Positions 1 to 64,000 of a stretch of 64,000 nt of DNA are shown here, piece by piece. Under the pieces are notes generated by a model, which did no database searches, had not been told where the DNA came from, and worked only from the letters and a program-made list of their open reading frames with translations. The DNA is taken from the NCBI RefSeq assembly GCF_002156385.1, contig NZ_MVJM01000003.1, forward strand, positions 731,504 through 795,503, read 5' to 3'. Position numbers and translations under genes: made by a program. Numbering within the stretch: position 1 is the first letter of the stretch; the number at the start of each line of letters is the position of its first letter. The DNA comes from Halalkalibacter urbisdiaboli (lineage in GTDB: Bacteria; Bacillota; Bacilli; Bacillales; Bacillaceae_D).

Positions 1-94
1 TTTTCGAGGATAAAACGTTTTTAACTTGTGAAACCTTTTACATTCAGTGAACGTTTCATATGTAAATAAAGCATCAAGACAGGGGGAAGAAAAT

Positions 95-799
95 ATGAAT
101 CGAATATTAAAATATGTTGCATGTGTAGGATTGATTGCAAGTCTCGTCGCTTGTGGGGCGGTAGAAGAAGACCGGAATGAAGCTGACACTCCGCTGGAGG
201 AGACCGAAGAGCATACATTAGAAGAAGAGCCGGTTGTTGACAACAATCAAGATGGGGAGGAAAGTGATAAGGCGGTTGATGAGCCAAAGGAGGAAGAGGA
301 ACTCCCGACTGAAGAAGCACCGGCGGACGCCATTGAACTCGCTGATGAAAAAGAAATCGATGTACATGTTGAAGGAGAAACAGAAAAAAGGTTAGCGCAA
401 TTTAACCGTGCCCCATTAGGCTATGGAATCTATATTCTCCAAGATTACACACTAGTTAGTGAAGAACCAAATTCAGATGTCATTTTCTCAAACTTTGATG
501 AAGAGTTTTTTACACGTATTAAATCGCTTGGGAAAGAGACTGATCTTGAAGAAGTAAAGCAAACAATATTGGAACATGCCAGTGGTACCATTCATGAAAA
601 TATAGATATCCCATTAGAGGGAGCAGTGTATGCAATTCTAGAAGAAGTTGAAATCGATGGACTAAAAACCGGAATCATTCATACAGCAAAGAAGTACGAG
701 GAGAATGTATTAAGCTTCACCGTTTATTTGCCTTTAAAAGAAGCTGCTGAAGGAATTGGTCCAAGTATGTGGGCGATGCTGGATACGATTGAGTATTAA
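95..799 (+). CDS. Acidic lipoprotein, function unknown
   Basis: Predicted 234-residue exported lipoprotein. I use ATG 95 because AGGGGGA lies 7-8 nt upstream and it opens directly into a lipoprotein signal peptide with lipobox LVAC and Cys20; an upstream in-frame ATG at 47 has no such context. After Cys20 comes a very acidic, low-complexity linker of about 70 residues (many Glu/Asp plus Pro). A folded C-terminal part of about 130 residues with no motif I recognise follows. The linker probably acts as a wall spacer (inference). It stands alone and is closed by a strong terminator. I do not recognise the family. Confidence 0.8.
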   Translation: MNRILKYVACVGLIASLVACGAVEEDRNEADTPLEETEEHTLEEEPVVDNNQDGEESDKAVDEPKEEEELPTEEAPADAIELADEKEIDVHVEGETEKRLAQFNRAPLGYGIYILQDYTLVSEEPNSDVIFSNFDEEFFTRIKSLGKETDLEEVKQTILEHASGTIHENIDIPLEGAVYAILEEVEIDGLKTGIIHTAKKYEENVLSFTVYLPLKEAAEGIGPSMWAMLDTIEY

Positions 800-827
800 G
801 CTTATTGTTTGACCATATTGCAACCAT

Positions 828-884
828 AGAAAACAAGTCTCTCATCAGTTCACTAAACTGGTTAGAGGCTTGTTTTCTGTTTTA
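828..884 (+). terminator. Rho-independent terminator
   Basis: Inverted repeat GAAAACAAGTCTCT / AGAGGCTTGTTTTC, with a smaller nested hairpin (CAGTT/AACTG) in the loop, followed by T-rich sequence. It closes the lipoprotein gene upstream. Confidence 0.8.
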
Positions 885-1062
885 ATATAGCCTTCGAATT
901 ACTAGAATCATTCAAAAGTCAGCGATAGTATAGTGGTTGTTTAAATATAAATAGCGCTAGGTGGAAATTGGAAGCGTTAGAACTAGTTATTTATGTTATT
1001 CTTTACTGTGTTGGCTTGAAATGTGTACAGCAAAAAATATACATCGCGGAAGGAATGATCCT

Positions 1063-2238
1063 GTGAGAAGATACGTCATATTATTAATGGTTCTTACAAT
1101 CTTAGTTCTATCAAGTTGTGGTACGGAACAATTAAATCAATCGACTGTCTTAAGTAAATCAATAGAAGCTGTTAACGAGTTAGATAGTTATTCGGTTGAC
1201 ATGGATATGGATGTTAATATGATGGAAATGGACATGAATATGAAAATGACAGGTGATGTGACACATGAACCGGATGCAATGCATATGTTCATGAACATGG
1301 GCATGCCTGGTATGTCGATGGACTTTGAAGCTTATTTACTTGAAGATGAAGTTTATGTAAGTATGTTCGGAGAATGGCTTAAAATGGATGCAAATGAAAT
1401 GGGATTGGAAGACTTTGATCAACTGAACGAAGAAGAAATGAAGAAGTTATTAGAGTTTAGTGATGAGTTTACAATGAATGAAGAAGATGGTGTTTATGTT
1501 CTTACCCTTTCAGGTGAAGGAGATGAATACTCTGTACTGATTGAAGATTATATTAAGTCGGGAATGGGCGACTTCTATGAAGATGCCGAAATGGAAGAGA
1601 TGTTGGAAACGATCAAAATAAATGATTTTGATTTTCAAATTCACATTGATAAAAAGACGTTTATGCAAACCACACAAATTTTCAACGCAGATGTAGAGAT
1701 TGTAGAAGGGGACTTCCCTATGTCGATGACGCTTGGTGGGACGCTTACTATTTCAAACGTTAATGGTGTTGATCCGATTGAGATACCAGAAGAAGTAAAA
1801 GAACATGCGGTTGAAGAGGATGCGTTCTATTCAGACTTTGATGAAGATTTATTAGGCTCTTATGAAGAAATGACATTAGAAGAGATCCAACATGTAGTGG
1901 ATTACACAGTTCCAGAAATACATGCTCTTCCAGATGGATACACACTGACAGAGAGTAAGTTTGATGAAACGATGGACATGATCATGTTAAATTATGAAAA
2001 AGGTATCGATAATCATTTCATGGTAACAATCTTCCCAACGGATGGAGAACCATTTCTTGAATATGAATTGGTGGATGGTGAAGAAGTCACGGTACAAGGA
2101 ACTAAGGGTGTACTTTACGAAATGGACGATTTCATTAGTCTAAGCTGGGAACAACATGGATTGTACTTTGAAATAGCTGGTGGCGGAGTAGACATAACAA
2201 CCGATACAGTTATGAATATTGCTGAAAGTATCAAATAA
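1063..2238 (+). CDS. Methionine-rich lipoprotein (DUF6612/DUF4367-like)
   Basis: Predicted 391-residue surface lipoprotein. GTG 1063 is preferred over an upstream GTG at 961: GGAAGG lies about 9 nt before it and it opens a clean signal peptide ending in LSSC (Cys19). Residues 50-120 are strikingly Met/Asp-rich (MDMDMDVNMMEMD-like runs) within a LolA/LppX-like beta fold typical of DUF6612 proteins. The last ~110 residues, with VTVQGTKGVLYE and LSWEQHGLYFEI, resemble the DUF4367 domain of Bacillus lipoproteins and anti-sigma proteins. Single-gene unit ended by a hairpin at 2256. The Met runs could bind metal or simply reflect the family; domain names are from memory. Confidence 0.8.
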   Translation: MRRYVILLMVLTILVLSSCGTEQLNQSTVLSKSIEAVNELDSYSVDMDMDVNMMEMDMNMKMTGDVTHEPDAMHMFMNMGMPGMSMDFEAYLLEDEVYVSMFGEWLKMDANEMGLEDFDQLNEEEMKKLLEFSDEFTMNEEDGVYVLTLSGEGDEYSVLIEDYIKSGMGDFYEDAEMEEMLETIKINDFDFQIHIDKKTFMQTTQIFNADVEIVEGDFPMSMTLGGTLTISNVNGVDPIEIPEEVKEHAVEEDAFYSDFDEDLLGSYEEMTLEEIQHVVDYTVPEIHALPDGYTLTESKFDETMDMIMLNYEKGIDNHFMVTIFPTDGEPFLEYELVDGEEVTVQGTKGVLYEMDDFISLSWEQHGLYFEIAGGGVDITTDTVMNIAESIK

Positions 2239-2255
2239 TAATCCTATTATATAGA

Positions 2256-2291
2256 AAACGGGTTTGAATTCAGGTTCAAGCCCGTTTGTTG
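2256..2291 (+). terminator. Rho-independent terminator
   Basis: Perfect stem AAACGGGTTTGAA / TTCAAGCCCGTTT with a 6-nt loop and trailing TTGTT, 18 bp after the lipoprotein stop. Confidence 0.8.
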
Positions 2292-2445
2292 ATCGTAAAA
2301 AAATGTAAAGGAGGTTGTGAGAGGACCTCTAAGTTGAAAGGAATAACCATTTAATAAACAGTGAAGCCAGCTTTACAAATGGCATATAATTACGTAATAC
2401 AGGTTTTTTTGGGGGCCACGTTCGAACCAGTGAATATTTATAGTA

Positions 2446-2477
2446 AAAGAAAGGAGCCTAAAGGGCCCCTTTCTTTA
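2446..2477 (-). terminator. Terminator of the GNAT-like gene
   Basis: A stem of AAAGAAAGGxGCC paired with GGgCCCTTTCTTT. The stop codon of the minus-strand gene at 2475 is part of the stem, and TTTTAC follows on the minus strand. Confidence 0.7.
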
Positions 2478-2993
2478 ATAACTCGGATTCCATTTAATTT
2501 CGCCGAACTTTTGATCGTAATCAACATGAACATGAAAATCATGCTTGCTATAAAAATGGATGAGTCTGTCTAGATGGTCCCAATCACGCTCGGCAAGATC
2601 GCCTTTAATGTATTGGACGTTTTGGCTTTTGGCGTGGTTCTTTAAATAATTCATGCAAATGGACCCATAACCTTTGTTTTCCTCGCCTTTAATGTCACCG
2701 ATGTGAATGGTGTGAGGGTCCTCGTATTTAGCTTGGATTGAAAAGTCCCACATTCCACGATAAGCGGATTCGCAATCATTTAACATGATTTTGCATGAAC
2801 TGCCATCATCTAATAAATACACAATCACCCATTTTTCTTCTTTTGTTTGTTCTATGCCAATGACTTGCCAGCGCTTGGCAATTTCTTTAAGATTTTCTTG
2901 CATACGAAATACTTGAAATTCAAGATCTTCAAGGCTTTGCTTTAACAGTTCAGGTTTCTCCTCCAAGACCCTTTCTCTTGTTAATAGCACCAA
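2475..2993 (-). CDS. GNAT-fold acetyltransferase-like protein
   Basis: 172-residue cytoplasmic protein. Residues 1-40 look like a coiled coil. Residues 45-150 fit a degenerate GNAT fold: strand pair WVIVYLLDDG, then IHIGDIKGEENKGYGS (acetyl-CoA pyrophosphate loop position, normally Q/RxxGxG/A), an alpha helix MNYLKNHAK, and a terminal FYSKHDFHVH segment as in GNAT C-termini. Acceptor substrate unknown. It is transcribed away from fabHB and shares the 280-bp divergent intergenic region with it. The assignment rests on motif spacing only. Confidence 0.65.
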   Translation of the reverse strand: MVLLTRERVLEEKPELLKQSLEDLEFQVFRMQENLKEIAKRWQVIGIEQTKEEKWVIVYLLDDGSSCKIMLNDCESAYRGMWDFSIQAKYEDPHTIHIGDIKGEENKGYGSICMNYLKNHAKSQNVQYIKGDLAERDWDHLDRLIHFYSKHDFHVHVDYDQKFGEIKWNPSY

Positions 2994-3140
2994 ATCCCTC
3001 CCCTATCCATTAACTTATATATATACATACAAGTATAATATTATATTCGAAATGAGTAAAAATGACAATAGCTGCGAATGATGTCGGATTGAAAAGGATA
3101 AAAACTATGGATTTCTAGACGAAGTTGATTTACACTAAAA

Positions 3141-3157
3141 TTAGTACCAGATCCTAA
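3141..3157 (+). promoter_or_regulatory. FapR operator upstream of KAS III
   Basis: The 17-mer TTAGTACCAGATCCTAA matches the FapR recognition pattern (TTAGTAcc..... TAA palindrome) known from Bacillus and Staphylococcus fatty-acid genes. It lies 116 bp before the fabH-type start, in an AT-rich promoter-like stretch. FapR is released by malonyl-CoA, so the gene would be induced when malonyl-CoA accumulates. The sequence match is seen; regulation is inferred. Confidence 0.7.
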
Positions 3158-3272
3158 TATAAACTCATTAAAAACTTTAATGTGGTATGTTTTTTTGCAA
3201 GGTTGGTTATGAGCATATACAAGGACTATTTTACATTTTTGAATTTACACTTAAAAGTGAGGTATAGAGATT

Positions 3273-4262
3273 ATGCTGCAGTCAAAAGCAAGAATTACCG
3301 CAATCGGTTCCTATGTTCCTGAGCGAGTAATGACGAACGAAGATTTAGAAAAGTTAGTTGAAACTAATGATGAATGGATCGTAAAGCGTACTGGTATTAA
3401 AGAAAGGCGAATTGCTGAGGATACAGAGTTTACAAGTGACTTAGCCTATCGAGCTGCTTTGAATTTGATGGAACGCTTTTCAAAGTCACTTGAGGACGTT
3501 GATTTAATTATAGTAAGCACGCTTACTCCAGATTACAGAACACCAAGTGTTGCTTCCAGACTTCAGGCTAAGCTTGGGATTAAACAAACAGGAGCATTTG
3601 ATTTAAATGCTGCATGTGCAGGATTTACTTATGGACTTCATGTTGCAAATGGCTTAATCACAGCAGGTCTAAATAAAAAGATTCTCATAGTAGGGGCTGA
3701 AACCATTTCTAAAATTACTGACTACACAGATCGAACAACATGCATTTTGTTTGGTGATGGTGCAGGGGCAGCATTAGTTGAGTATGATGAACAAAATCCT
3801 AGCTTCCTTTCTGCGCATTTAGGTTCTAATGGTGAATCGGCTATCAATTTATATGGGACAAACATAGCGACTCAAATGGATGGAGAAGAACTTATAAGTA
3901 ATGGCCATCTTGTACAAAATGGTCGTGAAGTGTATAAATGGGCTGTCACAACAGTTCCAAAAGGGATGAAGGCAGTTACAGAAAAGTTCGGCATTGATTT
4001 GAGTAATGTTGATTGGTTCGTTCCACATAGCGCTAATTTAAGAATGATTGAATCAATCTGTGATCGAACAAGCTTTCCGATTGAACGTACGTTGAATAGT
4101 TTGGTGAATTATGGGAATACATCTGCAGCTACGATACCGTTAGCTTTAGACATTGGTGTTCGAGAAGAAAAATTAAAAAAGGATGACCTTGTTCTGTTAT
4201 ACGGATTCGGTGGTGGCCTCGCCCATTGTGGTCAGTTAATTAAATGGAACTTGGATGAATAA
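3273..4262 (+). CDS. fabHB: Beta-ketoacyl-ACP synthase III (FabH type)
   Basis: 329-residue KAS III that condenses an acyl-CoA primer with malonyl-ACP to start fatty-acid (including branched-chain) synthesis. The full catalytic triad is visible: Cys115 in DLNAACAGF, His252 in VPHSANLRM and Asn282 in NYGNTSAATIP; GDGAGAALV and the C-terminal GFGGGLAH glycine loop are intact. It stands alone rather than beside fabF, as fabHB (yhfB) does in B. subtilis, and a FapR-like operator precedes it, which supports the fabHB assignment over fabHA. ATG 3273 has a GAGGT ribosome site. Confidence 0.88.
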   Translation: MLQSKARITAIGSYVPERVMTNEDLEKLVETNDEWIVKRTGIKERRIAEDTEFTSDLAYRAALNLMERFSKSLEDVDLIIVSTLTPDYRTPSVASRLQAKLGIKQTGAFDLNAACAGFTYGLHVANGLITAGLNKKILIVGAETISKITDYTDRTTCILFGDGAGAALVEYDEQNPSFLSAHLGSNGESAINLYGTNIATQMDGEELISNGHLVQNGREVYKWAVTTVPKGMKAVTEKFGIDLSNVDWFVPHSANLRMIESICDRTSFPIERTLNSLVNYGNTSAATIPLALDIGVREEKLKKDDLVLLYGFGGGLAHCGQLIKWNLDE

Positions 4263-4295
4263 TATATAAAATAAGAACCTGCTATTGTAGGAAGC

Positions 4296-4350
4296 CACTG
4301 AAAAACCCCTTGAAAGTCACTCTAGGAAGCAGCAATGGCTTCACACGTTG
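4296..4350 (+). repeat. Dispersed repeat copy 1
   Basis: 55-bp segment beginning CACTGAAAAA and ending CACACGTTG. It aligns without gaps to 47479-47533 with 47 of 55 identical positions. It directly precedes the long hairpin at 4421, as the other copy does, so both belong to one larger intergenic repeat. Confidence 0.75.
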
Positions 4351-4420
4351 CTCGCCTGCTAAGAGAAACCCACTCATAGCAGGCTTTTAAAAAGATGGCA
4401 ACGGCTCCGCACATTGCTTC

Positions 4421-4463
4421 GAGGGCACTGAAAAAGGGAAAAGCACCCTTTTTCAGTGCCCTC
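4421..4463. terminator. Long perfect hairpin (repeat family A)
   Basis: 18-bp perfect stem GAGGGCACTGAAAAAGGG / CCCTTTTTCAGTGCCCTC with a 7-nt loop. The same core recurs at 23860, 42989 and 47533. Because A and T runs sit inside the arms, it can work as a terminator in either direction between convergent fabHB and ypcP. Confidence 0.75.
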
Positions 4464-4541
4464 CTATTGTAGCGGGTTCATATTTTTAAGAGAATGGGGA
4501 TAAACAGACGGTTAATCTATGGAACAGCTTCAACAAAAAGA

Positions 4542-4581
4542 AACAGCAGAAGAGATCAGTTACTGATCTTTTCTGCTGTTT
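4542..4581 (-). terminator. Terminator overlapping the ypcP stop
   Basis: Nearly perfect hairpin AACAGCAGAAGAGATCAG / CTGATCTTTTCTGCTGTT around a 3-nt loop. The last codons and TGA of the minus-strand exonuclease gene are inside the stem; TTTCTTTTTG follows on the minus strand. Confidence 0.85.
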
Positions 4582-5458
4582 TGACTTTAATTTTATATGG
4601 CTCAAGTATACTAGAAATACTTTTCCCTTCAAAATCTAGGATATAATCATCAAAGTTCGTTTTTTCTAGTTCAGGAATTTCACAAAGGATCGTAGCGAGT
4701 TTTTTACTTAAAACCGCAGAGTCTTGTCCTGCGAGGAGCTTTTTCTTATAGCGGTTGAAGCTCGAATCTAACGTCTCTATCTGCTCAAAAACAGATTCAA
4801 TCGTTCCATATTGTTGAATGAGGGGAAGGGCTGATTTTTCACCTACTCCGGGGCAACCAGGAATATTATCACTTTTATCACCAAGTAGCGCCTTTACATC
4901 AATCCATTGTTCTGGTGTGATACCATAATCTTCTTTAAAATTTGTGAGTGTATAGAGTTGGTCTCCTTTTTTTCCTGCGATAATCTGAGTCGTTTGCTCG
5001 TTTAGTAATTGGAGTAAGTCTTTGTCGTTACTATAAATATAGCAAGGCTGCTCTTCATATTGCTTTTTCCATAAGCAAGATATCGCCCCAATCGCATCGT
5101 CTGCCTCATAAGGTGGGGTTACTAACTGCTTAATTCCAAGCTCATTAAGAAGTCGTTCGCATGTTTCGTACTGCTGTATAAGGGCTTCTGGTAATTCACC
5201 TCGAGTTTCCTTATAGGCTGAAAAGTATTGCCTACGAACCGAATCTTCTCGTTTCACATCCCATGCAACAGCAAGGTGAGTTAGCTCATGTAAAGAAACT
5301 AATTGAAACAGCTTTTGAAAAAATACACGGAGGGCGTTCGTGTATAAGCCATCACTTGTTTTCGGTAAATCCTCTTCGTTTTTACCATATGCTGTTGCAA
5401 AATAGCCTCGACTTAAAAGGTTAAACCCATCTATTAATAATAATCGTTTTTTCTGCAT
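4556..5458 (-). CDS. ypcP: 5'-3' exonuclease (PolA exonuclease-domain homologue)
   Basis: 300-residue stand-alone flap/5'-3' exonuclease of the T5 exonuclease/PolI N-terminal family. Metal-binding acidic clusters are visible: LLIDGFNLLSR near the N-terminus, EADDAIG near 118 and SNDKDLLQLL near 143, followed by the helix-hairpin-helix GDKSDNIPGCPGVGEKSA near 193. Length matches B. subtilis YpcP, which takes part in RNA-primer/R-loop removal alongside PolA and RNase H enzymes (family knowledge). Start ATG has AAAGGAG 7 nt upstream. Its final codons form half of its own terminator. Confidence 0.88.
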   Translation of the reverse strand: MQKKRLLLIDGFNLLSRGYFATAYGKNEEDLPKTSDGLYTNALRVFFQKLFQLVSLHELTHLAVAWDVKREDSVRRQYFSAYKETRGELPEALIQQYETCERLLNELGIKQLVTPPYEADDAIGAISCLWKKQYEEQPCYIYSNDKDLLQLLNEQTTQIIAGKKGDQLYTLTNFKEDYGITPEQWIDVKALLGDKSDNIPGCPGVGEKSALPLIQQYGTIESVFEQIETLDSSFNRYKKKLLAGQDSAVLSKKLATILCEIPELEKTNFDDYILDFEGKSISSILEPYKIKVKTAEKISN

Positions 5459-5570
5459 TGTTTCGCTCCTTTCGATGTTCTATTTTAACATGAAACAATG
5501 AAAAAAGGGAAAATCCCTAAAAAAAACAGAATGCCCTAAAAATATAGACATTCTGATAGAAAAAGTAGCC

Positions 5571-6788
5571 TTAGCGAATATTTTCGTTAATAAATTTTAA
5601 AATCGTGTATCGATCACGTATAAGGTGAGCTTTTTCAATACTTTCCTGAACTAGTTGATCATCTACCCCGAGCATTTCAGAGGTAGAATCGCCTTCTAAT
5701 TGGTCGAGCATCTCTTTTAATTTAGCAGGTGCAGGGATGTTTTCAATTGCTTCTAAGATCTCTTGCTTATGTTCGATGATACGATTAATATAGTCATTGT
5801 TTTTATCTGTGCGAAGCTGTTCCAACTTTTGTTCACTTAGTAAATACTCAGAAAATACGTTTTTGTATAGATCAGCAATCAGTTGGGTTGTTACGCCAAC
5901 CTTTGCACCATGTAAAATAGCCGGACGGTTTTTTTGTAAAAATTCCATTTCCCAGCAATGAGAAATGTGATGCTCCCCACCTGAGGCTGGGGCAGAATGA
6001 CCAATAAGCAACATGGCTAAACCAGAAGCTACCAATGCTTCAATTAATATTTTTACCCCTTCTTCATTTGCTGCAGCGATACTATCAACATGCTCTACAC
6101 AGTAACTAAGTGTATCTGCGGTCACTTTGGCGGACAATGGACAATACGGTTCGCCTCCTACAAGGTGACTAAATGTCCAATCTGTAAGTGATGTATATTT
6201 TCCAATGATGTCACCAAATCCTGCTGCAATCATTTTCTTAGGGGCATTTGCGAGCACATCAATTTGTGCGAATAACGCAATCGGAGCTTGCATCTGATAG
6301 GTTTTTTTCATGCCTTTGACAACAATAGGGGCACCCATTGAATTAAAGCCATCAACGGAAGGCGCTGTTGGAATTGAAATAAAAGGTTTTCCCATTTTAT
6401 AGCTAGCAAAGCGCGTAATATCGTGTATAGTTCCAGAACCGACAGCGAGCAAAACATCTGTCTCATTTGGTGTTTCTAATAGAACTTGGACAAGGGCTTG
6501 TTCATCTGCAACGACATCTCCTTGTTCATCTTGTTCAACAAAGCAAGTCGTAACATGAAGATTTGTTTTATTTATGGCGTCATTAAAAGCTCCTTGAAGA
6601 GCATGGTCGATCGTCTTATCAGTTACAATCACCACATTTTGAAAGGACTTTTCTTTTAGGAAAATTACAGCCTCTTCAAAAGCTGAATGACTGATTTCAA
6701 TTTTGTCAATGGCAATCTGAAAATGTTTATTCCCACAACTACACTTAGAAGCAAGATTAGTTAATTCGGTAACATTTGTAATCATCAT
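5571..6788 (-). CDS. egsA: sn-Glycerol-1-phosphate dehydrogenase (AraM/EgsA)
   Basis: 405-residue NAD(P)-dependent, metal-binding dehydrogenase that reduces dihydroxyacetone phosphate to glycerol-1-phosphate. Fold and signature match the iron-containing/G1PDH family: GSGTIHDITRF (dinucleotide binding) near 118, PTAPSVDGFNSMGAP near 143, AGFGDIIGKYTSLTDW near 190, and HSAPASGGEHHISH near 268 supplying metal-ligand histidines. In Bacillus it makes heptaprenylglyceryl phosphate precursor together with PcrB. It overlaps araL by ATGA (translational coupling), the B. subtilis araL-araM arrangement, but detached from araABD. Confidence 0.9.
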   Translation of the reverse strand: MMITNVTELTNLASKCSCGNKHFQIAIDKIEISHSAFEEAVIFLKEKSFQNVVIVTDKTIDHALQGAFNDAINKTNLHVTTCFVEQDEQGDVVADEQALVQVLLETPNETDVLLAVGSGTIHDITRFASYKMGKPFISIPTAPSVDGFNSMGAPIVVKGMKKTYQMQAPIALFAQIDVLANAPKKMIAAGFGDIIGKYTSLTDWTFSHLVGGEPYCPLSAKVTADTLSYCVEHVDSIAAANEEGVKILIEALVASGLAMLLIGHSAPASGGEHHISHCWEMEFLQKNRPAILHGAKVGVTTQLIADLYKNVFSEYLLSEQKLEQLRTDKNNDYINRIIEHKQEILEAIENIPAPAKLKEMLDQLEGDSTSEMLGVDDQLVQESIEKAHLIRDRYTILKFINENIR

Positions 6789-7582
6789 TTTCCCTCCAAT
6801 AGTGATTGTAAATTAGCTAAAGATTCGATAATAATGTGTGGTTTTCTTCTACCAACGAGCGTATCTACTTGCTCTTTTGTCGTATTTCCGGTAAGAACTA
6901 GAGTTGTTGAAATTCCATGCATATTTCCTAATGAAATGTCTGATTCGGGACTATCACCGATAATCATACAATTCTCAGCCTGTAATTGAATTAACTCTAA
7001 TGCAGCCTCAACCATAAAACAAGAGGGCTTTCCAATCACAATTTCCGTTTTTCTTCCTGTTGCTGCTTCGATTGCGCCAATCATCCCGGCAACGTCGATG
7101 GCATGCCCATCCTCAGTTGGATAGGTTTTATCAGCATTTGTAGCGATCATTCTTGCGCCGTTACGAACCGCTTTAAAGGCATTATTTAATTCTTGGTAAG
7201 TCATCGTCTCGTACAATGAAACTAGGAGGAAATCGGCTTCCTCAGGAAATTCAGCTAGTATTACGTCATGTTCAACAAGTTCTTCACGTAAACCCGGATC
7301 ACTTAATACCCAAACTTTACATGAAGGATAATGTTTTTTGATAAAACAAGCTGAAACGGTTGAAGCTAATAGAATTTCATTTGCTTCAATATCAACACCG
7401 GCATTTATTAACTTCTTATGACAGGTTTTTCGCGAAATATTACCACGATTACTTAACAATACAATCTTTTTGTTTTGAGATTTTAAATAAGAGATTGCTT
7501 TTTCTGCTCCTGGAATAAGTTGATTTCCTTTCATAATTGTTCCGTCAATATCTATAAGGAAACCATCAATATTTGAAAACAA
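6785..7582 (-). CDS. araL: HAD-IIA sugar-phosphate phosphatase AraL
   Basis: 265-residue NagD-like HAD phosphatase. Motif I DGFLIDIDGTIMKG is at the N-terminus, motif II LLSNRG follows near 45, the cap spans about 80-180, and motifs III/IV appear as GKPSCFMVEAAL and MIIGDSPESDI. AraL dephosphorylates a range of sugar phosphates in B. subtilis. I choose TTG 7582: AAGGAGG ends 8 nt upstream of it, whereas the longer TTG at 7588 would leave only 2 nt. It is coupled to egsA downstream. No AraR box is obvious in the divergent region with the DeoR gene. Confidence 0.85.
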   Translation of the reverse strand: MFSNIDGFLIDIDGTIMKGNQLIPGAEKAISYLKSQNKKIVLLSNRGNISRKTCHKKLINAGVDIEANEILLASTVSACFIKKHYPSCKVWVLSDPGLREELVEHDVILAEFPEEADFLLVSLYETMTYQELNNAFKAVRNGARMIATNADKTYPTEDGHAIDVAGMIGAIEAATGRKTEIVIGKPSCFMVEAALELIQLQAENCMIIGDSPESDISLGNMHGISTTLVLTGNTTKEQVDTLVGRRKPHIIIESLANLQSLLEGK

Positions 7583-7728
7583 GGACAAGACCTCCTTTTG
7601 AACACATTTACTATATTATCAGGGGAACAATGGAATAACGTCAATCATTTAATTGTGTATTTTTGCGTTTTATTGATGTTTGTTGTGCTTTTTTCGGTTG
7701 TTTCTTTTAATAAATCGGTAGAATGTGG

Positions 7729-7734
7729 TATGAT
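7729..7734 (+). promoter_or_regulatory. Probable -10 box of the DeoR-type gene
   Basis: TATGAT followed by ATATAT, 54 bp before the start codon. A weak -35 candidate (TTTAAT, 7706-7711) sits 17 bp upstream. Modest support only. Confidence 0.4.
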
Positions 7735-7787
7735 ATATATATTGAAGGAAAAAACTTTTTTCCACCTAAATAAGGAGTTGTTTGCAT

Positions 7788-8561
7788 GTGCTAGCACCAA
7801 GTCGACGAAACAGAATCATGCAAAAATTGCGTGAACAAAAACAAATAACAGTTAAAGATACAGCTCGGGAGATGAACATCTCTGTAGGTACCCTTAGAAA
7901 TGATTTAAAAGTTCTAGAAGAAGAGGGGTTCCTAACGAGAACGCACGGTGGAGCGATATTACCAAAAACATTCGAGAAAGAATTTTCATTTATTTCAAGA
8001 AGTGAAACTAATATAGATGAAAAACGAGCAATAGGAAAAGAAGCGTTAAAATTAATTGAGGGTAAGAATTGTATCATTATCGATGCAAGTTCTACGGGCA
8101 TGGAGCTTGCAAAGCTTTTGTTGGACTATAAACATCTAACCGTTATCACGAATGGATTAGTAACAGCGCAATTACTCTCTCAAAATCCACACATTACCGT
8201 GATTATTGTAGGAGGAGTTGTTCGAACGGGAAGTAGTGAGGTGGAAGGACTATTAGGACAATCATTACTTTCGCAAATTCATGCAGACTTGTTTTTTACG
8301 TCAGCTCATGGGTTTACTAGCGATCTTGGGATGACTGAATTTAGTATTTATGAGGCTGAGCTAAAAAAAGCAATGGGTGCTAATGCGGATCAAATTGTTG
8401 TATTGATGGACCATACGAAAATAGGCCGTAAATCGATTGCTTCTTCAATTGAGCCTTCCGATATCGATGTATTTATCACAAGTAAAAAGAGTGATTCGAC
8501 TTTTCTCAATTATTTAGAAGAACAACATCAAATTAACGTTGTGACCGCAAAAATAGAATAG
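7788..8561 (+). CDS. DeoR-family transcriptional regulator
   Basis: 257-residue sugar-responsive repressor. An N-terminal DeoR helix-turn-helix covers residues ~5-58 (RRNRIMQKLREQKQITVKDTA, then NISVGTLRNDLKVLEEEG and the family signature TRTHGGA). A DeoRC sensor domain resembling phosphosugar isomerases follows (IIDASSTGMELAKLL; ITNGLVTAQLL; VGGVVR). Start GTG 7788 sits 10 nt after AAGGAG; a TTG at 7782 is too close. It diverges from araL-egsA and precedes galM, so it probably controls one or both in response to a phosphorylated sugar (inference). Confidence 0.85.
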   Translation: MLAPSRRNRIMQKLREQKQITVKDTAREMNISVGTLRNDLKVLEEEGFLTRTHGGAILPKTFEKEFSFISRSETNIDEKRAIGKEALKLIEGKNCIIIDASSTGMELAKLLLDYKHLTVITNGLVTAQLLSQNPHITVIIVGGVVRTGSSEVEGLLGQSLLSQIHADLFFTSAHGFTSDLGMTEFSIYEAELKKAMGANADQIVVLMDHTKIGRKSIASSIEPSDIDVFITSKKSDSTFLNYLEEQHQINVVTAKIE

Positions 8562-8630
8562 ACAAATACTTTAATTTGTTGTAAATAGATTATAGATCCA
8601 TTTAACCTAATTAGAAACGAGGGTACAAAT

Positions 8631-9665
8631 ATGCTGATAAAAAAGGAAAAGTTTGGAGAGTTAAACGGTCAGGTAGTAGATGCCTATACATTAAAAACAG
8701 AACAACTTGAAATGACATGCATTAATTACGGTTGTATTATTACAGAGCTATTAGCACCAGATGCAAATGGACAATTTGAAAATGTAGTTTTAGGCTTTGA
8801 TACTATTGAGGAGTATGTAGAACATTCACCTTATTTCGGTGCCGTAATCGGCCGGATTTCCGGTCGGATTAAACATGCTTCATTTGAATTAGATGGTGTT
8901 ACTTATCCTTTAGTAAAAAACGATGGGGATAACCACTTGCATGGTGGAACAAAGGGTTTTGATAAAGTTATATGGGATGTAGAGACATTTGATTCAGAGA
9001 ACAAAATTGTGTTTACATATACTAGCCCTGATATGGAGGAAGGTTTTCCGGGCGAATTGAAAACAACGGTTTCGTATACACTTGTAGGTGACAAACTAGA
9101 GATTTCGTATGAAGCGACAACTACAAAACGTACGTTAGTTAATTTAACGAATCACACGTATTTTAATTTAACAGGTGATTTAAAGCGTGATATTCTAAAT
9201 CATGAATTAAAGATGAAGAGTAGTAAGTTTTTAGAGTTAGGTGAAGACCTTCTTCCAACTGGTCAACAGGTTGATGTTGAAGGAACATCGTTTGATTTTC
9301 GTTCTGGCCGAAAGATTATTGATGGAACACAAACAAACGACCCTCAAAATATTTTAGCTGGTAAAGGGTACGATCATCCATTTATGCTTGACGAAAACAG
9401 TCAACAAGAAATCGAGTTAACGGATGAAGAAAGTGGTCGTAAATTGGTGATTGAAACAACTGAGCCTTGTGTCGTACTTTATGCAGGAAATATGATGGAT
9501 GATTCCTTTGCAATTAGAGGAGTGGAATCGCAGAAGCATCTAGGATTATGCTTAGAAACCCAAGGTCCACCTGACGCGATTCATCATCCTGAGTTCCCGC
9601 AAACGACTCTAGATGAAGGTGAAGTCTATCAATCAAAAACAACTTACCAATTTACAACGAAATAA
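8631..9665 (+). CDS. galM: Aldose 1-epimerase (mutarotase)
   Basis: 344-residue galactose-mutarotase-fold enzyme interconverting alpha and beta anomers of aldoses. Visible motifs: NYGCIITELL (N-terminal), GRISGRI, NDGDNHLHGG with the catalytic-region histidine near 105, NLTNHTYFNL with the second histidine near 177, and the C-terminal ETQGPPDAIHHPEFP carrying the catalytic glutamate. Its place between a DeoR-type regulator and araD-araB-araA suggests it supplies the L-arabinose anomer preferred by the isomerase. Ends at a clear terminator. Confidence 0.92.
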   Translation: MLIKKEKFGELNGQVVDAYTLKTEQLEMTCINYGCIITELLAPDANGQFENVVLGFDTIEEYVEHSPYFGAVIGRISGRIKHASFELDGVTYPLVKNDGDNHLHGGTKGFDKVIWDVETFDSENKIVFTYTSPDMEEGFPGELKTTVSYTLVGDKLEISYEATTTKRTLVNLTNHTYFNLTGDLKRDILNHELKMKSSKFLELGEDLLPTGQQVDVEGTSFDFRSGRKIIDGTQTNDPQNILAGKGYDHPFMLDENSQQEIELTDEESGRKLVIETTEPCVVLYAGNMMDDSFAIRGVESQKHLGLCLETQGPPDAIHHPEFPQTTLDEGEVYQSKTTYQFTTK

Positions 9666-9675
9666 TACGTTCATT

Positions 9676-9702
9676 AGGGTCCCTTTTCGGGGCCTTTTTT
9701 TA
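9676..9702 (+). terminator. Terminator after galM
   Basis: GGTCCC / GGGGCC stem (one G-T pair) with a TTTTC loop and an eight-T run, 11 bp after the galM stop. It separates galM from the ara operon promoter. Confidence 0.8.
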
Positions 9703-9798
9703 GTTGTATGGACTTGTATGCTATTAATATAAAAACCTTGTAAAATAGCATTATTTCTGAGTGGTTTTAAAAAAGTGATCGTTATTTCAAAAAAAATA

Positions 9799-9827
9799 GT
9801 GAAAATTTGTCCGTACAAGTATATAAT
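9799..9827 (+). promoter_or_regulatory. araDBA promoter with AraR operator in the spacer
   Basis: -35 GTGAAA (9799-9804), exactly 17 bp, -10 TATAAT (9822-9827). The spacer holds ATTTGTCCGTACAAGT (9805-9820), a near-perfect copy of the AraR operator pattern (ATTTGTACGTACAAAT). Repression by steric exclusion of RNA polymerase and release by L-arabinose is the expected mode, known from B. subtilis AraR. Confidence 0.82.
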
Positions 9828-9860
9828 AAGTTGTAGAAGGAAAAGAAAGGAGCTGACAAC

Positions 9861-10556
9861 ATGCTTGAGAATTTAAAACAAGCTGTTCTAGATGCAAACC
9901 TTGCCCTACCTAAATATAAGATGGTTACGTTTACATGGGGCAATGTTAGTGGTATTGACCGAGAAAAAGGTCTTGTCGTTATTAAGCCAAGTGGAGTCGA
10001 ATACGAAGACATGAAGGCCGAAGACATGGTTGTTGTAGATCTAGATGGAAACGTCGTTGAAGGGAAGTTGAAGCCTTCATCTGATACACCAACCCATGTT
10101 GTATTATACAAGGCTTTTCCTGAAATCGGGGGAATTGTACATACACACTCTCCGGGGGCAACAAGTTGGGCACAAGCTGGTCGAGGAATTCCTGCACTTG
10201 GTACAACACATGCTGATTATTTTTATGGTGAAATTCCGTGTACGCGTAAAATGACGGAGGAAGAAATTAAAGGGGCATACGAGCTAGAGACGGGGAATGT
10301 AATTGTCGAAACATTTAAGGTGAACAACATTGATCCTAATATGGTTCCTGGTGTTTTAGTTAATTGTCACGCTCCTTTTGCTTGGGGTACGAATCCAGAT
10401 AATGCGGTTCACAATGCTGTTGTTCTTGAAGAAGTTGCGAAAATGGCGACAAATACATTCACATTAAACCCTAACGTAGAAGCAATGGACCAAACGTTGC
10501 TTGATAAGCATTTTTTAAGAAAACATGGTGCGAATGCTTATTACGGACAAAAATAA
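9861..10556 (+). CDS. araD: L-ribulose-5-phosphate 4-epimerase
   Basis: 231-residue class II aldolase-fold enzyme converting L-ribulose-5-phosphate to D-xylulose-5-phosphate. [19 protein letters not shown] forms the phosphate-binding region, and [12 protein letters not shown] with [12 protein letters not shown] supplies the zinc-binding histidines near residues 95, 97 and 116-120. Length matches AraD. It is first in the araD-araB-araA operon, a different order from B. subtilis araA-araB-araD, and is directly downstream of the AraR-controlled promoter. RBS AAAGGAG. Confidence 0.94.
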
Positions 10557-10571
10557 TAATAGGAGGGATAA

Positions 10572-12236
10572 TTGATAAAAAAATATACAATTGGCGTTGA
10601 TTTCGGAACTGGTTCTGGTCGTGCAGTTCTTGTTGATTTATCAAACGGAACAGAGGTTGCCGATCATGTGACAGAATACCGTCATGGCGTGATTGCTGAG
10701 TATTTACCTGAATCAGGAGTAAAGTTGGAACATGAATGGGCGCTTCAGCATCCACGTGACTATATTGAAGTGTTAACAACATCTGTTTCGGCAGTGATTA
10801 AAGAATCAGGAGTAAATCCTGAAGATGTAATTGGACTAGGGATTGATTTTACTGCTTGCACGATGCTTCCAGTTGATAATAAGGGAGAGCCGCTTTGCTT
10901 TAAGCAAGAGTTAGCGCAACGCCCACATAGCTGGTTAAAGCTGTGGAAGCACCATGCAGCGCAAGATGAAGCAAATAAAATCAATGAAATTGCTGAACAA
11001 AGAGGAGAAAATTTTTTACCAAGATACGGTGGGAAAATTTCCTCAGAATGGATGCTTGCAAAGGTTTGGCAAATCCTTGATGAAGATCGTGAAATTTATG
11101 ACATGACGGATCAGTTCCTTGAGGCGACTGACTGGGTTGTCTTTAAAATGACAGGCAATATTACAAAAAACAGTTGTACGGCTGGTTATAAAGCAAATTG
11201 GCATAAAAAAGAAGGTTATCCTTCTAAAGAGTTTTTCAAAGCGCTTGACCCAAGACTTGAAAACCTCACTGAAACAAAGCTTCGTGGTGAGATTTTCCCA
11301 CTAGGAACAAAAGCTGGTGAATTAACAGAGGAAATGGCGGCGTTAATGGGCTTAAAGCCAGGCATTGCGATTGCTGTTGGGAATGTTGATGCTCATGCTG
11401 CAGTTCCGGGTGTTGGTGTAACGGAACCAGGAAAGCTTGTTATGGCAATGGGAACATCAATCTGCCACATGCTTTTAAGTACAGAAGAAAGAGAAGTAGA
11501 AGGCATGTGCGGTGTCGTTGAAGACGGAATTATTCCTGGTTATCTCGGCTATGAAGCGGGTCAATCAGCGGTTGGGGATATTTTCGCATGGTATGTTGAA
11601 AATGCAGTTCCTGCTTATGTGAAAGAAGAAGCTGAAAAAGCGGGTGTAAACGTTCATGCATGGCTTGAAGAGCAAGCATCAAAATATCGTCCAGGACAAT
11701 CAGGTCTACTAGCACTTGATTGGTGGAATGGAAATCGTTCAGTCTTAGTTGACACTGAATTAAGTGGACTACTCATTGGCGCGACATTACTAACAAAGCC
11801 TGAGGAAATTTATCGTGCATTATTAGAAGCTACAGCTTTCGGTACGCGTAAGATCGTCGATGCTTTCCATAACAACGGTGTTCCTGTTGAGGAGTTGTAT
11901 GCTTGCGGTGGTCTACCTCAGAAGAACCGTCTACTTATGCAAATTTATGCTGATGTTATGAATCGTTCAATTAAAGTAGCAGATTCTAAACAAACACCAG
12001 CTCTAGGTGCAGCGATGTTTGGTGCGGTTGCTGCTGGGGCGGATAAAGGTGGTTATGACAGTATTGTTGATGCAGCAAAGAAAATGGCACGTGTGAGGGA
12101 AGAAGCGTTCGAACCAATTCCTGAAAATGTTGCGATTTATGAAAAGTTGTATCAAGAATATTCAACGTTACATGATTATTTCGGTCGTGGTGAAAATGAT
12201 GTCATGAAACGCTTAAAAGCAATTAGGCAAGGCTAA
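10572..12236 (+). CDS. araB: L-ribulokinase
   Basis: 554-residue FGGY-family kinase phosphorylating L-ribulose to L-ribulose-5-phosphate with ATP. N-terminal phosphate loop [15 protein letters not shown] is present; [12 protein letters not shown] is the adenosine/hexokinase-type motif; [14 protein letters not shown] carries the catalytic aspartate; [20 protein letters not shown] is the FGGY C-terminal signature. Start is TTG 10572, forced by AGGAGG six nucleotides upstream and no better in-frame codon. It begins 15 bp after araD. Confidence 0.94.
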
Positions 12237-12263
12237 TACTATTTAAATTAGGAGGAAGTTAAC

Positions 12264-13751
12264 ATGTTAAAAGTGAAACCTTATGAATTTTGGTTTGTAA
12301 CAGGAAGTCAGCATTTATATGGGGAAGAGACGCTAAAGCAAGTTGCGGAGCATTCTCAAAAAATCACAGATGGCTTAAACAGTGAAGGGAATTTCCCTTT
12401 TAAAATCGTATTCAAACCTGTTCTAACAAATCCCGATTCCATTCGTCGTTTATGTATTGATGCGAATACAGATGATAATTGTGCAGGGATTATTACATGG
12501 ATGCACACATTCTCGCCAGCAAAAATGTGGATTGCAGGCCTGTCTGTTCTAAACAAGCCATTACTACATTTACACACTCAATTTAACCGTGACATCCCAT
12601 GGGATAAAATTGACATGGATTTTATGAATTTAAATCAATCTGCTCATGGTGATAGAGAGTATGGGTTTATCGGAGCTCGCATGAATGTAGCTCGTAAAGT
12701 TGTAGTAGGTCACTGGCAGGATAAAAACGTAATTGGTCGCATTGCCGACTGGATGCAAACAGCTGTTGGGGTTACAGATGGGAAAAACCTTAAGATTGCC
12801 CGCTTCGGGGATAACATGCGTGAAGTTGCTGTAACAGAGGGTGACAAGGTTGAAGCACAAATTAAATTTGGCTGGTCTATTTCCGGTTACGGTATCGGTG
12901 ATCTTGTTCAACATGTGAATTCAGTTTCTGATAGCCAAGTAAAGGCATTATTTGATGAATATAACGAGCTATATGAAATCGACCCAGAAGGTTTAAAGTC
13001 TGGTTCCTATCAAGAGTCAATCCTAGAACAGGCAAGAATTGAACTAGGAATGAGATCGTTCTTAGAAGAAGGTGGGTTCCAAGCGTTTACGACGACGTTT
13101 GAGGATTTACATGGTATGAAACAATTACCTGGTTTAGCTGTTCAACGTTTAATGGCAGATGGCTATGGATTCGCAGGCGAAGGGGATTGGAAAACAGCAG
13201 CACTTCTTCGTGTGATGAAAATCATGGCAAACAATAAAGGTACTTCATTCATGGAAGACTATACGTATCACCTAGATCCGAGCAACGAGTTAGTGTTAGG
13301 TTCTCACATGCTAGAAATTTGCCCGACTGTTGCGGCAAACAAACCTAAAATCAAGGTACACCCATTAGGAATCGGTGGTAAAGATGATCCTGCACGTATG
13401 GTGTTTGATGGTGCTGCAGGCCCAGCTCTTAATGCATCTCTTATCGACTTAGGACACCGCTTCCGTTTAGTGGTTAATACAGTAAATGCAGTTGAGCCAC
13501 AGCAGCCAATGCCAAATTTACCTGTAGCCCAAGTGTTATGGAAGCCTGAACCATCTTTAAATGAGTCCGCAGAAGCTTGGATTTATGCAGGTGGTGCTCA
13601 CCATACTGTATTCTCATTCGATGTTTCAGTTGATCAGTTGTATGATTGGTCTGTTATGACAGATGTTGAATGTGTCATCATTGATAAGGATTTAAAGATG
13701 ATTCCGTTCCGCAACGAACTTAAATGGAGTGACGTCGCTCGCAAGTTTTAA
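12264..13751 (+). CDS. araA: L-arabinose isomerase
   Basis: 495-residue metal-dependent isomerase converting L-arabinose to L-ribulose, the entry step of the pathway. N-terminus [16 protein letters not shown] is diagnostic; [29 protein letters not shown] (catalytic/metal glutamate near 307) and the SHMLEICPT and GHRFRL segments complete the Mn-binding site. Full family length. Last gene of araD-araB-araA, 27 bp after araB with GGAGG upstream, and followed by a hairpin at 13783. Confidence 0.95.
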
Positions 13752-13782
13752 GCTCCTCTAGATACTAGATAGTTGAAGTTGT

Positions 13783-13822
13783 AGCGGGGCTTTGTATGAT
13801 ATTATACAAAGTTCCGCTCTTT
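13783..13822 (+). terminator. Terminator of araDBA
   Basis: AGCGGGgCTTTGTA / TACAAAGttCCGCT stem with an 8-nt loop and TTTAATGTTTT after it. Confidence 0.8.
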
Positions 13823-13866
13823 AATGTTTTACATCTTCAGTGTTTCATCACCTGTTACAAAGGTGG

Positions 13867-13888
13867 TAGAATGGTTGTACGGATAAGT
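13867..13888 (+). promoter_or_regulatory. araR promoter with AraR-like operator
   Basis: -10 candidate TAGAAT (13867-13872) is followed at once by GGTTGTACGGATAAGT (13873-13888), which keeps the TTGTACG.A.AA.T core of the AraR operator. The position over the start of transcription suggests autorepression. The match is weaker than at araDBA. Confidence 0.6.
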
Positions 13889-13943
13889 CTTTAAGCGCAT
13901 AGCGTTCAGATAGAGTAGATGAAGCATTGACGAGGTGTCACAC

Positions 13944-15062
13944 ATGCAAACAAAATACAATATGGTGAAACAAGCAATCAAATCAAAAATTTTAGATGGT
14001 TCTATTGTTCCCCATCAGAAAATTAGTTCGGAAAACGAACTGATGAAGCAATTTAGTGTTAGCCGGCACACGACACGGAAAGCAATAGGTGAATTAGTGA
14101 ATGAAGGCTGGCTTTATCGCTCACAAGGTGCGGGTACATTTTGTGCTGACAGACAGCATGAAGAGGAGAGCAATAAACCTACGGATACGAAAAGAATTGC
14201 CATTATTACGACCTATATTTCAGATTATATTTTCCCTACGATTATTCGTGGTGCAGAATCTCATTTTAGTGAGCATGGTTACCAAGTAAGTGTTTTTAGT
14301 ACGAATAATGATGTAGATAAAGAAAAGAGCTTTTTAGAAAGCATCCTTTCACAACAATTTGACGGAATCATCATTGAGCCGACGAGAAGTGCGAATTCAA
14401 CAGCGAATCTTAATTACTTTTTTAATTTGGAACGATTAAATATTCCTTATATTATGATTAATGCCTTCTATGATGAACTTGATCCAATTTGTTTAATTAT
14501 GGATGATGAAAAGGGCGGCTATATCCAAACGGAACATTTACTCAAGCTAGGACATAAGAAAATCCTTGGTTTTTTTAAGACAGATGATATCCAAGGGAAA
14601 AAGCGGTTAAAAGGTTATGTAAATGCTCATCGTCAGTTTGGCGTTCCGATCGATTCGAATAATATTATTACTTACAATACTGAAGAAAAAAAGACAAAAC
14701 CAGTTGAAGAACTAAGAGAACGATTAGGTCATTCTTTTGATCGACCGACGGCTTTGATTAGCTATAATGACCAATTAGCTTTAACATTATTAGATGTCTT
14801 AAGAGACCATGATATGAAGATTCCTACTGAGATGTCTATTGTAGGCTACGACGATTCTTTTTTAGCACAAGCATCTGAGGTCAAGCTAACAACAATAAAA
14901 CACCCAAAACATGAAATGGGTCAAATGGCTGCGAAAATGATTATGAAATTGATTCAAGAAAAACAATCGAGTCATAGTCGTAAAGAGAAAGTAGAATCAA
15001 TTATCTATGAGCCGGAACTTGTCATTCGAAATTCTACAAGTACGGTAGAACAATGTGAGTAA
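13944..15062 (+). CDS. araR: Arabinose repressor AraR (GntR HTH + LacI sensor)
   Basis: 372-residue chimeric regulator. Residues 1-70 are a GntR-type winged helix (KISSENELMKQFSVSRHTTRKAIGELVNEGWL, then GAGTF). Residues ~85-365 are a LacI/periplasmic-binding-like sensor (RIAIITTYISDYIFPTIIRGAE; FDGIIIEPTRSA; STVGYDD-like IVGYDDSFLA; TTIKHPKHEMG), as in B. subtilis AraR, which binds L-arabinose. ATG 13944 chosen since GAGGTG (13932-13937) is its ribosome site and overlaps the alternative GTG 13935. Own operator-like box upstream. Confidence 0.92.
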   Translation: MQTKYNMVKQAIKSKILDGSIVPHQKISSENELMKQFSVSRHTTRKAIGELVNEGWLYRSQGAGTFCADRQHEEESNKPTDTKRIAIITTYISDYIFPTIIRGAESHFSEHGYQVSVFSTNNDVDKEKSFLESILSQQFDGIIIEPTRSANSTANLNYFFNLERLNIPYIMINAFYDELDPICLIMDDEKGGYIQTEHLLKLGHKKILGFFKTDDIQGKKRLKGYVNAHRQFGVPIDSNNIITYNTEEKKTKPVEELRERLGHSFDRPTALISYNDQLALTLLDVLRDHDMKIPTEMSIVGYDDSFLAQASEVKLTTIKHPKHEMGQMAAKMIMKLIQEKQSSHSRKEKVESIIYEPELVIRNSTSTVEQCE

Positions 15063-15063
15063 A

Positions 15064-15100
15064 GACACAAAGGGTGAACGTCACCTTTGTGTCTTTTTGT
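15064..15100. terminator. Bidirectional terminator araR / GH27
   Basis: Stem AGACACAAAGGgTGA / TCACCTTTGTGTCT with a 3-4 nt loop, T run on the plus side and A run on the other; it lies between two convergent genes. Confidence 0.85.
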
Positions 15101-15103
15101 TTA

Positions 15104-16381
15104 TTATGTTAGTTTAAGTAACATGGAAGAATGAGGTTGTAAAAGGGAGGAAACACGATCGGCAGTTTCTAAGTCTCTCTGATTCCAAAGGTCTCTTATG
15201 CTTTTAGAGGACGCAATCCCTAGATCATTAAAGGAAACGTCTAACGTTTGTGGAGTTTCACTAAGATTAAATAAAGCTACATACGTTTCATCCGACCATC
15301 CTTTAGCCGTCCAAACAACCTTATCATCTTTTCGATACAATAGACGATTGCTGTGGCTGTTTTGATGTACAGAAAGTACCTCGCGATTAGTCAGCAATGA
15401 ATGTGTCCAATCATCATTATCTCTTAGCTCTCCACCAAACATAAGTGGTGAACGAAAAATTGACCAAAGAGTCATCATCGTTACTTGCTCATCCTTTGTA
15501 AATCTCGTCCAACGATCTGCGCCTCCACCATCTACAGAACGAATACCAATATGGCCAAGTGGCAACATATCGCAATCTGGCCAATGCCCCGGTCCGACAT
15601 GCTTTTCCCATTTCTCGCAACGTTCAAACATATCGTAGAGGAGATGCCAATGATCCCAATAGTCGTCTGTCATTCGCCACATATTAGCATTTTGTATTAA
15701 CGACTCCGCGTATTCAAGTGGAGCTGGGCCAGGAGAGAGACTTAACACGATTGGTCGACCACAACGATCGATTGCTCGACGAATCATGATAATTTCGTCA
15801 AGATGTGTATCGTATAGTTTAGAAGCCGCAATATCATCCACTTTTATAAAATCTACACCCCATTCAGCATAAAGCTGAAATAAGGAATCGTAATAAGCTT
15901 GTGCACCCGCAACCGAAGAATCAACACCATACATATCCGTATTCCAAGGGCAAATTGAATTAGGATGTGCGATATCTCGAGCTGTTGCAGTAGTTCCAAG
16001 AATGGCTGAGTTTGCATGAACGGCCTGCCTTGGAATTCCTCTCATAATATGTATACCAAACTTTAATCCTAATGAATGGACATAATCAGCTAACGGTTTA
16101 AATCCTTGCCCATTTTTAGCTGATGGAAAACGATTCGTAGCTGGTAATAATCTAGAGTACTCATCCATTTCTAACGGTGCAAATTTGTGATAGATGGATG
16201 AATTGGCAGTTGGTTCAAACCATTGTATGTCAACAACGACATAATCCCAGCCAAACTCTTTCAAATGCTTTGCCATATAATCTGCATTTCCGCGAACTTC
16301 TTCTTCGGTTACGCTAGCTCCGTAACAATCCCAGCTATTCCAACCCATAGGTGGGGTTTTCGCTATTTCATGGTGGTTCAA
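15104..16381 (-). CDS. GH27 glycosidase, likely beta-L-arabinopyranosidase
   Basis: 425-residue intracellular GH27 enzyme (no signal peptide). TIM-barrel landmarks: PPMGWNSWDCYG near the start, LPLADYVHSLGLKFGIHI-type segment, nucleophile DFIKVDDI, and acid/base region WRMTDDYWDHW; then a C-terminal beta-sandwich. Usual GH27 alpha-galactosidases carry IDDCW after strand 2; here it reads VDIQW, replacing the aspartate that contacts the galactose C6 hydroxyl by isoleucine, as in the Geobacillus arabinan-cluster enzyme Abp. With araR next door, L-arabinopyranoside is the likelier substrate. TTG 16381 chosen: GGAGGG ends 7 nt upstream; longer ATG starts (16387, 16423) are poorly spaced. Confidence 0.8.
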   Translation of the reverse strand: MNHHEIAKTPPMGWNSWDCYGASVTEEEVRGNADYMAKHLKEFGWDYVVVDIQWFEPTANSSIYHKFAPLEMDEYSRLLPATNRFPSAKNGQGFKPLADYVHSLGLKFGIHIMRGIPRQAVHANSAILGTTATARDIAHPNSICPWNTDMYGVDSSVAGAQAYYDSLFQLYAEWGVDFIKVDDIAASKLYDTHLDEIIMIRRAIDRCGRPIVLSLSPGPAPLEYAESLIQNANMWRMTDDYWDHWHLLYDMFERCEKWEKHVGPGHWPDCDMLPLGHIGIRSVDGGGADRWTRFTKDEQVTMMTLWSIFRSPLMFGGELRDNDDWTHSLLTNREVLSVHQNSHSNRLLYRKDDKVVWTAKGWSDETYVALFNLSETPQTLDVSFNDLGIASSKSIRDLWNQRDLETADRVSSLLQPHSSMLLKLT

Positions 16382-16447
16382 AAGCATTCCCTCCATTTCT
16401 AGGACAATTTTATTCTCGTCCATTATATTAATATTATAATAAATATT

Positions 16448-16478
16448 TAATGTTAAAGTAAATATTAAATAATGTTAA
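16448..16478. promoter_or_regulatory. Direct repeats in the GH27/GH43 divergent region
   Basis: TAATGTTAA occurs at 16448-16456 and 16470-16478, 22 bp (about two helical turns) apart in an AT-rich 330-bp divergent promoter region with no AraR-like box. Candidate site for a local regulator; nothing else is recognisable here. Confidence 0.35.
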
Positions 16479-16712
16479 GAATGTACTATAATTAATCTAA
16501 TTGGTTTTACTCTGTTTTTATCGATGAAAGAAGGAATATTGCGGTAATAACCATTACTAGAAATAAAAATCTGAACAGCTATTTTGCATGATTTAATAAT
16601 CTATGACTCATGGTTTAATTTAAATATTTTATTTTATTTATTAATCTGTTAATATTTTTATTGAATAATTGAAATTTTATTTTAGATCTAAACGACAGAT
16701 AGGAGTGTTTAT

Positions 16713-17675
16713 ATGGTGAAACACGTATATAATAATCCAATAGTGGAACAAAGAGCAGATCCTTGGGTTTATAAGCATAGCGATGGTTATTATTATTTCA
16801 CCGCATCGGTACCTGAGTATGACCGAATTGAATTAAGACGCTCAAAGACAATACAAGGCTTGAATGTTGCCGAACAAGTAGTAGTATGGAGAAGGTATGA
16901 AACAGGGCCTATGAGTGCAAACATTTGGGCACCTGAGCTTCATTATATTCAAGGAAAATGGTATATCTATTTCGCAGCTGGGAGAAATGGAGAAACGAAT
17001 GAGGACCGATTTGACCATCGAATGTATGTATTAGAAAATGATTCAGAAAATCCGTTAGAGGGAAGTTGGTCTGAAAAAGGACAACTGAAAACAAACTGGG
17101 AATCGTTTTCCCTTGATGCAACAACATTTGAACATAATGGCTTTCGTTATTTAGTTTGGCCACAAAGAGACCCTAACATTAAAGGGAATTCAAATCTATA
17201 TATTGCTTTAATGGAAAACCCGTGGACGATTACAGGTCAACAAATTATGATTTCGCAACCTGAATTCGACTGGGAGAAAATTGGATATTTTGTAAATGAA
17301 GGACCTGCTGTGTTAAAAAGGAATGGAAAGATATTTATAACGTATTCCGCAAGTGCAACCGATCATCATTATTGCATGGGTTTGTTAGTAGCAGATGAAA
17401 AGAGCGATTTATTATCTGCAGCTTCGTGGACAAAATCTGAAGAACCTGTTTTAAAAACGAACGAAGATATTCAAATATATGGCCCAGGACATAACAGTTT
17501 TACTGTTTCAGAGGATGGGACCGAAGACGTGCTTATTTTTCATGCAAGAAATTATAAGGAGATTGAAGGTAATCCACTTAATGATCCAAATCGTCACATG
17601 AATGCTATCATTTTTGGCTGGGACGAACGTGGTTTCCCTGTCTTCGATTTGCAAGAAGAACAAATTGTTAAATGA
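16713..17675 (+). CDS. GH43 alpha-L-arabinofuranosidase
   Basis: 320-residue five-bladed beta-propeller glycosidase of family GH43, cytoplasmic (no signal peptide). Catalytic signatures: base aspartate in VEQRADPWVYKH (near 16), pKa-modulating aspartate in ESFSLDATTF (near 135), acid glutamate in FVNEGPAVLK (near 195), and the propeller histidine in YGPGHNSF (near 257). IWAPELHY is typical of arabinan-acting members, so exo-1,5-arabinooligosaccharide hydrolysis is the probable role. Divergent from the GH27 gene; RBS AGGAG. Confidence 0.88.
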   Translation: MVKHVYNNPIVEQRADPWVYKHSDGYYYFTASVPEYDRIELRRSKTIQGLNVAEQVVVWRRYETGPMSANIWAPELHYIQGKWYIYFAAGRNGETNEDRFDHRMYVLENDSENPLEGSWSEKGQLKTNWESFSLDATTFEHNGFRYLVWPQRDPNIKGNSNLYIALMENPWTITGQQIMISQPEFDWEKIGYFVNEGPAVLKRNGKIFITYSASATDHHYCMGLLVADEKSDLLSAASWTKSEEPVLKTNEDIQIYGPGHNSFTVSEDGTEDVLIFHARNYKEIEGNPLNDPNRHMNAIIFGWDERGFPVFDLQEEQIVK

Positions 17676-17684
17676 TTGTGATTA

Positions 17685-17722
17685 CAAACAAGAAGAGTGG
17701 CAAACGCCACTCTTCTTGTTTG
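17685..17722. terminator. Bidirectional terminator GH43 / ArsR-type gene
   Basis: 17-bp perfect stem CAAACAAGAAGAGTGGC / GCCACTCTTCTTGTTTG, 4-nt loop, between convergent genes. Confidence 0.88.
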
Positions 17723-17723
17723 T

Positions 17724-18641
17724 TTACTCTTGAACCTCTTTTGTATAAAAGAGGCGGAAAATGATATCTTGGTTATAATTCCCGAATCCTTTTCCAAATA
17801 ATGTTACACCGCCGACGTTTTCTGCATTTTCCTCAACAGCGATCCTAAATGTCCATTGTTTATCTCGGATTCTAACATTATTGATAGTAATGTCAGAGAT
17901 TTTATGACCGTCAACAAATGTTCCTTCTTCGGTAATTCGCAAAAACTTAAGGAGCCCGTATTGATTAATTACTTTTGGCCACCATTCTGGGGTGTATTTA
18001 CCGCGGCTATCACCGAAGTCACCAGGACTTGTCCATTTTCCTAATGGAACATCATTTAGTGTAAATGTAATATCTGACGGCCAGTTCTCATTCGTGAAGG
18101 GGGCTTCTGAAGAAAGCTCCATTGAGATTTCTAGCTCATTTGGATTATGTGTCGATAATAAGAAGTTAGGAACTTTGTACTCGATATATCCATGCTTAAA
18201 CCAAAGGATTTTCGCATTGACACGTTCAGGATCTAAAAAGTAGCGTGCTTCATCAAATTCACCGATGTACTTTTCTGGGGTAGCTAATCCACAGGTTGGA
18301 ACTACATCAAAGTCCGTATAATGTCCAACAGAAAGCTCAGTTTCATGGTACTCTCGCAACGTTGAAGTTAAGGTAGGGAAGAAAATTTCAATTTTTTCAA
18401 CGTTTAAAATACAGAGCTTCTGTACTCCAGCTTTCCCTGGAACCATTTCGGTACGAATAAGATCTGCTTTTTCGAGCTTTTTTATATGCATGGTCATTAT
18501 CGCGCTACTTAGTCCTACTGCATCTGCAAGCTCTTTAATATTCATTGAACGTTTGGATAAACATTGGATAACGGTAAGTCTAACCTTGCTTGCTAATGCT
18601 TCGTATACAGGTAAAGATTGTGTGGAGATATCTAACTGCAT
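17724..18641 (-). CDS. ArsR-type regulator with C-terminal sensor-like domain
   Basis: 305 residues. Residues ~8-85 form an ArsR/winged-helix domain (ALASKVRLTVIQCLSKRSMN, then ELADAVGLSSAIMTMHIKKLEKADLI). The remaining ~210 residues are beta-rich with many Trp/aromatic positions (KWTSPGDFGDSRGKYTPEWW, WTFRIAVEENAENVGGVTLFG), more like a ligand-binding or carbohydrate-related jelly-roll than a metal site; no ArsR metal-binding cysteine pair is evident. Its place beside GH43/GH27 suggests it senses a sugar or oligosaccharide (inference). Divergent from the MarR-type gene. Confidence 0.75.
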   Translation of the reverse strand: MQLDISTQSLPVYEALASKVRLTVIQCLSKRSMNIKELADAVGLSSAIMTMHIKKLEKADLIRTEMVPGKAGVQKLCILNVEKIEIFFPTLTSTLREYHETELSVGHYTDFDVVPTCGLATPEKYIGEFDEARYFLDPERVNAKILWFKHGYIEYKVPNFLLSTHNPNELEISMELSSEAPFTNENWPSDITFTLNDVPLGKWTSPGDFGDSRGKYTPEWWPKVINQYGLLKFLRITEEGTFVDGHKISDITINNVRIRDKQWTFRIAVEENAENVGGVTLFGKGFGNYNQDIIFRLFYTKEVQE

Positions 18642-18657
18642 ATATGCCTCCGATTAG

Positions 18658-18670
18658 TTAGTTTATATAT
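18658..18670. promoter_or_regulatory. TTAGTTTATATAT box near the ArsR-type start
   Basis: Shares its first 11 bases with the left part of the 19-bp palindrome at 18765. It lies 17 bp upstream of the ArsR-type start codon on the opposite strand, so one regulator may contact both boxes. Confidence 0.4.
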
Positions 18671-18764
18671 TAATCATACCTTTTCACTCCTTTTTAGACA
18701 AGGCAAAAAAAGAATGACTGAAAGCGGAATAATAAAAAATAACAATAGACGTCGAAAGGATAAT

Positions 18765-18783
18765 TAGTTTATATTATAAACTA
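18765..18783. promoter_or_regulatory. 19-bp palindrome, probable MarR-type operator
   Basis: TAGTTTATA-T-TATAAACTA is a perfect inverted repeat 38 bp upstream of the MarR-type start codon. It overlaps the likely -10 region, a usual place for MarR autorepression. Confidence 0.6.
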
Positions 18784-18820
18784 TTCAGCCCCTAAACTTT
18801 TAAGAGGAGTTGGTGAAACA

Positions 18821-19276
18821 GTGAATGAAACAACACTTAACTTGCTCATTCAACAATATGAAGACACCTATGTTTTTGCAACACAACGAATTGAGAAGAT
18901 AATTTCAGAGCAAATTATTCCAATGACAATAGAACAATTTGGAATTTTAAGAAAGCTCCACAAGGATGGCTCTTGTCGACCGAAGGATTTAGCAGAGTAT
19001 ACGGGGGTACATAAAAGTGCTATCACGCAAAAATCAGACCGGTTAGTTGCAAAAGGCTACATTAAAAGAAAGCTTGATACTAAAGATCGGCGAAATGTCT
19101 ATCTGTCCATTACGAAGGAAGGGGAAGCTGTTTATCTTGAGTCGGAGAAAGCGATGAAAATGTTTATAAAATCATTGTTACTAAAACTGGACCCTATGGA
19201 AATAGAAACACTTATTCGTGTCCACCAAAAAATAAATACTCACATGGTAAATTGGAAGGATGAGATAAAAAAATGA
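18821..19276 (+). CDS. MarR-family transcriptional regulator
   Basis: 151-residue winged-helix protein. MarR hallmarks: LRKLHKDGSCRPKDLAEYTGVHKSAITQKSDRLVAKG (HTH, residues ~45-85) and wing KLDTKDRRNVYLSITKEG with the conserved D-x-R-R. Start is GTG 18821; AAGAGGAG lies 11 nt upstream. A perfect palindrome sits in its promoter. MarR genes of this kind usually sit before an efflux or membrane gene; here only a doubtful ORF follows, so the target is unclear. Confidence 0.85.
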   Translation: MNETTLNLLIQQYEDTYVFATQRIEKIISEQIIPMTIEQFGILRKLHKDGSCRPKDLAEYTGVHKSAITQKSDRLVAKGYIKRKLDTKDRRNVYLSITKEGEAVYLESEKAMKMFIKSLLLKLDPMEIETLIRVHQKINTHMVNWKDEIKK

Positions 19277-19292
19277 GACAGAAACATCATCG

Positions 19293-19661
19293 TTGTATGA
19301 TTTATTACCTCTTATATGGATAGATTCGTTTTTCGATCCATTATCGCACCTTTTGAACCACTTGTTACAGGCTTTATATATTTTAAGTGTGGAGATTGTT
19401 TCTTTTTTAGTTGATCGGTTTGACTTTCCAGTTTCGAATTTCACTCAAGTGTTAATTGTTGCAATATTATTTGGAATAGGAATTAAGGAAGAGTTAATCA
19501 AACAAGTCGTTGTCATGCTTCCGTTGTTCGTTCCTATAATGGTTCAAGCATTAGTATATAAGCTAACAGTCGTACTGCATTTTTTAGGGGGCTGTCCCAA
19601 AAAGACCTTTTGGGACAGTTCTTTTTTTATAAAATCACAAAAAATGTGGCTCTTTTCATAA
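19293..19661 (+). pseudogene. Possible remnant of a membrane-protein gene
   Basis: A 122-codon reading frame starting at TTG without a convincing ribosome site. The first ~95 residues are hydrophobic with two to three possible membrane segments (LLQALYILSVEIVSFLV; VLIVAILFGIGI; VVMLPLFVPIMVQALV). The frame then runs straight through a terminator-like hairpin (19587) and ends in low-complexity sequence, so the natural 3' end seems lost. It may be debris of the MarR-linked membrane gene. Low confidence that it makes a protein. Confidence 0.3.
19587..19627 (+). terminator. Hairpin of repeat family B
   Basis: GGCTGTCCCAAAAAG / CTTTTGGGACAGTTC followed by seven T. Shares the TGTCCCAAAAG core with hairpins at 35763, 42895, 45543, 48929 and 56627. 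Confidence 0.8.
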
Positions 19662-19747
19662 AAAAGTATGAAAAAATGTGGTGGATTTAAATGGTAAAAA
19701 TGGGTTAAACTTAAATGGTGGATTTACTGATAGAAAGGAGTGAAAAT

Positions 19748-21841
19748 TTGAAAAAAAATCGAAAGAAGAGACACCATTTTGCTTTTCGTTTGAATGTCCT
19801 GTTTTTTGCGATCTTTTTATTATTTTCAGCACTAATTTTACGAATCGGTTTTGTCCAAATTGTTAGAGGAGAAGACTACGCCAGCGATTTAGCGACAACG
19901 ACCAATACAACGGCAAGAATTGATGCACCTAGAGGCCTAATGTATGACAGATATGGTCATATTGTTGTAGACAATAAACTTGAGTTATCTCTTACATACA
20001 CAAATCCATCGGAAGCGACTAGCTCAAAGGCACTACTTGAAATTGCCGAAAAGCTTTCGCCGCTAATTACGATGGATACAGAAAAGGTAACTGAGCGGGA
20101 TAAGCGTGAATATTTACTTTTAACGATGGAACAGGAAGAGCGATATAAGCTATTAAGTATAGAAGAGAGAGAGGAGATCGATGATCGCTCCACTGAGTAC
20201 CGATTGGAGCTTGATGAAATTTCAAATCAACAGTTAACGGGTTTATCAGAGGATCATTTAACAACAATTGCTATCTTTCAGGAAATGTTAAAAGGATATG
20301 CAAATACCCCTCAACGGATTAAGCAACAAATCACAGAGAAGGAAGCACATGTTATAAGTGAGCATTTAGATGAACTACCAGGGGTCGATATTTTAAGAGA
20401 TTCGACTCGTTCTTATACTTACGGAGATTCTTTTCGAAGTTTTTTTGGCTCAATCAACGCCATTCCAAGTGAAAAAATCGACTATTATTTATCACGGAGT
20501 TATGACCGCTCTGACTTAGTTGGAACGAGTTTTATTGAAGAGCAGTACGAGGATGTGTTAAGAGGAAAAAAAGCAGTAGTTGAAAGCATTTCTAAAAAAG
20601 CAGGTGGAAAAACGCTTGAGCAAGAAGTCACTGAAAAAATGGGAGAGCGAGGTAATGACTTAGTATTAACAGTAGATATGGAACTGCAGCAGCGCCTTGA
20701 GAAAATTATAGATGAAGAAATTAGAAAAGCGGGACACTCTTTTATATTAGATCGTTCTGCTTACGCTGTTTTAATAAACCCGAAAACGGGAGATATTTTA
20801 GCAATGGCTGGATTCTTTGACCCTGCTGATCATGAACGTAATAGCTATGCCGATCATATAGGAAATGTAACAAAGGCTTTCGAAATGGGTTCCTCCGTAA
20901 AAGCAGCCTCGGTTTTAACCGGGTTTCATTCAGGGGTTACTGAACCGGGACGGCAGTTTAATGATCGGCCAATTCAATTGCCAGCCACACCGATTAAACA
21001 ATCCTGGAATACGAGAGGGTTTGGTTGGATTGATGACCGGAAGGCTTTAGAGCAATCCTCGAATGTTTATATGTTTGAGATTGGGATGAGAATGGCGGGC
21101 TGTTATTATACAACACCTAATGCTAGATGTGGGTGGACGGGTGAATCAATCGCTAATGCTTACAATGAAGTTCGTAATAGTTTTAGTCAGTTTGGTTTAG
21201 GTTCAGAAGTAGGAATTGACTTACCTTCTTATTCTTCAGGTCTCGCTGGTGAAAATACAAATGGTGGGAAGCTTCTTGATTTAATGATTGGACAATATGA
21301 TACGTACACTACACTTCAATTGGCCCAGTATATTGCTACGATTGCGAATGATGGTTATCGTATGGAGCCACGGCTTGTACGTGAAATAAGGGAGCCAGTC
21401 ACTGGTAGAAATGAACAAGGTGCGGTTATTCATAAATATGAACCGAGAATCTTAAATCGGATTGATATGAGTGATGCTCATATTAAACGTGTACAAGAGG
21501 GATTACGTCGCGTCATGACTCAAGGAACAGCAGCTAAACGATTTGCGAATGCAACCTATCATCCAGCTGGTAAAACTGGTACCGCGCAAGTGAAAGTCGT
21601 TGTTGGTGAAGGGAGTCATCGACGGATTATCGAAGGAAATACACAAACGTTAGTCGGATATGCACCATATGATAATCCTGAAATTGCTTTTGCTGTAGTT
21701 GTTCCTCATGTAAAAAGAGAGAAAAATGGAGGAGCACAGGGGATCGCACAGGAAATATCTAAGTCTGCTCTTGAAGCGTATTTTGAGTTGAAAGAAAAAC
21801 GAAAAGGTCCAATTCCAGTTGAAGAAGCAGCTGAGAGATGA
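19748..21841 (+). CDS. pbpA: Class B penicillin-binding protein (PbpA/PbpH type)
   Basis: 697-residue bitopic transpeptidase for lateral-wall peptidoglycan synthesis. Basic cytoplasmic tail, one membrane segment (LNVLFFAIFLLFSALILRIGF, minus the last residue, ~15-35), PBP-dimer domain to ~300, then transpeptidase with SxxK inside EMGSSVKAASV, SSN in EQSSNVYMF, and KTG in HPAGKTGTAQV. It resembles B. subtilis PbpA/PbpH (ISEHLDELPGVD and GQYDTYTTLQLAQYI are shared in kind) and has no PASTA domains, so it is not PbpB or SpoVD. TTG 19748 chosen: GAAAGGAG ends 7 nt upstream. Confidence 0.88.
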   Translation: MKKNRKKRHHFAFRLNVLFFAIFLLFSALILRIGFVQIVRGEDYASDLATTTNTTARIDAPRGLMYDRYGHIVVDNKLELSLTYTNPSEATSSKALLEIAEKLSPLITMDTEKVTERDKREYLLLTMEQEERYKLLSIEEREEIDDRSTEYRLELDEISNQQLTGLSEDHLTTIAIFQEMLKGYANTPQRIKQQITEKEAHVISEHLDELPGVDILRDSTRSYTYGDSFRSFFGSINAIPSEKIDYYLSRSYDRSDLVGTSFIEEQYEDVLRGKKAVVESISKKAGGKTLEQEVTEKMGERGNDLVLTVDMELQQRLEKIIDEEIRKAGHSFILDRSAYAVLINPKTGDILAMAGFFDPADHERNSYADHIGNVTKAFEMGSSVKAASVLTGFHSGVTEPGRQFNDRPIQLPATPIKQSWNTRGFGWIDDRKALEQSSNVYMFEIGMRMAGCYYTTPNARCGWTGESIANAYNEVRNSFSQFGLGSEVGIDLPSYSSGLAGENTNGGKLLDLMIGQYDTYTTLQLAQYIATIANDGYRMEPRLVREIREPVTGRNEQGAVIHKYEPRILNRIDMSDAHIKRVQEGLRRVMTQGTAAKRFANATYHPAGKTGTAQVKVVVGEGSHRRIIEGNTQTLVGYAPYDNPEIAFAVVVPHVKREKNGGAQGIAQEISKSALEAYFELKEKRKGPIPVEEAAER

Positions 21842-21850
21842 GTAAGGTCA

Positions 21851-21887
21851 AACAGGGTAGTCCTTTAAATAATAGGACTACCCTGTA
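21851..21887. terminator. Bidirectional terminator pbpA / bshB2
   Basis: ACAGGGTAGTCCT / AGGACTACCCTGT perfect 13-bp stem between convergent genes. Confidence 0.82.
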
Positions 21888-21892
21888 CTGAT

Positions 21893-22564
21893 TTAACCTT
21901 CAAACGGATATGTCCAAAATCGCTCTTCTTGTAGCCAACGAAGAGCTTCTTTATCTCCCGCAGCCCACTTTGGTTCCATGTCTTTCAACATCCATGCTGT
22001 TTGCGAATGATGAGCTCTCATCGAGTTGATTTTTTGTTCAGTAAACCGACTCACATCGACAATAACATCTGCTGCCCCAATCTTGGTTTCGTGATTATTT
22101 GAAAATGCGATGCAATGAAGCTTAGGACGCCTTGCAGTGGGAAGGCGCTTTAATGCTCTAACGACAGCCCTTCCTGTTGCGTCATGATCGGGGTGAACGG
22201 AATATCCAGGATAAAAAGAGATGACTAGGGAAGGAGAGAGTTCATTTACGGCATCTTCAACGAGTTTTGTTAACGTTTCATCGTCCTCAAATTCGATTGT
22301 CTTATCTCGAAAACCCATCATTCTTAAATCATTTATCCCTAGAGCCTCTGCTGATCTCTGTAATTCTTGTTTTCGTATTAGTGGTAAAGATTCTCTTGTG
22401 GCAAAAGGGGGATTCCCTAAATTCCGACCCATCTCTCCAAGAGTTAGGCAAATATACGTAACAGGGGTCCCTGCATGAACGTGTTTAGCAATTGTTCCTG
22501 ATACGCCAAACGCTTCATCATCAGGGTGGGGGAAAACCACGAGTACATGTCGTTCTTGTTTCAT
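21893..22564 (-). CDS. bshB2: Bacillithiol biosynthesis deacetylase BshB2
   Basis: 223-residue zinc-dependent LmbE/PIG-L-family N-deacetylase; removes acetate from GlcNAc-malate and probably also acts on bacillithiol conjugates. Metal/catalytic motif FPHPDDEAFG is at residues 10-19, and the HPDHDATGRAV motif near 122 supplies the third histidine. Length and ending RFWTYPFEG match the B. subtilis YojG type rather than BshB1. It follows yojF by 15 bp, the same pair as in B. subtilis, and its presence implies a bacillithiol-producing organism. Confidence 0.92.
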   Translation of the reverse strand: MKQERHVLVVFPHPDDEAFGVSGTIAKHVHAGTPVTYICLTLGEMGRNLGNPPFATRESLPLIRKQELQRSAEALGINDLRMMGFRDKTIEFEDDETLTKLVEDAVNELSPSLVISFYPGYSVHPDHDATGRAVVRALKRLPTARRPKLHCIAFSNNHETKIGAADVIVDVSRFTEQKINSMRAHHSQTAWMLKDMEPKWAAGDKEALRWLQEERFWTYPFEG

Positions 22565-22579
22565 TTTCGTCTCCTTTCA

Positions 22580-22924
22580 TTATTCAAAAGGTATTCGACT
22601 TATTTCAAGACAAACAGCAAGCTTCCCTTCATAATTATGTCCAGCTAATAATAGACGATCTTGCTGATCTTCATAATGAGTAAGCCCATCAGCATATACC
22701 CAACCAAGGTCTAATTTTAGACCAACTCGATATGGACCATCGCCTGTAATTTTACCATGCTCATATGAAATTTTTGCATTGCGGATATAAGCACTTGCTG
22801 AAAAAAAAGATTGGTCGTGATGAGAAGCATAAGCACCGTTTGTCGTTTCAAGGTGTATGTATACATCCTGTTTTGAAAATTGGTCAATTAATAATTGAAC
22901 AGATGTTTGGTGTATTGATTTCAT
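22580..22924 (-). CDS. yojF: YojF family protein (DUF1806)
   Basis: 114-residue cytoplasmic beta-rich protein of the YojF/DUF1806 family (VYIHLETTNGAYASHHDQSFFSA-type core, and YRVGLKLDLGWVYADGLTHY). Function unknown; always reported next to bshB2/yojG, and here it starts the yojF-bshB2 operon with a consensus ribosome site (GGAGGG). The context points to a helper role in thiol metabolism (inference). Confidence 0.85.
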   Translation of the reverse strand: MKSIHQTSVQLLIDQFSKQDVYIHLETTNGAYASHHDQSFFSASAYIRNAKISYEHGKITGDGPYRVGLKLDLGWVYADGLTHYEDQQDRLLLAGHNYEGKLAVCLEISRIPFE

Positions 22925-23032
22925 CTCCTACCCTCCTGTTCGCTCCTTATGATATTCTTACATTATAAAGGAAACGATAACATTTCGATAATAATTTGAC
23001 CGGCTATATCGAGTTTATAGGAGGAGAAGCGG

Positions 23033-23833
23033 ATGTCAACTGAGCGTGAGAACGAATTAAATGATCGTGAAGACTTTGAAGAGCCTTCTTTAGAAGATTT
23101 TTTAGATGAGGAAGAGGATGAACACACGAAAGAAATGGAGCAGTATAGAATAAAGCGCCGTCAAAAGATGTTCAGACTGATTGCATTCTCAATTTGTTTG
23201 TTTTTAGTTATAAATGGTTTAAGTATTTGGTTTAAACTATATAATTTCGATTCGATTGGTTTAAACCGCGAGTCAAAGGAGCTATCAAAGGAAGAATATA
23301 TCCAAAAGTATAAGGAAGCCGTTGTTATGATACAGAGAGATAACTCACGAGGTACGGGATTCGCTGTTTCTGCCAATGGGTTAATTGTCACCAATCACCA
23401 TGTTGTTGAAGGAACAGGACCATTGATTATTTCTTTTCCTTCAGGTGAAAAATTTATTGGCGATGTGATTGAAAGCGATCAAGAAATCGACATTGCTCTT
23501 GTTGATGTTGATGGAAATGATTTACCTTATTTAACGTTAAGTACAAAAGAAACCAACTTAAATGAAAAAATTTATGTAATCGGTAATCCCCTGTTACAGA
23601 GTCAAATTGTGAATGAAGGGACCATTTTAGAAAAAGCCGATACATATGATGTAGTAAAAATATCTGCACCTATTTTTCGAGGTCATAGTGGTAGTCCAGT
23701 TATCTCAGAGGAGGGAGAGGTTGTTGCTGTTGTATATGCTAAAACTATTCCAACAATCTTTAACGAGGATGACAGTGCGGGTTTAGCGGTTCCGATCGAG
23801 CTTGTTCATAAAAAAATTAATGAACTCGAATAA
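23033..23833 (+). CDS. Membrane-anchored trypsin-like serine protease
   Basis: 266 residues. An acidic N-terminal cytoplasmic part (residues 1-40) is followed by one membrane helix (MFRLIAFSICLFLVINGLSI, ~45-66), then an extracytoplasmic chymotrypsin-fold protease. Catalytic triad visible: His in VTNHHVVEG (~124), Asp in EIDIALVDVD (~150), Ser in FRGHSGSPV (~218). It is an HtrA/DegP-like protease but lacks the PDZ domain, so it is shorter than HtrA. Role in envelope quality control is inferred. Single gene closed by a family A hairpin. Confidence 0.85.
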   Translation: MSTERENELNDREDFEEPSLEDFLDEEEDEHTKEMEQYRIKRRQKMFRLIAFSICLFLVINGLSIWFKLYNFDSIGLNRESKELSKEEYIQKYKEAVVMIQRDNSRGTGFAVSANGLIVTNHHVVEGTGPLIISFPSGEKFIGDVIESDQEIDIALVDVDGNDLPYLTLSTKETNLNEKIYVIGNPLLQSQIVNEGTILEKADTYDVVKISAPIFRGHSGSPVISEEGEVVAVVYAKTIPTIFNEDDSAGLAVPIELVHKKINELE

Positions 23834-23859
23834 ATGAGGAAGAGGAATAGTGTTTTAAA

Positions 23860-23894
23860 GGCCACTGAAAAAGGGTTGTACTTTTTCAGTGGCC
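23860..23894 (+). terminator. Hairpin of repeat family A
   Basis: GGCCACTGAAAAAG / CTTTTTCAGTGGCC perfect 14-bp stem. It has the same CACTGAAAAAG core as 4421, 42989 and 47533. Confidence 0.85.
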
Positions 23895-23977
23895 TTACAT
23901 GTACTTGTTTTTTTGCACATAACTTTCAAGAAATTGGTTAGTTTACTAATAAGAATCTAATCTATAAGGAGGACAAT

Positions 23978-24226
23978 TTGGTTACTTTCGTTTATATTCT
24001 CATTTTTATTTCGCTTTCAATTTTTATGAGCGTGTTAGATTCAGTTGTTTATAAACAGTCCTTCATCCAAAGTGTAATACAGCTTATGTCTTTTGAAGTT
24101 GGTACGAGGCGTACAATCGTAGTGATGAGCGGTTTGCTTGGACTCATTTGCAGTATAACAACCGACTATCATTTACATAAAAATAAAGCTAAACAAAAAG
24201 AAAATCAGAGTGAGGGTCATCAATGA
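23978..24226 (+). CDS. Small membrane protein of the germination operon
   Basis: 82 residues, two predicted membrane helices (VYILIFISLSIFMSVLD and a TIVVMSGLLGLICSITT helix) and a hydrophilic basic tail. TTG start 23978 is fixed by AAGGAGG five nucleotides upstream. Its stop overlaps the next start as ATGA, so it is the first gene of the ger operon. It could be an accessory D-like subunit such as those in some GerA-type operons; sequence alone does not prove this. Confidence 0.65.
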   Translation: MVTFVYILIFISLSIFMSVLDSVVYKQSFIQSVIQLMSFEVGTRRTIVVMSGLLGLICSITTDYHLHKNKAKQKENQSEGHQ

Positions 24227-25344
24227 ATGAATACCAGAAGGAAACCATTTCGCTCGGACAGCTTTTTATTTTGATAGTTGTTTTTTTATTAGGGACAACC
24301 ATCATTCTAGCGAGAGGAGCGGAGGCGAAACAGGATTATTGGATGGCAGAGCTCCTTGGAATTTTCCTCGGTTTATGTTTTTTAGCTCTTTATTTGTATT
24401 TATTACATGCATCGAAGGGAAAAAATTTATATGAAATTTTAGAAGGGAATTTCGGGAAAAAAGTAGGGAAAGTATTTATCTTTACTTATACTGTGTATTT
24501 TCTATACCAAGCATCGCGAATTACTAGAGATGGTACTGAATTATTAAAAATAACGATTTTACCTGAAACCCCAATTGAAGTAACAGCCATTGCCATAATG
24601 TTTGTAATTGGGTATACCCTTTATCTTGGCATTGAAGTACTTGCACGCCTTGTTGAAATATTAGCCCCTTATTTTTTAATTTTCTTTCTCCTAATCGGGG
24701 CTTTTCTAGTTTTTAGTGAAGCGATTGATTTAACAAATTTTCAACCGATGCTTGCAGAAGGCTTTAATCCGATATTAACGAGTTTGCCGACAATGCTCAC
24801 TTTTCCGTATGGAGAATTAGTTGTCTTTACGATTCTATTTTCAATGACTTCGCGTGTTCGTTCTGTTTCAAAGGTTGGAATTGTAGGATATCTAGTGAGT
24901 GGAATTCTGCTTGTCTATGCAGATTTTATCATAATTGGTACGCTTGGAGCTGAAATGAGTTCTCGCACCCTTTACCCATTGCTAGCAGCATCTAGAGAGG
25001 TGAATCTCTTACAATTTTTTGAGAGAGCCGACATATTAGTTGTTTTTATTTTGATGACAGGAGTTTTTTTAAAGGTAGCGATTTATTTTTTTATTGCAAT
25101 AAAAGGGGTAGAGCATTTATTTGGCATTCCATATCGCCAAGTTTGTTTTCCGTTGGCGTTTCTAGTTCCTTTAGTATCATCATTAGTTGCGAAACACCTT
25201 GTTGAACACAATGTTGAAGGGTTAGAAGTGCTCCCGTATTTCGTCCACATCCCTTTTCAGCTAGTCATTCCTCTTTTAGTATTACTTGTCCTAATTGTGA
25301 AAAAGAAACAAATGAATAAAAAAGTGTTGGAATCAGGAATATGA
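24223..25344 (+). CDS. Spore germination receptor B subunit (GerAB family), copy 1
   Basis: 373-residue inner-membrane protein with about ten membrane helices, of the endospore germination permease family (APC/ArcD-like), which binds germinant in the spore inner membrane. Typical landmarks: N-terminal TISLGQLFILIVVFLLGTT, LYEILEGNFGKKVGKVF, TFPYGELVVF and a helix-10 region LPYFVHIPFQLVIPLL. Coupled to the upstream small gene by ATGA. Paralogous to the next gene over the whole length. Confidence 0.9.
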   Translation: MNEYQKETISLGQLFILIVVFLLGTTIILARGAEAKQDYWMAELLGIFLGLCFLALYLYLLHASKGKNLYEILEGNFGKKVGKVFIFTYTVYFLYQASRITRDGTELLKITILPETPIEVTAIAIMFVIGYTLYLGIEVLARLVEILAPYFLIFFLLIGAFLVFSEAIDLTNFQPMLAEGFNPILTSLPTMLTFPYGELVVFTILFSMTSRVRSVSKVGIVGYLVSGILLVYADFIIIGTLGAEMSSRTLYPLLAASREVNLLQFFERADILVVFILMTGVFLKVAIYFFIAIKGVEHLFGIPYRQVCFPLAFLVPLVSSLVAKHLVEHNVEGLEVLPYFVHIPFQLVIPLLVLLVLIVKKKQMNKKVLESGI

Positions 25345-25402
25345 TAGTTACCCTTTTCATATTAGGGTGTCAGAAAATACGATTTCAGGAGAGAGTTCCA
25401 AG

Positions 25403-26536
25403 ATGAATACAGCTAGAAACGAAACCCTTTCACTTTGGCAATTTTTTCTTCTCGTTATCGTCTTTACGATAGGGACAACCGTCGTTGTCGGTAGAGGAGA
25501 TGATGCAAAGCAGGACATATGGATAGCGGAAATAATTGCTGTTTTCTTCGGTGTGGGCCTTGTTTATTTCTATTATTTTGTCTTAAAGCGCGGGGGAGGC
25601 AAAAACTTATACGGACTATTAGTACAGGTGTTTGGAACAAAGCTTGGCTATGTTATCGTATTCGGCTATGCTAATTATTTTATTTATATATCAACGAGAA
25701 ACATACGTGATTTTGGCGAATTAATAAAGGTAACATTAATGCCAGTCACCCCGTTAGAAATTATTTCGCTAAGCATGATGGGCGTAGTTTTCTATGTTTT
25801 GTTCAATGGGCTTGAAGTTCTTGGGAAAATAAATGAGGTATTAGGTCCTTTTTTGATGACGTTTCTAGTTTTGGTTGGTGTGATGATTTTCATTACAGGT
25901 GAGATTGATGTGACGAATATTCAGCCGGTTTTGGCCGAAGGAATCAAACCGATAGTTAAAGCGTTTTTTCCAACGATGTTAACCTTTCCTTATGGGGAGA
26001 CTGTTGTTTTTATGGTTATGATGACATCGGTTTCAAGATTTACAGCAGCAGGAAAAACAAGTGCCGCGGCGATCGTAGTAAGTGGTTTACTTATTGTATA
26101 CTCTAATGTCGTGCAAATCACGACATTAGGAGAGGATGTTAGGAATCGTTCGATTTTTCCTTTAATGGTTGCTGCAAGGGAAATTGCTCTTTTAGAGTTT
26201 TTTGAACGTGTCGATATTCTCGTCGTATTTATTTTAATGATTGGAATTTTAATTAAAGTTAGCGTATTTTTTTATGCAGGTGTAAAGGGATTAGAATTTC
26301 TATTTCATATACCTTACCGTTACTTAATGCTCCCTATTACATTGCTTATCCCTTTATTTTCCTCCTTTATTGCTGATCATATCGTGTCCCATTTTGAGGA
26401 AGGTTTATTAGTTGTTCCTTATTTTCTTCATCTTCCGTTTCAAATTGGGATACCACTTTTTTTACTAATCGTGTTGCTTATCAAACAAAAAATGAAAATA
26501 AAAGGGAAAAGAGGTGAGAAGCATGAGAATCTATAA
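25403..26536 (+). CDS. Spore germination receptor B subunit (GerAB family), copy 2
   Basis: 377-residue paralogue of the gene before it, colinear throughout (SLWQFFLLVIVFTIGTT; KNLYGLLVQVFGTKLGYV; TFPYGETVVF; VVPYFLHLPFQIGIPLF). Start ATG 25403 is preferred over GTG 25367: AGGAGA lies 10 nt upstream, and it aligns with the start of copy 1. Tandem B subunits in one operon allow two receptor variants with different germinant ranges (inference from known GerA-type operons with several B genes). Confidence 0.9.
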   Translation: MNTARNETLSLWQFFLLVIVFTIGTTVVVGRGDDAKQDIWIAEIIAVFFGVGLVYFYYFVLKRGGGKNLYGLLVQVFGTKLGYVIVFGYANYFIYISTRNIRDFGELIKVTLMPVTPLEIISLSMMGVVFYVLFNGLEVLGKINEVLGPFLMTFLVLVGVMIFITGEIDVTNIQPVLAEGIKPIVKAFFPTMLTFPYGETVVFMVMMTSVSRFTAAGKTSAAAIVVSGLLIVYSNVVQITTLGEDVRNRSIFPLMVAAREIALLEFFERVDILVVFILMIGILIKVSVFFYAGVKGLEFLFHIPYRYLMLPITLLIPLFSSFIADHIVSHFEEGLLVVPYFLHLPFQIGIPLFLLIVLLIKQKMKIKGKRGEKHENL

Positions 26537-28103
26537 GCAAATTATGAAGGCTAAACGAGCAAAACAGAAAATGAATACACCAAATGATTTATTAGAGCGT
26601 GGTGAACCATCTAAGGAGCTATCTCATTTTTTAGTTGATAATGAAGCGACTTTTAATGTTATTTTTGCTGAAAACTTTGATTATTACCATAAACGAGTAT
26701 ATGTTGGTGGAAATGATGGCTTAATTTTGTACTTAAAAAGCATGGTCGATACAAAGTCTGTGTCTGAATATTTGATGGAAACGTTAGCTGAAGCGTATCA
26801 AGGTAAGAAAACCATTCATTCAGAGGAGGATGTCCAACGTTTTCAAAAGAAAATTTTTCCGAGTAGCGACTATGCTCTTGTTCAATATGAGCATGAGGTT
26901 GTTTGGTACGTTTTATCTGGGTATTGTGTAATCTTAATCGAAGGAGTTTCGAAAGGGCTCGCAATCAACAGTACAACAAATGAAAAGCGTGCAATTGAAC
27001 AATCAAATACGCAAACGATTATTCGCGGGCCGAAGGATAGTTTTACAGAAGCACTTCCGACGAATATTAGTTTAATTCGTAGAAAAATTAAAAACCCTCA
27101 CCTCATTTGCGAGAAAGTCATTGTCGGATCAGATACCCAAACCGCTGTTTGTATTACATATCTTAAAAATATCGCCGATCCGAAAATAGTGGAAGAGGTT
27201 AAAAAACGGATTAATGAGATCGATATTCATGGTATTTTCGATTCTGGAAATATTGAGGAATTAATAAATGATGATATGTATAGCCCTTTTCCGACGATTT
27301 ATCATACAGACCGACCAGATACGACGTCAACAAAGCTGATTGATGGAAAAATTGCTATTGTTGTTGATGGAAGTCCGTTTGTGTTAATAATGCCTGTTGT
27401 GTTAAATGATTTCTTTCAAGTAAGCGAGGATTATTATCAAGGTATTTTTATCGGATCTTTTACACGCAGCATTCGGTATTTATCTTTTATGATCGCATTG
27501 ATTTTACCGTCTATGTATATTGGGTTAACAACGTTTCACCAGCAATTGATTCCAACTAATCTAGCCTTTAATCTTCAAGCTCAAAGAGAAGGAGTTCCTT
27601 TTCCAGCTGTTGTTGAACTGTTAATGATGGAAATTACGTTTGAGATACTACGTGAGGCCGGGGTAAGGATGCCAAGGGCGGTTGGACAAGCAATTTCAAT
27701 TGTCGGTACACTCGTTATTGGACAAGCCGCTGTTGAGGCAGGTGTCGTTTCCAGTTTTCTAGTCATTGTTGTCGCGCTGACTGCAATGGCAGGATTTGTA
27801 TCGCCGATTTACTCATTTGCCAATTCTGCAAGGCTGTTACGTTTTGGATTAATTTTAATTACCGCGGTGCTTGGATTATATGGAACCCTTCTTGGGATTA
27901 TAATGATTCTTGCTCATTTGGCAAGTTTACGTTCCTTTTCTGTCCCTTACTTAGCTCCTATGGGCCCATTTATTTTAGAGGACCAAACAGATACACTTCT
28001 CAGGCTTCCTCTTAAAATGCTTAACCGAAAACCTTCATACCTTTCAAAAAGAGCAACAGATGAACAAAGAAAGGCTGATTCAAAGGAAGGTGGTAAATCT
28101 TGA
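26523..28103 (+). CDS. Spore germination receptor A subunit (GerAA family)
   Basis: 526-residue GerA-family protein. A soluble N-terminal half (~1-290) has signatures such as IIRGPKDSFTEALPTNISLIRRKIKNP split over ~155-185. A membrane half follows with several helices (YLSFMIALILPSMYIGLTTFH, minus its last residues; AAVEAGVVSSFLVIVVALTAM likewise) and a cytoplasmic tail. ATG 26523 has GAGGTGA before it and overlaps the B2 stop by 14 bp, indicating translational coupling. Confidence 0.92.
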   Translation: MRIYKQIMKAKRAKQKMNTPNDLLERGEPSKELSHFLVDNEATFNVIFAENFDYYHKRVYVGGNDGLILYLKSMVDTKSVSEYLMETLAEAYQGKKTIHSEEDVQRFQKKIFPSSDYALVQYEHEVVWYVLSGYCVILIEGVSKGLAINSTTNEKRAIEQSNTQTIIRGPKDSFTEALPTNISLIRRKIKNPHLICEKVIVGSDTQTAVCITYLKNIADPKIVEEVKKRINEIDIHGIFDSGNIEELINDDMYSPFPTIYHTDRPDTTSTKLIDGKIAIVVDGSPFVLIMPVVLNDFFQVSEDYYQGIFIGSFTRSIRYLSFMIALILPSMYIGLTTFHQQLIPTNLAFNLQAQREGVPFPAVVELLMMEITFEILREAGVRMPRAVGQAISIVGTLVIGQAAVEAGVVSSFLVIVVALTAMAGFVSPIYSFANSARLLRFGLILITAVLGLYGTLLGIIMILAHLASLRSFSVPYLAPMGPFILEDQTDTLLRLPLKMLNRKPSYLSKRATDEQRKADSKEGGKS

Positions 28104-29293
28104 GAAGTTTTCCATGTATCTTCATTTTATGTGTTGTAATGATAGTAAGCGGCTGTTGGGATCGCCGCGAAATCAATGAAATCACCTTTGTTGCGGGGAT
28201 GGCGATCGGAAAAGGGGATGATAAGGGATATGAGCTAACGCTTGAATATATCAACGCAAGTCAGCTTAATCCGCAAACATCAGAACGAATGACGCCAACC
28301 TTGTCATTTTCTTTAGCGGGAGATACCATTGCCGAATTGGACGATAAGATGAATGTCGGGATCACAAGGCAATTAGATTTTTCGCACACACGTACGGTCG
28401 TTATTGATGAAGATTTAGCGAGGGACGGAGTCGCAGCTTTTTTGCAATACATCGAGCGGAATGCAGAATTTCGTAATGATTTTCATTTATTAGTTGCTAG
28501 AGGTGTAAAGGCTAAAGATATTATCAAAACGTTGTATCCAGTTCAAAAGGTTCCTTCCTTAAAATTAGACGTGCAATTACAGTCGATGGCTGAAGAATGG
28601 GGAGGTTATCCTGATGTTCAATTTACCGACTTCACATCAAATATTTCTGCAGATGGACGCCATGCAGTGGCCGCTGCTGTAACGATTCAGGGGGATCCGA
28701 AAAAAGGCGAAGATGTGAAAAATAATGATAAAGTTTCATTGGATGCAATGACAGTTTTAGATGGGTTAGCCCTTTTTGAAAAAGATAAATTAATTGGTTA
28801 TTTATCGGTTGATGAAACGAGAGATTATGTGTGGACACAGGATTTAAAGAAAACAACGATTAATGCGCCCTGTGGGCCGGAACGTAAGTTTTCTGTACGG
28901 ATTTACAACTCTCATACTGAAACAAAAGCTAAATACGAGGGAGACACACCTATCATTACAATTAATTTAATACTTGAAGGAGAGCTTCAGTCAACTCAAT
29001 GTCCGGATGAAACGAGTAAAATCAAGACTTACGAAAAGTATGAAAAAGAATTAACAGCACAAGTTGAGAATCAAGTGAAACAGACGATTACAAAAGTCCA
29101 GGAGAAATATGGAATTGATATTTTTGGCTTCGGTCAAGATATGGAAAGACAAGATTATAACCGTTTTAAACAAGTAAAGGATACGTGGGATGAAGAATTT
29201 AAAAAGGCAAAGGTCGATGTAAAGGTCAAGGCCTTTATAAGAAGAGACGGAATTAGAAATGAAAGCTTTTTAAAGGATGTCGAAGGTAAGTGA
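28100..29293 (+). CDS. Spore germination receptor C subunit (Ger(x)C lipoprotein)
   Basis: 397-residue lipoprotein of the Ger(x)C family, anchored on the outer face of the spore inner membrane. Signal peptide with lipobox MIVSGC followed by WDRREINE, the family's near-universal start; GMAIGKGDD and a C-terminal VDVKVKAFIRRDG segment are also typical. TTG start 28100 overlaps the A-subunit TGA (TTGA). Last gene of the operon, ended by a terminator. Confidence 0.92.
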   Translation: MRSFPCIFILCVVMIVSGCWDRREINEITFVAGMAIGKGDDKGYELTLEYINASQLNPQTSERMTPTLSFSLAGDTIAELDDKMNVGITRQLDFSHTRTVVIDEDLARDGVAAFLQYIERNAEFRNDFHLLVARGVKAKDIIKTLYPVQKVPSLKLDVQLQSMAEEWGGYPDVQFTDFTSNISADGRHAVAAAVTIQGDPKKGEDVKNNDKVSLDAMTVLDGLALFEKDKLIGYLSVDETRDYVWTQDLKKTTINAPCGPERKFSVRIYNSHTETKAKYEGDTPIITINLILEGELQSTQCPDETSKIKTYEKYEKELTAQVENQVKQTITKVQEKYGIDIFGFGQDMERQDYNRFKQVKDTWDEEFKKAKVDVKVKAFIRRDGIRNESFLKDVEGK

Positions 29294-29322
29294 TATATTA
29301 AAGGTGCTTGTTTAGAAGGTTA

Positions 29323-29364
29323 AAGGCTTCTCTAATGAATAATTTCATACAGAGGAGCTTTTTT
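29323..29364 (+). terminator. Terminator of the ger operon
   Basis: GCTTCTCT / AGAGGAGC stem, with a long loop of about 20 nt, then a run of six T. Confidence 0.75.
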
Positions 29365-29443
29365 GTACGGATGTCATCTTATGTTTGCTACAATGAACAT
29401 AGTAGATTATGAGTAGTACGTAGATTATTAGGAGGGGTGAAGA

Positions 29444-30604
29444 ATGAACAGTCCGAGTCTTTTAAAGCTTGATTCAACAGAGGAACGGATTCAGTTACTT
29501 AGAAAAAAGAGTAAGCCTTTTTTTAATAGGGCTGAAAAGCATGACCGAAATGGTACCTTCCCGAAAGAAAACATTGCAGATTTAAAGGCAATCGATTACC
29601 ATGCTTTAACGATCCCAAAGAAATATGGTGGAAAAGAAATCTCTCTCTATGAAATGGTGAGACTTCAAGAAACTATTGCGGAGTTTGACGGAGCCACCTC
29701 TCTCTCGATTGGCTGGCATTTAGGAATCATTAAAAATCTTTCCGAAAGAAGAAATTGGGATGAAGATACGTATGCTGAGTTGTGTAAGGAGGTTGTAAAA
29801 AAGGGTGCGCTAATTAATGCGGCTGCTACTGAACCAGATACGGGAAGTCCTACAAGGGGGGGAAGACCAACTACGATTGCTCGAAAAGTAGGCAATGAGT
29901 GGTCAATTACTGGAAGAAAAACGTTTACGACAATGTCCCCTGTCCTTGATTTCTTTCTAGTGAGTGCATCGATTGATAAAACAGAGCAGGTTGGAAATTT
30001 TCTAATTCCAAGGACAAGTGAAGGTTTAACAATTGATGAAACGTGGGACATGATGGCGATGAGAGCTACCGGTAGTCATGATTTAGTATTAAATTCTGTT
30101 CGTGTAAATGACTCCAGACTTGTTGAGTATTTGACCCCTGGAGAAAAGCCTGCAGCAGGTTGGCTATTACATATTCCAGCCTGTTATTTAGGAATTGCAA
30201 AAGGTGCACAGGCTTATGCAATTCAATTTGCGAAAAGCTACTCTCCTAATAGTATTGAAGGGACGATTTCAGACTTACCGAATGTTAAACAAAAAATTGG
30301 AGAAATCGAGTTACTTCTTCAGCAAAGTAGTCATTTTCTATATGCGATTTCGAAAGCATGGGATGAATCTGATGAACAGCAAAGACAGCAAATGAAACCC
30401 GAACTAGGAGCAGTAAAGCATTGCGTAACAAATCAGGCTATTAAAGCGGTTGATTTAGCGATGAGAATTGTCGGCGCACATAGTTTATCAAATGAACGGC
30501 CTCTTCAGCGTTATTATCGTGATGTTAGAGCAGGCCTTCACAACCCACCAATGGATGATATGACAATCATGATGCTAGCCGCTACGGCTATGAATCGAAT
30601 GTAG
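29444..30604 (+). CDS. ydbM: Acyl-CoA dehydrogenase-family flavoprotein
   Basis: 386 residues with the acyl-CoA dehydrogenase fold: helical N-domain (1-120), middle beta domain with INAAATEPDTGS and the WSITGRKTFTT motif (FAD/substrate contacts), and C-terminal helical domain. The C-terminal signature RYYRDVRAGLHNPPMDD resembles the DszC/flavin-monooxygenase branch; the usual YEGT catalytic-region motif of straight-chain dehydrogenases is absent. It may oxidise an acyl-CoA or act as a reduced-flavin monooxygenase. Resembles B. subtilis YdbM. Stand-alone, RBS AGGAGGGG. Confidence 0.78.
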   Translation: MNSPSLLKLDSTEERIQLLRKKSKPFFNRAEKHDRNGTFPKENIADLKAIDYHALTIPKKYGGKEISLYEMVRLQETIAEFDGATSLSIGWHLGIIKNLSERRNWDEDTYAELCKEVVKKGALINAAATEPDTGSPTRGGRPTTIARKVGNEWSITGRKTFTTMSPVLDFFLVSASIDKTEQVGNFLIPRTSEGLTIDETWDMMAMRATGSHDLVLNSVRVNDSRLVEYLTPGEKPAAGWLLHIPACYLGIAKGAQAYAIQFAKSYSPNSIEGTISDLPNVKQKIGEIELLLQQSSHFLYAISKAWDESDEQQRQQMKPELGAVKHCVTNQAIKAVDLAMRIVGAHSLSNERPLQRYYRDVRAGLHNPPMDDMTIMMLAATAMNRM

Positions 30605-30783
30605 GATGATATAACGTGGTTTTTGTCCATTTATCATAGACTGATAACAAGATACTTTTCGAAAGCCTAGAATTAGCGAAAATTAATCGAAAAAAGTCTT
30701 TAATGTGTTTAGAGAATCCCACAATAGCAGAAAATAAAATAAATTGAGTCCAAAACGATAAATGAATCGAAGGGAGCTTAAAC

Positions 30784-31758
30784 ATGCGCACTTTTATAAA
30801 ACCGAAAATTGTTGTTAGCAAATGTTTAGAATTTAGCGCATGTCGGTATAACGGAGATAAAATTAATGATGATATCATTGCAAATCTACAGCCATTTGTT
30901 TATTTTATACCTGTTTGCCCTGAGGTTGAAATAGGTTTAGGTACACCAAGAGATGTTATTCGATTAGTAGCAAATGGGGAAGAGTCTCGATTAGTTCAGC
31001 CCAAAACTGGTCATGATTTGACCGAGTCTATGACTGAGTTTTCGAATGAATTTCTTGGGAGCTTGGATGATATTGATGGCTTTATTTTAAAAGGTCGTTC
31101 TCCAAGCTGTGGAATCTCTGACGCGAAAGTTTATAGTGGCTTAGAAAAAGCACCGGTTGTTCGTACAGAAAGTGGTGTTTTTACAAAGGCCATTAAAAAT
31201 TCTTACCCAAACATTCTCTTAGAAGATGAAGGTAGACTAAAAAATTTTATTATAAGAGAGCATTATTTTACGTACCTTTTTACGATTGCAGAATTTCGTG
31301 AGTTAAAAGAAAAAAATAAAACAATAGCTGCACTTATGCAATTTCAAGCAAGAAATAAATATTTATTCATGGCGATGCACCTAGATAAAATGAGAAATAT
31401 GGGAAAAATAGTTGCGAATCATGAAAAAAAATCACTTGAAGACGTGTTTACTCAATATGAGGAAGAATTAATCTTATTATTTGCAAAACCACCTAATGCA
31501 GACGCGCATATAAATGTTTGCCAGCACGTATTTGGATATTTTTCAAAACAATTGACTTTACCAGAAAAAGAACATTTTCACTCAATGTTGGAGCGATTTC
31601 AACAACGAAAAAGCCCATTGAGTAGTGTCCTTAGTATTTTACGTTCTTGGTGTTATCGTTTTGATAATCAGTATTTGTTAAGGCAAACGTATTTTGAACC
31701 TTATCCCGAGGAACTAATTGCAATTAGCGATTCTGGAAAAGGTCGAAACCTTTCATAA
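30784..31758 (+). CDS. DUF523-DUF1722 fusion protein
   Basis: 324 residues. Residues ~1-150 are DUF523 with three conserved cysteines (SKCLEFSACRYNG and SPSCGISDAK), the set that binds a [4Fe-4S] cluster in the thiouracil desulfidase TudS. Residues ~160-315 are DUF1722 (YbgA-like; HYFTYLFTIAEFRELK, FQARNKYLFMAMH). The fusion is widespread but little studied; sulfur transfer or thio-nucleobase handling is an inference from TudS. Start ATG 30784 with AAGGGAG upstream. Confidence 0.85.
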   Translation: MRTFIKPKIVVSKCLEFSACRYNGDKINDDIIANLQPFVYFIPVCPEVEIGLGTPRDVIRLVANGEESRLVQPKTGHDLTESMTEFSNEFLGSLDDIDGFILKGRSPSCGISDAKVYSGLEKAPVVRTESGVFTKAIKNSYPNILLEDEGRLKNFIIREHYFTYLFTIAEFRELKEKNKTIAALMQFQARNKYLFMAMHLDKMRNMGKIVANHEKKSLEDVFTQYEEELILLFAKPPNADAHINVCQHVFGYFSKQLTLPEKEHFHSMLERFQQRKSPLSSVLSILRSWCYRFDNQYLLRQTYFEPYPEELIAISDSGKGRNLS

Positions 31759-31787
31759 TTCTGTTATAATACATATCCATCCCTTGG

Positions 31788-31822
31788 AAAGGTGTCAGTT
31801 TTGTAGTCTGACGCCTTTTTTT
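31788..31822 (+). terminator. Rho-independent terminator
   Basis: AAAGGTGTCAG / CTGACGCCTTT stem followed by T7; closes the DUF523-DUF1722 gene. Confidence 0.85.
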
Positions 31823-31967
31823 GATATTCAACCAAGTTGTGCAGTAAGGGTTTTGTTTGAATGTGTTAATACAATCCGAAAATAACATTGACTATTATAG
31901 AACAGGTACATATAATAAAAATAGGAAAACAAACAAGGTTGAAATTAAAACATCAGGAGGGGACACC

Positions 31968-32072
31968 ATGAGAGAAGCACAGACAACTAATTCTGATAAT
32001 AGAACAGAAGAGATCCAAGAAGAACAATCTATTCTTGATATGATTAACGATTATTACAGCCGTAATGAATAA
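31968..32072 (+). CDS. 34-residue hydrophilic peptide
   Basis: ATG 31968 is preceded by CAGGAGGGG six nucleotides away, one of the strongest ribosome sites in the window, and followed by a short acidic ORF (MREAQTTNSDNRTEEIQEEQ, ending in NDYYSRNE). Own terminator at 32082. The dedicated signals suggest a real small protein; I do not recognise it. Confidence 0.65.
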   Translation: MREAQTTNSDNRTEEIQEEQSILDMINDYYSRNE

Positions 32073-32081
32073 GGGATGTGT

Positions 32082-32126
32082 AGAGAAAAGTCATTCGTTA
32101 GCTAGACATGGCTTTTCTCTTTTTTA
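32082..32126 (+). terminator. Terminator after the 34-residue gene
   Basis: AGAGAAAAGtCAT / ATGgCTTTTCTCT stem, 13-nt loop, then T6. Confidence 0.8.
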
Positions 32127-32467
32127 TAATCCTTGTAACTTTTTTACAAATAGGTTATAATAAGATTATGATTTAATTCTTTTTAAAAGTGAGTGCATCT
32201 TTTTTATTCAGTGGCGCGGTCATCGGAGCCGCAACGATGAAAGAGAGGTAGGGCTTTTATTGTTTGAAAGGAAAAACGGATATTCTTTCCATTATCCCAT
32301 AGGTTATTCTTTTAAAATACATGTTGGAGTTTATTATTCACATATTATAAGGAATAGTCACTCTTAGATGGATATTCCTCATAATATGTGAATTTTTATT
32401 TACCAAGGATTGTAAATGCGGATGGCATATTAAAGTAAATCAAATGAAGATTGGGGTTTTTAACAAG
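32127..32467. other. 341-bp gap upstream of the first csp
   Basis: No convincing gene. It contains a short GTG-initiated frame (about 20 codons, ending SGAVIGAATMKER) without a ribosome site, then the long inverted repeat described separately (32336-32393), then AT-rich sequence up to the cold-shock gene. Confidence 0.5.
32336..32393. repeat. Long imperfect inverted repeat in the csp leader
   Basis: Arms ATTCACATATTAT..GGAATA and TATTCC..ATAATATGTGAAT pair over 19 bp with a 2-2 internal loop and a 16-nt apical loop; TTTTTATTT follows. It lies 75 bp upstream of the csp start codon, so it may be a terminator/attenuator or part of a structured leader. Confidence 0.65.
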
Positions 32468-32671
32468 ATGGTAGAACAAGGAACAGTAAAATGGTTCAAT
32501 GCAGAAAAAGGATTCGGTTTTATTGAAGTGGAAAACGGTAATGATGTTTTTGTTCACTTTAGTGCAATCACAGGCGAAGGCTTTAAATCATTAGATGAAG
32601 GTCAATCAGTTGAATTTGAAATTGTTGAAGGCAACCGAGGACCACAAGCTTCTAACGTTGTAAAACGTTAA
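32468..32671 (+). CDS. cspD: Cold-shock protein (CspA family)
   Basis: 67-residue OB-fold RNA chaperone. RNP1 KGFGFIEV and RNP2 VFVHFSAI are intact. ATG 32468 gives the standard family N-terminus ([17 protein letters not shown]); an upstream in-frame ATG at 32444 would add non-family residues. The ribosome site is poor and the leader contains a long hairpin, which fits post-transcriptional control typical of csp mRNAs. The ending QASNVVK resembles CspD rather than CspB, but the subtype is uncertain. Confidence 0.9.
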
Positions 32672-32685
32672 AGTTCAAATAAAAA

Positions 32686-32722
32686 AACACTATCCAACTT
32701 CATTTGGAGGGTGTTTTTTTAT
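32686..32722 (+). terminator. Terminator after cspD
   Basis: AACACTATCCAA / TTGGAGGGTGTT stem with one mismatch, 6-nt loop, then T7. Confidence 0.82.
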
Positions 32723-32736
32723 TTTACTTTCAGAGA

Positions 32737-33393
32737 TTACCTCAATCTTTGAACAAAACTTAGTAAGAGGAATGAAAAGAGGACGATCGAGATTACCCAA
32801 TAATAGGCGAGTATAATACTCCCTGATTCAACGGCTGTAAAAATCGCTGTTGGAATTGTTTGTGTTCGACCGGGAATATTTCCAGCGAACATCAATGTTG
32901 CTCCAAATTCACCAAGACCCCGAGCGAAGCCTAGCATATAGCCCGTTATAAGTGAACGCCAAGACAAAGGTAGTGTAATAAATTTAAGTACTTGATATTC
33001 GTTAGCCCCGAGTTGTCTAGCTGCTGCTTCTAATTCTGGATTAACATTTTCAAAGCCACTCCGTAGCATTTGATATACGAGAGGAAAAGCGACAACTACA
33101 GCTGCAATAACAGCTGCCCAAAACGAAAAAACAAGTGGCATTGAAAAAAGCCACTCAAACGAACGACCGACCCAGCTTTGTCTCCCTAATAAAACAAGAA
33201 GGCCGAATCCAATCACAGTTGGAGGTAATACTAACGGTAGCATTAAGAGTGTTTCTACGAATACTTTACCCTTAAAGGCAATTCGGCTCATAAACCATGC
33301 ACAAATTAGTGCTAGAACAAAAGCGATGATACTAGCAATGCTAATCATCTGTAATGATATAATAATAGGAGACCAAAATGTTTGATTACTCAT
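32737..33393 (-). CDS. modB: Molybdate ABC transporter permease ModB
   Basis: 218-residue integral membrane permease with five or six helices and the ABC coupling motif EAARQLGANEYQVLKFITLP (EAA loop, ~142-161). LPLVLPPTVIGFGLL and GEFGATLMFAGNIPGRTQT are characteristic of ModB. It starts 3 bp after modA. No modC ATPase gene follows on either side within the window. Confidence 0.92.
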   Translation of the reverse strand: MSNQTFWSPIIISLQMISIASIIAFVLALICAWFMSRIAFKGKVFVETLLMLPLVLPPTVIGFGLLVLLGRQSWVGRSFEWLFSMPLVFSFWAAVIAAVVVAFPLVYQMLRSGFENVNPELEAAARQLGANEYQVLKFITLPLSWRSLITGYMLGFARGLGEFGATLMFAGNIPGRTQTIPTAIFTAVESGSIILAYYWVISIVLFSFLLLSFVQRLR

Positions 33394-33396
33394 CGC

Positions 33397-34143
33397 TTAC
33401 ATTCCTTGAAATCCGTATTTTTTGAAAATGTTAAATGCAGCAGGTGTTTGTAGCCAGTTAAAGAATTGTTCTGCTTCATCTGGGTACATTGATGATTCCA
33501 AAAGGGCAAGCGGATAGATAATGAATTCATGGCTGTCTTCCGGAGCTGTTGAGCGAATGTCGACTGCTTCTGATTGTAGAGCGTCTGTCACGTAAACAAT
33601 CCCAGCATCTACATTACCTGTTTCAACATAGGTTAATACTTGTCGTACGTCACTAGCAAATACAAGTTTGTTTTCAATGATTTCATATAAACCAGTGTAT
33701 TCTAAAGTCTGTTTTGCGTATTCTCCAGCTGGAACCATTTCAGGTAATCCGATTGCTATATGCTTAACTTGACTTTTTTGCAAATCATCAAAATTATAAA
33801 TAGTATTGTTGTCTTTATCGGTGATTAAAACGAGCTGGTTCCGTAATAAAGCAACATTAGGATTTGCACCATCTAATTGCTCTACCCAACGAACGGCAGC
33901 AGGTAAAAATATATCTGCCGGGGCACCTTGAGTAATTTGTGTTTTTAATTGCCCTGAAGAGCCGTAGTTTGGCGTAATTTTTATTGTAGGGTCAATTGTT
34001 TCGTATTCAGCTATTAATTCATTCATTGCTCCTGTTAAACTAGCAGCAACCATGATATGTAGTTCAGTTTTGTCATTTTGGTCTGTGCAACCGATGAGGA
34101 GCATAACGATAAAAAACAGTAAGAGTAGTGGATAGTGCTTCAT
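33397..34143 (-). CDS. modA: Molybdate-binding lipoprotein ModA
   Basis: 248-residue substrate-binding protein of the molybdate/tungstate ABC importer. Lipoprotein signal ending in LLIGC (Cys19); mature part starts with VAASLTGAMNELIAEYE, and the ligand-loop motifs YGSSGQLKTQITQGAPADIFLPA and DVRQVLTYVETGNVDAGIVY are canonical (each split here from longer runs). First gene of modA-modB, with GAGAGGAAA as ribosome site. Confidence 0.92.
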   Translation of the reverse strand: MKHYPLLLLFFIVMLLIGCTDQNDKTELHIMVAASLTGAMNELIAEYETIDPTIKITPNYGSSGQLKTQITQGAPADIFLPAAVRWVEQLDGANPNVALLRNQLVLITDKDNNTIYNFDDLQKSQVKHIAIGLPEMVPAGEYAKQTLEYTGLYEIIENKLVFASDVRQVLTYVETGNVDAGIVYVTDALQSEAVDIRSTAPEDSHEFIIYPLALLESSMYPDEAEQFFNWLQTPAAFNIFKKYGFQGM

Positions 34144-34223
34144 GCAAATTTCCTCTCATATAGCCCAAAAATTATGTTAATGTTAACATAAAAAAAATGA
34201 AATAACTAGATATGAACATAAAA

Positions 34224-34250
34224 AAAGACTCCATAATTGGAGTCTTTTTG
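34224..34250. terminator. Terminator downstream of the second csp
   Basis: AAAAAGACTCCA / TGGAGTCTTTTT perfect 12-bp stem, 4-nt loop. Serves the minus-strand csp and can stop transcription from either side. Confidence 0.85.
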
Positions 34251-34255
34251 TTGTA

Positions 34256-34456
34256 TTATGCTTTTTGTACGTTAGCTGCTTGTGGGCCACGGTTTCCTTC
34301 AACGATTTCGAATGTTACCGCTTGACCTTCTTCAAGAGATTTGAAACCTTCTGATTGGATAGCTGAAAAGTGAACGAATACATCGTCTCCGTCTTGGCGC
34401 TCGATGAAACCGAATCCTTTTTCTGCGTTAAACCATTTTACTGTACCTTCTAACAT
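34256..34456 (-). CDS. cspB: Cold-shock protein (CspB/CspC type)
   Basis: 66-residue cold-shock OB-fold protein, [19 protein letters not shown] (family start), RNP2 VFVHFSAI, ending [13 protein letters not shown] 34456 has GGAGG 7 nt upstream; the 19-residue N-terminal extension sometimes predicted for it is untranslated leader. It is a divergent paralogue of the csp at 32468. A 19-bp palindrome sits in the leader just before the ribosome site. Confidence 0.93.
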
Positions 34457-34766
34457 GTTGTTTCCTCCTATGTGTGTACACTTTGTACACAGTTGTATTA
34501 CTATCTTCGCCATTAATAAAACTTACAAGAGGAAAAACAATGTTGAAATTCCTTCTTTCCATCTTAAAAACGAACAAAATCTAGTCTACTTATATTAGCA
34601 TGTGTTTTATGAGAAATCAAGCGGAAAATTAAATAATGGATCTTTTATAAGAATACTGTAAATTATAATAAAAGCATTTTTTTTGCAGAATTAAAAGAAA
34701 ACCCTTACAATACAAATCGGTACTTGATTTGCTTTAGCAAAAGAGAAAATGGAGGAAATTGCACAT
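34457..34766. other. 310-bp divergent region cspB / aldo-keto reductase
   Basis: AT-rich leader and promoter space for two divergent genes. Apart from the palindrome at 34473 I see no gene, repeat or known operator in it. Confidence 0.5.
34473..34491 (-). promoter_or_regulatory. Palindrome in the cspB leader
   Basis: TGTGTACA-CTT-TGTACACA, a perfect 8-bp inverted repeat that ends a few bases before the AGGAGG of cspB. As RNA it forms a hairpin against the ribosome site; as DNA it could bind a dimeric protein. Confidence 0.55.
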
Positions 34767-35750
34767 ATGAATTACAGACGACTAGGTAAAACAAATGATA
34801 CGATTAGTGAAGTAAGCTTCGGTACTTGGGCTATCGGTGGTGATTGGGGTAATGTGCAAACAGATGATGCTGTCAAAGCATTAAATCACGCAATCGATAA
34901 AGGTGTTAATTTCTTCGATACGGCAGATGTTTATGGTGGTGGGAGAAGTGAGGAAATTATTGGAGATGTTCTTCAAAAACGCTCAGAAAGAATTTACGTA
35001 GCGACAAAGTTTTGTCGCAATGGCGATATCGACGATCCGAAAACGTATTCCTATGATCGAGTAAAAGAATATGCGATAGCTAGCTTGAAGCGATTGAAGC
35101 AAGAGACGATCGATCTTTATCAAATTCATTGCCCACCAACAGAGATTTTAAAACAGGGTGAAGTTTTCCATACGTTAGACCGCTTAAAGGATGAGGGCAT
35201 TATTCGTAACTATGGTGTTAGTGTGGAATCCGTTGAAGAAGGGCATATTTGCATGGAACATCCGAATGTTGCTACCTTGCAAATCATTTTTAATATTTTC
35301 CGTCAGAAGCCGCTTGAGTCATTGCTTTCTGAAGCCGCAAATAAAAATGTAGGGATTATTGTCAGGCTCCCACTTGCTAGTGGATTACTAACAGGGAAGT
35401 TTACGAAAAATACGACATTCTCGGAAAATGATCACCGTCATTTTAATCGTGATGGACAAGCCTTTAACGTTGGAGAAACATTCGCCGGGATCCCTTTCCA
35501 AGAAGCTGTTGAACTGAGTGACAAGCTTAAATGGATTGCGGAAGGTAGAGAAAGTATGACACAAGCAGCCCTTCGTTGGATATTGGATCAACCAGAAGTA
35601 AGCTGTGTCATCCCTGGTTTTAAAAATATTGAGCAGGTTGACGGTAATTTAAAAGCGCTTAGCACTCCTAGTTTTACTGATTCCGAAATGGAAAAATTAA
35701 AACAATTTTATCAAGATGAGATTGCTCATCGCATTCGTGGTAAATATTAA
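34767..35750 (+). CDS. Aldo/keto reductase
   Basis: 327-residue NADPH-dependent oxidoreductase with a TIM-barrel fold. Catalytic tetrad visible: Asp and Tyr in NFFDTADVYGGGRSEE (~49-54), Lys in IYVATKFCRNG (~81), His in LYQIHCPP (~120). C-terminal VSCVIPGFKNIEQVDGNLKA binds the cofactor phosphate. Start ATG 34767 aligns with family N-termini (MNYRRLGKT) and has GGAGGA 10 nt upstream. Substrate not predictable. Confidence 0.9.
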   Translation: MNYRRLGKTNDTISEVSFGTWAIGGDWGNVQTDDAVKALNHAIDKGVNFFDTADVYGGGRSEEIIGDVLQKRSERIYVATKFCRNGDIDDPKTYSYDRVKEYAIASLKRLKQETIDLYQIHCPPTEILKQGEVFHTLDRLKDEGIIRNYGVSVESVEEGHICMEHPNVATLQIIFNIFRQKPLESLLSEAANKNVGIIVRLPLASGLLTGKFTKNTTFSENDHRHFNRDGQAFNVGETFAGIPFQEAVELSDKLKWIAEGRESMTQAALRWILDQPEVSCVIPGFKNIEQVDGNLKALSTPSFTDSEMEKLKQFYQDEIAHRIRGKY

Positions 35751-35762
35751 ATTATAAGTGTA

Positions 35763-35814
35763 GGGGCTGTTTCAAAAGGTTGTTTTTTAACCTTTTGGTA
35801 CAGCCTCTTTTTTT
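35763..35814 (+). terminator. Hairpin of repeat family B
   Basis: GGGGCTGTTTCAAAAGGTT / AACCTTTTGGTACAGCCTC stem, then T7. Terminator of the aldo/keto reductase gene. Confidence 0.85.
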
Positions 35815-35907
35815 GGAGAGGTGCAATGAAGGAAGTCTAATCATTCATATGTATGGTGAAAATATGATACGATAGTGCTTTAAGGATAGGTAAAGGGGTT
35901 AAACACA

Positions 35908-36783
35908 ATGACAATTGAACAAGTGTTAACAGATAAGGTTAAAGATTTAATAAATAGACAAAAACTAAATGAAGTTGAAGAGTATAGCTATCTCATCGGA
36001 AAAGGAGGCTACGTCCCTCCAGAGCAGGATTTGGTTACGGATGCGGTCGTTGCGTTATCGTTAGGGAAAAACGTTCTCTTAAAAGGGCCAACTGGGTCTG
36101 GGAAAACAAAGTTTGCGGAAAGTCTATCTCAATTATTTAACAGACCAATGCATATGGTAAACTGCTCGGTTGATTTAGATGCTGAGAGCCTACTTGGCTT
36201 TAAAACACTCAATTATGAAAACGACAAGCAGAAAATTGAATTTGTTCCTGGTCCAGTTATTGAATCAATGAAACATGGTCACTTTCTTTACATCGATGAA
36301 ATTAATATGGCTAAGCCGGAGACACTGCCATTGATTAATAGTGTACTTGATTACAGAAAAACATTAACAAACCCGTTTACAGCTGAAGTGATTCATGCTA
36401 AGCAAGGGTTTGGAGTGATTGCTGCCATTAATGAAGGGTATGTTGGTACAGTTCCATTAAATGAGGCTTTAAAAAATCGTTTTGTTATTATCGATGTTCC
36501 ATATTTATCAGGAGAGCTATTACTTGATCTAATAAAAACAGCAACGCATTTAGCTGATAACGGTATCATCGAACGCTTTGTCCGTTTATCAAATGACTTA
36601 ATTCTTGCTTCAAAGCAAGGAAAGCTATCTGAAGATGCGACATCGATTCGAGCTTTACTTGACGCTTGTGATCTTGCAGCTCATATCCCACCGGCCCGTG
36701 CAATAAAACGGGCGATCGTTGATAAATTAGATGAAGAACGTGAAAAAGAAATCGTGGCGAACATTACCGATACATTGTTTTAA
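35908..36783 (+). CDS. yojN: MoxR-type AAA+ ATPase
   Basis: 291-residue AAA+ ATPase of the MoxR/CbbQ/NorQ group, thought to remodel or insert cofactors into partner complexes together with a VWA protein. Walker A GPTGSGKTKFAE (~61-70), Walker B FLYIDEINMAKPE, sensor-1 region GVIAAINEGY, and arginine-finger region NEALKNRFVIID. Immediately followed by its VWA partner, the yojN-yojO pair of B. subtilis. The target complex is unknown. Confidence 0.88.
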   Translation: MTIEQVLTDKVKDLINRQKLNEVEEYSYLIGKGGYVPPEQDLVTDAVVALSLGKNVLLKGPTGSGKTKFAESLSQLFNRPMHMVNCSVDLDAESLLGFKTLNYENDKQKIEFVPGPVIESMKHGHFLYIDEINMAKPETLPLINSVLDYRKTLTNPFTAEVIHAKQGFGVIAAINEGYVGTVPLNEALKNRFVIIDVPYLSGELLLDLIKTATHLADNGIIERFVRLSNDLILASKQGKLSEDATSIRALLDACDLAAHIPPARAIKRAIVDKLDEEREKEIVANITDTLF

Positions 36784-36810
36784 GTCCCATGTGAAAAGAG
36801 GAAGGGTCAC

Positions 36811-38727
36811 ATGAAATTTATTAGTTTTAACGATTCAAAGATCGATACTAACCTATTTCTTCAGCTTCAGGATTTGGCTAGTATACTTGCTGAGGATGAA
36901 GAGCTTGAATTTGAGTACCAATTTGGACATTTCCTTGATCGAAAAGGACATCGTATTACCGCGAGTCATTTTTGGGACAACCGTAATGAAACAGAAATGG
37001 TTGCTGGGTATAAGACTGACATTTATTTACGTGCAGTTGGTTCAAGAAAATATACAAACGAAACCGTATTAGCTGAGTATAAAGAGACTTTAGCGGAAAC
37101 ACATCTTAAAAAATTTGCGCAGCAGCTTTTTACATTGTTTGAAGATATACGAATTGAGGAGCTTTGTAAAAAGGAAAGACCTGGGACGAAGAAACTGTTT
37201 CGGATTAGAAGAGAGACATTAAAGAAATACTTTCGGAGCCAGGCTGTGACAAATAAGACGATGAGTTATTTTCTTGACGAATTATTTTGTCTCATTTTCA
37301 TTACGGTGGAGGCGAACGCAGCTTATCAGAACATTGAAGAAGCTAATGAAAAGCAACAAACCCTTTTAGAAGAGATAAAACCTCTTATATTTGAACTATA
37401 TGAGGCTAAAAGCACAGTCGATGTTGTTCGTTTATGCGAGCGTATCGTTTTCCGGTTAACCCCGGAATATGACAAGGACTCAATGAATGAGTATTTTGTT
37501 TACCCATTTTATGAACAACCATCATCGAACAACGAATCAATATTTGATGAGTTAAAACGAAAAGATGGGTTAAAAAACGATGATGAGAAAAATGTTGACT
37601 CAGAGCAAGAGGGCTCAGATGAATCGTTTTCTACATGGCATCGAGAAATTGATCCGGACGAACAAAACCAAACATTTTTACAGTTCGAACTAGAAAGTGG
37701 TACGGAAACGGATATGCTTGGAGATGGTGCTAGAGAAGGTGAAGAAGGTGACCAAGCAATGGCATCAGTTCAAGGAGCTTCCGGAAAAAGTAAGGAGAAG
37801 GATTATTCAAGTCTTGAAGCTCTTCAAGATGAACAGTCTAAAAAGCGTGCAAATGGTTCGTCTAAGTACGGTGAAGAAAATAGAGATGCGATTAAAATAG
37901 AGAAATCTCTTCGAAGACCATCACTTGAAGAGATACCAATGTATCAGGAGATTGTGACAGAAATTGACGGGTACCGCCGGAAGCTATCAACGACAATTGA
38001 AAAAACATTGGAGCATAAAAAAATTAGTCCGAGACGGGATTTATTATACGGTCGGTTATCTAAAAAATTACTACCAGTTACGTTTGAGCCTGTTCCAAGG
38101 GTCTTTTATAAAAAAAATAGTCCTTCAACCGAAATTGATGCTGTCTTTACTTTACTAGTTGATTGCTCGGCTTCGATGCATAATAAAATGGTGGAGACGA
38201 AAAAAGGGATCGCCTTGTTTCATGAAGTATTAAAAAAGCTACGAATTCCCCATTCAGTTGTCGGCTTTTGGGAGGATGCAAATGAGGTAAAAAAAGGCTA
38301 TCAACCGAATTATTTTCACCGTGTCGTCTCATTCGAAAACTCGTTACACAATCGAACGGGTGTAGAAATCCTTCAACTTCAGCCAGAGGAGGATAATCGT
38401 GACGGTTATAGTATTCGCGTCATATCAGAAGAGCTTTTACACCGACGTGAGAAGCATCGGTTCCTGTTAGTTTTTTCTGACGGTGAACCTGCAGCTGACG
38501 GTTATGACCAAAATGGAATTGTTGATACACACGAAGCAGTGCTTTTTGCTCGTAAACAAGGAATTGATGTGATTGGCATGTTTTTAGCGAATGGTGAAAT
38601 TGAAGAAACTGATGAAAAAACAATGGGAAATATTTATGGGAAAGAGTATGTTCTAGTTCCTAGTGTGGATAGGTTATCTGAACAATTTGCACCGTTGTTA
38701 AAAAAATTAATTTTAAAATCATTATAG
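36811..38727 (+). CDS. yojO: VWA-domain protein, MoxR partner
   Basis: 638 residues. The N-terminal ~240 residues are helical and CbbO/NorD-like; an acidic low-complexity linker covers ~250-370; the C-terminal VWA domain starts near 445 with a complete MIDAS (LVDCSASMHNK = DxSxS, then a Thr near 520 region and FSDGEPAADGYD). It should bind metal and recruit a target for the AAA+ ATPase upstream. Length matches B. subtilis YojO. Stop TAG touches the next frame, so ypvA is probably translationally coupled. Confidence 0.87.
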   Translation: MKFISFNDSKIDTNLFLQLQDLASILAEDEELEFEYQFGHFLDRKGHRITASHFWDNRNETEMVAGYKTDIYLRAVGSRKYTNETVLAEYKETLAETHLKKFAQQLFTLFEDIRIEELCKKERPGTKKLFRIRRETLKKYFRSQAVTNKTMSYFLDELFCLIFITVEANAAYQNIEEANEKQQTLLEEIKPLIFELYEAKSTVDVVRLCERIVFRLTPEYDKDSMNEYFVYPFYEQPSSNNESIFDELKRKDGLKNDDEKNVDSEQEGSDESFSTWHREIDPDEQNQTFLQFELESGTETDMLGDGAREGEEGDQAMASVQGASGKSKEKDYSSLEALQDEQSKKRANGSSKYGEENRDAIKIEKSLRRPSLEEIPMYQEIVTEIDGYRRKLSTTIEKTLEHKKISPRRDLLYGRLSKKLLPVTFEPVPRVFYKKNSPSTEIDAVFTLLVDCSASMHNKMVETKKGIALFHEVLKKLRIPHSVVGFWEDANEVKKGYQPNYFHRVVSFENSLHNRTGVEILQLQPEEDNRDGYSIRVISEELLHRREKHRFLLVFSDGEPAADGYDQNGIVDTHEAVLFARKQGIDVIGMFLANGEIEETDEKTMGNIYGKEYVLVPSVDRLSEQFAPLLKKLILKSL

Positions 38728-38741
38728 TGGGGGCACGATTT

Positions 38742-40706
38742 GTGAGTATTTATGAGAAGTTACCTTTTACATTTGATCCGAAGCGTTCGTTTTTTGACCA
38801 GTTAAATGAATGGGTTGGTGATGTCTTTTATGATATTTTACCAGAGGCTGGTATGGAGCTTCGTGACGAGCAAATTTTTATGGCTTTTCAATTGGAAAAG
38901 GCCTTTACCGATAATAAAATTATGCTTGCTGAGGCAGGAGTTGGTACAGGCAAAACCATCGTTTATTTATTATATGCTCTTTGTTATGCACGGTATAAGA
39001 GAAAACCGGCAATTATTGCCTGTGCAGATGAGTCACTAATCGAACAGCTTGTAAAAAAGGAAGGAGATATTGCCAAACTAGCAACTATATTAAATTTAAC
39101 GATTGATGTTAGGTTGGCAAAATCAAAGGAGCAATATCTTTGCTTAAAAAAGCTTGATGAACAGCGGAATTTAGATGAATATGAAGAAGTTTTTGATGAT
39201 GTGTACGTTTCATTACCTCCGTTTGTAACCTCAAATCAAACACTGCAGTCCTACTATCATTATGGTGATCGGAAGGAATATGCTCATCTAACGAATGAGC
39301 AGTGGGATAAAATCGGCTGGGACACATTTCAAGATTGTTTCGTTTGTGAACATCGGCATCGCTGTGGTCAAACCTTGTCACGCGAGCATTACCGAAAATC
39401 TACGGACTTAATTATTTGTTCACATGATTTTTATATGGAACATGTATGGACGTTTGAATCAAGAAAACGGGAAGGGCAGCTACCACTTTTACCTGAAGCG
39501 AGTACAGTCGTCTTTGATGAAGGACATTTATTAGAGATAGCAGCACAAAAGGCATTAACGTATAAGTTTCGCCATGATGTTTTAGAAGAGTTATTGAGTC
39601 GCTTACTTGAAAATAATGTTCGCGAAGAATTTGCAGTTCTCGTTGATGAAACGATTTCTCAAAGTCTTCACTTTTCATTTTTATTACGGGATCATTCAAA
39701 ATACGTTGAGGGTTCAGAGCGTAAGGAAATCGAAAACATTGAAGTAGTACTAGCCGAAGCAAACCGGTTTGCCGCACTAATCTCTCAGTTAGAAGACGAA
39801 ATTGTTTTTGAGAGCGAACTATATACCATTGATGAATATCAATTAAAAATCGTCGAGGAACACCTTGATATGATTCATCATGCATTATCAATATTTGTAA
39901 AACAAACAAATGTTATCTCTTGGGTGACAGATGATAAGCAAGGGGTTACCCTTGTAATCATGCCACGTTTAGTTGAAGAAGTACTTAAGGAAAAGGTCTT
40001 TTCGAAACAGATTCCATTTATTTTTACATCAGCAACGTTATCTACAAATGGCTCATTTGATTATATCGCAAATAGTCTAGGTATAAAGGCTCCTCTTTCG
40101 TTTTCAGTTGAATCTCCATTTAACTATCAAGAACAAATGAAGATTTATACACCTGAAATTTCAACTGAAAACAGTTTTTCTGAGAAGCTTGATTATACAA
40201 TTTCCTGTTTAAAGGAAACGGATGGAAAGGCACTATTGTTATTTACGAGTGAGGAAGAGTTGAAGCAATTTAAACAAGCGATGAAAGAAATTGATGCGTT
40301 TAGTAATTGGACGTTTCTATTTGAAGGAGATCGAGAAATCAGTCAATTGATCTCAACGTTTCAAGAAGAGGTGAACGCTGTACTTTGTGCTGTAAGTCTG
40401 TGGGAAGGACTTGACATACCCGGGCCGTCTCTTTCTAACGTCATCATTTGGTCTCTCCCATTTCCTCCAAAGGATCCTGTTTTTGAGGCGAAACGAAAGG
40501 TAGCAAAGGATCCATTTTTGGATGTGGATATACCTCATATGCTCTTGCGTCTACGTCAGGGTGTAGGTCGATTAATTAGAACGCATGAGGATAAAGGAAT
40601 CGTTTCAATTGTTGATTCACAGCTGTTCATGAATGAGGCATTACTTAAAATGGTAAGGGGAATTCTTCCAGTGGAGGTTGAACGTAACACATCTTTTATT
40701 CAATAA
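38742..40706 (+). CDS. ypvA: DinG/XPD-like ATP-dependent DNA helicase
   Basis: 654-residue superfamily 2 helicase. Walker A EAGVGTGKTIVYLLYAL near 65, a four-cysteine cluster domain (C-x... DCFVCEHRHRCG, ~195-210) fitting an Fe-S cluster as in DinG/XPD, DEAH-like box VVFDEGHLLE near 257, and helicase motif VI LRLRQGVGRLIRTHEDKG. Family members unwind 5'-3' at forks and R-loops. I use GTG 38742 behind GGGGG; a GTG at 38727 overlapping the yojO stop is an alternative. Confidence 0.87.
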   Translation: MSIYEKLPFTFDPKRSFFDQLNEWVGDVFYDILPEAGMELRDEQIFMAFQLEKAFTDNKIMLAEAGVGTGKTIVYLLYALCYARYKRKPAIIACADESLIEQLVKKEGDIAKLATILNLTIDVRLAKSKEQYLCLKKLDEQRNLDEYEEVFDDVYVSLPPFVTSNQTLQSYYHYGDRKEYAHLTNEQWDKIGWDTFQDCFVCEHRHRCGQTLSREHYRKSTDLIICSHDFYMEHVWTFESRKREGQLPLLPEASTVVFDEGHLLEIAAQKALTYKFRHDVLEELLSRLLENNVREEFAVLVDETISQSLHFSFLLRDHSKYVEGSERKEIENIEVVLAEANRFAALISQLEDEIVFESELYTIDEYQLKIVEEHLDMIHHALSIFVKQTNVISWVTDDKQGVTLVIMPRLVEEVLKEKVFSKQIPFIFTSATLSTNGSFDYIANSLGIKAPLSFSVESPFNYQEQMKIYTPEISTENSFSEKLDYTISCLKETDGKALLLFTSEEELKQFKQAMKEIDAFSNWTFLFEGDREISQLISTFQEEVNAVLCAVSLWEGLDIPGPSLSNVIIWSLPFPPKDPVFEAKRKVAKDPFLDVDIPHMLLRLRQGVGRLIRTHEDKGIVSIVDSQLFMNEALLKMVRGILPVEVERNTSFIQ

Positions 40707-40709
40707 AAA

Positions 40710-40738
40710 GGAAGGACAGCGCGGTGCGTTGTCCTTCT
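40710..40738 (+). promoter_or_regulatory. Hairpin between ypvA and the patatin gene
   Basis: GAAGGACAgcGC / GCgtTGTCCTTC stem with a 3-nt loop, 4 bp after ypvA and 20 bp before the patatin start. There is no T run after it, so it may be a weak attenuator, mRNA processing or stabilising structure rather than a terminator. Confidence 0.5.
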
Positions 40739-40757
40739 AGTTATCATGAGGTGAACC

Positions 40758-41612
40758 GTGAAAGGAACAGGACTTGTATTAGAGGGCGGAGGAATGAGAG
40801 GACTTTACACCGCGGGGGTTCTCGAATATTTTCTAGAACAGAAGTTATTTTTTCCTTACGTGGTTGGTGTTTCAGCGGGTGCATGCATGGGAGCTTCCTA
40901 TGTTTCAAGACAAGAGGGAAGAAATAAACAAGTGAATATTGGCTTAGCGACAGATAAACGTTTCGTCTCATTAAGAAATTATCTTTTAAGGCGTGAGTTA
41001 TTTGGGATGGACTTTCTTTTTAATGAAATCCCAAATCAAATCGTACCTTTTGATTTTGACACTTTTTTTACGGTGAACGATCAATTTATAGTCGGAACAA
41101 CGGATTGTGAAACGGGTGAACCTGTATACTTTCATAAAAATAGCATAGGAAAGGAAATTTTACCCGTCATTAGAGCTTCAAGCTCAATACCGTTTATTGC
41201 TCGCCCCGTTAAGATAGCAGGGAGATTTCTATTAGATGGTGGGCTATCAGATCCGATTCCAATTCAGAAATCGATTCAAGATGGTAATCATAAGCATGTG
41301 ATTATTATGACTAAATCAAAAACATACCGGAAAAAGCCAAGTCGTCTACGTCCATTCATTAAACGTAGCTATTATAAGTACCCGAATATTGCTAGATTGT
41401 TAAGTGAGCAGCATATTTACTATGAACGCGCTTGTTCAACAATTGAAACTGAACTAAATAAAGGAAAAGCCTTTGTGATTCAGCCAAGTAGAGAGGTTGC
41501 TGTTGGAATGATTGAACGTAATCAAAAAAAGCTAACGAACTTATATGAGCTCGGGTATGAAGATGCAAGGGTAAATTATAATAAGTTAATTGAATTTTTA
41601 CATGACTCGTGA
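40758..41612 (+). CDS. Patatin-like phospholipase
   Basis: 284-residue lipid acyl hydrolase of the patatin/RssA family. Oxyanion loop LEGGGMRGLYTAG at the N-terminus, nucleophile elbow GVSAGA (Ser ~39), and catalytic aspartate in LLDGGLSDPIP (~157). No signal peptide, so it acts at the inner leaflet or on cytosolic lipids. GTG start 40758 with GAGGTG upstream. Position 51 bp after ypvA, same strand, suggests co-transcription despite the hairpin between. Confidence 0.9.
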   Translation: MKGTGLVLEGGGMRGLYTAGVLEYFLEQKLFFPYVVGVSAGACMGASYVSRQEGRNKQVNIGLATDKRFVSLRNYLLRRELFGMDFLFNEIPNQIVPFDFDTFFTVNDQFIVGTTDCETGEPVYFHKNSIGKEILPVIRASSSIPFIARPVKIAGRFLLDGGLSDPIPIQKSIQDGNHKHVIIMTKSKTYRKKPSRLRPFIKRSYYKYPNIARLLSEQHIYYERACSTIETELNKGKAFVIQPSREVAVGMIERNQKKLTNLYELGYEDARVNYNKLIEFLHDS

Positions 41613-41633
41613 AGGAAAAAAGGGGCATATTTG

Positions 41634-42539
41634 ATGAGTTTTGCAGTCGGAATTGATATTGGTGGAACGAAAATTGCGATAGGAGTCGTTTCAAGTTGGG
41701 GAGAGGTTGTAATAAAAGATACGATTGCGATGAATGTAGAATGTTCTCCAACGAAAATGATTGACGATGTCCTGTTATGTATGAATAAACAATTACATTC
41801 TCTTCCAAACGATATATTAATTTCAGGTATTGGGATTGGAGCACCTGGTCCGTTGAATGTAGAGAAAGGGATCATTCTTTCACCAACAAATCTGCCAACT
41901 TGGCAAAACTTTGCAATCGTTAACCAGGTGAAAATGGCATGTCCGTATCCCGTAGTGCTTGAAAATGATGCCAACGCAGCTGCTTTAGCTGAAAAATTGT
42001 TTGGAGCAGGGAAGGACTGTGATGATTTTATTTATTTAACAGTTAGTACTGGAATTGGGGCAGGGATTATTAGTGGCGGAGTTTTGCTGAGTGGTTTTCA
42101 AGGTAATGCTGGTGAGATTGGTCATCTTGTTGTCGATCCTTCAGCCGGAACATGTAAGTGTGGACAAGCAGGATGTTTGTATATGGTTTCATCTGGAAAG
42201 GCAATTGCACAAAGAGGCTCTGAAATCGTTGGCTCTCCCGTCTCAACTGAGGATGTTTTTAATTTATATTTCAAAGGTCATCAAGAAATAACACAGCTTG
42301 TTGAAAAAGCAATTTGGGGGCTAGGGGTCGGCTGTGTGTCATTAATTAACTTCATCGAACCTGAAAAAATCATCATTGGCGGCGGTGTTTCAAAGGTTGG
42401 CGAACCTTTATTTAGTGCTATTCGGTCATACGTTAAAAATCACGCGCTTCATCTATCTGGTAAACAGACAAAAATTATACCTACCTCGTTAAAACAGGAT
42501 TCTGGTTTAATTGGGGCGGCTGCGCTAGTATTTCAGTAA
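41634..42539 (+). CDS. ROK-family sugar kinase
   Basis: 301-residue kinase of the ROK group (glucokinase, fructokinase, N-acetylmannosamine kinase). ATP loop GIDIGGTKIAIGVV, catalytic aspartate in LENDANAAALAE, ROK signature GGVLLSGFQGNAGEIGHLV, and zinc motif TCKCGQAGCL are all present. No HTH, so it is an enzyme and not a repressor. ATG 41634 preferred to TTG 41631. Sugar specificity cannot be read from sequence. It lies 20 bp after the patatin gene. Confidence 0.9.
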   Translation: MSFAVGIDIGGTKIAIGVVSSWGEVVIKDTIAMNVECSPTKMIDDVLLCMNKQLHSLPNDILISGIGIGAPGPLNVEKGIILSPTNLPTWQNFAIVNQVKMACPYPVVLENDANAAALAEKLFGAGKDCDDFIYLTVSTGIGAGIISGGVLLSGFQGNAGEIGHLVVDPSAGTCKCGQAGCLYMVSSGKAIAQRGSEIVGSPVSTEDVFNLYFKGHQEITQLVEKAIWGLGVGCVSLINFIEPEKIIIGGGVSKVGEPLFSAIRSYVKNHALHLSGKQTKIIPTSLKQDSGLIGAAALVFQ

Positions 42540-42631
42540 TGACGTAATGATGTTTATTAATAGATGTATGATTCTAAATCATTCCATCCATCCTAATGAT
42601 GATCGGAAAAAGCATCGAAGGGATGATCGAA

Positions 42632-42883
42632 ATGGATTCAAACTTAGGGTACTTACGCGAATCATTGTCAAATCACTTAGAACATCATGAATTATGTCAG
42701 CGTATTTACGATAGGATCGAAAATAATTCGTATAAAGATGAGGAAGAATTTGTTCGTGACTTAAATGAAAATGAAATTATGCTTCTAAATCTAATACTAC
42801 GTACTGAAATTGGCTACGCAAAACAGGAACAGGACGAGAAACGTGAACGACAATTAAGTGACGTTTACGAATTGCTTATTTAA
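42632..42883 (+). CDS. csgA: Sigma-G-dependent sporulation protein CsgA
   Basis: 83-residue hydrophilic protein; N-terminal MDSNLGYLRESLSNHLEHH followed by CQRIYDRIE and C-terminal YAKQEQDEKRERQLSDVYE closely resemble B. subtilis CsgA, a forespore protein made under sigma-G. ATG 42632 gives the conserved start and has AGGGATG upstream; the in-frame ATG at 42596 is not conserved. A CATCCTA box at 42585 could be part of a sigma-G -10 element but I find no well-spaced -35. Confidence 0.85.
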   Translation: MDSNLGYLRESLSNHLEHHELCQRIYDRIENNSYKDEEEFVRDLNENEIMLLNLILRTEIGYAKQEQDEKRERQLSDVYELLI

Positions 42884-42894
42884 GGTATAGTTGA

Positions 42895-42940
42895 GGAGGC
42901 TGTGCCAAAAGGTTGTTTTTTAACCTTTTGGCACAGCCTT
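42895..42940 (+). terminator. Hairpin of repeat family B
   Basis: GGCTGTGCCAAAAGGTT / AACCTTTTGGCACAGCC perfect 17-bp stem with a T-rich loop, just after csgA. Confidence 0.85.
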
Positions 42941-42942
42941 CA

Positions 42943-43110
42943 TGCAATGAGCGTAGTCGCTACATCTTTTAAAAGTCTTACAATGAGAAGGGTACTGAAA
43001 AAGGGAAACCCACCCTTTTTCAGTGCCCTCACAATGAGTGGGGTTCTCATCGTAAGGCGCGTAGCGGACGAAGCCATTGCTGTGCACGCTTTATGCTTTT
43101 GAGACAATCC
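42943..43110. repeat. Composite repeat region between csgA and helD
   Basis: Holds a family A hairpin (42989-43030; GGGTACTGAAAAAGGG / CCTTTTTCAGTGCCC) enclosed by an outer inverted repeat CTTACAATGAGAA (42978) / TTCTCATCGTAAG (43047). In reverse complement the flanks resemble 4370-4420 (CTCAT..., CTTTTAAAA.GATG, CATTGC), so this is the same dispersed element as near 4.3 kb in opposite orientation. No gene is supported in the 338 bp between csgA and helD. Confidence 0.6.
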
Positions 43111-43221
43111 ACATGTTTTTTATAGAGGAAATAATTATTCAGATATCGTATACATAAAATAAGGTGTATAAATTCTCCATTTTCAAGAAAAGCAGCAACT
43201 AGTAGAAAAAGGAGTTGTGAG

Positions 43222-45540
43222 ATGAAGCAGACAGATCAGGTGTGGCAAAAAGAACAGGAAAGAGTAAATATAGTTGTCGAAAAAATTAAAGAACGTATGA
43301 ATGAATTGAGAGAAAAAGTGGGTGTTGTTCAAGAAGATGTTGTTGAGTTTCGAAAAAAGTTTTGGGAGGATGTTACTGTTAATCTAGAAAATGATGACGA
43401 AGCAATTGAGACAATTGCGAGTATTAAACAACAGGCTGAGGTACTCTCGGAAAGAGAGCGAAGGCATCGGCATGATGTGAATCAGTTAAAAAGTTTACAT
43501 AGATTGAAGGAAACACCTTATTTCGGGAAAATTACGTTTTTAGAAGATGGAGAAGAGGACGCAGAACCTGTCTATATCGGAACAGCATCGTTTGTTGATA
43601 ACAATGGCTTTGATTTCTATGTTTACGATTGGCGTGCTCCAATTTCAAGTTTGTATTATGATTCAGGGCCAGGTAGTGCAAAGTATGATACACCAGTTGG
43701 TGAGATCACAGGAGCCATTGAGGAAAAGAAGCAATTTATTATTAGAAATGCTCATATCGAACATATGTTTAATACAGGGATTACTATTGGTGACGAAATG
43801 CTTCAGGAAGTACTAGGCTCTCAAGCTAATACGCAAATGAAAAGCATTGTCGCAACAATCCAACATGAACAAAACCAAATCATTCGTAATGAACGGGCAC
43901 GGGTGTTAATTGTCCAAGGCGTTGCAGGAAGTGGGAAAACATCGGCAGCACTGCAACGTGTGGCATACTTACTTTATCGTTATCGAGAGACGTTGCAAGC
44001 CGATCAAATTGTCCTTTTTTCACCGAATCCGATGTTTAATAGTTATGTGGCGACTGTTTTACCTGAACTCGGTGAAGAAAATATGCAGCAGACAACATTT
44101 CAAGATTATATTGAACATCGGCTTGGACAGCAATTCTCGATTGAGGATCCATTCTCACAAATGGAGTATGTTTTGACTAAGCATAATTCACGAGAATATG
44201 AATCTCGTATCGAAGGAATTGAGTTGAAATCATCGATCCGTTATATGCATTTGATGGACGATTACATTAACGTACTAAAGAAAACAGGTATGGTTTTTAA
44301 AGAAATAACCTTTAGAAGTCAAACGTTATTCTCAGCTGAGACGATTACGGATTGGTTTTATTCATTTGAGAAAACTCTTTCTATTCCGAACCGAATTCAA
44401 TTATTAGTCGAAAAATTATTGAAGGAAATTCGGATCATAGAGAAGGAAGAACGTAAAAAAGAATGGGTCGAACGAGAAATTGAGTTATTGGATAAAGACA
44501 GTTATTTATATGCTTTTAATCGTGTGGAAAAGCAAAATCAAGACAATGGTGACGGCCTTTATGATTATGAACGAGAAGAGGAAATATTAACAGCAATGGT
44601 CGTAAAACGACACTTTAAGCACATTCGCCGAAAAATAAAGCAATTGCGCTTTATTGATGTAACGAAAATGTATATTGCTTTTTTAAACGAACATGTTTGT
44701 CAGCTGTCCGACTTGGAAAAGGGCAAGGAAATGTGTTCCGAATCAATTAGAAACATTGAACAATCGCAACTTTTCTTTGAAGATGTTACTCCAATACTAT
44801 ATTTAAAAGGAAAAATTGAAGGCTTTGAGATGAATACCATTATCCGGCATGTGTTTATTGATGAAGCACAAGATTATTCGCCGTTTCAGTTTGCTTTTAT
44901 AAAACATATGTTTCCGCGTGCTAAAATGACTGTTTTAGGGGACGTTTATCAATCGATTTACACTCATTCTCTAGCGAATGATTTCGCTTTCACCCTCAAC
45001 GAATTGTTCAAAGAAGATGATACTGAATCGTATCGATTAGCCAAAAGCTATCGGTCAACGAAACAGATTATTGACTTTACAAGGCAGATTATTGGTGCTG
45101 ATATCAATCCGTTTAATCGTCAAGGAAGAATGCCTGTATTGAAAAAGACAGACAGTTATAAGGATTTAGATGAATGGGTGCCCGCTCGTATTGATTTCAT
45201 GCGAGAAGAAGGGCATAAAACGATTGCGGTTATTTGTAAAACAGCAGAGGAAAGCCAAGAAGTGTTTAATAAATTGAAGGAACAGGTAGACGCACGGTTG
45301 ATGACTAAGCACTCGACTGGTTACGAAGAGGGTATTTTAGTGATTCCTTCTTATTTAGCAAAAGGGATTGAGTTTGATACGGTCATTGTATATGATGCAT
45401 CAAAATATCGTTATGAGAGTGAGCGTAATTTGTTCTATACGATCTGTACGAGAGCGATGCATGTATTAGAAGTAGGCTATGTAACGACAACGAGTCCGTT
45501 TATTGAAGGGATTTCAAAAGAGACGTATGAAGAAGCATAA
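43222..45540 (+). CDS. helD: RNA polymerase recycling motor HelD
   Basis: 772-residue SF1 helicase-like ATPase that pries stalled or DNA-bound RNA polymerase open and releases it. N-terminal long coiled-coil arm (~1-100), 1A domain with Walker A VQGVAGSGKTSAALQRVAYL (~231-250), a large inserted domain, DEAQDYSPFQF (Walker B, ~547), and C-terminal motifs LAKSYRSTKQI and LAKGIEFDTVIVYD. Length and order match B. subtilis HelD (YvgS). RBS AAAGGAG; ends at a family B hairpin. Confidence 0.93.
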   Translation: MKQTDQVWQKEQERVNIVVEKIKERMNELREKVGVVQEDVVEFRKKFWEDVTVNLENDDEAIETIASIKQQAEVLSERERRHRHDVNQLKSLHRLKETPYFGKITFLEDGEEDAEPVYIGTASFVDNNGFDFYVYDWRAPISSLYYDSGPGSAKYDTPVGEITGAIEEKKQFIIRNAHIEHMFNTGITIGDEMLQEVLGSQANTQMKSIVATIQHEQNQIIRNERARVLIVQGVAGSGKTSAALQRVAYLLYRYRETLQADQIVLFSPNPMFNSYVATVLPELGEENMQQTTFQDYIEHRLGQQFSIEDPFSQMEYVLTKHNSREYESRIEGIELKSSIRYMHLMDDYINVLKKTGMVFKEITFRSQTLFSAETITDWFYSFEKTLSIPNRIQLLVEKLLKEIRIIEKEERKKEWVEREIELLDKDSYLYAFNRVEKQNQDNGDGLYDYEREEEILTAMVVKRHFKHIRRKIKQLRFIDVTKMYIAFLNEHVCQLSDLEKGKEMCSESIRNIEQSQLFFEDVTPILYLKGKIEGFEMNTIIRHVFIDEAQDYSPFQFAFIKHMFPRAKMTVLGDVYQSIYTHSLANDFAFTLNELFKEDDTESYRLAKSYRSTKQIIDFTRQIIGADINPFNRQGRMPVLKKTDSYKDLDEWVPARIDFMREEGHKTIAVICKTAEESQEVFNKLKEQVDARLMTKHSTGYEEGILVIPSYLAKGIEFDTVIVYDASKYRYESERNLFYTICTRAMHVLEVGYVTTTSPFIEGISKETYEEA

Positions 45541-45542
45541 TA

Positions 45543-45588
45543 GGGGGATGTCTCAAAAGGCTTGTTTTTGACCTTTTGGGGCATCCCT
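45543..45588 (+). terminator. Hairpin of repeat family B
   Basis: GGGGATGTCTCAAAAGG / CCTTTTGGGGCATCCCT stem, placed between convergent helD and the STAS gene. Confidence 0.82.
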
Positions 45589-45625
45589 GAAAACGATAAC
45601 CGAGTATTTTTGTGGTTGACTACCT

Positions 45626-46462
45626 TTACTCTTTTAACGATAATCCGATACTCGAAAGCGCTTGTTTTACAGTAACAAACGTCTTCACATCGGGCATGGT
45701 TAGTTTATCATCAACAATAATCGCAGCCATTTCTGGTCGGAAACCAGATATAAGAGGAGTAACGCCGATTAAGTTTAATGCGAGGACGAATTGGATTAAA
45801 TAAGTACTAATCGTTTGATCCAATTTAGAAATGCCCGAAAGATCAATGATTAAATAATCTAAGTCAAAATCCTGACTTTTTCTCAAGGCCTCCTCTAATA
45901 TAAGTTGGGCACGTTCTTCATCGATCTCACCAATGATTGGAAGGATTGAGATTTTCTCAGAAAGTCGTACAATGGGAACGGAAAGCTGGTGAATATGTTG
46001 ATAAGCAATATCAACCTGGAGGACATATGTAATTAGTGAGGCCATCGTTTTAAATAATTCTATGTGTTCTTCGGTAAATGTAAAGGGTTTATTATCCATC
46101 CCACAAAGCGTACCGTATTTTGTCCCGTTTCTAAGGAAAATTGGCACACCAATTAAACAACCGCCACCATAATGCTTTGTAACAGCTAAGTCTTTTGTTA
46201 AGTCACTTTCTAATAAGTTTGGAATGACAAGTGGTTCCCGACCACTTTTAACAATCAGTATTCAAAATGATTGTTGGAAATCAATCGTAAACCCAGTTTC
46301 AAGCAATGAATATTTACGATTGAGTGTTTGGACAACGTCTACCTTTATTCCATCATTTTTTGCAATGAAAAACGTATTAATACCAACATGTTGACTCATT
46401 AATGAAAAGACTTTTTGGGAGATTTCATCAAAACTTTCTGTTTCAACATTCATAAGATTCAC
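45626..46462 (-). pseudogene. GAF-STAS protein gene with in-frame TGA
   Basis: One continuous reading frame of 279 codons interrupted by a single TGA (46262-46264). Upstream part: partial GAF domain (VFSLMSQHVGINTFFIAKND...FTIDFQQSF). Downstream, in the same frame: ILIVKSGREPLVIPNLLESD, rest of the GAF (GVPIFLRNGTKYGTLCG), then an RsbR-like STAS domain (VPIVRLSEKISILPIIGEID; DYLIIDLSGIS). GTG start 46462 behind GGGGGG. Such proteins modulate sigma-B stressosomes or related switches. The stop either kills the gene, is read through, or is a sequencing error; restart at 46147 would give only part of the GAF. Confidence 0.82.
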
Positions 46463-46588
46463 GTCAGCCCCCCTTTTTTTTCTATGCTAGTATAGTTACT
46501 TCATAAATGGTACCTTGTAAATGCTAGTTGGGTCAAGGTTGTTGCCGAAATTGTTTATTGGTACAGTAAATGAAAAAGGAGATAGAGT

Positions 46589-47434
46589 ATGACCGACATG
46601 ATTGTTCACCGTTCTATAAATGCAGTAAAGAAAGTTGGAAAAACTAAGCAAAGCTCAACACACACGTCTGGTCTAGTTCTAGAGCCAGGTAATTGGGAGG
46701 AGTATGACCCATTTCTCCTTCTAGCTGAAGACTGGTTTCAATCTGGAACGTTTCCCTTTCATCCGCATCGGGGAATAGAAACATTCACATATGTTATTAA
46801 AGGGGTACTTGAACATAAAGACAATCAACAAGGGGAAGGGGTTCTATATCCTGGAGATGCACAATTTATGACAGCTGGCAGGGGTGTGTTACATAGTGAG
46901 GATCCCGCTATAGGTGAAACCGTTCATTCTCTACAGCTTTGGCTTAATCTTCCAAGCGGATATAAAATGACGGAGCCTCGTTATCAAAATTTACGTGGAC
47001 AAGATATGCCGATTTATGAAGAAGATGGTGTGAGGGTTAAAATATTCTCAGGCTCTTCCGCTGGTCTTGTGTCTGAAACAAAAAACTATGTTCCTTTTAC
47101 AATGGTAGAAATGACTCTTGAAAAAGGGGCATATTTCACCCAAGAAATTCCCGAAGATTATAATGGCTTCTTTTATGTTCTAGAGGGAGAAGGGTTATTC
47201 GGAAAAGAGAAAGCAACAGCAAAACAGCGTGAAGTGGTTTGGCTTAAAAAGGTAGAGGTTGGAATGAAGAGTGAAGTCACAATTGAAGCTAGGGAGAAGT
47301 TGAAAGTATTATTTTATGCTGGAAAACCATTAAATGAACCTGTCGTGGCTCGAGGTCCGTTTGTTATGAATACGGAGGAAGAAATTTACCAAGCCTATGC
47401 TGATTACAGAGATGGAAAATTTGGTCAGGAGTAG
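46589..47434 (+). CDS. Pirin-family bicupin protein
   Basis: 281-residue bicupin. N-terminal cupin with metal ligands in FPFHPHRGIETFTYVIKG (His ~56, ~58, ~101 in GVLHSED, Glu ~103), C-terminal cupin less conserved. Bacterial pirins (YhaK, YhhW) often have quercetinase-like dioxygenase activity; a regulatory role is also reported. Stand-alone, RBS AAGGAGA. Specific substrate unknown. Confidence 0.88.
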   Translation: MTDMIVHRSINAVKKVGKTKQSSTHTSGLVLEPGNWEEYDPFLLLAEDWFQSGTFPFHPHRGIETFTYVIKGVLEHKDNQQGEGVLYPGDAQFMTAGRGVLHSEDPAIGETVHSLQLWLNLPSGYKMTEPRYQNLRGQDMPIYEEDGVRVKIFSGSSAGLVSETKNYVPFTMVEMTLEKGAYFTQEIPEDYNGFFYVLEGEGLFGKEKATAKQREVVWLKKVEVGMKSEVTIEAREKLKVLFYAGKPLNEPVVARGPFVMNTEEEIYQAYADYRDGKFGQE

Positions 47435-47478
47435 AGTTATCGTAAGACATTACGTCTAAAAAGGTGAATCTTTAAGGC

Positions 47479-47533
47479 CGCTGAAAAACAACTTGAGAGT
47501 CACGCTAGGTAGCAGCAATGGCTCCACACATTG
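47479..47533 (+). repeat. Dispersed repeat copy 2
   Basis: Gapless match to 4296-4350 (47 of 55 positions), starting CGCTGAAAAA and ending CACACATTG. It is followed, as in copy 1, by a family A hairpin. Confidence 0.75.
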
Positions 47534-47583
47534 ATTAGAGGGCTCTGAAAAAGGGAAAAGTACACTTTTTCAGAGCTCTCTAA
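47533..47583. terminator. Long hairpin of repeat family A
   Basis: GATTAGAGggCTCTGAAAAAG / CTTTTTCAGAGctCTCTAATC (written here in two halves with the one 2-base mismatch in lower case), about 21 bp long. Between convergent pirin and yciC genes. Confidence 0.8.
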
Positions 47584-47619
47584 TCTTCTCCTTTTTAGAC
47601 ATTTCTTCACATAAAATGT

Positions 47620-48795
47620 TTAAATGTATGCCGGAAGCGGATCACTGAAGGCACTCCAATCTGCTTTCATCTCTTCATCGGTCAGTAAACATTGATCAAG
47701 TGATTTAGAAATGTGGGCAAGGTTCATATCAATGCCGATCAAAACTAGCTCAGTCATCCGGTCACCGTATTGTTGGTCCCATTTTTTCAATAGCTCCGGT
47801 TCTTCATTTAAGATTTGTATTCGTTCCTTTTCAGGATAAACGGCTACCCACTCCCCAGCTCCTTGGAGTGTGACAAGTGAACCTGCCTGTGAGAGAAGTC
47901 CGACCATTGTGTTTCGTGTTGCAATCCAAATAAATCCTTTCGCCCGTACAATGTCAACAGGCCAAGCTTCTAACCATATAAGGAAACGCTCAGGGTGGAA
48001 AGGCCGTCTTCGTTTATAGACGAAGGAGGAGATACCGTATTCGTCTGTTTCCGGTGTATGCTCTTCCGTTAGTTCTTTAATCCAACCAGCTGCTTGACTA
48101 GCTTTCTCAAAATCAAATGTACGAGTGTTTAAAATAGTGGATAAATCAACTTTTGAAAATGAGGTTGGGATGATTTTAGCTTCTGCATTTGTCTTTTTCA
48201 TAAAAGCAAGTAATTGCTGAATATCCTCATCCTTAAGCATGTCGACTTTATTTAGTACAATAACATTCGCAAATTCGATTTGGTCAAGTAAAAGCTCGGC
48301 TACTTCACGTGTATCATTCATATCAGTTCCTTGTTTTCGATCAAGTAGGGATTCTCCACAAGCATAGTCTTCCCAGAAACGATTTGCATCAACAACGGTT
48401 ACCATTGTGTCTAGAATACATGTTTGTGTTAAATCAATCCCAAGTTCCTCATCTACATATGTAAACGTTTGAGCCACAGGGACGGGTTCACTAATTCCGG
48501 ATGATTCGATGACGATGTAATCAAATTGCTTACTAGCTGCAATTTCATTAACCTCTTGCATTAAATCCTCACGAAGTGTACAGCAAATACACCCATTTTG
48601 AAGCTCAATCAATTTTTCTTCTGTTTTGACTAAGTTAGTAATTTTAAGGAGCTTTGCATCAATATTCATTTCACTCATGTCATTCACGATAACAGCGATC
48701 TTTAATCCTTGTTGGTTTGTTAAGATATGTTTTAACAATGTTGTTTTACCAGAACCTAAGTATCCGCTAAGTACAGTAATAGGAATTTTTCTCAT
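47620..48795 (-). CDS. yciC: Zinc-responsive COG0523 GTPase (YciC/ZigA type)
   Basis: 391-residue G3E GTPase, a putative zinc metallochaperone made in zinc starvation. Walker A SGYLGSGKTTLL (~9-20), the signature NGCICCTLR (CxCC, ~68-76) that binds metal, Walker B-like ESSGISEP, NKVD guanine specificity motif (~157), and the C-terminal CobW_C domain (~240-360). Preceded by a perfect 29-bp Zur-type palindrome (48844-48872), which strongly supports the YciC assignment over other COG0523 subgroups. ATG 48795 with AAGGAGA. Confidence 0.9.
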   Translation of the reverse strand: MRKIPITVLSGYLGSGKTTLLKHILTNQQGLKIAVIVNDMSEMNIDAKLLKITNLVKTEEKLIELQNGCICCTLREDLMQEVNEIAASKQFDYIVIESSGISEPVPVAQTFTYVDEELGIDLTQTCILDTMVTVVDANRFWEDYACGESLLDRKQGTDMNDTREVAELLLDQIEFANVIVLNKVDMLKDEDIQQLLAFMKKTNAEAKIIPTSFSKVDLSTILNTRTFDFEKASQAAGWIKELTEEHTPETDEYGISSFVYKRRRPFHPERFLIWLEAWPVDIVRAKGFIWIATRNTMVGLLSQAGSLVTLQGAGEWVAVYPEKERIQILNEEPELLKKWDQQYGDRMTELVLIGIDMNLAHISKSLDQCLLTDEEMKADWSAFSDPLPAYI

Positions 48796-48843
48796 TAAAT
48801 ATTCTCCTTCACAAGATGATTAATCATTTTATATAGACGCATC

Positions 48844-48872
48844 TTACAAATCGTAAAGTTTACGATTTGTAA
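48844..48872 (-). promoter_or_regulatory. Zur box of yciC
   Basis: Half-sites TTACAAATCGTAAA and TTTACGATTTGTAA flank a single G: a perfect 29-bp inverted repeat containing the Bacillus Zur core AAATCGTAA...TTACGATTT. It lies 49 bp upstream of the yciC start. Zn-loaded Zur should repress from here. Confidence 0.9.
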
Positions 48873-48928
48873 TTTATAGTAGTACAGAATAATTCGATTG
48901 TAAAGGTGAAATTATTTACGTAAAAATA

Positions 48929-48967
48929 GGGGGTGTCCCAAAGTCAGAACACGTTTGGGATACCCCT
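48929..48967 (-). terminator. Hairpin of repeat family B
   Basis: GGGGGTGTCCCAAA / TTTGGGATACCCCT stem; on the minus strand ATTTTTAC follows, so it ends the MBL hydrolase gene. Confidence 0.78.
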
Positions 48968-48968
48968 G

Positions 48969-49892
48969 TTACATATCATCGTAAAAATATGATTCACCGA
49001 TTTTTAAAACTTTAAGCTGTTCAGGAGGGAGCTTTAAGCGCCGCCATTCTTTTTGTAGTCGTTCAAGAGCCTCGGGACCTGTATCAATAGACAGTCTGAA
49101 TGTTCCGTAATGCATAGGTATAAAATGAGTCGCTCCTATATCTAGATACGCTTGTATGGCTTTTTCCGGGCTTATGTGAGAGGTATGACATAACCATTCT
49201 GGTTCATAATCGCCAATGGGCATAAACACAGTATTAATCTGAAAGCGATTTCTGATTTCATAAAACCCTTCAAAGTAAGCGGTGTCGCCAACAAAGTAGA
49301 GGCAGTCATTTTCAGTTTGAAGAATCCAGCCACCCCAATGTGATCGATTGAAGTCAAAAGGATGACGTCGTACCCAATGATGTGCTGGGACAAAATGGAG
49401 TAATACCTCTTCATGCTTAAATGAATCCCACCAAGAGGCTTCTTTAACATTGGTTAACCCTCTTTTGATAAATGACTGCTTTAATCCAATCGGCACATAA
49501 AACGTTGGTTTTCCTTTTAGCTTTGTTAATGTAGAAAACTCTAAATGGTCGTAATGTCCGTGGGAAATGAGGACAATATCAATGAGCGGTAACTCATCTA
49601 TTTTCATTCCCGGGCTTCTAAGTCTTTTTTCGAAGCCCATTCTTTTAGCCCAAACGGGATCAGTTAATATGTTTAACCCTTGTAGCTGAATAAGAAAGGT
49701 TGAATGCCCTATCCATGTATAAGAGGTTGTAGTATTGTTAGCTTGAATAGCAGAGATTTTTCGTTCTTTCGTATAAGGGATTTGAGTTTTTAAATCTTTT
49801 TTTGCCCGAAATTTTTCTACACTAAACTTCCAAACGTCTTGCAGTCTAAAGCGATAATTGATGCTATTGTTGTTGCTATATCGTTTTCTCAA
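48969..49892 (-). CDS. Metallo-beta-lactamase-fold hydrolase
   Basis: 307 residues, NAPE-PLD/UlaG-like MBL hydrolase. Metal ligands are visible in VLISHGHYDHLEF (HxHxDH, ~113-118), VPAHHWVRRH (~170), FVGDTAYFEG (Asp ~210) and PMHYGTF (~261). N-terminal ~50 residues are basic and may touch the membrane. Enzymes of this group hydrolyse phosphodiester or lactone bonds; the substrate cannot be named. TTG start 49892 with a weak ribosome site, so the N-terminus is uncertain. Confidence 0.83.
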   Translation of the reverse strand: MRKRYSNNNSINYRFRLQDVWKFSVEKFRAKKDLKTQIPYTKERKISAIQANNTTTSYTWIGHSTFLIQLQGLNILTDPVWAKRMGFEKRLRSPGMKIDELPLIDIVLISHGHYDHLEFSTLTKLKGKPTFYVPIGLKQSFIKRGLTNVKEASWWDSFKHEEVLLHFVPAHHWVRRHPFDFNRSHWGGWILQTENDCLYFVGDTAYFEGFYEIRNRFQINTVFMPIGDYEPEWLCHTSHISPEKAIQAYLDIGATHFIPMHYGTFRLSIDTGPEALERLQKEWRRLKLPPEQLKVLKIGESYFYDDM

Positions 49893-49979
49893 CCAGTATC
49901 ACCCATTCAATGTAACGATGGTATCATTATGTAGAATAACCATTATGACGAAGAAAAACACAAAAAGGAGTTGAAACGA

Positions 49980-50747
49980 ATGATTGATGCTCATATTCAT
50001 CTAGAACAATATGATCGTATCTCCGATCAGATTGAACGATGGCGAATGGGTGGAGTTAAGAGTGTGATTGCTGTTTCGAACAATTTAGCGTCGTCCTACA
50101 GAACATTAGAATTAAAAGAAAAATATCCTGACTTTGTTTTTGCATGTGTTGGTTTTCACCCTGAATATGAACTACCAAAAGTAAAAGAACTTGAGGAGTG
50201 GAAATCACTTATTCGCTTGGAACGAAAACGGATTACAGGGATTGGTGAAATCGGGTTACCACATTATCAATTAGACAAGCTTTCCAATTCCTTACCTGAC
50301 TATATTCAGTTTCTAGCTGAGTGCTTTGAAGTTGCTAATGAGCATAAGCTTCCCGTAGCTCTTCATGCTGTGCATGATAAAGCAGGGCTTGTGTTACAAT
50401 TACTTAAGACGTACAAAATTAATAAAGCACACTTTCATTGGTTAAAGGCACCGGCAGATGTGTTGCAGGCGATCGTTGAATCTGGTTATTATCTAACTGT
50501 CACTCCTGAAGTTTGTTATCGTGAAAGGGATCAGCAGTTGCTTATGCAAGTACCGTTATCACAATTGCTTATTGAAACAGATGGGCCGTGGGAATATCAT
50601 CATCCAATGTTTAAACAGGAGCGTACTACTCCTCTGTTTTTAGAAGAGATGGTTCAAACAATTGCAAGGCTAAAACGAATCAATACAACTGAATTGGAAA
50701 AACAGCTTACACGAAATACATTAAATTGTTATGTAGGAAAAGCTTGA
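49980..50747 (+). CDS. TatD-family metal-dependent hydrolase
   Basis: 255-residue TIM-barrel amidohydrolase of the TatD group (DNase/deoxyribonuclease-like). HxH metal pair in MIDAHIHLEQYD, GIGEIGLPHYQ (Glu ligand, ~92), ALHAVHDKAG (~131), HFHWLKAP (~155) and ETDGPWEYHHP (Asp, ~200). The central motifs differ from classical TatD (GLDYY, HTRD), so it may be a divergent subgroup. ATG 49980 has AAAAGGAG 9 nt upstream; the upstream TTG abuts the ribosome site. Confidence 0.83.
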   Translation: MIDAHIHLEQYDRISDQIERWRMGGVKSVIAVSNNLASSYRTLELKEKYPDFVFACVGFHPEYELPKVKELEEWKSLIRLERKRITGIGEIGLPHYQLDKLSNSLPDYIQFLAECFEVANEHKLPVALHAVHDKAGLVLQLLKTYKINKAHFHWLKAPADVLQAIVESGYYLTVTPEVCYRERDQQLLMQVPLSQLLIETDGPWEYHHPMFKQERTTPLFLEEMVQTIARLKRINTTELEKQLTRNTLNCYVGKA

Positions 50748-50815
50748 TTACTTGCTCGTGTGAAAATGAGCACGTTACAATAAAAAGGACTATTTAAATA
50801 GTTAGGAGAGAGTGT

Positions 50816-51385
50816 ATGGATACATTTGAGCTATTAAAATCTAGAAGAGCAATACGAAACTATGAAAACAAACCAGTAGAAAAAGAAAAAATTGAGAGAT
50901 TATTAGAGGCTGCTACATGGGCCCCTAATGATAGAATGAGGGAACCGTGGGGCTTTTACGTGGTTCAAGAGGAAGCGAAGTCAAGGTATGAACGACTAGC
51001 AAAAGAGTATCTTGAAGAACGTTTTCCTACAAAACCGCACTTGGTTGAAAGTTCGTTAAAGGTAGTTTCTACTACGCCTGTTATAATAATCGTCACGTCA
51101 GATATTGTTGAAGGCGATGAGGAAGCAACGGGTGATAACGAATATGCTGTATGCTGCGCTATTCACTCAATGTGGCTTGCGGCAAAAGATTTAGGATTAG
51201 GGTTTGTTTGGCGAACAAGAGGGGTTGGCCTTGTTCGGGATAGACGCTTGCATGAATTTATTGGTTCACCTAATCATAAAAAAATCATCGGTACCGTTTA
51301 TCTAGGTTACCCGGACCAAGAATCGTTAGAAAAAATGAAGCCTTCAAAACGAACACCATTTTCGGATAAAACGACTTGGCTATAA
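50816..51385 (+). CDS. Nitroreductase-family flavoprotein
   Basis: 189-residue FMN-binding NAD(P)H oxidoreductase. N-terminal SRRAIRNYENKPVEKEKIE with the FMN phosphate-binding SRRAIR, AATWAPNDRMREPWGFYVV, and DLGLGFVWRT (FMN contacts) are family marks; GTVYLGYPDQ closes the fold. Substrate unknown (nitroaromatics, quinones or flavins are usual). Followed 23 bp later by the PCD gene on the same strand. Confidence 0.87.
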   Translation: MDTFELLKSRRAIRNYENKPVEKEKIERLLEAATWAPNDRMREPWGFYVVQEEAKSRYERLAKEYLEERFPTKPHLVESSLKVVSTTPVIIIVTSDIVEGDEEATGDNEYAVCCAIHSMWLAAKDLGLGFVWRTRGVGLVRDRRLHEFIGSPNHKKIIGTVYLGYPDQESLEKMKPSKRTPFSDKTTWL

Positions 51386-51408
51386 TTTGAAACGAAATGG
51401 AGGAGTTT

Positions 51409-51702
51409 ATGGAAAAGCTGAATCATGCGACGATCCAAGAAAAGCTAGAAACCGTTGAAGGCTGGACAGTTCAGGATGAGAAATGGCTTGTGAAAAAATA
51501 CCGTTTCAAATCATATTTACATGGAATTCGCTTTGTGAATAAAATTGCCGAGCTTTCAGAAAGAGAGAACCATCATCCTTTTATCGCTATTGACTATATT
51601 GTCGTAACACTTAAGCTCTCATCTTGGAAAGCAAACGGTATTACTGAGCTTGATTTAAAGCTTATCGAGGAATATGATCAGCTTTATTATAGTAAAGCAT
51701 AA
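51409..51702 (+). CDS. phhB: Pterin-4a-carbinolamine dehydratase (PCD/DCoH)
   Basis: 97-residue dehydratase that recycles 4a-hydroxytetrahydropterin. Active-site block RENHHPFIAIDYIVVTLKL carries the two His and the Asp/Trp region (SSWKANGIT) of the family. ATG 51409 chosen because GGAGG lies 5 nt before it, inside the alternative longer frame that begins at 51397. No aromatic amino-acid hydroxylase is nearby, so its partner (or molybdopterin link) is unknown. Confidence 0.88.
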   Translation: MEKLNHATIQEKLETVEGWTVQDEKWLVKKYRFKSYLHGIRFVNKIAELSERENHHPFIAIDYIVVTLKLSSWKANGITELDLKLIEEYDQLYYSKA

Positions 51703-51776
51703 GTGACTATTTACTTCTTGCAAAATACACTGTAATCTTGAATTTGTGAGAAATTTCTAAGAAAGAGGGCACTATA

Positions 51777-52568
51777 ATGATTAAAGCTGTATTTTTTGAC
51801 CTAGATGACACGTTATTATGGGATCAAAAGAGTGTAAAGGAAGCATTTGTGGCAACATGTAAAGTTGCGCAGGAAAAGTATAATCTTGACTTAGAAGAAT
51901 TTGAAGAAGCGGTTCGTAAAGAAGCAAGAGAGCTTTACGCTTCATATGAAACGTATGATTTTACTCAAATGATCGGAATTAACCCATTTGAAGGTCTTTG
52001 GGGTAATTTTTTGGACGATGATGACAACTTTAGAAAAATGAAAGACATTGTCCCTACATATCGTAAAGAAGCATGGACGAGAGGACTGAAGGCCCTCGGT
52101 ATTGATGACCCTGATTTCGGGGCGGAATTAGCTGAGCGTTTTCCAGCGGAGCGTCGCAACAAGCCATTTGTTTATGAGGAATCTTTTCAGGTGCTTGATG
52201 AATTAAAAGGGAAGTACAAGCTTCTACTTTTAACAAACGGGTCTCCTGATTTACAGAATACAAAGCTGGATATTACCCCAGAACTCGTTCCGTATTTTGA
52301 TGAAATCGTCATTTCAGGTGCCTTTGGAAGAGGAAAGCCAGATGTGACAATCTTTGAACACGCATTATCGTTAATGAATCTTAACAAAGACGAAGCGATT
52401 ATGGTTGGCGACAATTTAATGACAGATATTTTAGGTGCTTCACGAGTTGGAATGAAATCGGTATGGATTAATCGTCATGATAAACAAAGAAATGAAGTAG
52501 TTCCAGATTATGAGATTAAGCACTTAGAAGAATTATATCCCATTTTAAATGAACTGAATCAAAAGTAA
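51777..52568 (+). CDS. HAD-superfamily phosphatase (subfamily IA)
   Basis: 263-residue haloacid-dehalogenase hydrolase. Motif [12 protein letters not shown] (nucleophile Asp9), helical cap ~18-110, motif [13 protein letters not shown] (~151), motif [17 protein letters not shown] (Lys ~188) and motif [14 protein letters not shown] (~216). Similar in build to B. subtilis YsaA, but the substrate cannot be fixed from sequence. Stand-alone; ends at a terminator. Confidence 0.87.
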
Positions 52569-52573
52569 ACTGA

Positions 52574-52598
52574 AGAGCACATAGTCGTGCTCTTTTTT
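52574..52598 (+). terminator. Rho-independent terminator
   Basis: GAGCAC / GTGCTC (extended AAGAGCAC/GTGCTCTT) stem, 6-nt loop, then T6; 5 bp after the HAD gene stop. Confidence 0.85.
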
Positions 52599-52623
52599 GA
52601 ATTTCATGTACCGTAATAGTGTA

Positions 52624-52653
52624 TAAAAAAGTAGTCTATCATAATGGACTACT
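52624..52653 (-). terminator. Terminator of the 42-residue basic protein
   Basis: On the minus strand AGTAGTC / GACTACT with a 10-nt loop and TTTTTTATA after it, 8 bp past the stop of the small gene at 52661. Confidence 0.75.
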
Positions 52654-52660
52654 CAACTAC

Positions 52661-52789
52661 TTAACTTGCTTTATATCGATGTTCCCATTTGATTCTCCAT
52701 TTATTCCGTCTTTCAATGCGGTTTCCTTTATAAAGATGCTTATATTTTTTCCAATGAGTTTTCCATTCACTTCTTCTTTTTGTTCTCAT
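52661..52789 (-). CDS. 42-residue basic, Trp-rich small protein
   Basis: Short gene on the minus strand: ATG preceded by AAAGGAG eight nucleotides away and followed 8 bp after its stop by a good terminator. The product (MRTKRRSEWKTHWKKYKHLY then KGNRIERRNKWRIKWEHRYKAS) has four Trp, about 19 Lys/Arg and no Cys; it could bind nucleic acid. I do not recognise it. The complete set of expression signals makes it credible despite the length. Confidence 0.7.
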   Translation of the reverse strand: MRTKRRSEWKTHWKKYKHLYKGNRIERRNKWRIKWEHRYKAS

Positions 52790-53054
52790 AAAAAAAACTC
52801 CTTTGCTGTCTATTCTTCTATAAAGATTCCATTAGAAACACGTTACTCCTTTGACTATCTTTGTCTCTGGTTGTCTAATTCCGTCTAATTATTTATAACT
52901 TTCAATGCTGTTCTCGAATTAAAGCGTTTTGTTCCTGTAAATTTTAATGTATTGAACAAATTACGTACTTTTCACCTACGTTTCAACACATATTCGATTA
53001 GGCGATGTCATATAATAAATCTGCTTTGATAATGAAGGTTAGGAGCTGAAACAG

Positions 53055-53462
53055 ATGAGATGGCAAAAATCACTTTTAAGTATGATTCAAAAGCAAGCAG
53101 ATAAAAATATTGCATTAGCAATTGATACGTCAACGAATGAAACAAACCAAAAACTAATTAATAGCATTATTACGCTTTTTAAAGAAGTAAATCCAGACAC
53201 GACCCTAGTTCAATCCGATTTTAAAATCAGAGATATCTCATCCATTCAGAAAACTAAAATTCAGTTTTTTACCCATGGAAAGTCTTCATATACTGAGGTA
53301 TTAGAGTGGGGAAAAGAAGAAAAAATTGATACTCTATTTTATATTACTGATGTAACAGGATATTTCTATGAGGATTTACAAGTTGATTATGAGGTCATCT
53401 GGTTAGTTCCGAATGATTTTATTCCTAAAGTACCTTTTGGCAAAACGTTGAAAATTGCGTAA
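53055..53462 (+). CDS. Stand-alone VWA-like domain (DUF2201 C-terminal half)
   Basis: 135 residues. The pattern IALAIDTSTNETNQKLINSI, KIQFFTHGKSSYTEVLEW, DTLFYITDVTGYF and YEVIWLVPNDF follows the C-terminal VWA-like domain of DUF2201 proteins, but the N-terminal metallopeptidase half is missing and the MIDAS is altered (DTSTN instead of DTSGS). Good start (AGGAGC upstream) and terminator indicate an independent gene. It could be a degraded or specialised derivative. Confidence 0.65.
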   Translation: MRWQKSLLSMIQKQADKNIALAIDTSTNETNQKLINSIITLFKEVNPDTTLVQSDFKIRDISSIQKTKIQFFTHGKSSYTEVLEWGKEEKIDTLFYITDVTGYFYEDLQVDYEVIWLVPNDFIPKVPFGKTLKIA

Positions 53463-53472
53463 AATTTTTGGG

Positions 53473-53504
53473 AGGCTAATTCAGGATTCTGAATTAGCCT
53501 TTTA
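53473..53504 (+). terminator. Rho-independent terminator
   Basis: AGGCTAATTCAG / CTGAATTAGCCT perfect 12-bp stem, 4-nt loop, then TTTAAT. Confidence 0.82.
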
Positions 53505-53522
53505 ATGTGGTCAATTATACCA

Positions 53523-53567
53523 AAACGTCCAGTCGTTTCATAAAGACATAAAACGACTAAACGTATA
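53523..53567. promoter_or_regulatory. Inverted repeat upstream of rpsN
   Basis: ACGT..AGTCGTTT (53524-) and AAACGACT..ACGT (to 53563) form an imperfect palindrome with 11-13 nt between arms, 75 bp before rpsN. No Zur core is present. Possible operator or leader hairpin. Confidence 0.4.
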
Positions 53568-53638
53568 AAATAAAAAGTCTATATTATCAATAACATACTT
53601 TATTATAAATTAATCTTTTGGAAAAGGAGGAATTTATG

Positions 53639-53824
53639 ATGGCTAAAAAATCCATGATTGCTAAAGCAAACCGTGTTCAGAAGTATCAAGTACGCGAATA
53701 TACACGTTGCCAAAATTGTGGTCGTCCTCATTCAGTATTAAGAAAGTTCAAGCTTTGCCGTATTTGTGTTCGTGAATTTGCCTATAAAGGTCAAATCCCC
53801 GGACTTAAAAAAGCGAGTTGGTAA
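53639..53824 (+). CDS. rpsN: 30S ribosomal protein S14, zinc type
   Basis: 61-residue S14 type [13 protein letters not shown] start, zinc ribbon [22 protein letters not shown] (two CXXC, here spanning two stretches) and conserved tail [11 protein letters not shown] are intact. ATG 53639 gives the family start with AAGGAGG 8 nt before it (an adjacent ATG lies at 53636). S14 normally sits in the spc operon between rplE and rpsH; here it is monocistronic with its own terminator, so it is either a second copy or a relocated gene. Confidence 0.93.
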
Positions 53825-53829
53825 TAAGT

Positions 53830-53869
53830 AAAACCTAGTCCTTTTAAAAAGGGCTAGGTTTTTTTTGTT
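53830..53869. terminator. Bidirectional terminator rpsN / CXXC mini-protein
   Basis: AAACCTAGTCC / GGGCTAGGTTT stem followed by eight T on the plus strand. The minus-strand neighbour's stop lies within it. Confidence 0.82.
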
Positions 53870-54035
53870 TTTTATTTTTGATGTTACGTTGTTTAAAATC
53901 AAGTAGGCAGGTTTGACAAAATCCCATTTCCCCATCAAATTCATACCATTTTCCACAGTTCAAACACCGCTTATGTAATACGTGGTTAATTACGAGGTCA
54001 TAACCGTAATAGGTCACTCTTTTTTCAATTCTCAT
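53844..54035 (-). CDS. Small double-CXXC (zinc-ribbon-like) protein
   Basis: 63 residues with KRCLNCGKWY and GFCQTCLLDF, two CXXC pairs 15 residues apart, i.e. a probable zinc ribbon, and a Lys-rich tail (KNKKQKK). ATG has GGAGG 8 nt upstream. Its C-terminal codons overlap the shared terminator with rpsN. The convergent neighbour is also a four-Cys zinc protein. Function unknown; nucleic-acid or ribosome binding is plausible. Confidence 0.72.
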   Translation of the reverse strand: MRIEKRVTYYGYDLVINHVLHKRCLNCGKWYEFDGEMGFCQTCLLDFKQRNIKNKKQKKPSPF

Positions 54036-54141
54036 AGATAACCTCCACTACATTTGGGTTATTGTACTGTATGCACGGTGAGGGGAGGATGTGACAATTG
54101 ATAAAAAATTAGTGAAATTCGTTTTTCGTTTCTAAAAATAA

Positions 54142-54177
54142 AAAAGATTTAACCGCGACATCAGTTAAATCTTTTTG
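54142..54177 (-). terminator. Terminator of the DUF6154-like gene
   Basis: AAAAGATTTAAC / GTTAAATCTTTT perfect 12-bp stem, 10-nt loop, flanked by A and T runs. Confidence 0.82.
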
Positions 54178-54181
54178 ACTT

Positions 54182-54445
54182 TTAATGAAAGTACTTAATA
54201 TCACCTTGGTCATCTTTGTTTTTTGTTTGTCCTACGCCTTCTTCTGCAACCTTTAATCGGAATTTTTCATATAAAAAAAGGGAAAACATCTCATTGCGTT
54301 CACGGTCTGACATATCAGTAATCATTTTATTAATATCATTGCTGCTAAAATCTTGTAAAATCCCTTCAATAATAATAAAGGCATCCTCTTCATTTCCTGT
54401 TAAATGATTTTTATAAAGGGCATAAAGATCATCCACAAATTTCAT
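54182..54445 (-). CDS. Conserved small Bacillus protein (DUF6154-like)
   Basis: 87-residue, mostly helical, acidic cytoplasmic protein (MKFVDDLYALYKNHLTGNEE; DMSDRERNEMFSLFLYEKFR). It resembles the short DUF6154 family found in Bacillus; function unknown. ATG with AGGAGG upstream and own terminator, so expressed as a single gene. Family name from memory. Confidence 0.72.
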   Translation of the reverse strand: MKFVDDLYALYKNHLTGNEEDAFIIIEGILQDFSSNDINKMITDMSDRERNEMFSLFLYEKFRLKVAEEGVGQTKNKDDQGDIKYFH

Positions 54446-54579
54446 CTTAAGTCCTCCTCAACTACATAAGTAGTCCATAGCTTTCACTAAAAAAAAGAAA
54501 ATATTAGCACATAAGATAGTAAAATGTTGGTTAGTCTATTTAAGGAAATATGATAAATGATTTCTAGGAGGATACACAG

Positions 54580-54851
54580 ATGTTTAATCAGATGAACTCA
54601 ACGAATGTAAGTGGACAGCTGCAACAGATGTTACAGCAAATGCAGCAGATGGACAGCATGCGAACCAATTGAAGCAGGTTTCTAGCCAGCTACAACAAAT
54701 TGGTCAGCATGAAAATATGGCTAGTCAGCAAATTCAACAGCTTTATGCTATGTGTAACCAATTAATACAAGAAAATCAACGATTAAAACAGGCAACTCAG
54801 TATTCAGCACAAACTCAGTTTAGTCAACAATCCCCAACTCAATTTCAGTAA
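54580..54851 (+). pseudogene. Gln-rich coiled-coil gene with a frameshift
   Basis: ATG 54580 (TAGGAGG upstream) opens MFNQMNSTNVSGQLQQMLQQ then MQQMDSMRTN and a TGA at 54670. From 54651 the +1-shifted frame reads GQHANQLKQVSSQLQQIGQ and continues as a Gln-rich coiled coil to 54851. Restoring one G (ATGGACAG to ATGGGACAG near 54651) joins both into a ~90-residue protein of uniform composition. Family not recognised. A terminator follows at 54860. Confidence 0.75.
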
Positions 54852-54859
54852 TCAAAACG

Positions 54860-54897
54860 GGGTGTTACAGAGGAGTTTCCTTTTGTAACACCTTTTT
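54860..54897. terminator. Bidirectional terminator
   Basis: GGTGTTACA / TGTAACACC stem with T5 after it, between the frameshifted gene and the convergent phosphodiesterase gene. Confidence 0.82.
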
Positions 54898-55396
54898 AGG
54901 TTTTATTAACATAAAAAACATGTTCAATTTCTAATGTACGTTCAATTTTAATTTTTCCGTATGAGTATTGAGCTTGTTTTCTTTTATCGGTAGCAGAACC
55001 AGGATTGAAAAGAATACAACCATTGTCAAGTTTTTTGGAGCAGGGGATATGTGAATGGCCGAAAATGACAAGGTCAACCTTTTCTTCCTTGAAGGCAGTA
55101 ATGACCCTCTTTTCAGTTGTACCTTTTTGTCCGTGTCCGTGGACAACGCCGATTGTTACGTTAGCAATCTCGATCAATAACTTATCCGGAAATACTTCTT
55201 TTATTTCTACATCATCGGTATTTCCATGAACCCCCTTTACGGGAGCATATTGTTGCAATTCACGATAAACGCTCATATCATTCCAGTCACCTGAATGAAT
55301 AATTAAATCTGCATTCTGAAGGTCTTGGATCAGAAATGTAGGAAGCTTTTTTGCGCGTTTAGGAATGTGGGTGTCTGATATAACGATAATATTCAT
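54896..55396 (-). CDS. YfcE/MJ0936-type metallophosphoesterase
   Basis: 166-residue calcineurin-like phosphoesterase. All five metal motifs are visible: ISDTHIPKR (D7, H9), IIHSGDWND (D36), GVHGNTDD (N59), GVVHGHG (H~86) and FGHSHIP (H~113, H~115). The YfcE/YsnB subgroup hydrolyses phosphodiesters, physiological substrate unclear. Single gene; ATG with a moderate AGGAACAG ribosome site. Confidence 0.87.
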   Translation of the reverse strand: MNIIVISDTHIPKRAKKLPTFLIQDLQNADLIIHSGDWNDMSVYRELQQYAPVKGVHGNTDDVEIKEVFPDKLLIEIANVTIGVVHGHGQKGTTEKRVITAFKEEKVDLVIFGHSHIPCSKKLDNGCILFNPGSATDKRKQAQYSYGKIKIERTLEIEHVFYVNKT

Positions 55397-55492
55397 CTGT
55401 TCCTACCTTTACATAGTTGAAATGGAATTTACGAATAATAGAATGAAGGTTCGAAAACTGTCTTGAATAAACTGTAAGGAGTGCGAATTAAT

Positions 55493-55900
55493 ATGAAAAT
55501 ACGCTACATCTTATTCATGATTTTAACAATAGTCATCACGGCATGCAATGTCGATAACCAATCAAACGGTGAAACTGAATTTTTAACGCAAAGTGATAAT
55601 CAAACACCTCGACAAGTCGGAATTCCTACTATACACAACAATCCTGTTAATGAAAATAACGCGATTATGATTCAAGAAGCAAGCCATACCTCACAATACT
55701 TTACAAGGGAAGAAATCGCACAGCTTTTACCAGATCCAGTCGAATCCCTCTCTGCTGAAGAAATTGTACAATTGATCCCTAAGGGCACAATACAATTAAC
55801 ACCTGAGGAAATAAATCTTCTCATAAGCGAAGGTGCCCCATCAATGATGAAGCCTGAGCCGTACTATAATCAAAAACTGCTATTAGGACCGATTGAATAA
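55493..55900 (+). CDS. Small lipoprotein, function unknown
   Basis: 135-residue predicted lipoprotein: signal peptide KIRYILFMILTIVITAC with Cys18. The mature part is Asn/Gln-rich at first, then has three near-repeats of a (E)EI.QLLP/LIP/LIS motif (REEIAQLLPDP, AEEIVQLIPKG, PEEINLLISEG), about 22 residues apart. ATG 55493 is favoured over GTG 55481 because AAGGAGTG serves it at 9 nt. Not recognised. Confidence 0.72.
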   Translation: MKIRYILFMILTIVITACNVDNQSNGETEFLTQSDNQTPRQVGIPTIHNNPVNENNAIMIQEASHTSQYFTREEIAQLLPDPVESLSAEEIVQLIPKGTIQLTPEEINLLISEGAPSMMKPEPYYNQKLLLGPIE

Positions 55901-55917
55901 TCCTGTCATACAAATAT

Positions 55918-55951
55918 CACCCCCTTATTGAGAAGTTCATGTAGGGGGTGA
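55918..55951. terminator. Possible weak terminator
   Basis: TCACCCCC / GGGGGTGA stem with a 19-nt loop between convergent genes; no strong T run on either side. Confidence 0.45.
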
Positions 55952-55957
55952 AAGCAC

Positions 55958-56386
55958 TTAAAACGATGAAAGCAAATTCTTCAAAATGCCTTTAGTCTCG
56001 TTAATTTTAACTTGATTGTTCTTTTCCATATAATAATGTAACTCAGTAAGGTAGTAATCAATTTGCTGATACTGTAACTCTTTTGCTGCAATATTGTTAA
56101 ATTTCTGTTGTTCGTTTCGTATTGTATTAATGTGAATTACATTTTCTAAAACATCGATAATCTTCTCACAGCTAAATTTAGCCCAAATAAGTTCAAGGTG
56201 TCCTTTACGTCGAATAAACATCAACTTATTGTTCATTTTATCATTATAAATGTTTAGAATCATTTTTCCTCGGTCGAATCCCCAAAATATAGCGAAATCT
56301 AATTTAAACACTTGTTTTACAATGTCGTTAATTTGTTGCTTCTTCACATCAATGGATAGGGAATCATAAATAAACGAATGTATCAA
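55958..56386 (-). CDS. Conserved-looking protein of unknown function
   Basis: 142 residues, no signal peptide, no Cys pairs. N-terminal mixed alpha/beta part (FAIFWGFDRGKMILNIYNDK, LMFIRRKGHLELIWAKF) and a C-terminal helical, Gln/Asn-rich coiled-coil (QQIDYYLTELHYYMEKNNQV). TTG start is supported by GAGGTGAGAG just upstream. Codon use fits neighbours. I do not recognise the family. Confidence 0.65.
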   Translation of the reverse strand: MIHSFIYDSLSIDVKKQQINDIVKQVFKLDFAIFWGFDRGKMILNIYNDKMNNKLMFIRRKGHLELIWAKFSCEKIIDVLENVIHINTIRNEQQKFNNIAAKELQYQQIDYYLTELHYYMEKNNQVKINETKGILKNLLSSF

Positions 56387-56687
56387 TTTCTCTCACCTCA
56401 TCCTCAAATAATGAATAGGCAATAAACAATCGTTAGCAACAAAAAAAGAAACCTCTTACATTTAGTTTACTATAATTCATAAACTTTGTGAAAGCGTTTT
56501 ATTTTAATTCGCTTTGCAGTTTTTCATTAAAACATAGACGTCTGTGATAAAACCAATTATTAATTTCACGTACCGTAATTGGAATGAAATTTATAAATAT
56601 AAAATAGTTAACGAATGATAATTTAAAGGGTGCCTCAATAGGCCTTTGACCTTTTGGGACACCCCTTCATGAACAAATTAATATGTT
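56387..56687. other. 301-bp AT-rich gap
   Basis: No gene seen. It contains AATTTCACGTACCGTAAT (56562-56579), which matches 17 of 18 positions of 52600-52617, and the family B hairpin at 56627. Confidence 0.5.
56627..56667 (-). terminator. Hairpin of repeat family B (degenerate)
   Basis: GGGTGCCTCAATAGG / CCTTTTGGGACACCC imperfect stem directly after the DUF2339 gene on the minus strand. Confidence 0.7.
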
Positions 56688-58313
56688 TTATTTTCTTTCG
56701 GTATAAAATAATCTCGAAAGGAGGACGCCAATCCCACCTAAACCAAGGAAAAGAATCGCTTTAATAACCATTGAAACATGAGGTAAGTCAGCTATAATCA
56801 CCTTAATTAATGTTAAAAAGATAAGTGCAATTCCAAAAATCCGAACTGGTTTACGTTGTTTAACTACTCCATAAACGATGCTAGTTACAGCAAAGATCGC
56901 CCATAAAAAGGATACGGTTAAACTCGTTATACTCGCGCTGTAAGATTCGGTAAAGAGCGTTCCAACCATCATCAAAAAATGGAGCATAAACAGTCCATGA
57001 ACAATAAGTAATCCTGTTATTAGACCATTAACATTAACTGAATGCTCCAGTTCCTTCTTATGCTCTTGTAATAAAAGTTTTATAAAAAAGACTGTTACAA
57101 ATAACAAGACCCACGCAAATGTTTCTTCAGAAAGCAATTGCTGGATTCCATTAAAGACAATAAGAAAAATGGATAGCAAATATACCATCGTTCCAATTAC
57201 TTTTTGAAGAGTAGCTTTTAGCTTAAAGCCAACGAATAACGAGGTACATGAGACAAGTAGTAAGGCAATCCCGACCATCTTATAATCAAGTAATTCAATG
57301 AAAAAGAAAGTCATCGCAATCGTTAAAATAGGAAACATGACTTGAAGAAACTCCTGATTGTTTCTCCAGAAATATATACAAGCACTACTATAAAGGAGAA
57401 TTGCTGCAATTAAAAATGAGAGATACATGTCTGAGTGAATAATCGAGACCCACATTATAGTTAAGATAAAGCTTGTAAAAAGCATCGCTAGCTGATATTT
57501 CATGACATTTAATCTAATAAAAGCGATAAATAAAGTGAGATGCTGGATAATAATTGCTGTAACAACAATTGTAGAATCAGCTGCAGGACTCATTTTAAAG
57601 GCAACGAATGCAGCGTGGAATAATACCACTGAAGCTATGAACAAATAGCGAAATGATTTACGTAATGAAAACATGAGCAGTATCAAATAAAAAAATAATT
57701 CATAGCCTACAAATAAATAGACGTTACCAACATCACTTCTAATAAGGAAGGGTGCTAAAAATCCCGCAACACCTGCTAATAGTGCAATAGGTTGCGAATT
57801 GTATTGATGAGCAAGATAAATACCTAGTAAAGCCCAACCGAAATTTAAAATTAAAGCCAATGAAGATGGGATGTAACCATATAGCATGTTTCCAGCAAAA
57901 GTAGCTAAAATGAAGATAACAACCGCTCCACCGAGTAATACTTGAGCAAAGCCTGACCGGTTTGCTTTCATTTGTTTTATACCTAAACATAGTGCAGCTC
58001 CAGCAAGGACGTAGGCGAGGAGCATTCGTGCTAGTTCATTTAATAAGCCATAATCAGCTACGGCTTTAAATCCCCAAATGAGTCCAATAAGAAACACAAA
58101 TAAAAAAATACGCGGAAGCCATACTTGGCCGATTTGCTTTTCCCAATCAATTTTTTTCGTTTCTTTTTTTGTAGGAGGTTTCGTTTGGTGGTGGAATGAT
58201 TCACTTTTACTAGCTTGAACGGTTATTTTGGAGTTCTGTTGTTTTAAGCGTTGTACTTCATGTTCAAGTTGAGAAACTCTTTTCTCTAACAATTCATATT
58301 TTTCATCGCTCAC
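56688..58313 (-). CDS. DUF2339 polytopic membrane protein
   Basis: 541 residues: a coiled-coil/leucine-zipper start (YELLEKRVSQLEHEVQRLKQ), a hydrophilic linker to ~60, the conserved IGQVWLPRIFLFVFLIGLIW first helix, then about 14-16 membrane helices. Matches DUF2339 in plan; function unknown, possibly envelope or transport related. Start GTG 58313 fits GAAGG seven nucleotides upstream better than GTG 58322, which overlaps that ribosome site. Confidence 0.82.
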   Translation of the reverse strand: MSDEKYELLEKRVSQLEHEVQRLKQQNSKITVQASKSESFHHQTKPPTKKETKKIDWEKQIGQVWLPRIFLFVFLIGLIWGFKAVADYGLLNELARMLLAYVLAGAALCLGIKQMKANRSGFAQVLLGGAVVIFILATFAGNMLYGYIPSSLALILNFGWALLGIYLAHQYNSQPIALLAGVAGFLAPFLIRSDVGNVYLFVGYELFFYLILLMFSLRKSFRYLFIASVVLFHAAFVAFKMSPAADSTIVVTAIIIQHLTLFIAFIRLNVMKYQLAMLFTSFILTIMWVSIIHSDMYLSFLIAAILLYSSACIYFWRNNQEFLQVMFPILTIAMTFFFIELLDYKMVGIALLLVSCTSLFVGFKLKATLQKVIGTMVYLLSIFLIVFNGIQQLLSEETFAWVLLFVTVFFIKLLLQEHKKELEHSVNVNGLITGLLIVHGLFMLHFLMMVGTLFTESYSASITSLTVSFLWAIFAVTSIVYGVVKQRKPVRIFGIALIFLTLIKVIIADLPHVSMVIKAILFLGLGGIGVLLSRLFYTERK

Positions 58314-58479
58314 GTCAGTCACCTTCTTTTATTCTTATCTGTTTACTATACAGCACATGTAAAAAATGGACAATTGGCTTTTTTTACTAACCGTTTACAA
58401 CCGATTTATAAGATTGAGTTCTAGAAAAACAAACAAACATTCGCTACAATAATAGTAGGACTATAATGGGGTGGAACGG

Positions 58480-60780
58480 ATGTTTAAACAGAATCTAGCA
58501 CAATTATTAGAAGAACTTAAATCGAACAAGAAGTATAAGGACCAAATTGTTTATTGGCATGAAATGGAGGCAGTTGAAGCAAAGACAAAAGCCTTTCCAG
58601 TGGGAATGAATGACCGTATTAAAGAAGGGTTAAAGCGTAGAAGTATTTATGAGCTCTATACGCATCAAAGCAGTGCATTTGAGCTAGCTGTTGCTAAGGA
58701 AAATTTGGTTGCTGTTACACCAACTGCTTCAGGTAAAACTTTATGCTATAACTTACCAGTATTACAGCAAATAACAGAGGATAAAGAGAGTCGCGCTTTA
58801 TATTTATTTCCTACAAAAGCGCTAGCTCAAGATCAAAAAAGTGAGTTAAACGAATTTATAACTGAAATGGATATCAATGTGAAGTGCTTCACATATGATG
58901 GAGATACAGCTCCGAATATACGACAAGCTGTTCGGACGGCTGGGCATGTTGTAATCACAAATCCTGATATGCTCCATTCTGCGATTTTGCCCCATCATAC
59001 AAAATGGGTCGCATTCTTTGAAAATTTGAAATATGTCATTATTGATGAATTACATACATATAGAGGTGTGTTTGGAAGCCACGTTGCAAATGTTATTCGG
59101 CGTCTAAAACGAATTGCTGCTTATTATGGGAGTCATCCGACGTTCATTTGTACTTCGGCAACGATCGCCAACCCAAAGGAATTAGCTGAGGAGCTAACTG
59201 GTGAACCGATGCGACTTATCGATAATAATGGTGCACCAAGGGGCAAGAAGCATTTTATCTTTTATAATCCACCAGTTGTTAATCAAGCTTTAAACATTCG
59301 TAAAAGTGCCACAGTCGAAGTAAATGAATTGGCTAAGCTCTTTCTCGAAAACAAAATCCAAACAATTGTATTTGCTAGAAGCCGTGTAAGAGTTGAAATT
59401 ATTTTAAGTCATTTACAGGAGCTAACAAAAAAACAACTCGGACCTCAATCGATTCGCGGATACCGAGGTGGCTATTTACCAAAGCAGCGGCGTGAAATTG
59501 AACGTGGGCTTCGACAGGGGGAGATACTTGGTGTCGTTAGTACGAATGCATTGGAGCTCGGTGTTGATATTGGACAACTTCAAGTTTGTGTGATGACTGG
59601 ATATCCAGGCTCAATTGCAAGTGCATGGCAGCAAGCTGGACGAGCTGGTCGAAGACAGCATGAATCGGCAATCATTATGGTGGCTAACTCGACCCCGATT
59701 GATCAATATGTGATTCAGCACCCGGATTTCTTTTTCGAAAAATCACCAGAATCAGCAAGGATTAATCCTGATAACCTCGTTATTCTAGTTGATCATTTAA
59801 AGTGCGCAGCGTATGAACTACCTTTTAAAAGGGGAGATACCTTCGATGGGGTAGAGATTGAAGAAATTCTTGAATTTTTAGCGGAGGAACATGTCCTTCA
59901 TCATCGAGTTGATAAGTGGTATTGGATGAATGATGCATTTCCAGCCCATGGGATTAGCCTGCGTTCTGCATCACAAGAAAATGTTGTCATTATTGACCAG
60001 TCCGATGTTGCTCATCCTACAGTTATCGGAGAAATGGACCGTTTTAGTGCAATGACATTACTTCATGATGAGGCCATTTATTTACACCAAGGTGTTCAAT
60101 ATCAGGTTGAGTACCTTGACTGGGATGAGAAAAAAGCGTTTGTAAGGGAAGTGGCCGTTGAATATTTTACAGATGCAAATCTTGCCGTCCAGCTACGAGT
60201 ATTAGAAGAAGATGACCATAAATCAAGCTCTTATACGAAGGTTTCCTTTGGAGATGTAATGGTCAACGCAAAGGCTACTTTATTTAAAAAAATACGTCTT
60301 TCTACATTTGAAAACATCGGGTCTGGGCCAATTCATTTACCTGAAGAAGAGCTCCATACGAATGCAATGTGGCTAAGCTTTTCAGATGAAATCGCACATG
60401 AATTTGTTGATGAACCGCTTGATCAAGCCCTTATTGGTCTTGCGCATCTTTTTCAGCATGTAGCACCTGTCTTTGTAATGTGCGATCGTAGTGATCTCCA
60501 TGTGATCCCACAAATGAAGGCGGAGCACTCTGAGGCACCTACCATTTTTATGTATGATCGCTATCCTGGGGGAATTGGGTTAGCGAAGGAAGTGTATCGA
60601 CATATAGACCTTATACTTGAAAATGTTAAGCAGCTTCTTTCATCATGTTCCTGTCAGGATGGGTGTCCAGCCTGTGTGGGCGCATCAAGTGAGTTTACGG
60701 GTAATGTAAAACAGGTTGTTTATAAATTAATCAGATTGTTGCAAAGGAGGGAGGAGCATGGCGTTAAAGGGAAAGCTTAA
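58480..60780 (+). CDS. mrfA: DEAD/DEAH helicase MrfA (YprA)
   Basis: 766-residue SF2 helicase with C-terminal DUF1998. Walker A TPTASGKTLCYN (~83-92), DELH box VIIDELHTYRG (~190), motif III TSATIANP, motif VI AWQQAGRAGRRQ (~388), and zinc-binding cysteines SSCSCQDGCPACVGA near the end. With MrfB downstream it forms the mitomycin-C repair pathway described in B. subtilis, independent of UvrABC. ATG 58480 has GGGGTGG upstream. Confidence 0.92.
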   Translation: MFKQNLAQLLEELKSNKKYKDQIVYWHEMEAVEAKTKAFPVGMNDRIKEGLKRRSIYELYTHQSSAFELAVAKENLVAVTPTASGKTLCYNLPVLQQITEDKESRALYLFPTKALAQDQKSELNEFITEMDINVKCFTYDGDTAPNIRQAVRTAGHVVITNPDMLHSAILPHHTKWVAFFENLKYVIIDELHTYRGVFGSHVANVIRRLKRIAAYYGSHPTFICTSATIANPKELAEELTGEPMRLIDNNGAPRGKKHFIFYNPPVVNQALNIRKSATVEVNELAKLFLENKIQTIVFARSRVRVEIILSHLQELTKKQLGPQSIRGYRGGYLPKQRREIERGLRQGEILGVVSTNALELGVDIGQLQVCVMTGYPGSIASAWQQAGRAGRRQHESAIIMVANSTPIDQYVIQHPDFFFEKSPESARINPDNLVILVDHLKCAAYELPFKRGDTFDGVEIEEILEFLAEEHVLHHRVDKWYWMNDAFPAHGISLRSASQENVVIIDQSDVAHPTVIGEMDRFSAMTLLHDEAIYLHQGVQYQVEYLDWDEKKAFVREVAVEYFTDANLAVQLRVLEEDDHKSSSYTKVSFGDVMVNAKATLFKKIRLSTFENIGSGPIHLPEEELHTNAMWLSFSDEIAHEFVDEPLDQALIGLAHLFQHVAPVFVMCDRSDLHVIPQMKAEHSEAPTIFMYDRYPGGIGLAKEVYRHIDLILENVKQLLSSCSCQDGCPACVGASSEFTGNVKQVVYKLIRLLQRREEHGVKGKA

Positions 60781-62026
60781 TCGGTTAAAGCAGCATATGA
60801 ACTTTGAGAGGGGAGAGCATGTTCCATCTAAACCTGTGGTGGATGAACAAGAAGGTGAAAATACGATTCCTTATTTAGAAAAGTGGTCTAGCTTTGGGGC
60901 AAAACCAGTATGGTTTGAAGGGCAGTATACGATGATTCGTGATGTGCATTATCCGCTTGAACATCAACACGGTCGTTATCGTTTCTTTGAAATAAAAAAA
61001 GCGATAAAACAATGGCAAGATCATGTCGAAAACCATCCATTATCAGCGAAAGCGAGAAAACCTGAAGATTTACTCTTTTTTGATACAGAAACAACAGGTT
61101 TAAGTAGTGGTGCAGGGAATACGATTTTCCTTCTCGGTTATAGTCAAATACGGGAAAATGATGTACGGGTGCGTCAATATTTTTTACCGGGACCAGAAGC
61201 GGAGGTTTCTCTGTATCATCATTTTTTAACCGATGTCGGTCAAATGAAAAACCTTGTTACTTATAACGGGAAGTCGTTCGATTGGCCGCAGGTAAAGACA
61301 AGACATACCTTTGTTCGGGAGCAAGTTCCACAGCTTCCTAGGTTTGGACATTTCGATTTACTTCATGCATCAAGAAGATTGTGGAAGGAAATGCTGCCGT
61401 CCTGTAAGCTTTCTGTAGTTGAATCTAATATTTTAGGTTTCGAACGAAAGGATGACACACCAAGTTATTTAGTACCGATGTTGTATTTTGATTTTGTTAA
61501 TGAAAGAGATCCTAGTTTTGTTGAAGGTGTTTTAAAGCATCATGAATGGGATGTACTGTCTCTAGTTACGTTATACACCCATCTATCTTTACTCATTACT
61601 GACCGAGAAAAAGCATCACTTCATCCACGAGAACTTTTTGAAATTGCGCGATGGTATGAATATCTTGGTGAAAAGGAGATTGCTAGTAATTTATATGAGC
61701 AACTTATTGTTTTAGGAGAGTCAGTTTCTTATGATGGTTTATTTTATTATGCTGGTTTATTAAAACAAAAAAAGTTAATAAGACAAGCCCTTCAAGCGTA
61801 TGAAGACCTTTTACAGGCAAATCGATATCCTGTTGAAAGTGCGATTGAATGCTCTAAAATATACGAACATGGACTTAAGGACATTGAAAAGGCTCTATTT
61901 TTTGCAAAATGTGCATTAGTAATATATAAAGAACGCAGTGCTTTAATCAAAGGTAAAAAGGAAAAACTAGTAGCAGATCTAGAAAAACGGATTAATCGAT
62001 TGGAACGGAAAATAAAGGGAGCATAA
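60758..62026 (+). CDS. mrfB: DnaQ-like exonuclease MrfB (YprB) with TPR tail
   Basis: 422 residues. RNase H-like DEDD exonuclease core: LLFFDTETTGLSSGAGNTIF (~105-124; D and E), VTYNGKSFDWPQVKTRH (Exo II), HHEWDVLSLVTLYTH (Exo III, ~265). Then TPR-like helices ~290-420 for protein contact. Starts 23 bp inside mrfA with GGAGG, so the two are coupled. Acts with MrfA in mitomycin lesion repair (known in B. subtilis). Confidence 0.92.
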   Translation: MALKGKLNRLKQHMNFERGEHVPSKPVVDEQEGENTIPYLEKWSSFGAKPVWFEGQYTMIRDVHYPLEHQHGRYRFFEIKKAIKQWQDHVENHPLSAKARKPEDLLFFDTETTGLSSGAGNTIFLLGYSQIRENDVRVRQYFLPGPEAEVSLYHHFLTDVGQMKNLVTYNGKSFDWPQVKTRHTFVREQVPQLPRFGHFDLLHASRRLWKEMLPSCKLSVVESNILGFERKDDTPSYLVPMLYFDFVNERDPSFVEGVLKHHEWDVLSLVTLYTHLSLLITDREKASLHPRELFEIARWYEYLGEKEIASNLYEQLIVLGESVSYDGLFYYAGLLKQKKLIRQALQAYEDLLQANRYPVESAIECSKIYEHGLKDIEKALFFAKCALVIYKERSALIKGKKEKLVADLEKRINRLERKIKGA

Positions 62027-62209
62027 AATGAAGGAAATGTCTACACTTATTTCCTGGGCAAGCGCAAAAACAGCCGACTTTCAACATTTTGCAACAATTT
62101 TGTGAACAAAGCGAATGAAAACGTTGTAACAATAGAAAAGAAATTGTCAAAAATAAGGAAAGGGCGTACAATATGTACTAGAAATAGGAAAGATGAAAGA
62201 GTGAGAACT

Positions 62210-62344
62210 ATGAACCGTGCCCTTTTAATTTTATTTTTTGTAATGATTGGTATAACGTTGCTTATTTCTGTTGAAATGCGAGATTCAGCAAGCCTAAATA
62301 GTTTACTAGACAAAAACCTAATCTTACAAAATTCACATAATTAG
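62210..62344 (+). CDS. Small single-pass membrane protein
   Basis: 44 residues: MNRALLILFFVMIGITLLIS forms one membrane helix, then a short polar tail (VEMRDSASLNSLLDKNLIL). ATG 62210 behind GAGTGAG; the frame extends upstream without a better start. Lies between mrfB and cotD; function unknown and expression unproven. Confidence 0.5.
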   Translation: MNRALLILFFVMIGITLLISVEMRDSASLNSLLDKNLILQNSHN

Positions 62345-62357
62345 GTTAAACAACTAG

Positions 62358-62386
62358 GACACTAGGTGGATTTTGAACATAGGTTA
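62358..62386 (+). promoter_or_regulatory. Sigma-K-like promoter of cotD
   Basis: -10 CATAGGTTA (62378-62386) fits the sigma-K consensus CATANNNTA exactly, with GGACAC (AC core) about 15-16 bp upstream. Start codon 33 bp downstream. Expected for a mother-cell coat gene. Confidence 0.65.
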
Positions 62387-62419
62387 TTATTGACTCAACA
62401 AAAAAGGAGGAAATAACTT

Positions 62420-62962
62420 ATGTTTGGTAATCCTAGACCAGTTAGATCTCGAGTAATGCCACCGGTAGTACACCCAACAAAATGTAACGTTGTTGAAAGC
62501 ACATGTGAATATATTGTACCAGAAGTTCATCCGACTCATACTACGAATGTTACAAACCATGTTTATAAGCATGTGCACAGCTATCCACACACTCAATCAT
62601 ATGCTCAAAACATTGCACACCAGCAGTTTGTGAACCCTAACCCATACCCTGCAGGACCAGGAATGGTAGCAGGAGCAGCAACACCTCCAGCAGGGCCAGG
62701 AATGGTAGCGGGAGCAACAACACCTCCAGCAGGGCCAGGAATGGTGGCAGGAGCAGCAACACCTCCAGCAGGACCAGGAATGGTGGCAGGAGCAGGTATG
62801 CCAGGTTACGGAAAAGGAAATAAGCCTTTTCCGGGAATGGTAGCAGGAGCAGCAACACCTCCAGCGGGGCCAGGAATGGCGGGTTATGGAAAAGGAAATA
62901 AGCCTTTTCCAGGCCATGTAGCAGGAGCACAAAAGGGTTTCGGTAAGTCTTGTGGCTGCTAG
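62420..62962 (+). CDS. cotD: Spore coat protein CotD family, with repeat tail
   Basis: 180-residue inner-coat protein. N-terminal ~75 residues are the CotD part (RPVRSRVMPPVVHPTKCNVV, HPTHTTNVTNHVYKHVHSYP; His/Pro/Tyr-rich). The rest is a repeat: AGPGMVAGAATPP units in tandem (four), then PGYGKGNKPFP blocks, ending in KSCGC. Such a collagen/elastin-like tail is unusual for CotD (normally ~75-100 residues). AAGGAGG before ATG 62420; sigma-K-like promoter upstream. Confidence 0.88.
   Translation: MFGNPRPVRSRVMPPVVHPTKCNVVESTCEYIVPEVHPTHTTNVTNHVYKHVHSYPHTQSYAQNIAHQQFVNPNPYPAGPGMVAGAATPPAGPGMVAGATTPPAGPGMVAGAATPPAGPGMVAGAGMPGYGKGNKPFPGMVAGAATPPAGPGMAGYGKGNKPFPGHVAGAQKGFGKSCGC
62651..62796 (+). 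repeat. 39-bp tandem repeat in cotD
   Basis: Units start at 62651, 62690, 62729 and 62768 (the last partial), encoding AGPGMVAGA(A/T)TPP. A second module encoding GYGKGNKPFPG occurs at 62804 and 62882. Length-variable coding repeat. Confidence 0.88.
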
Positions 62963-62980
62963 TGAGTATGAATTTATAGA

Positions 62981-63012
62981 AGGGCGAACATGTTGTTCGC
63001 TCTTCTTCATTA
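62981..63012 (+). terminator. Terminator of cotD
   Basis: GAAGGGCGAAC / GTTCGCTCTTC stem with a 5-nt loop, then TTCATTAT. Confidence 0.75.
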
Positions 63013-63051
63013 TAGAGTTTCGATGCGGCTAAGAGGAAAAGGAGGCGCTTA

Positions 63052-63609
63052 TTGAAAACTATTGCAATAACAGGATATAAGGGACATGAATTAGGGATAT
63101 TCGATCAAAAACATCAAGGTATTTATTACATAAAAAAAGCAATTGAACAACGAATTATTCCTTTAATTGAAGAGGGATTAGAATGGGTAATCATTAGCGG
63201 ACAACTTGGAGTTGAACTATGGGCTGCTGAAGTTGTATTAAGTCTAAAAAAACAATACCCGAACATAAAGCTTGCTGTACTCACTCCGTTTTTAGGACAA
63301 GAGGAGCGCTGGCAAGATGCAACAAAGGAATACTATACAAGGATATTAAACGAAGCGGATTATGTTGATAGTATAACAAAGCGGCCTTATGATAATCCTA
63401 GTCAGCTGAGATTAAAAAATGAATTTATCATTTCTAAAGTAGATGGATTACTCATATTATTTGATGAAGACAAACCTGGCTCACCCTTGTACTACTTGGA
63501 AATAGCACGTAAGCAGCAGCAGTTCAAAGAATTCTCGATCTTAATGATCACGCCAACCGACTTAGATTTATTAGTCCAGGACGAACAAGCTGCTGAAAAT
63601 TGGGACTAA
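63052..63609 (+). CDS. ypsA: YpsA family protein (DUF1273, SLOG-like)
   Basis: 185-residue Rossmann-like protein of the SLOG/DprA-TIR-related superfamily. AITGYKGHELGIF, VIISGQLGVELWAAEVVL (nucleotide loop), LAVLTPFLGQEERW, and DGLLILFDEDKPGSP are family marks; it probably binds a nucleotide or ADP-ribose derivative. In Bacillus and Staphylococcus YpsA influences cell division and sits next to gpsB, as here. TTG start 63052 is set by AAAGGAGG. Confidence 0.92.
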   Translation: MKTIAITGYKGHELGIFDQKHQGIYYIKKAIEQRIIPLIEEGLEWVIISGQLGVELWAAEVVLSLKKQYPNIKLAVLTPFLGQEERWQDATKEYYTRILNEADYVDSITKRPYDNPSQLRLKNEFIISKVDGLLILFDEDKPGSPLYYLEIARKQQQFKEFSILMITPTDLDLLVQDEQAAENWD

Positions 63610-63696
63610 AAAGATTCAAATTGACAATCTCTTTAACTTTTGAAAAAATAAAGATTGTATTAGGTTGTTTTTATTCGTTAGCAGAGGTGATTAAAA

Positions 63697-64000
63697 TTGT
63701 ATAATCAGGAAATTCGTTTAACAGCGAAAGATATCTTAAATAAAGATTTTAAATCGAGTATGAGAGGGTACAACCCTGATGAAGTAGATAAATTTCTAGA
63801 TACGATCATTCAAGATTATGAGGTATTTCAGCGTGCAATTGAACAGCTTGAGCAAGAAAACCAGCAACTAAAACGTGAAGTTAAAAAATTATCTGACCGT
63901 CCACAAAGACAGGTAACACCACCGACCGTCGGTAGTACAAATTATGATATTCTCCAACGGTTATCAAATCTTGAGAAAAAGGTTTTTGGTGACAAGCTAT
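63697..64000 (+). CDS. gpsB: Cell-division regulator GpsB (runs off the window)
   Basis: First ~101 residues of GpsB, a DivIVA-like peripheral protein that moves PBP1 between septum and side wall. TTG start 63697 with AGAGGTGA upstream; [20 protein letters not shown] then [20 protein letters not shown] is the conserved membrane-binding coiled-coil domain, followed by the linker (RPQRQVTPP) and the start of the C-terminal helix ([16 protein letters not shown]). The 3' end is outside the window. Usual ypsA-gpsB order. Confidence 0.94.

Follow-up and report, generated by a model that had tools for sequence, protein, structure and literature searches.

Abp-type β-L-arabinopyranosidases clip the pyranose form of L-arabinose off the side chains of plant polysaccharides. 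In Geobacillus strains, the abp gene lies within the arabinan utilization locus (PMC4194401). The specificity position of these GH27 enzymes is occupied by Ile or Glu in β-L-arabinopyranosidases, with Glu in SaArap27A from Streptomyces, and by Cys in bifunctional fungal enzymes (PMC4598101). A steric clash with the Ile is the proposed reason that galactosides are disfavored in GsAbp and CpArap27 (PMC4598101). When Asp replaces this Ile, galactosidase activity appears or rises and arabinopyranosidase activity drops, but the specificity is not swapped completely; the Abp variant I67D shows a 3-fold increase in the former and a 2.7-fold decrease in the latter, and CpArap27 I56D behaves in the same way (PMC4598101). 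The Ile together with the loops L6 to L8 defines GH27 Group VI (PMC4598101).

As judged from sequence comparison, a GH27 gene from Halalkalibacter urbisdiaboli very probably encodes an intracellular, retaining β-L-arabinopyranosidase orthologous to Abp from Geobacillus. It is located in a window of 64,000 nucleotides (the whole stretch of DNA analyzed) and is the only GH27 gene found in a search of the genome (Table 1). Pairwise alignment with Abp from Geobacillus stearothermophilus shows 307 of 424 positions to be identical (72%). Among solved structures, the protein matches Abp (4NX0) with an E value of 2.6e-219 and 3CC1 with an E value of 1e-213, and also 4NXK and 4NZF, after which the matches fall to α-galactosidases at 1e-34 and weaker. 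Pfam identifies both parts of the GH27 fold, the catalytic barrel Melibiase_2 (PF16499; E = 4e-28; 98.8 bits versus a cutoff of 23) and the C-terminal β-sandwich Melibiase_C (PF17801; E = 8e-14; 51.9 bits versus a cutoff of 22.9), and no NCBIfam model matches the protein.

Table 1. Features of the arabinose locus, in positions of the window
Feature	Position	Strand	Basis
Candidate AraR box upstream of araD, ATTTGTCCGTACAAGT	9805..9820	+	2/16 mismatches to the consensus of PMC4218819
araD, araB, araA (L-arabinose catabolism)	9861..13751	+	araA: NF002795, 849 bits versus a cutoff of 622; araD/araB: sequence and order
araR (arabinose repressor, GntR DNA-binding and LacI-type sensor domains)	13935..15062	+	3TB6 (AraR, best PDB match), E = 1e-88; 4EGY, E = 1e-18
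GH27 gene, predicted Abp-type β-L-arabinopyranosidase (TTG start, 425 aa)	15104..16381	-	Abp homology, Pfam, Shine-Dalgarno sequence
Predicted catalytic acid/base Asp codon (RMTDDYW, Asp254 = Abp Asp255)	15662..15664	-	Alignment
Predicted catalytic nucleophile Asp codon (KVDD, Asp196 = Abp Asp197)	15836..15838	-	Alignment
Specificity Ile codon (VVDIQW motif, Ile66)	16226..16228	-	Alignments with Abp and IDDCW paralogues
GH43 gene, exo-α-L-arabinofuranosidase type	16713..17675	+	Glyco_hydro_43 (Pfam), E = 2e-73; nearest PDB chains 9NXJ, 3K1U, 3AKF
ArsR-type HTH regulator gene	17724..18641	-	Pfam; also lies next to the Abp-type GH27 gene of H. halodurans and that of Evansella

The mechanical open reading frame of the gene runs on the minus strand from an ATG at 16423 to 15104 and comprises 439 amino acids. 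The TTG at 16381, which agrees with the gene span given in the first-pass annotation, is the likelier start because it is preceded by a Shine-Dalgarno sequence (GGAGGG, 7 nt upstream), because the alignment with Abp in the search of solved structures starts at residue 14 of the 439-residue frame and that of many GTDB relatives at about residue 15, and because of the position of a promoter-like pair. This pair (TTTACT-18-TATAAT, 16462 to 16433), which is a consensus match only, puts the predicted transcript start almost on the ATG at 16423. The ATG itself has no Shine-Dalgarno sequence and was rejected as the start. The residue numbers Ile66, Asp196, and Asp254 refer to the 439-residue frame. 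A secretion-type hydrophobic N terminus was not seen by eye on the protein, and the intracellular location would correspond to that of characterized relatives.

A GH27 enzyme with an Asp-to-Ile switch in the motif VDIQW had been proposed beforehand, to be checked by alignment with GH27 α-galactosidases and Abp. In these alignments, the Ile falls exactly at the predicted site: Ile66 stands opposite Ile67 of Abp and opposite the second Asp of VIDDCW in α-galactosidase paralogues of the same class, the position at which IDDCW-type enzymes carry the Asp for the C6 hydroxyl group of galactose. Both GH27 catalytic aspartates are present, with Asp196 and Asp254 opposite Asp197 and Asp255 of Abp in the pairwise alignment. 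In a second Abp sequence, that of 4NXK and 4NZF, position 197 is occupied by Ala; the Ala of 4NXK fits the role of this Asp as the nucleophile.

The 80 best GTDB relatives (55 to 75% identity), which stem from Bacillaceae, Paenibacillaceae, Clostridia, and some other groups, were aligned with the query and Abp to give 82 rows; as these were chosen by similarity, the alignment describes the Abp clade and not GH27 at large. In all 82 rows, the residue at the switch position is Ile, which argues against a chance occurrence, and both catalytic positions are Asp. Of these rows, 71 carry the motif as VDIQW and the remaining 11 as CDIQW. Among genomes of the same class, GH27 sequences with 66 to 69% identity to the query also carry VDIQW, and the IDDCW-type proteins are only 27 to 29% identical to it. 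Two insertions, the first following VDIQW and the second preceding the nucleophile, are common to the query and Abp and absent from the IDDCW paralogues. These insertions and the Ile aligned with Abp Ile67 match the loop-bearing GH27 Group VI at the sequence level; the loop names L6 to L8 are assigned from the text of PMC4598101, with L8 not separately delimited.

The prediction of a β-L-arabinopyranosidase, already made in the first-pass annotation, is supported by the identity to Abp, the Ile, the catalytic Asp pair, the loop insertions, and the position in an L-arabinose catabolic locus. Orthology carries more weight in this prediction than the Ile, which proves little by itself because no full change of specificity is achieved in relatives by single mutations. 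By analogy with characterized relatives, the substrates would be imported arabino- or arabinogalacto-oligosaccharides ending in β-L-arabinopyranose. The terminal residue would be cleaved off by double displacement with Asp196 as the nucleophile and Asp254 as the acid/base. Ile66 would occupy the room required by the C6 hydroxymethyl group of galactose, a steric mechanism likewise taken from relatives, and would favor the pentose over α-D-galactosides. The freed L-arabinose would then enter the AraA-AraB-AraD pathway, with α-L-arabinofuranose units trimmed by the enzyme of the divergent GH43 gene.

The domain names point to another function. The Pfam name of Melibiase_2 is "Alpha galactosidase A," the close homologue 3CC1 is titled a putative α-N-acetylgalactosaminidase, and homologues that carry the same Ile on enterobacterial plasmids are encoded next to a gene annotated melB. 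An α-D-galactosidase or α-N-acetylgalactosaminidase is nevertheless very improbable, given the replacement of the galactose-binding Asp by Ile, the low identity to the IDDCW enzymes, and the preference of characterized enzymes of the same clade for β-L-arabinopyranosides (PMC4598101); the title of 3CC1 is itself worded as putative. Abp retains limited activity with pNP-α-D-Galp (PMC4598101), as would be expected of a dual β-L-arabinopyranosidase/α-D-galactosidase with little discrimination, but wild-type enzymes with Ile either have a strong preference for the arabinoside or act on it exclusively (PMC4598101), which makes such a dual enzyme extremely improbable.

The GH27 gene and araR are transcribed toward each other, the GH27 and GH43 genes are transcribed away from each other, and both neighbors had been correctly recognized earlier. 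One of the PDB chains nearest to the GH43 protein, 3AKF, is a putative secreted α-L-arabinofuranosidase II. The genome contains 22 GH43 matches and 3 matches to the C-terminal domain of GH51-type arabinofuranosidases; from these matches, the host is probably a strong degrader of plant polysaccharides. Beyond the GH43 gene lies the gene of the ArsR-type regulator, whose long C-terminal part was matched by no Pfam model. In 10 of the 80 related loci, a homologue of this regulator (48 to 76% identity) is encoded no more than 6 kb from the GH27 gene. The Evansella locus (L018) contains araR, araA, araD, the GH27 gene, and the ArsR-type regulator gene. Only a minority of the relatives show an association with these ara genes within 6 kb; in most of the other relatives, the 6 kb around the GH27 gene yielded no ara, araR, GH43, or regulator gene.

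Apart from the candidate AraR box upstream of araD, a weak match with 5/16 mismatches precedes araR. No AraR box was found in the intergenic region between the GH27 and GH43 genes, where the best match has 6/16 mismatches, so control of the pair by AraR is not demonstrated; the same region contains no convincing cre site (best match with 2 mismatches). A scan of the whole genome for AraR boxes was uninformative, with 176 matches versus 190 for the reversed control. The pair might instead be run by the ArsR-type regulator, acting as a co-conserved and, to our knowledge, previously undescribed sensor of arabino-oligosaccharides or β-L-arabinopyranosides, a proposal that we consider rather unlikely.

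Abp-type GH27 genes also occur beside genes annotated melB and near IS26 on two conjugative plasmids, NZ_LT985249.1 from E. coli (L123:4510-7269) and NZ_CP089098.1 from Klebsiella (L124:5510-8269). The plasmid-encoded GH27 protein is 58% identical to the query and carries VDIQW; by the Ile rule, the plasmid pair may serve β-L-arabinopyranosides rather than melibiose.

The expectation that automated annotation would yield an α-galactosidase holds for the Pfam domain name but not for RefSeq, which calls close relatives, including the plasmid-borne ones, "glycoside hydrolase family 27 protein." Given these neutral names and the lack of an NCBIfam match, such a misannotation would stem from the Pfam naming. 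The rule that a bulky or nonacidic residue marks arabinopyranosidases fits the Ile but is too broad, as the residue in SaArap27A is Glu and the enzymes with Cys are bifunctional (PMC4598101). The main outcome is a confirmed annotation, with residue, clade, and locus pointing to a β-L-arabinopyranosidase against the Pfam-level name α-galactosidase. That the Ile is retained by all of the 80 best GTDB relatives suggests that the Asp/Ile rule is applicable to the whole clade.

The enzyme is one more ordinary representative of a type that is already known; the Asp-to-Ile switch, the steric mechanism, and the clade were already published in 2014 to 2015. With Abp from G. stearothermophilus T6 (4NX0, 4NXK, and 4NZF), it shares 72% identity, the Ile, the catalytic Asp pair, and the loop insertions; in contrast to the Geobacillus locus, the gene here forms a convergent pair with araR and a divergent pair with the GH43 gene, and the host is another species of Bacilli. 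CpArap27 from Chitinophaga pinensis, likewise a Group VI GH27 enzyme, carries Ile at its specificity site and has β-L-arabinopyranosidase activity (PMC4598101). It comes from another phylum and shares 53% identity with Abp (PMC4598101), and its likeness to the query runs via Abp and the published description. 3CC1, named Bh1870 in PMC4598101, is the protein from Halalkalibacterium halodurans and carries the arabinopyranosidase Ile. Its title, "putative alpha-N-acetylgalactosaminidase," is probably wrong, as indicated by this Ile and the ara gene neighborhood. Bh1870 shows ∼70% identity to the query, and its locus (L023) holds araABD, the GH27 gene, an ArsR-type regulator gene, and GH43 within 10 kb, along with ABC transporter-like genes recognized by eye; the two loci differ in gene order.
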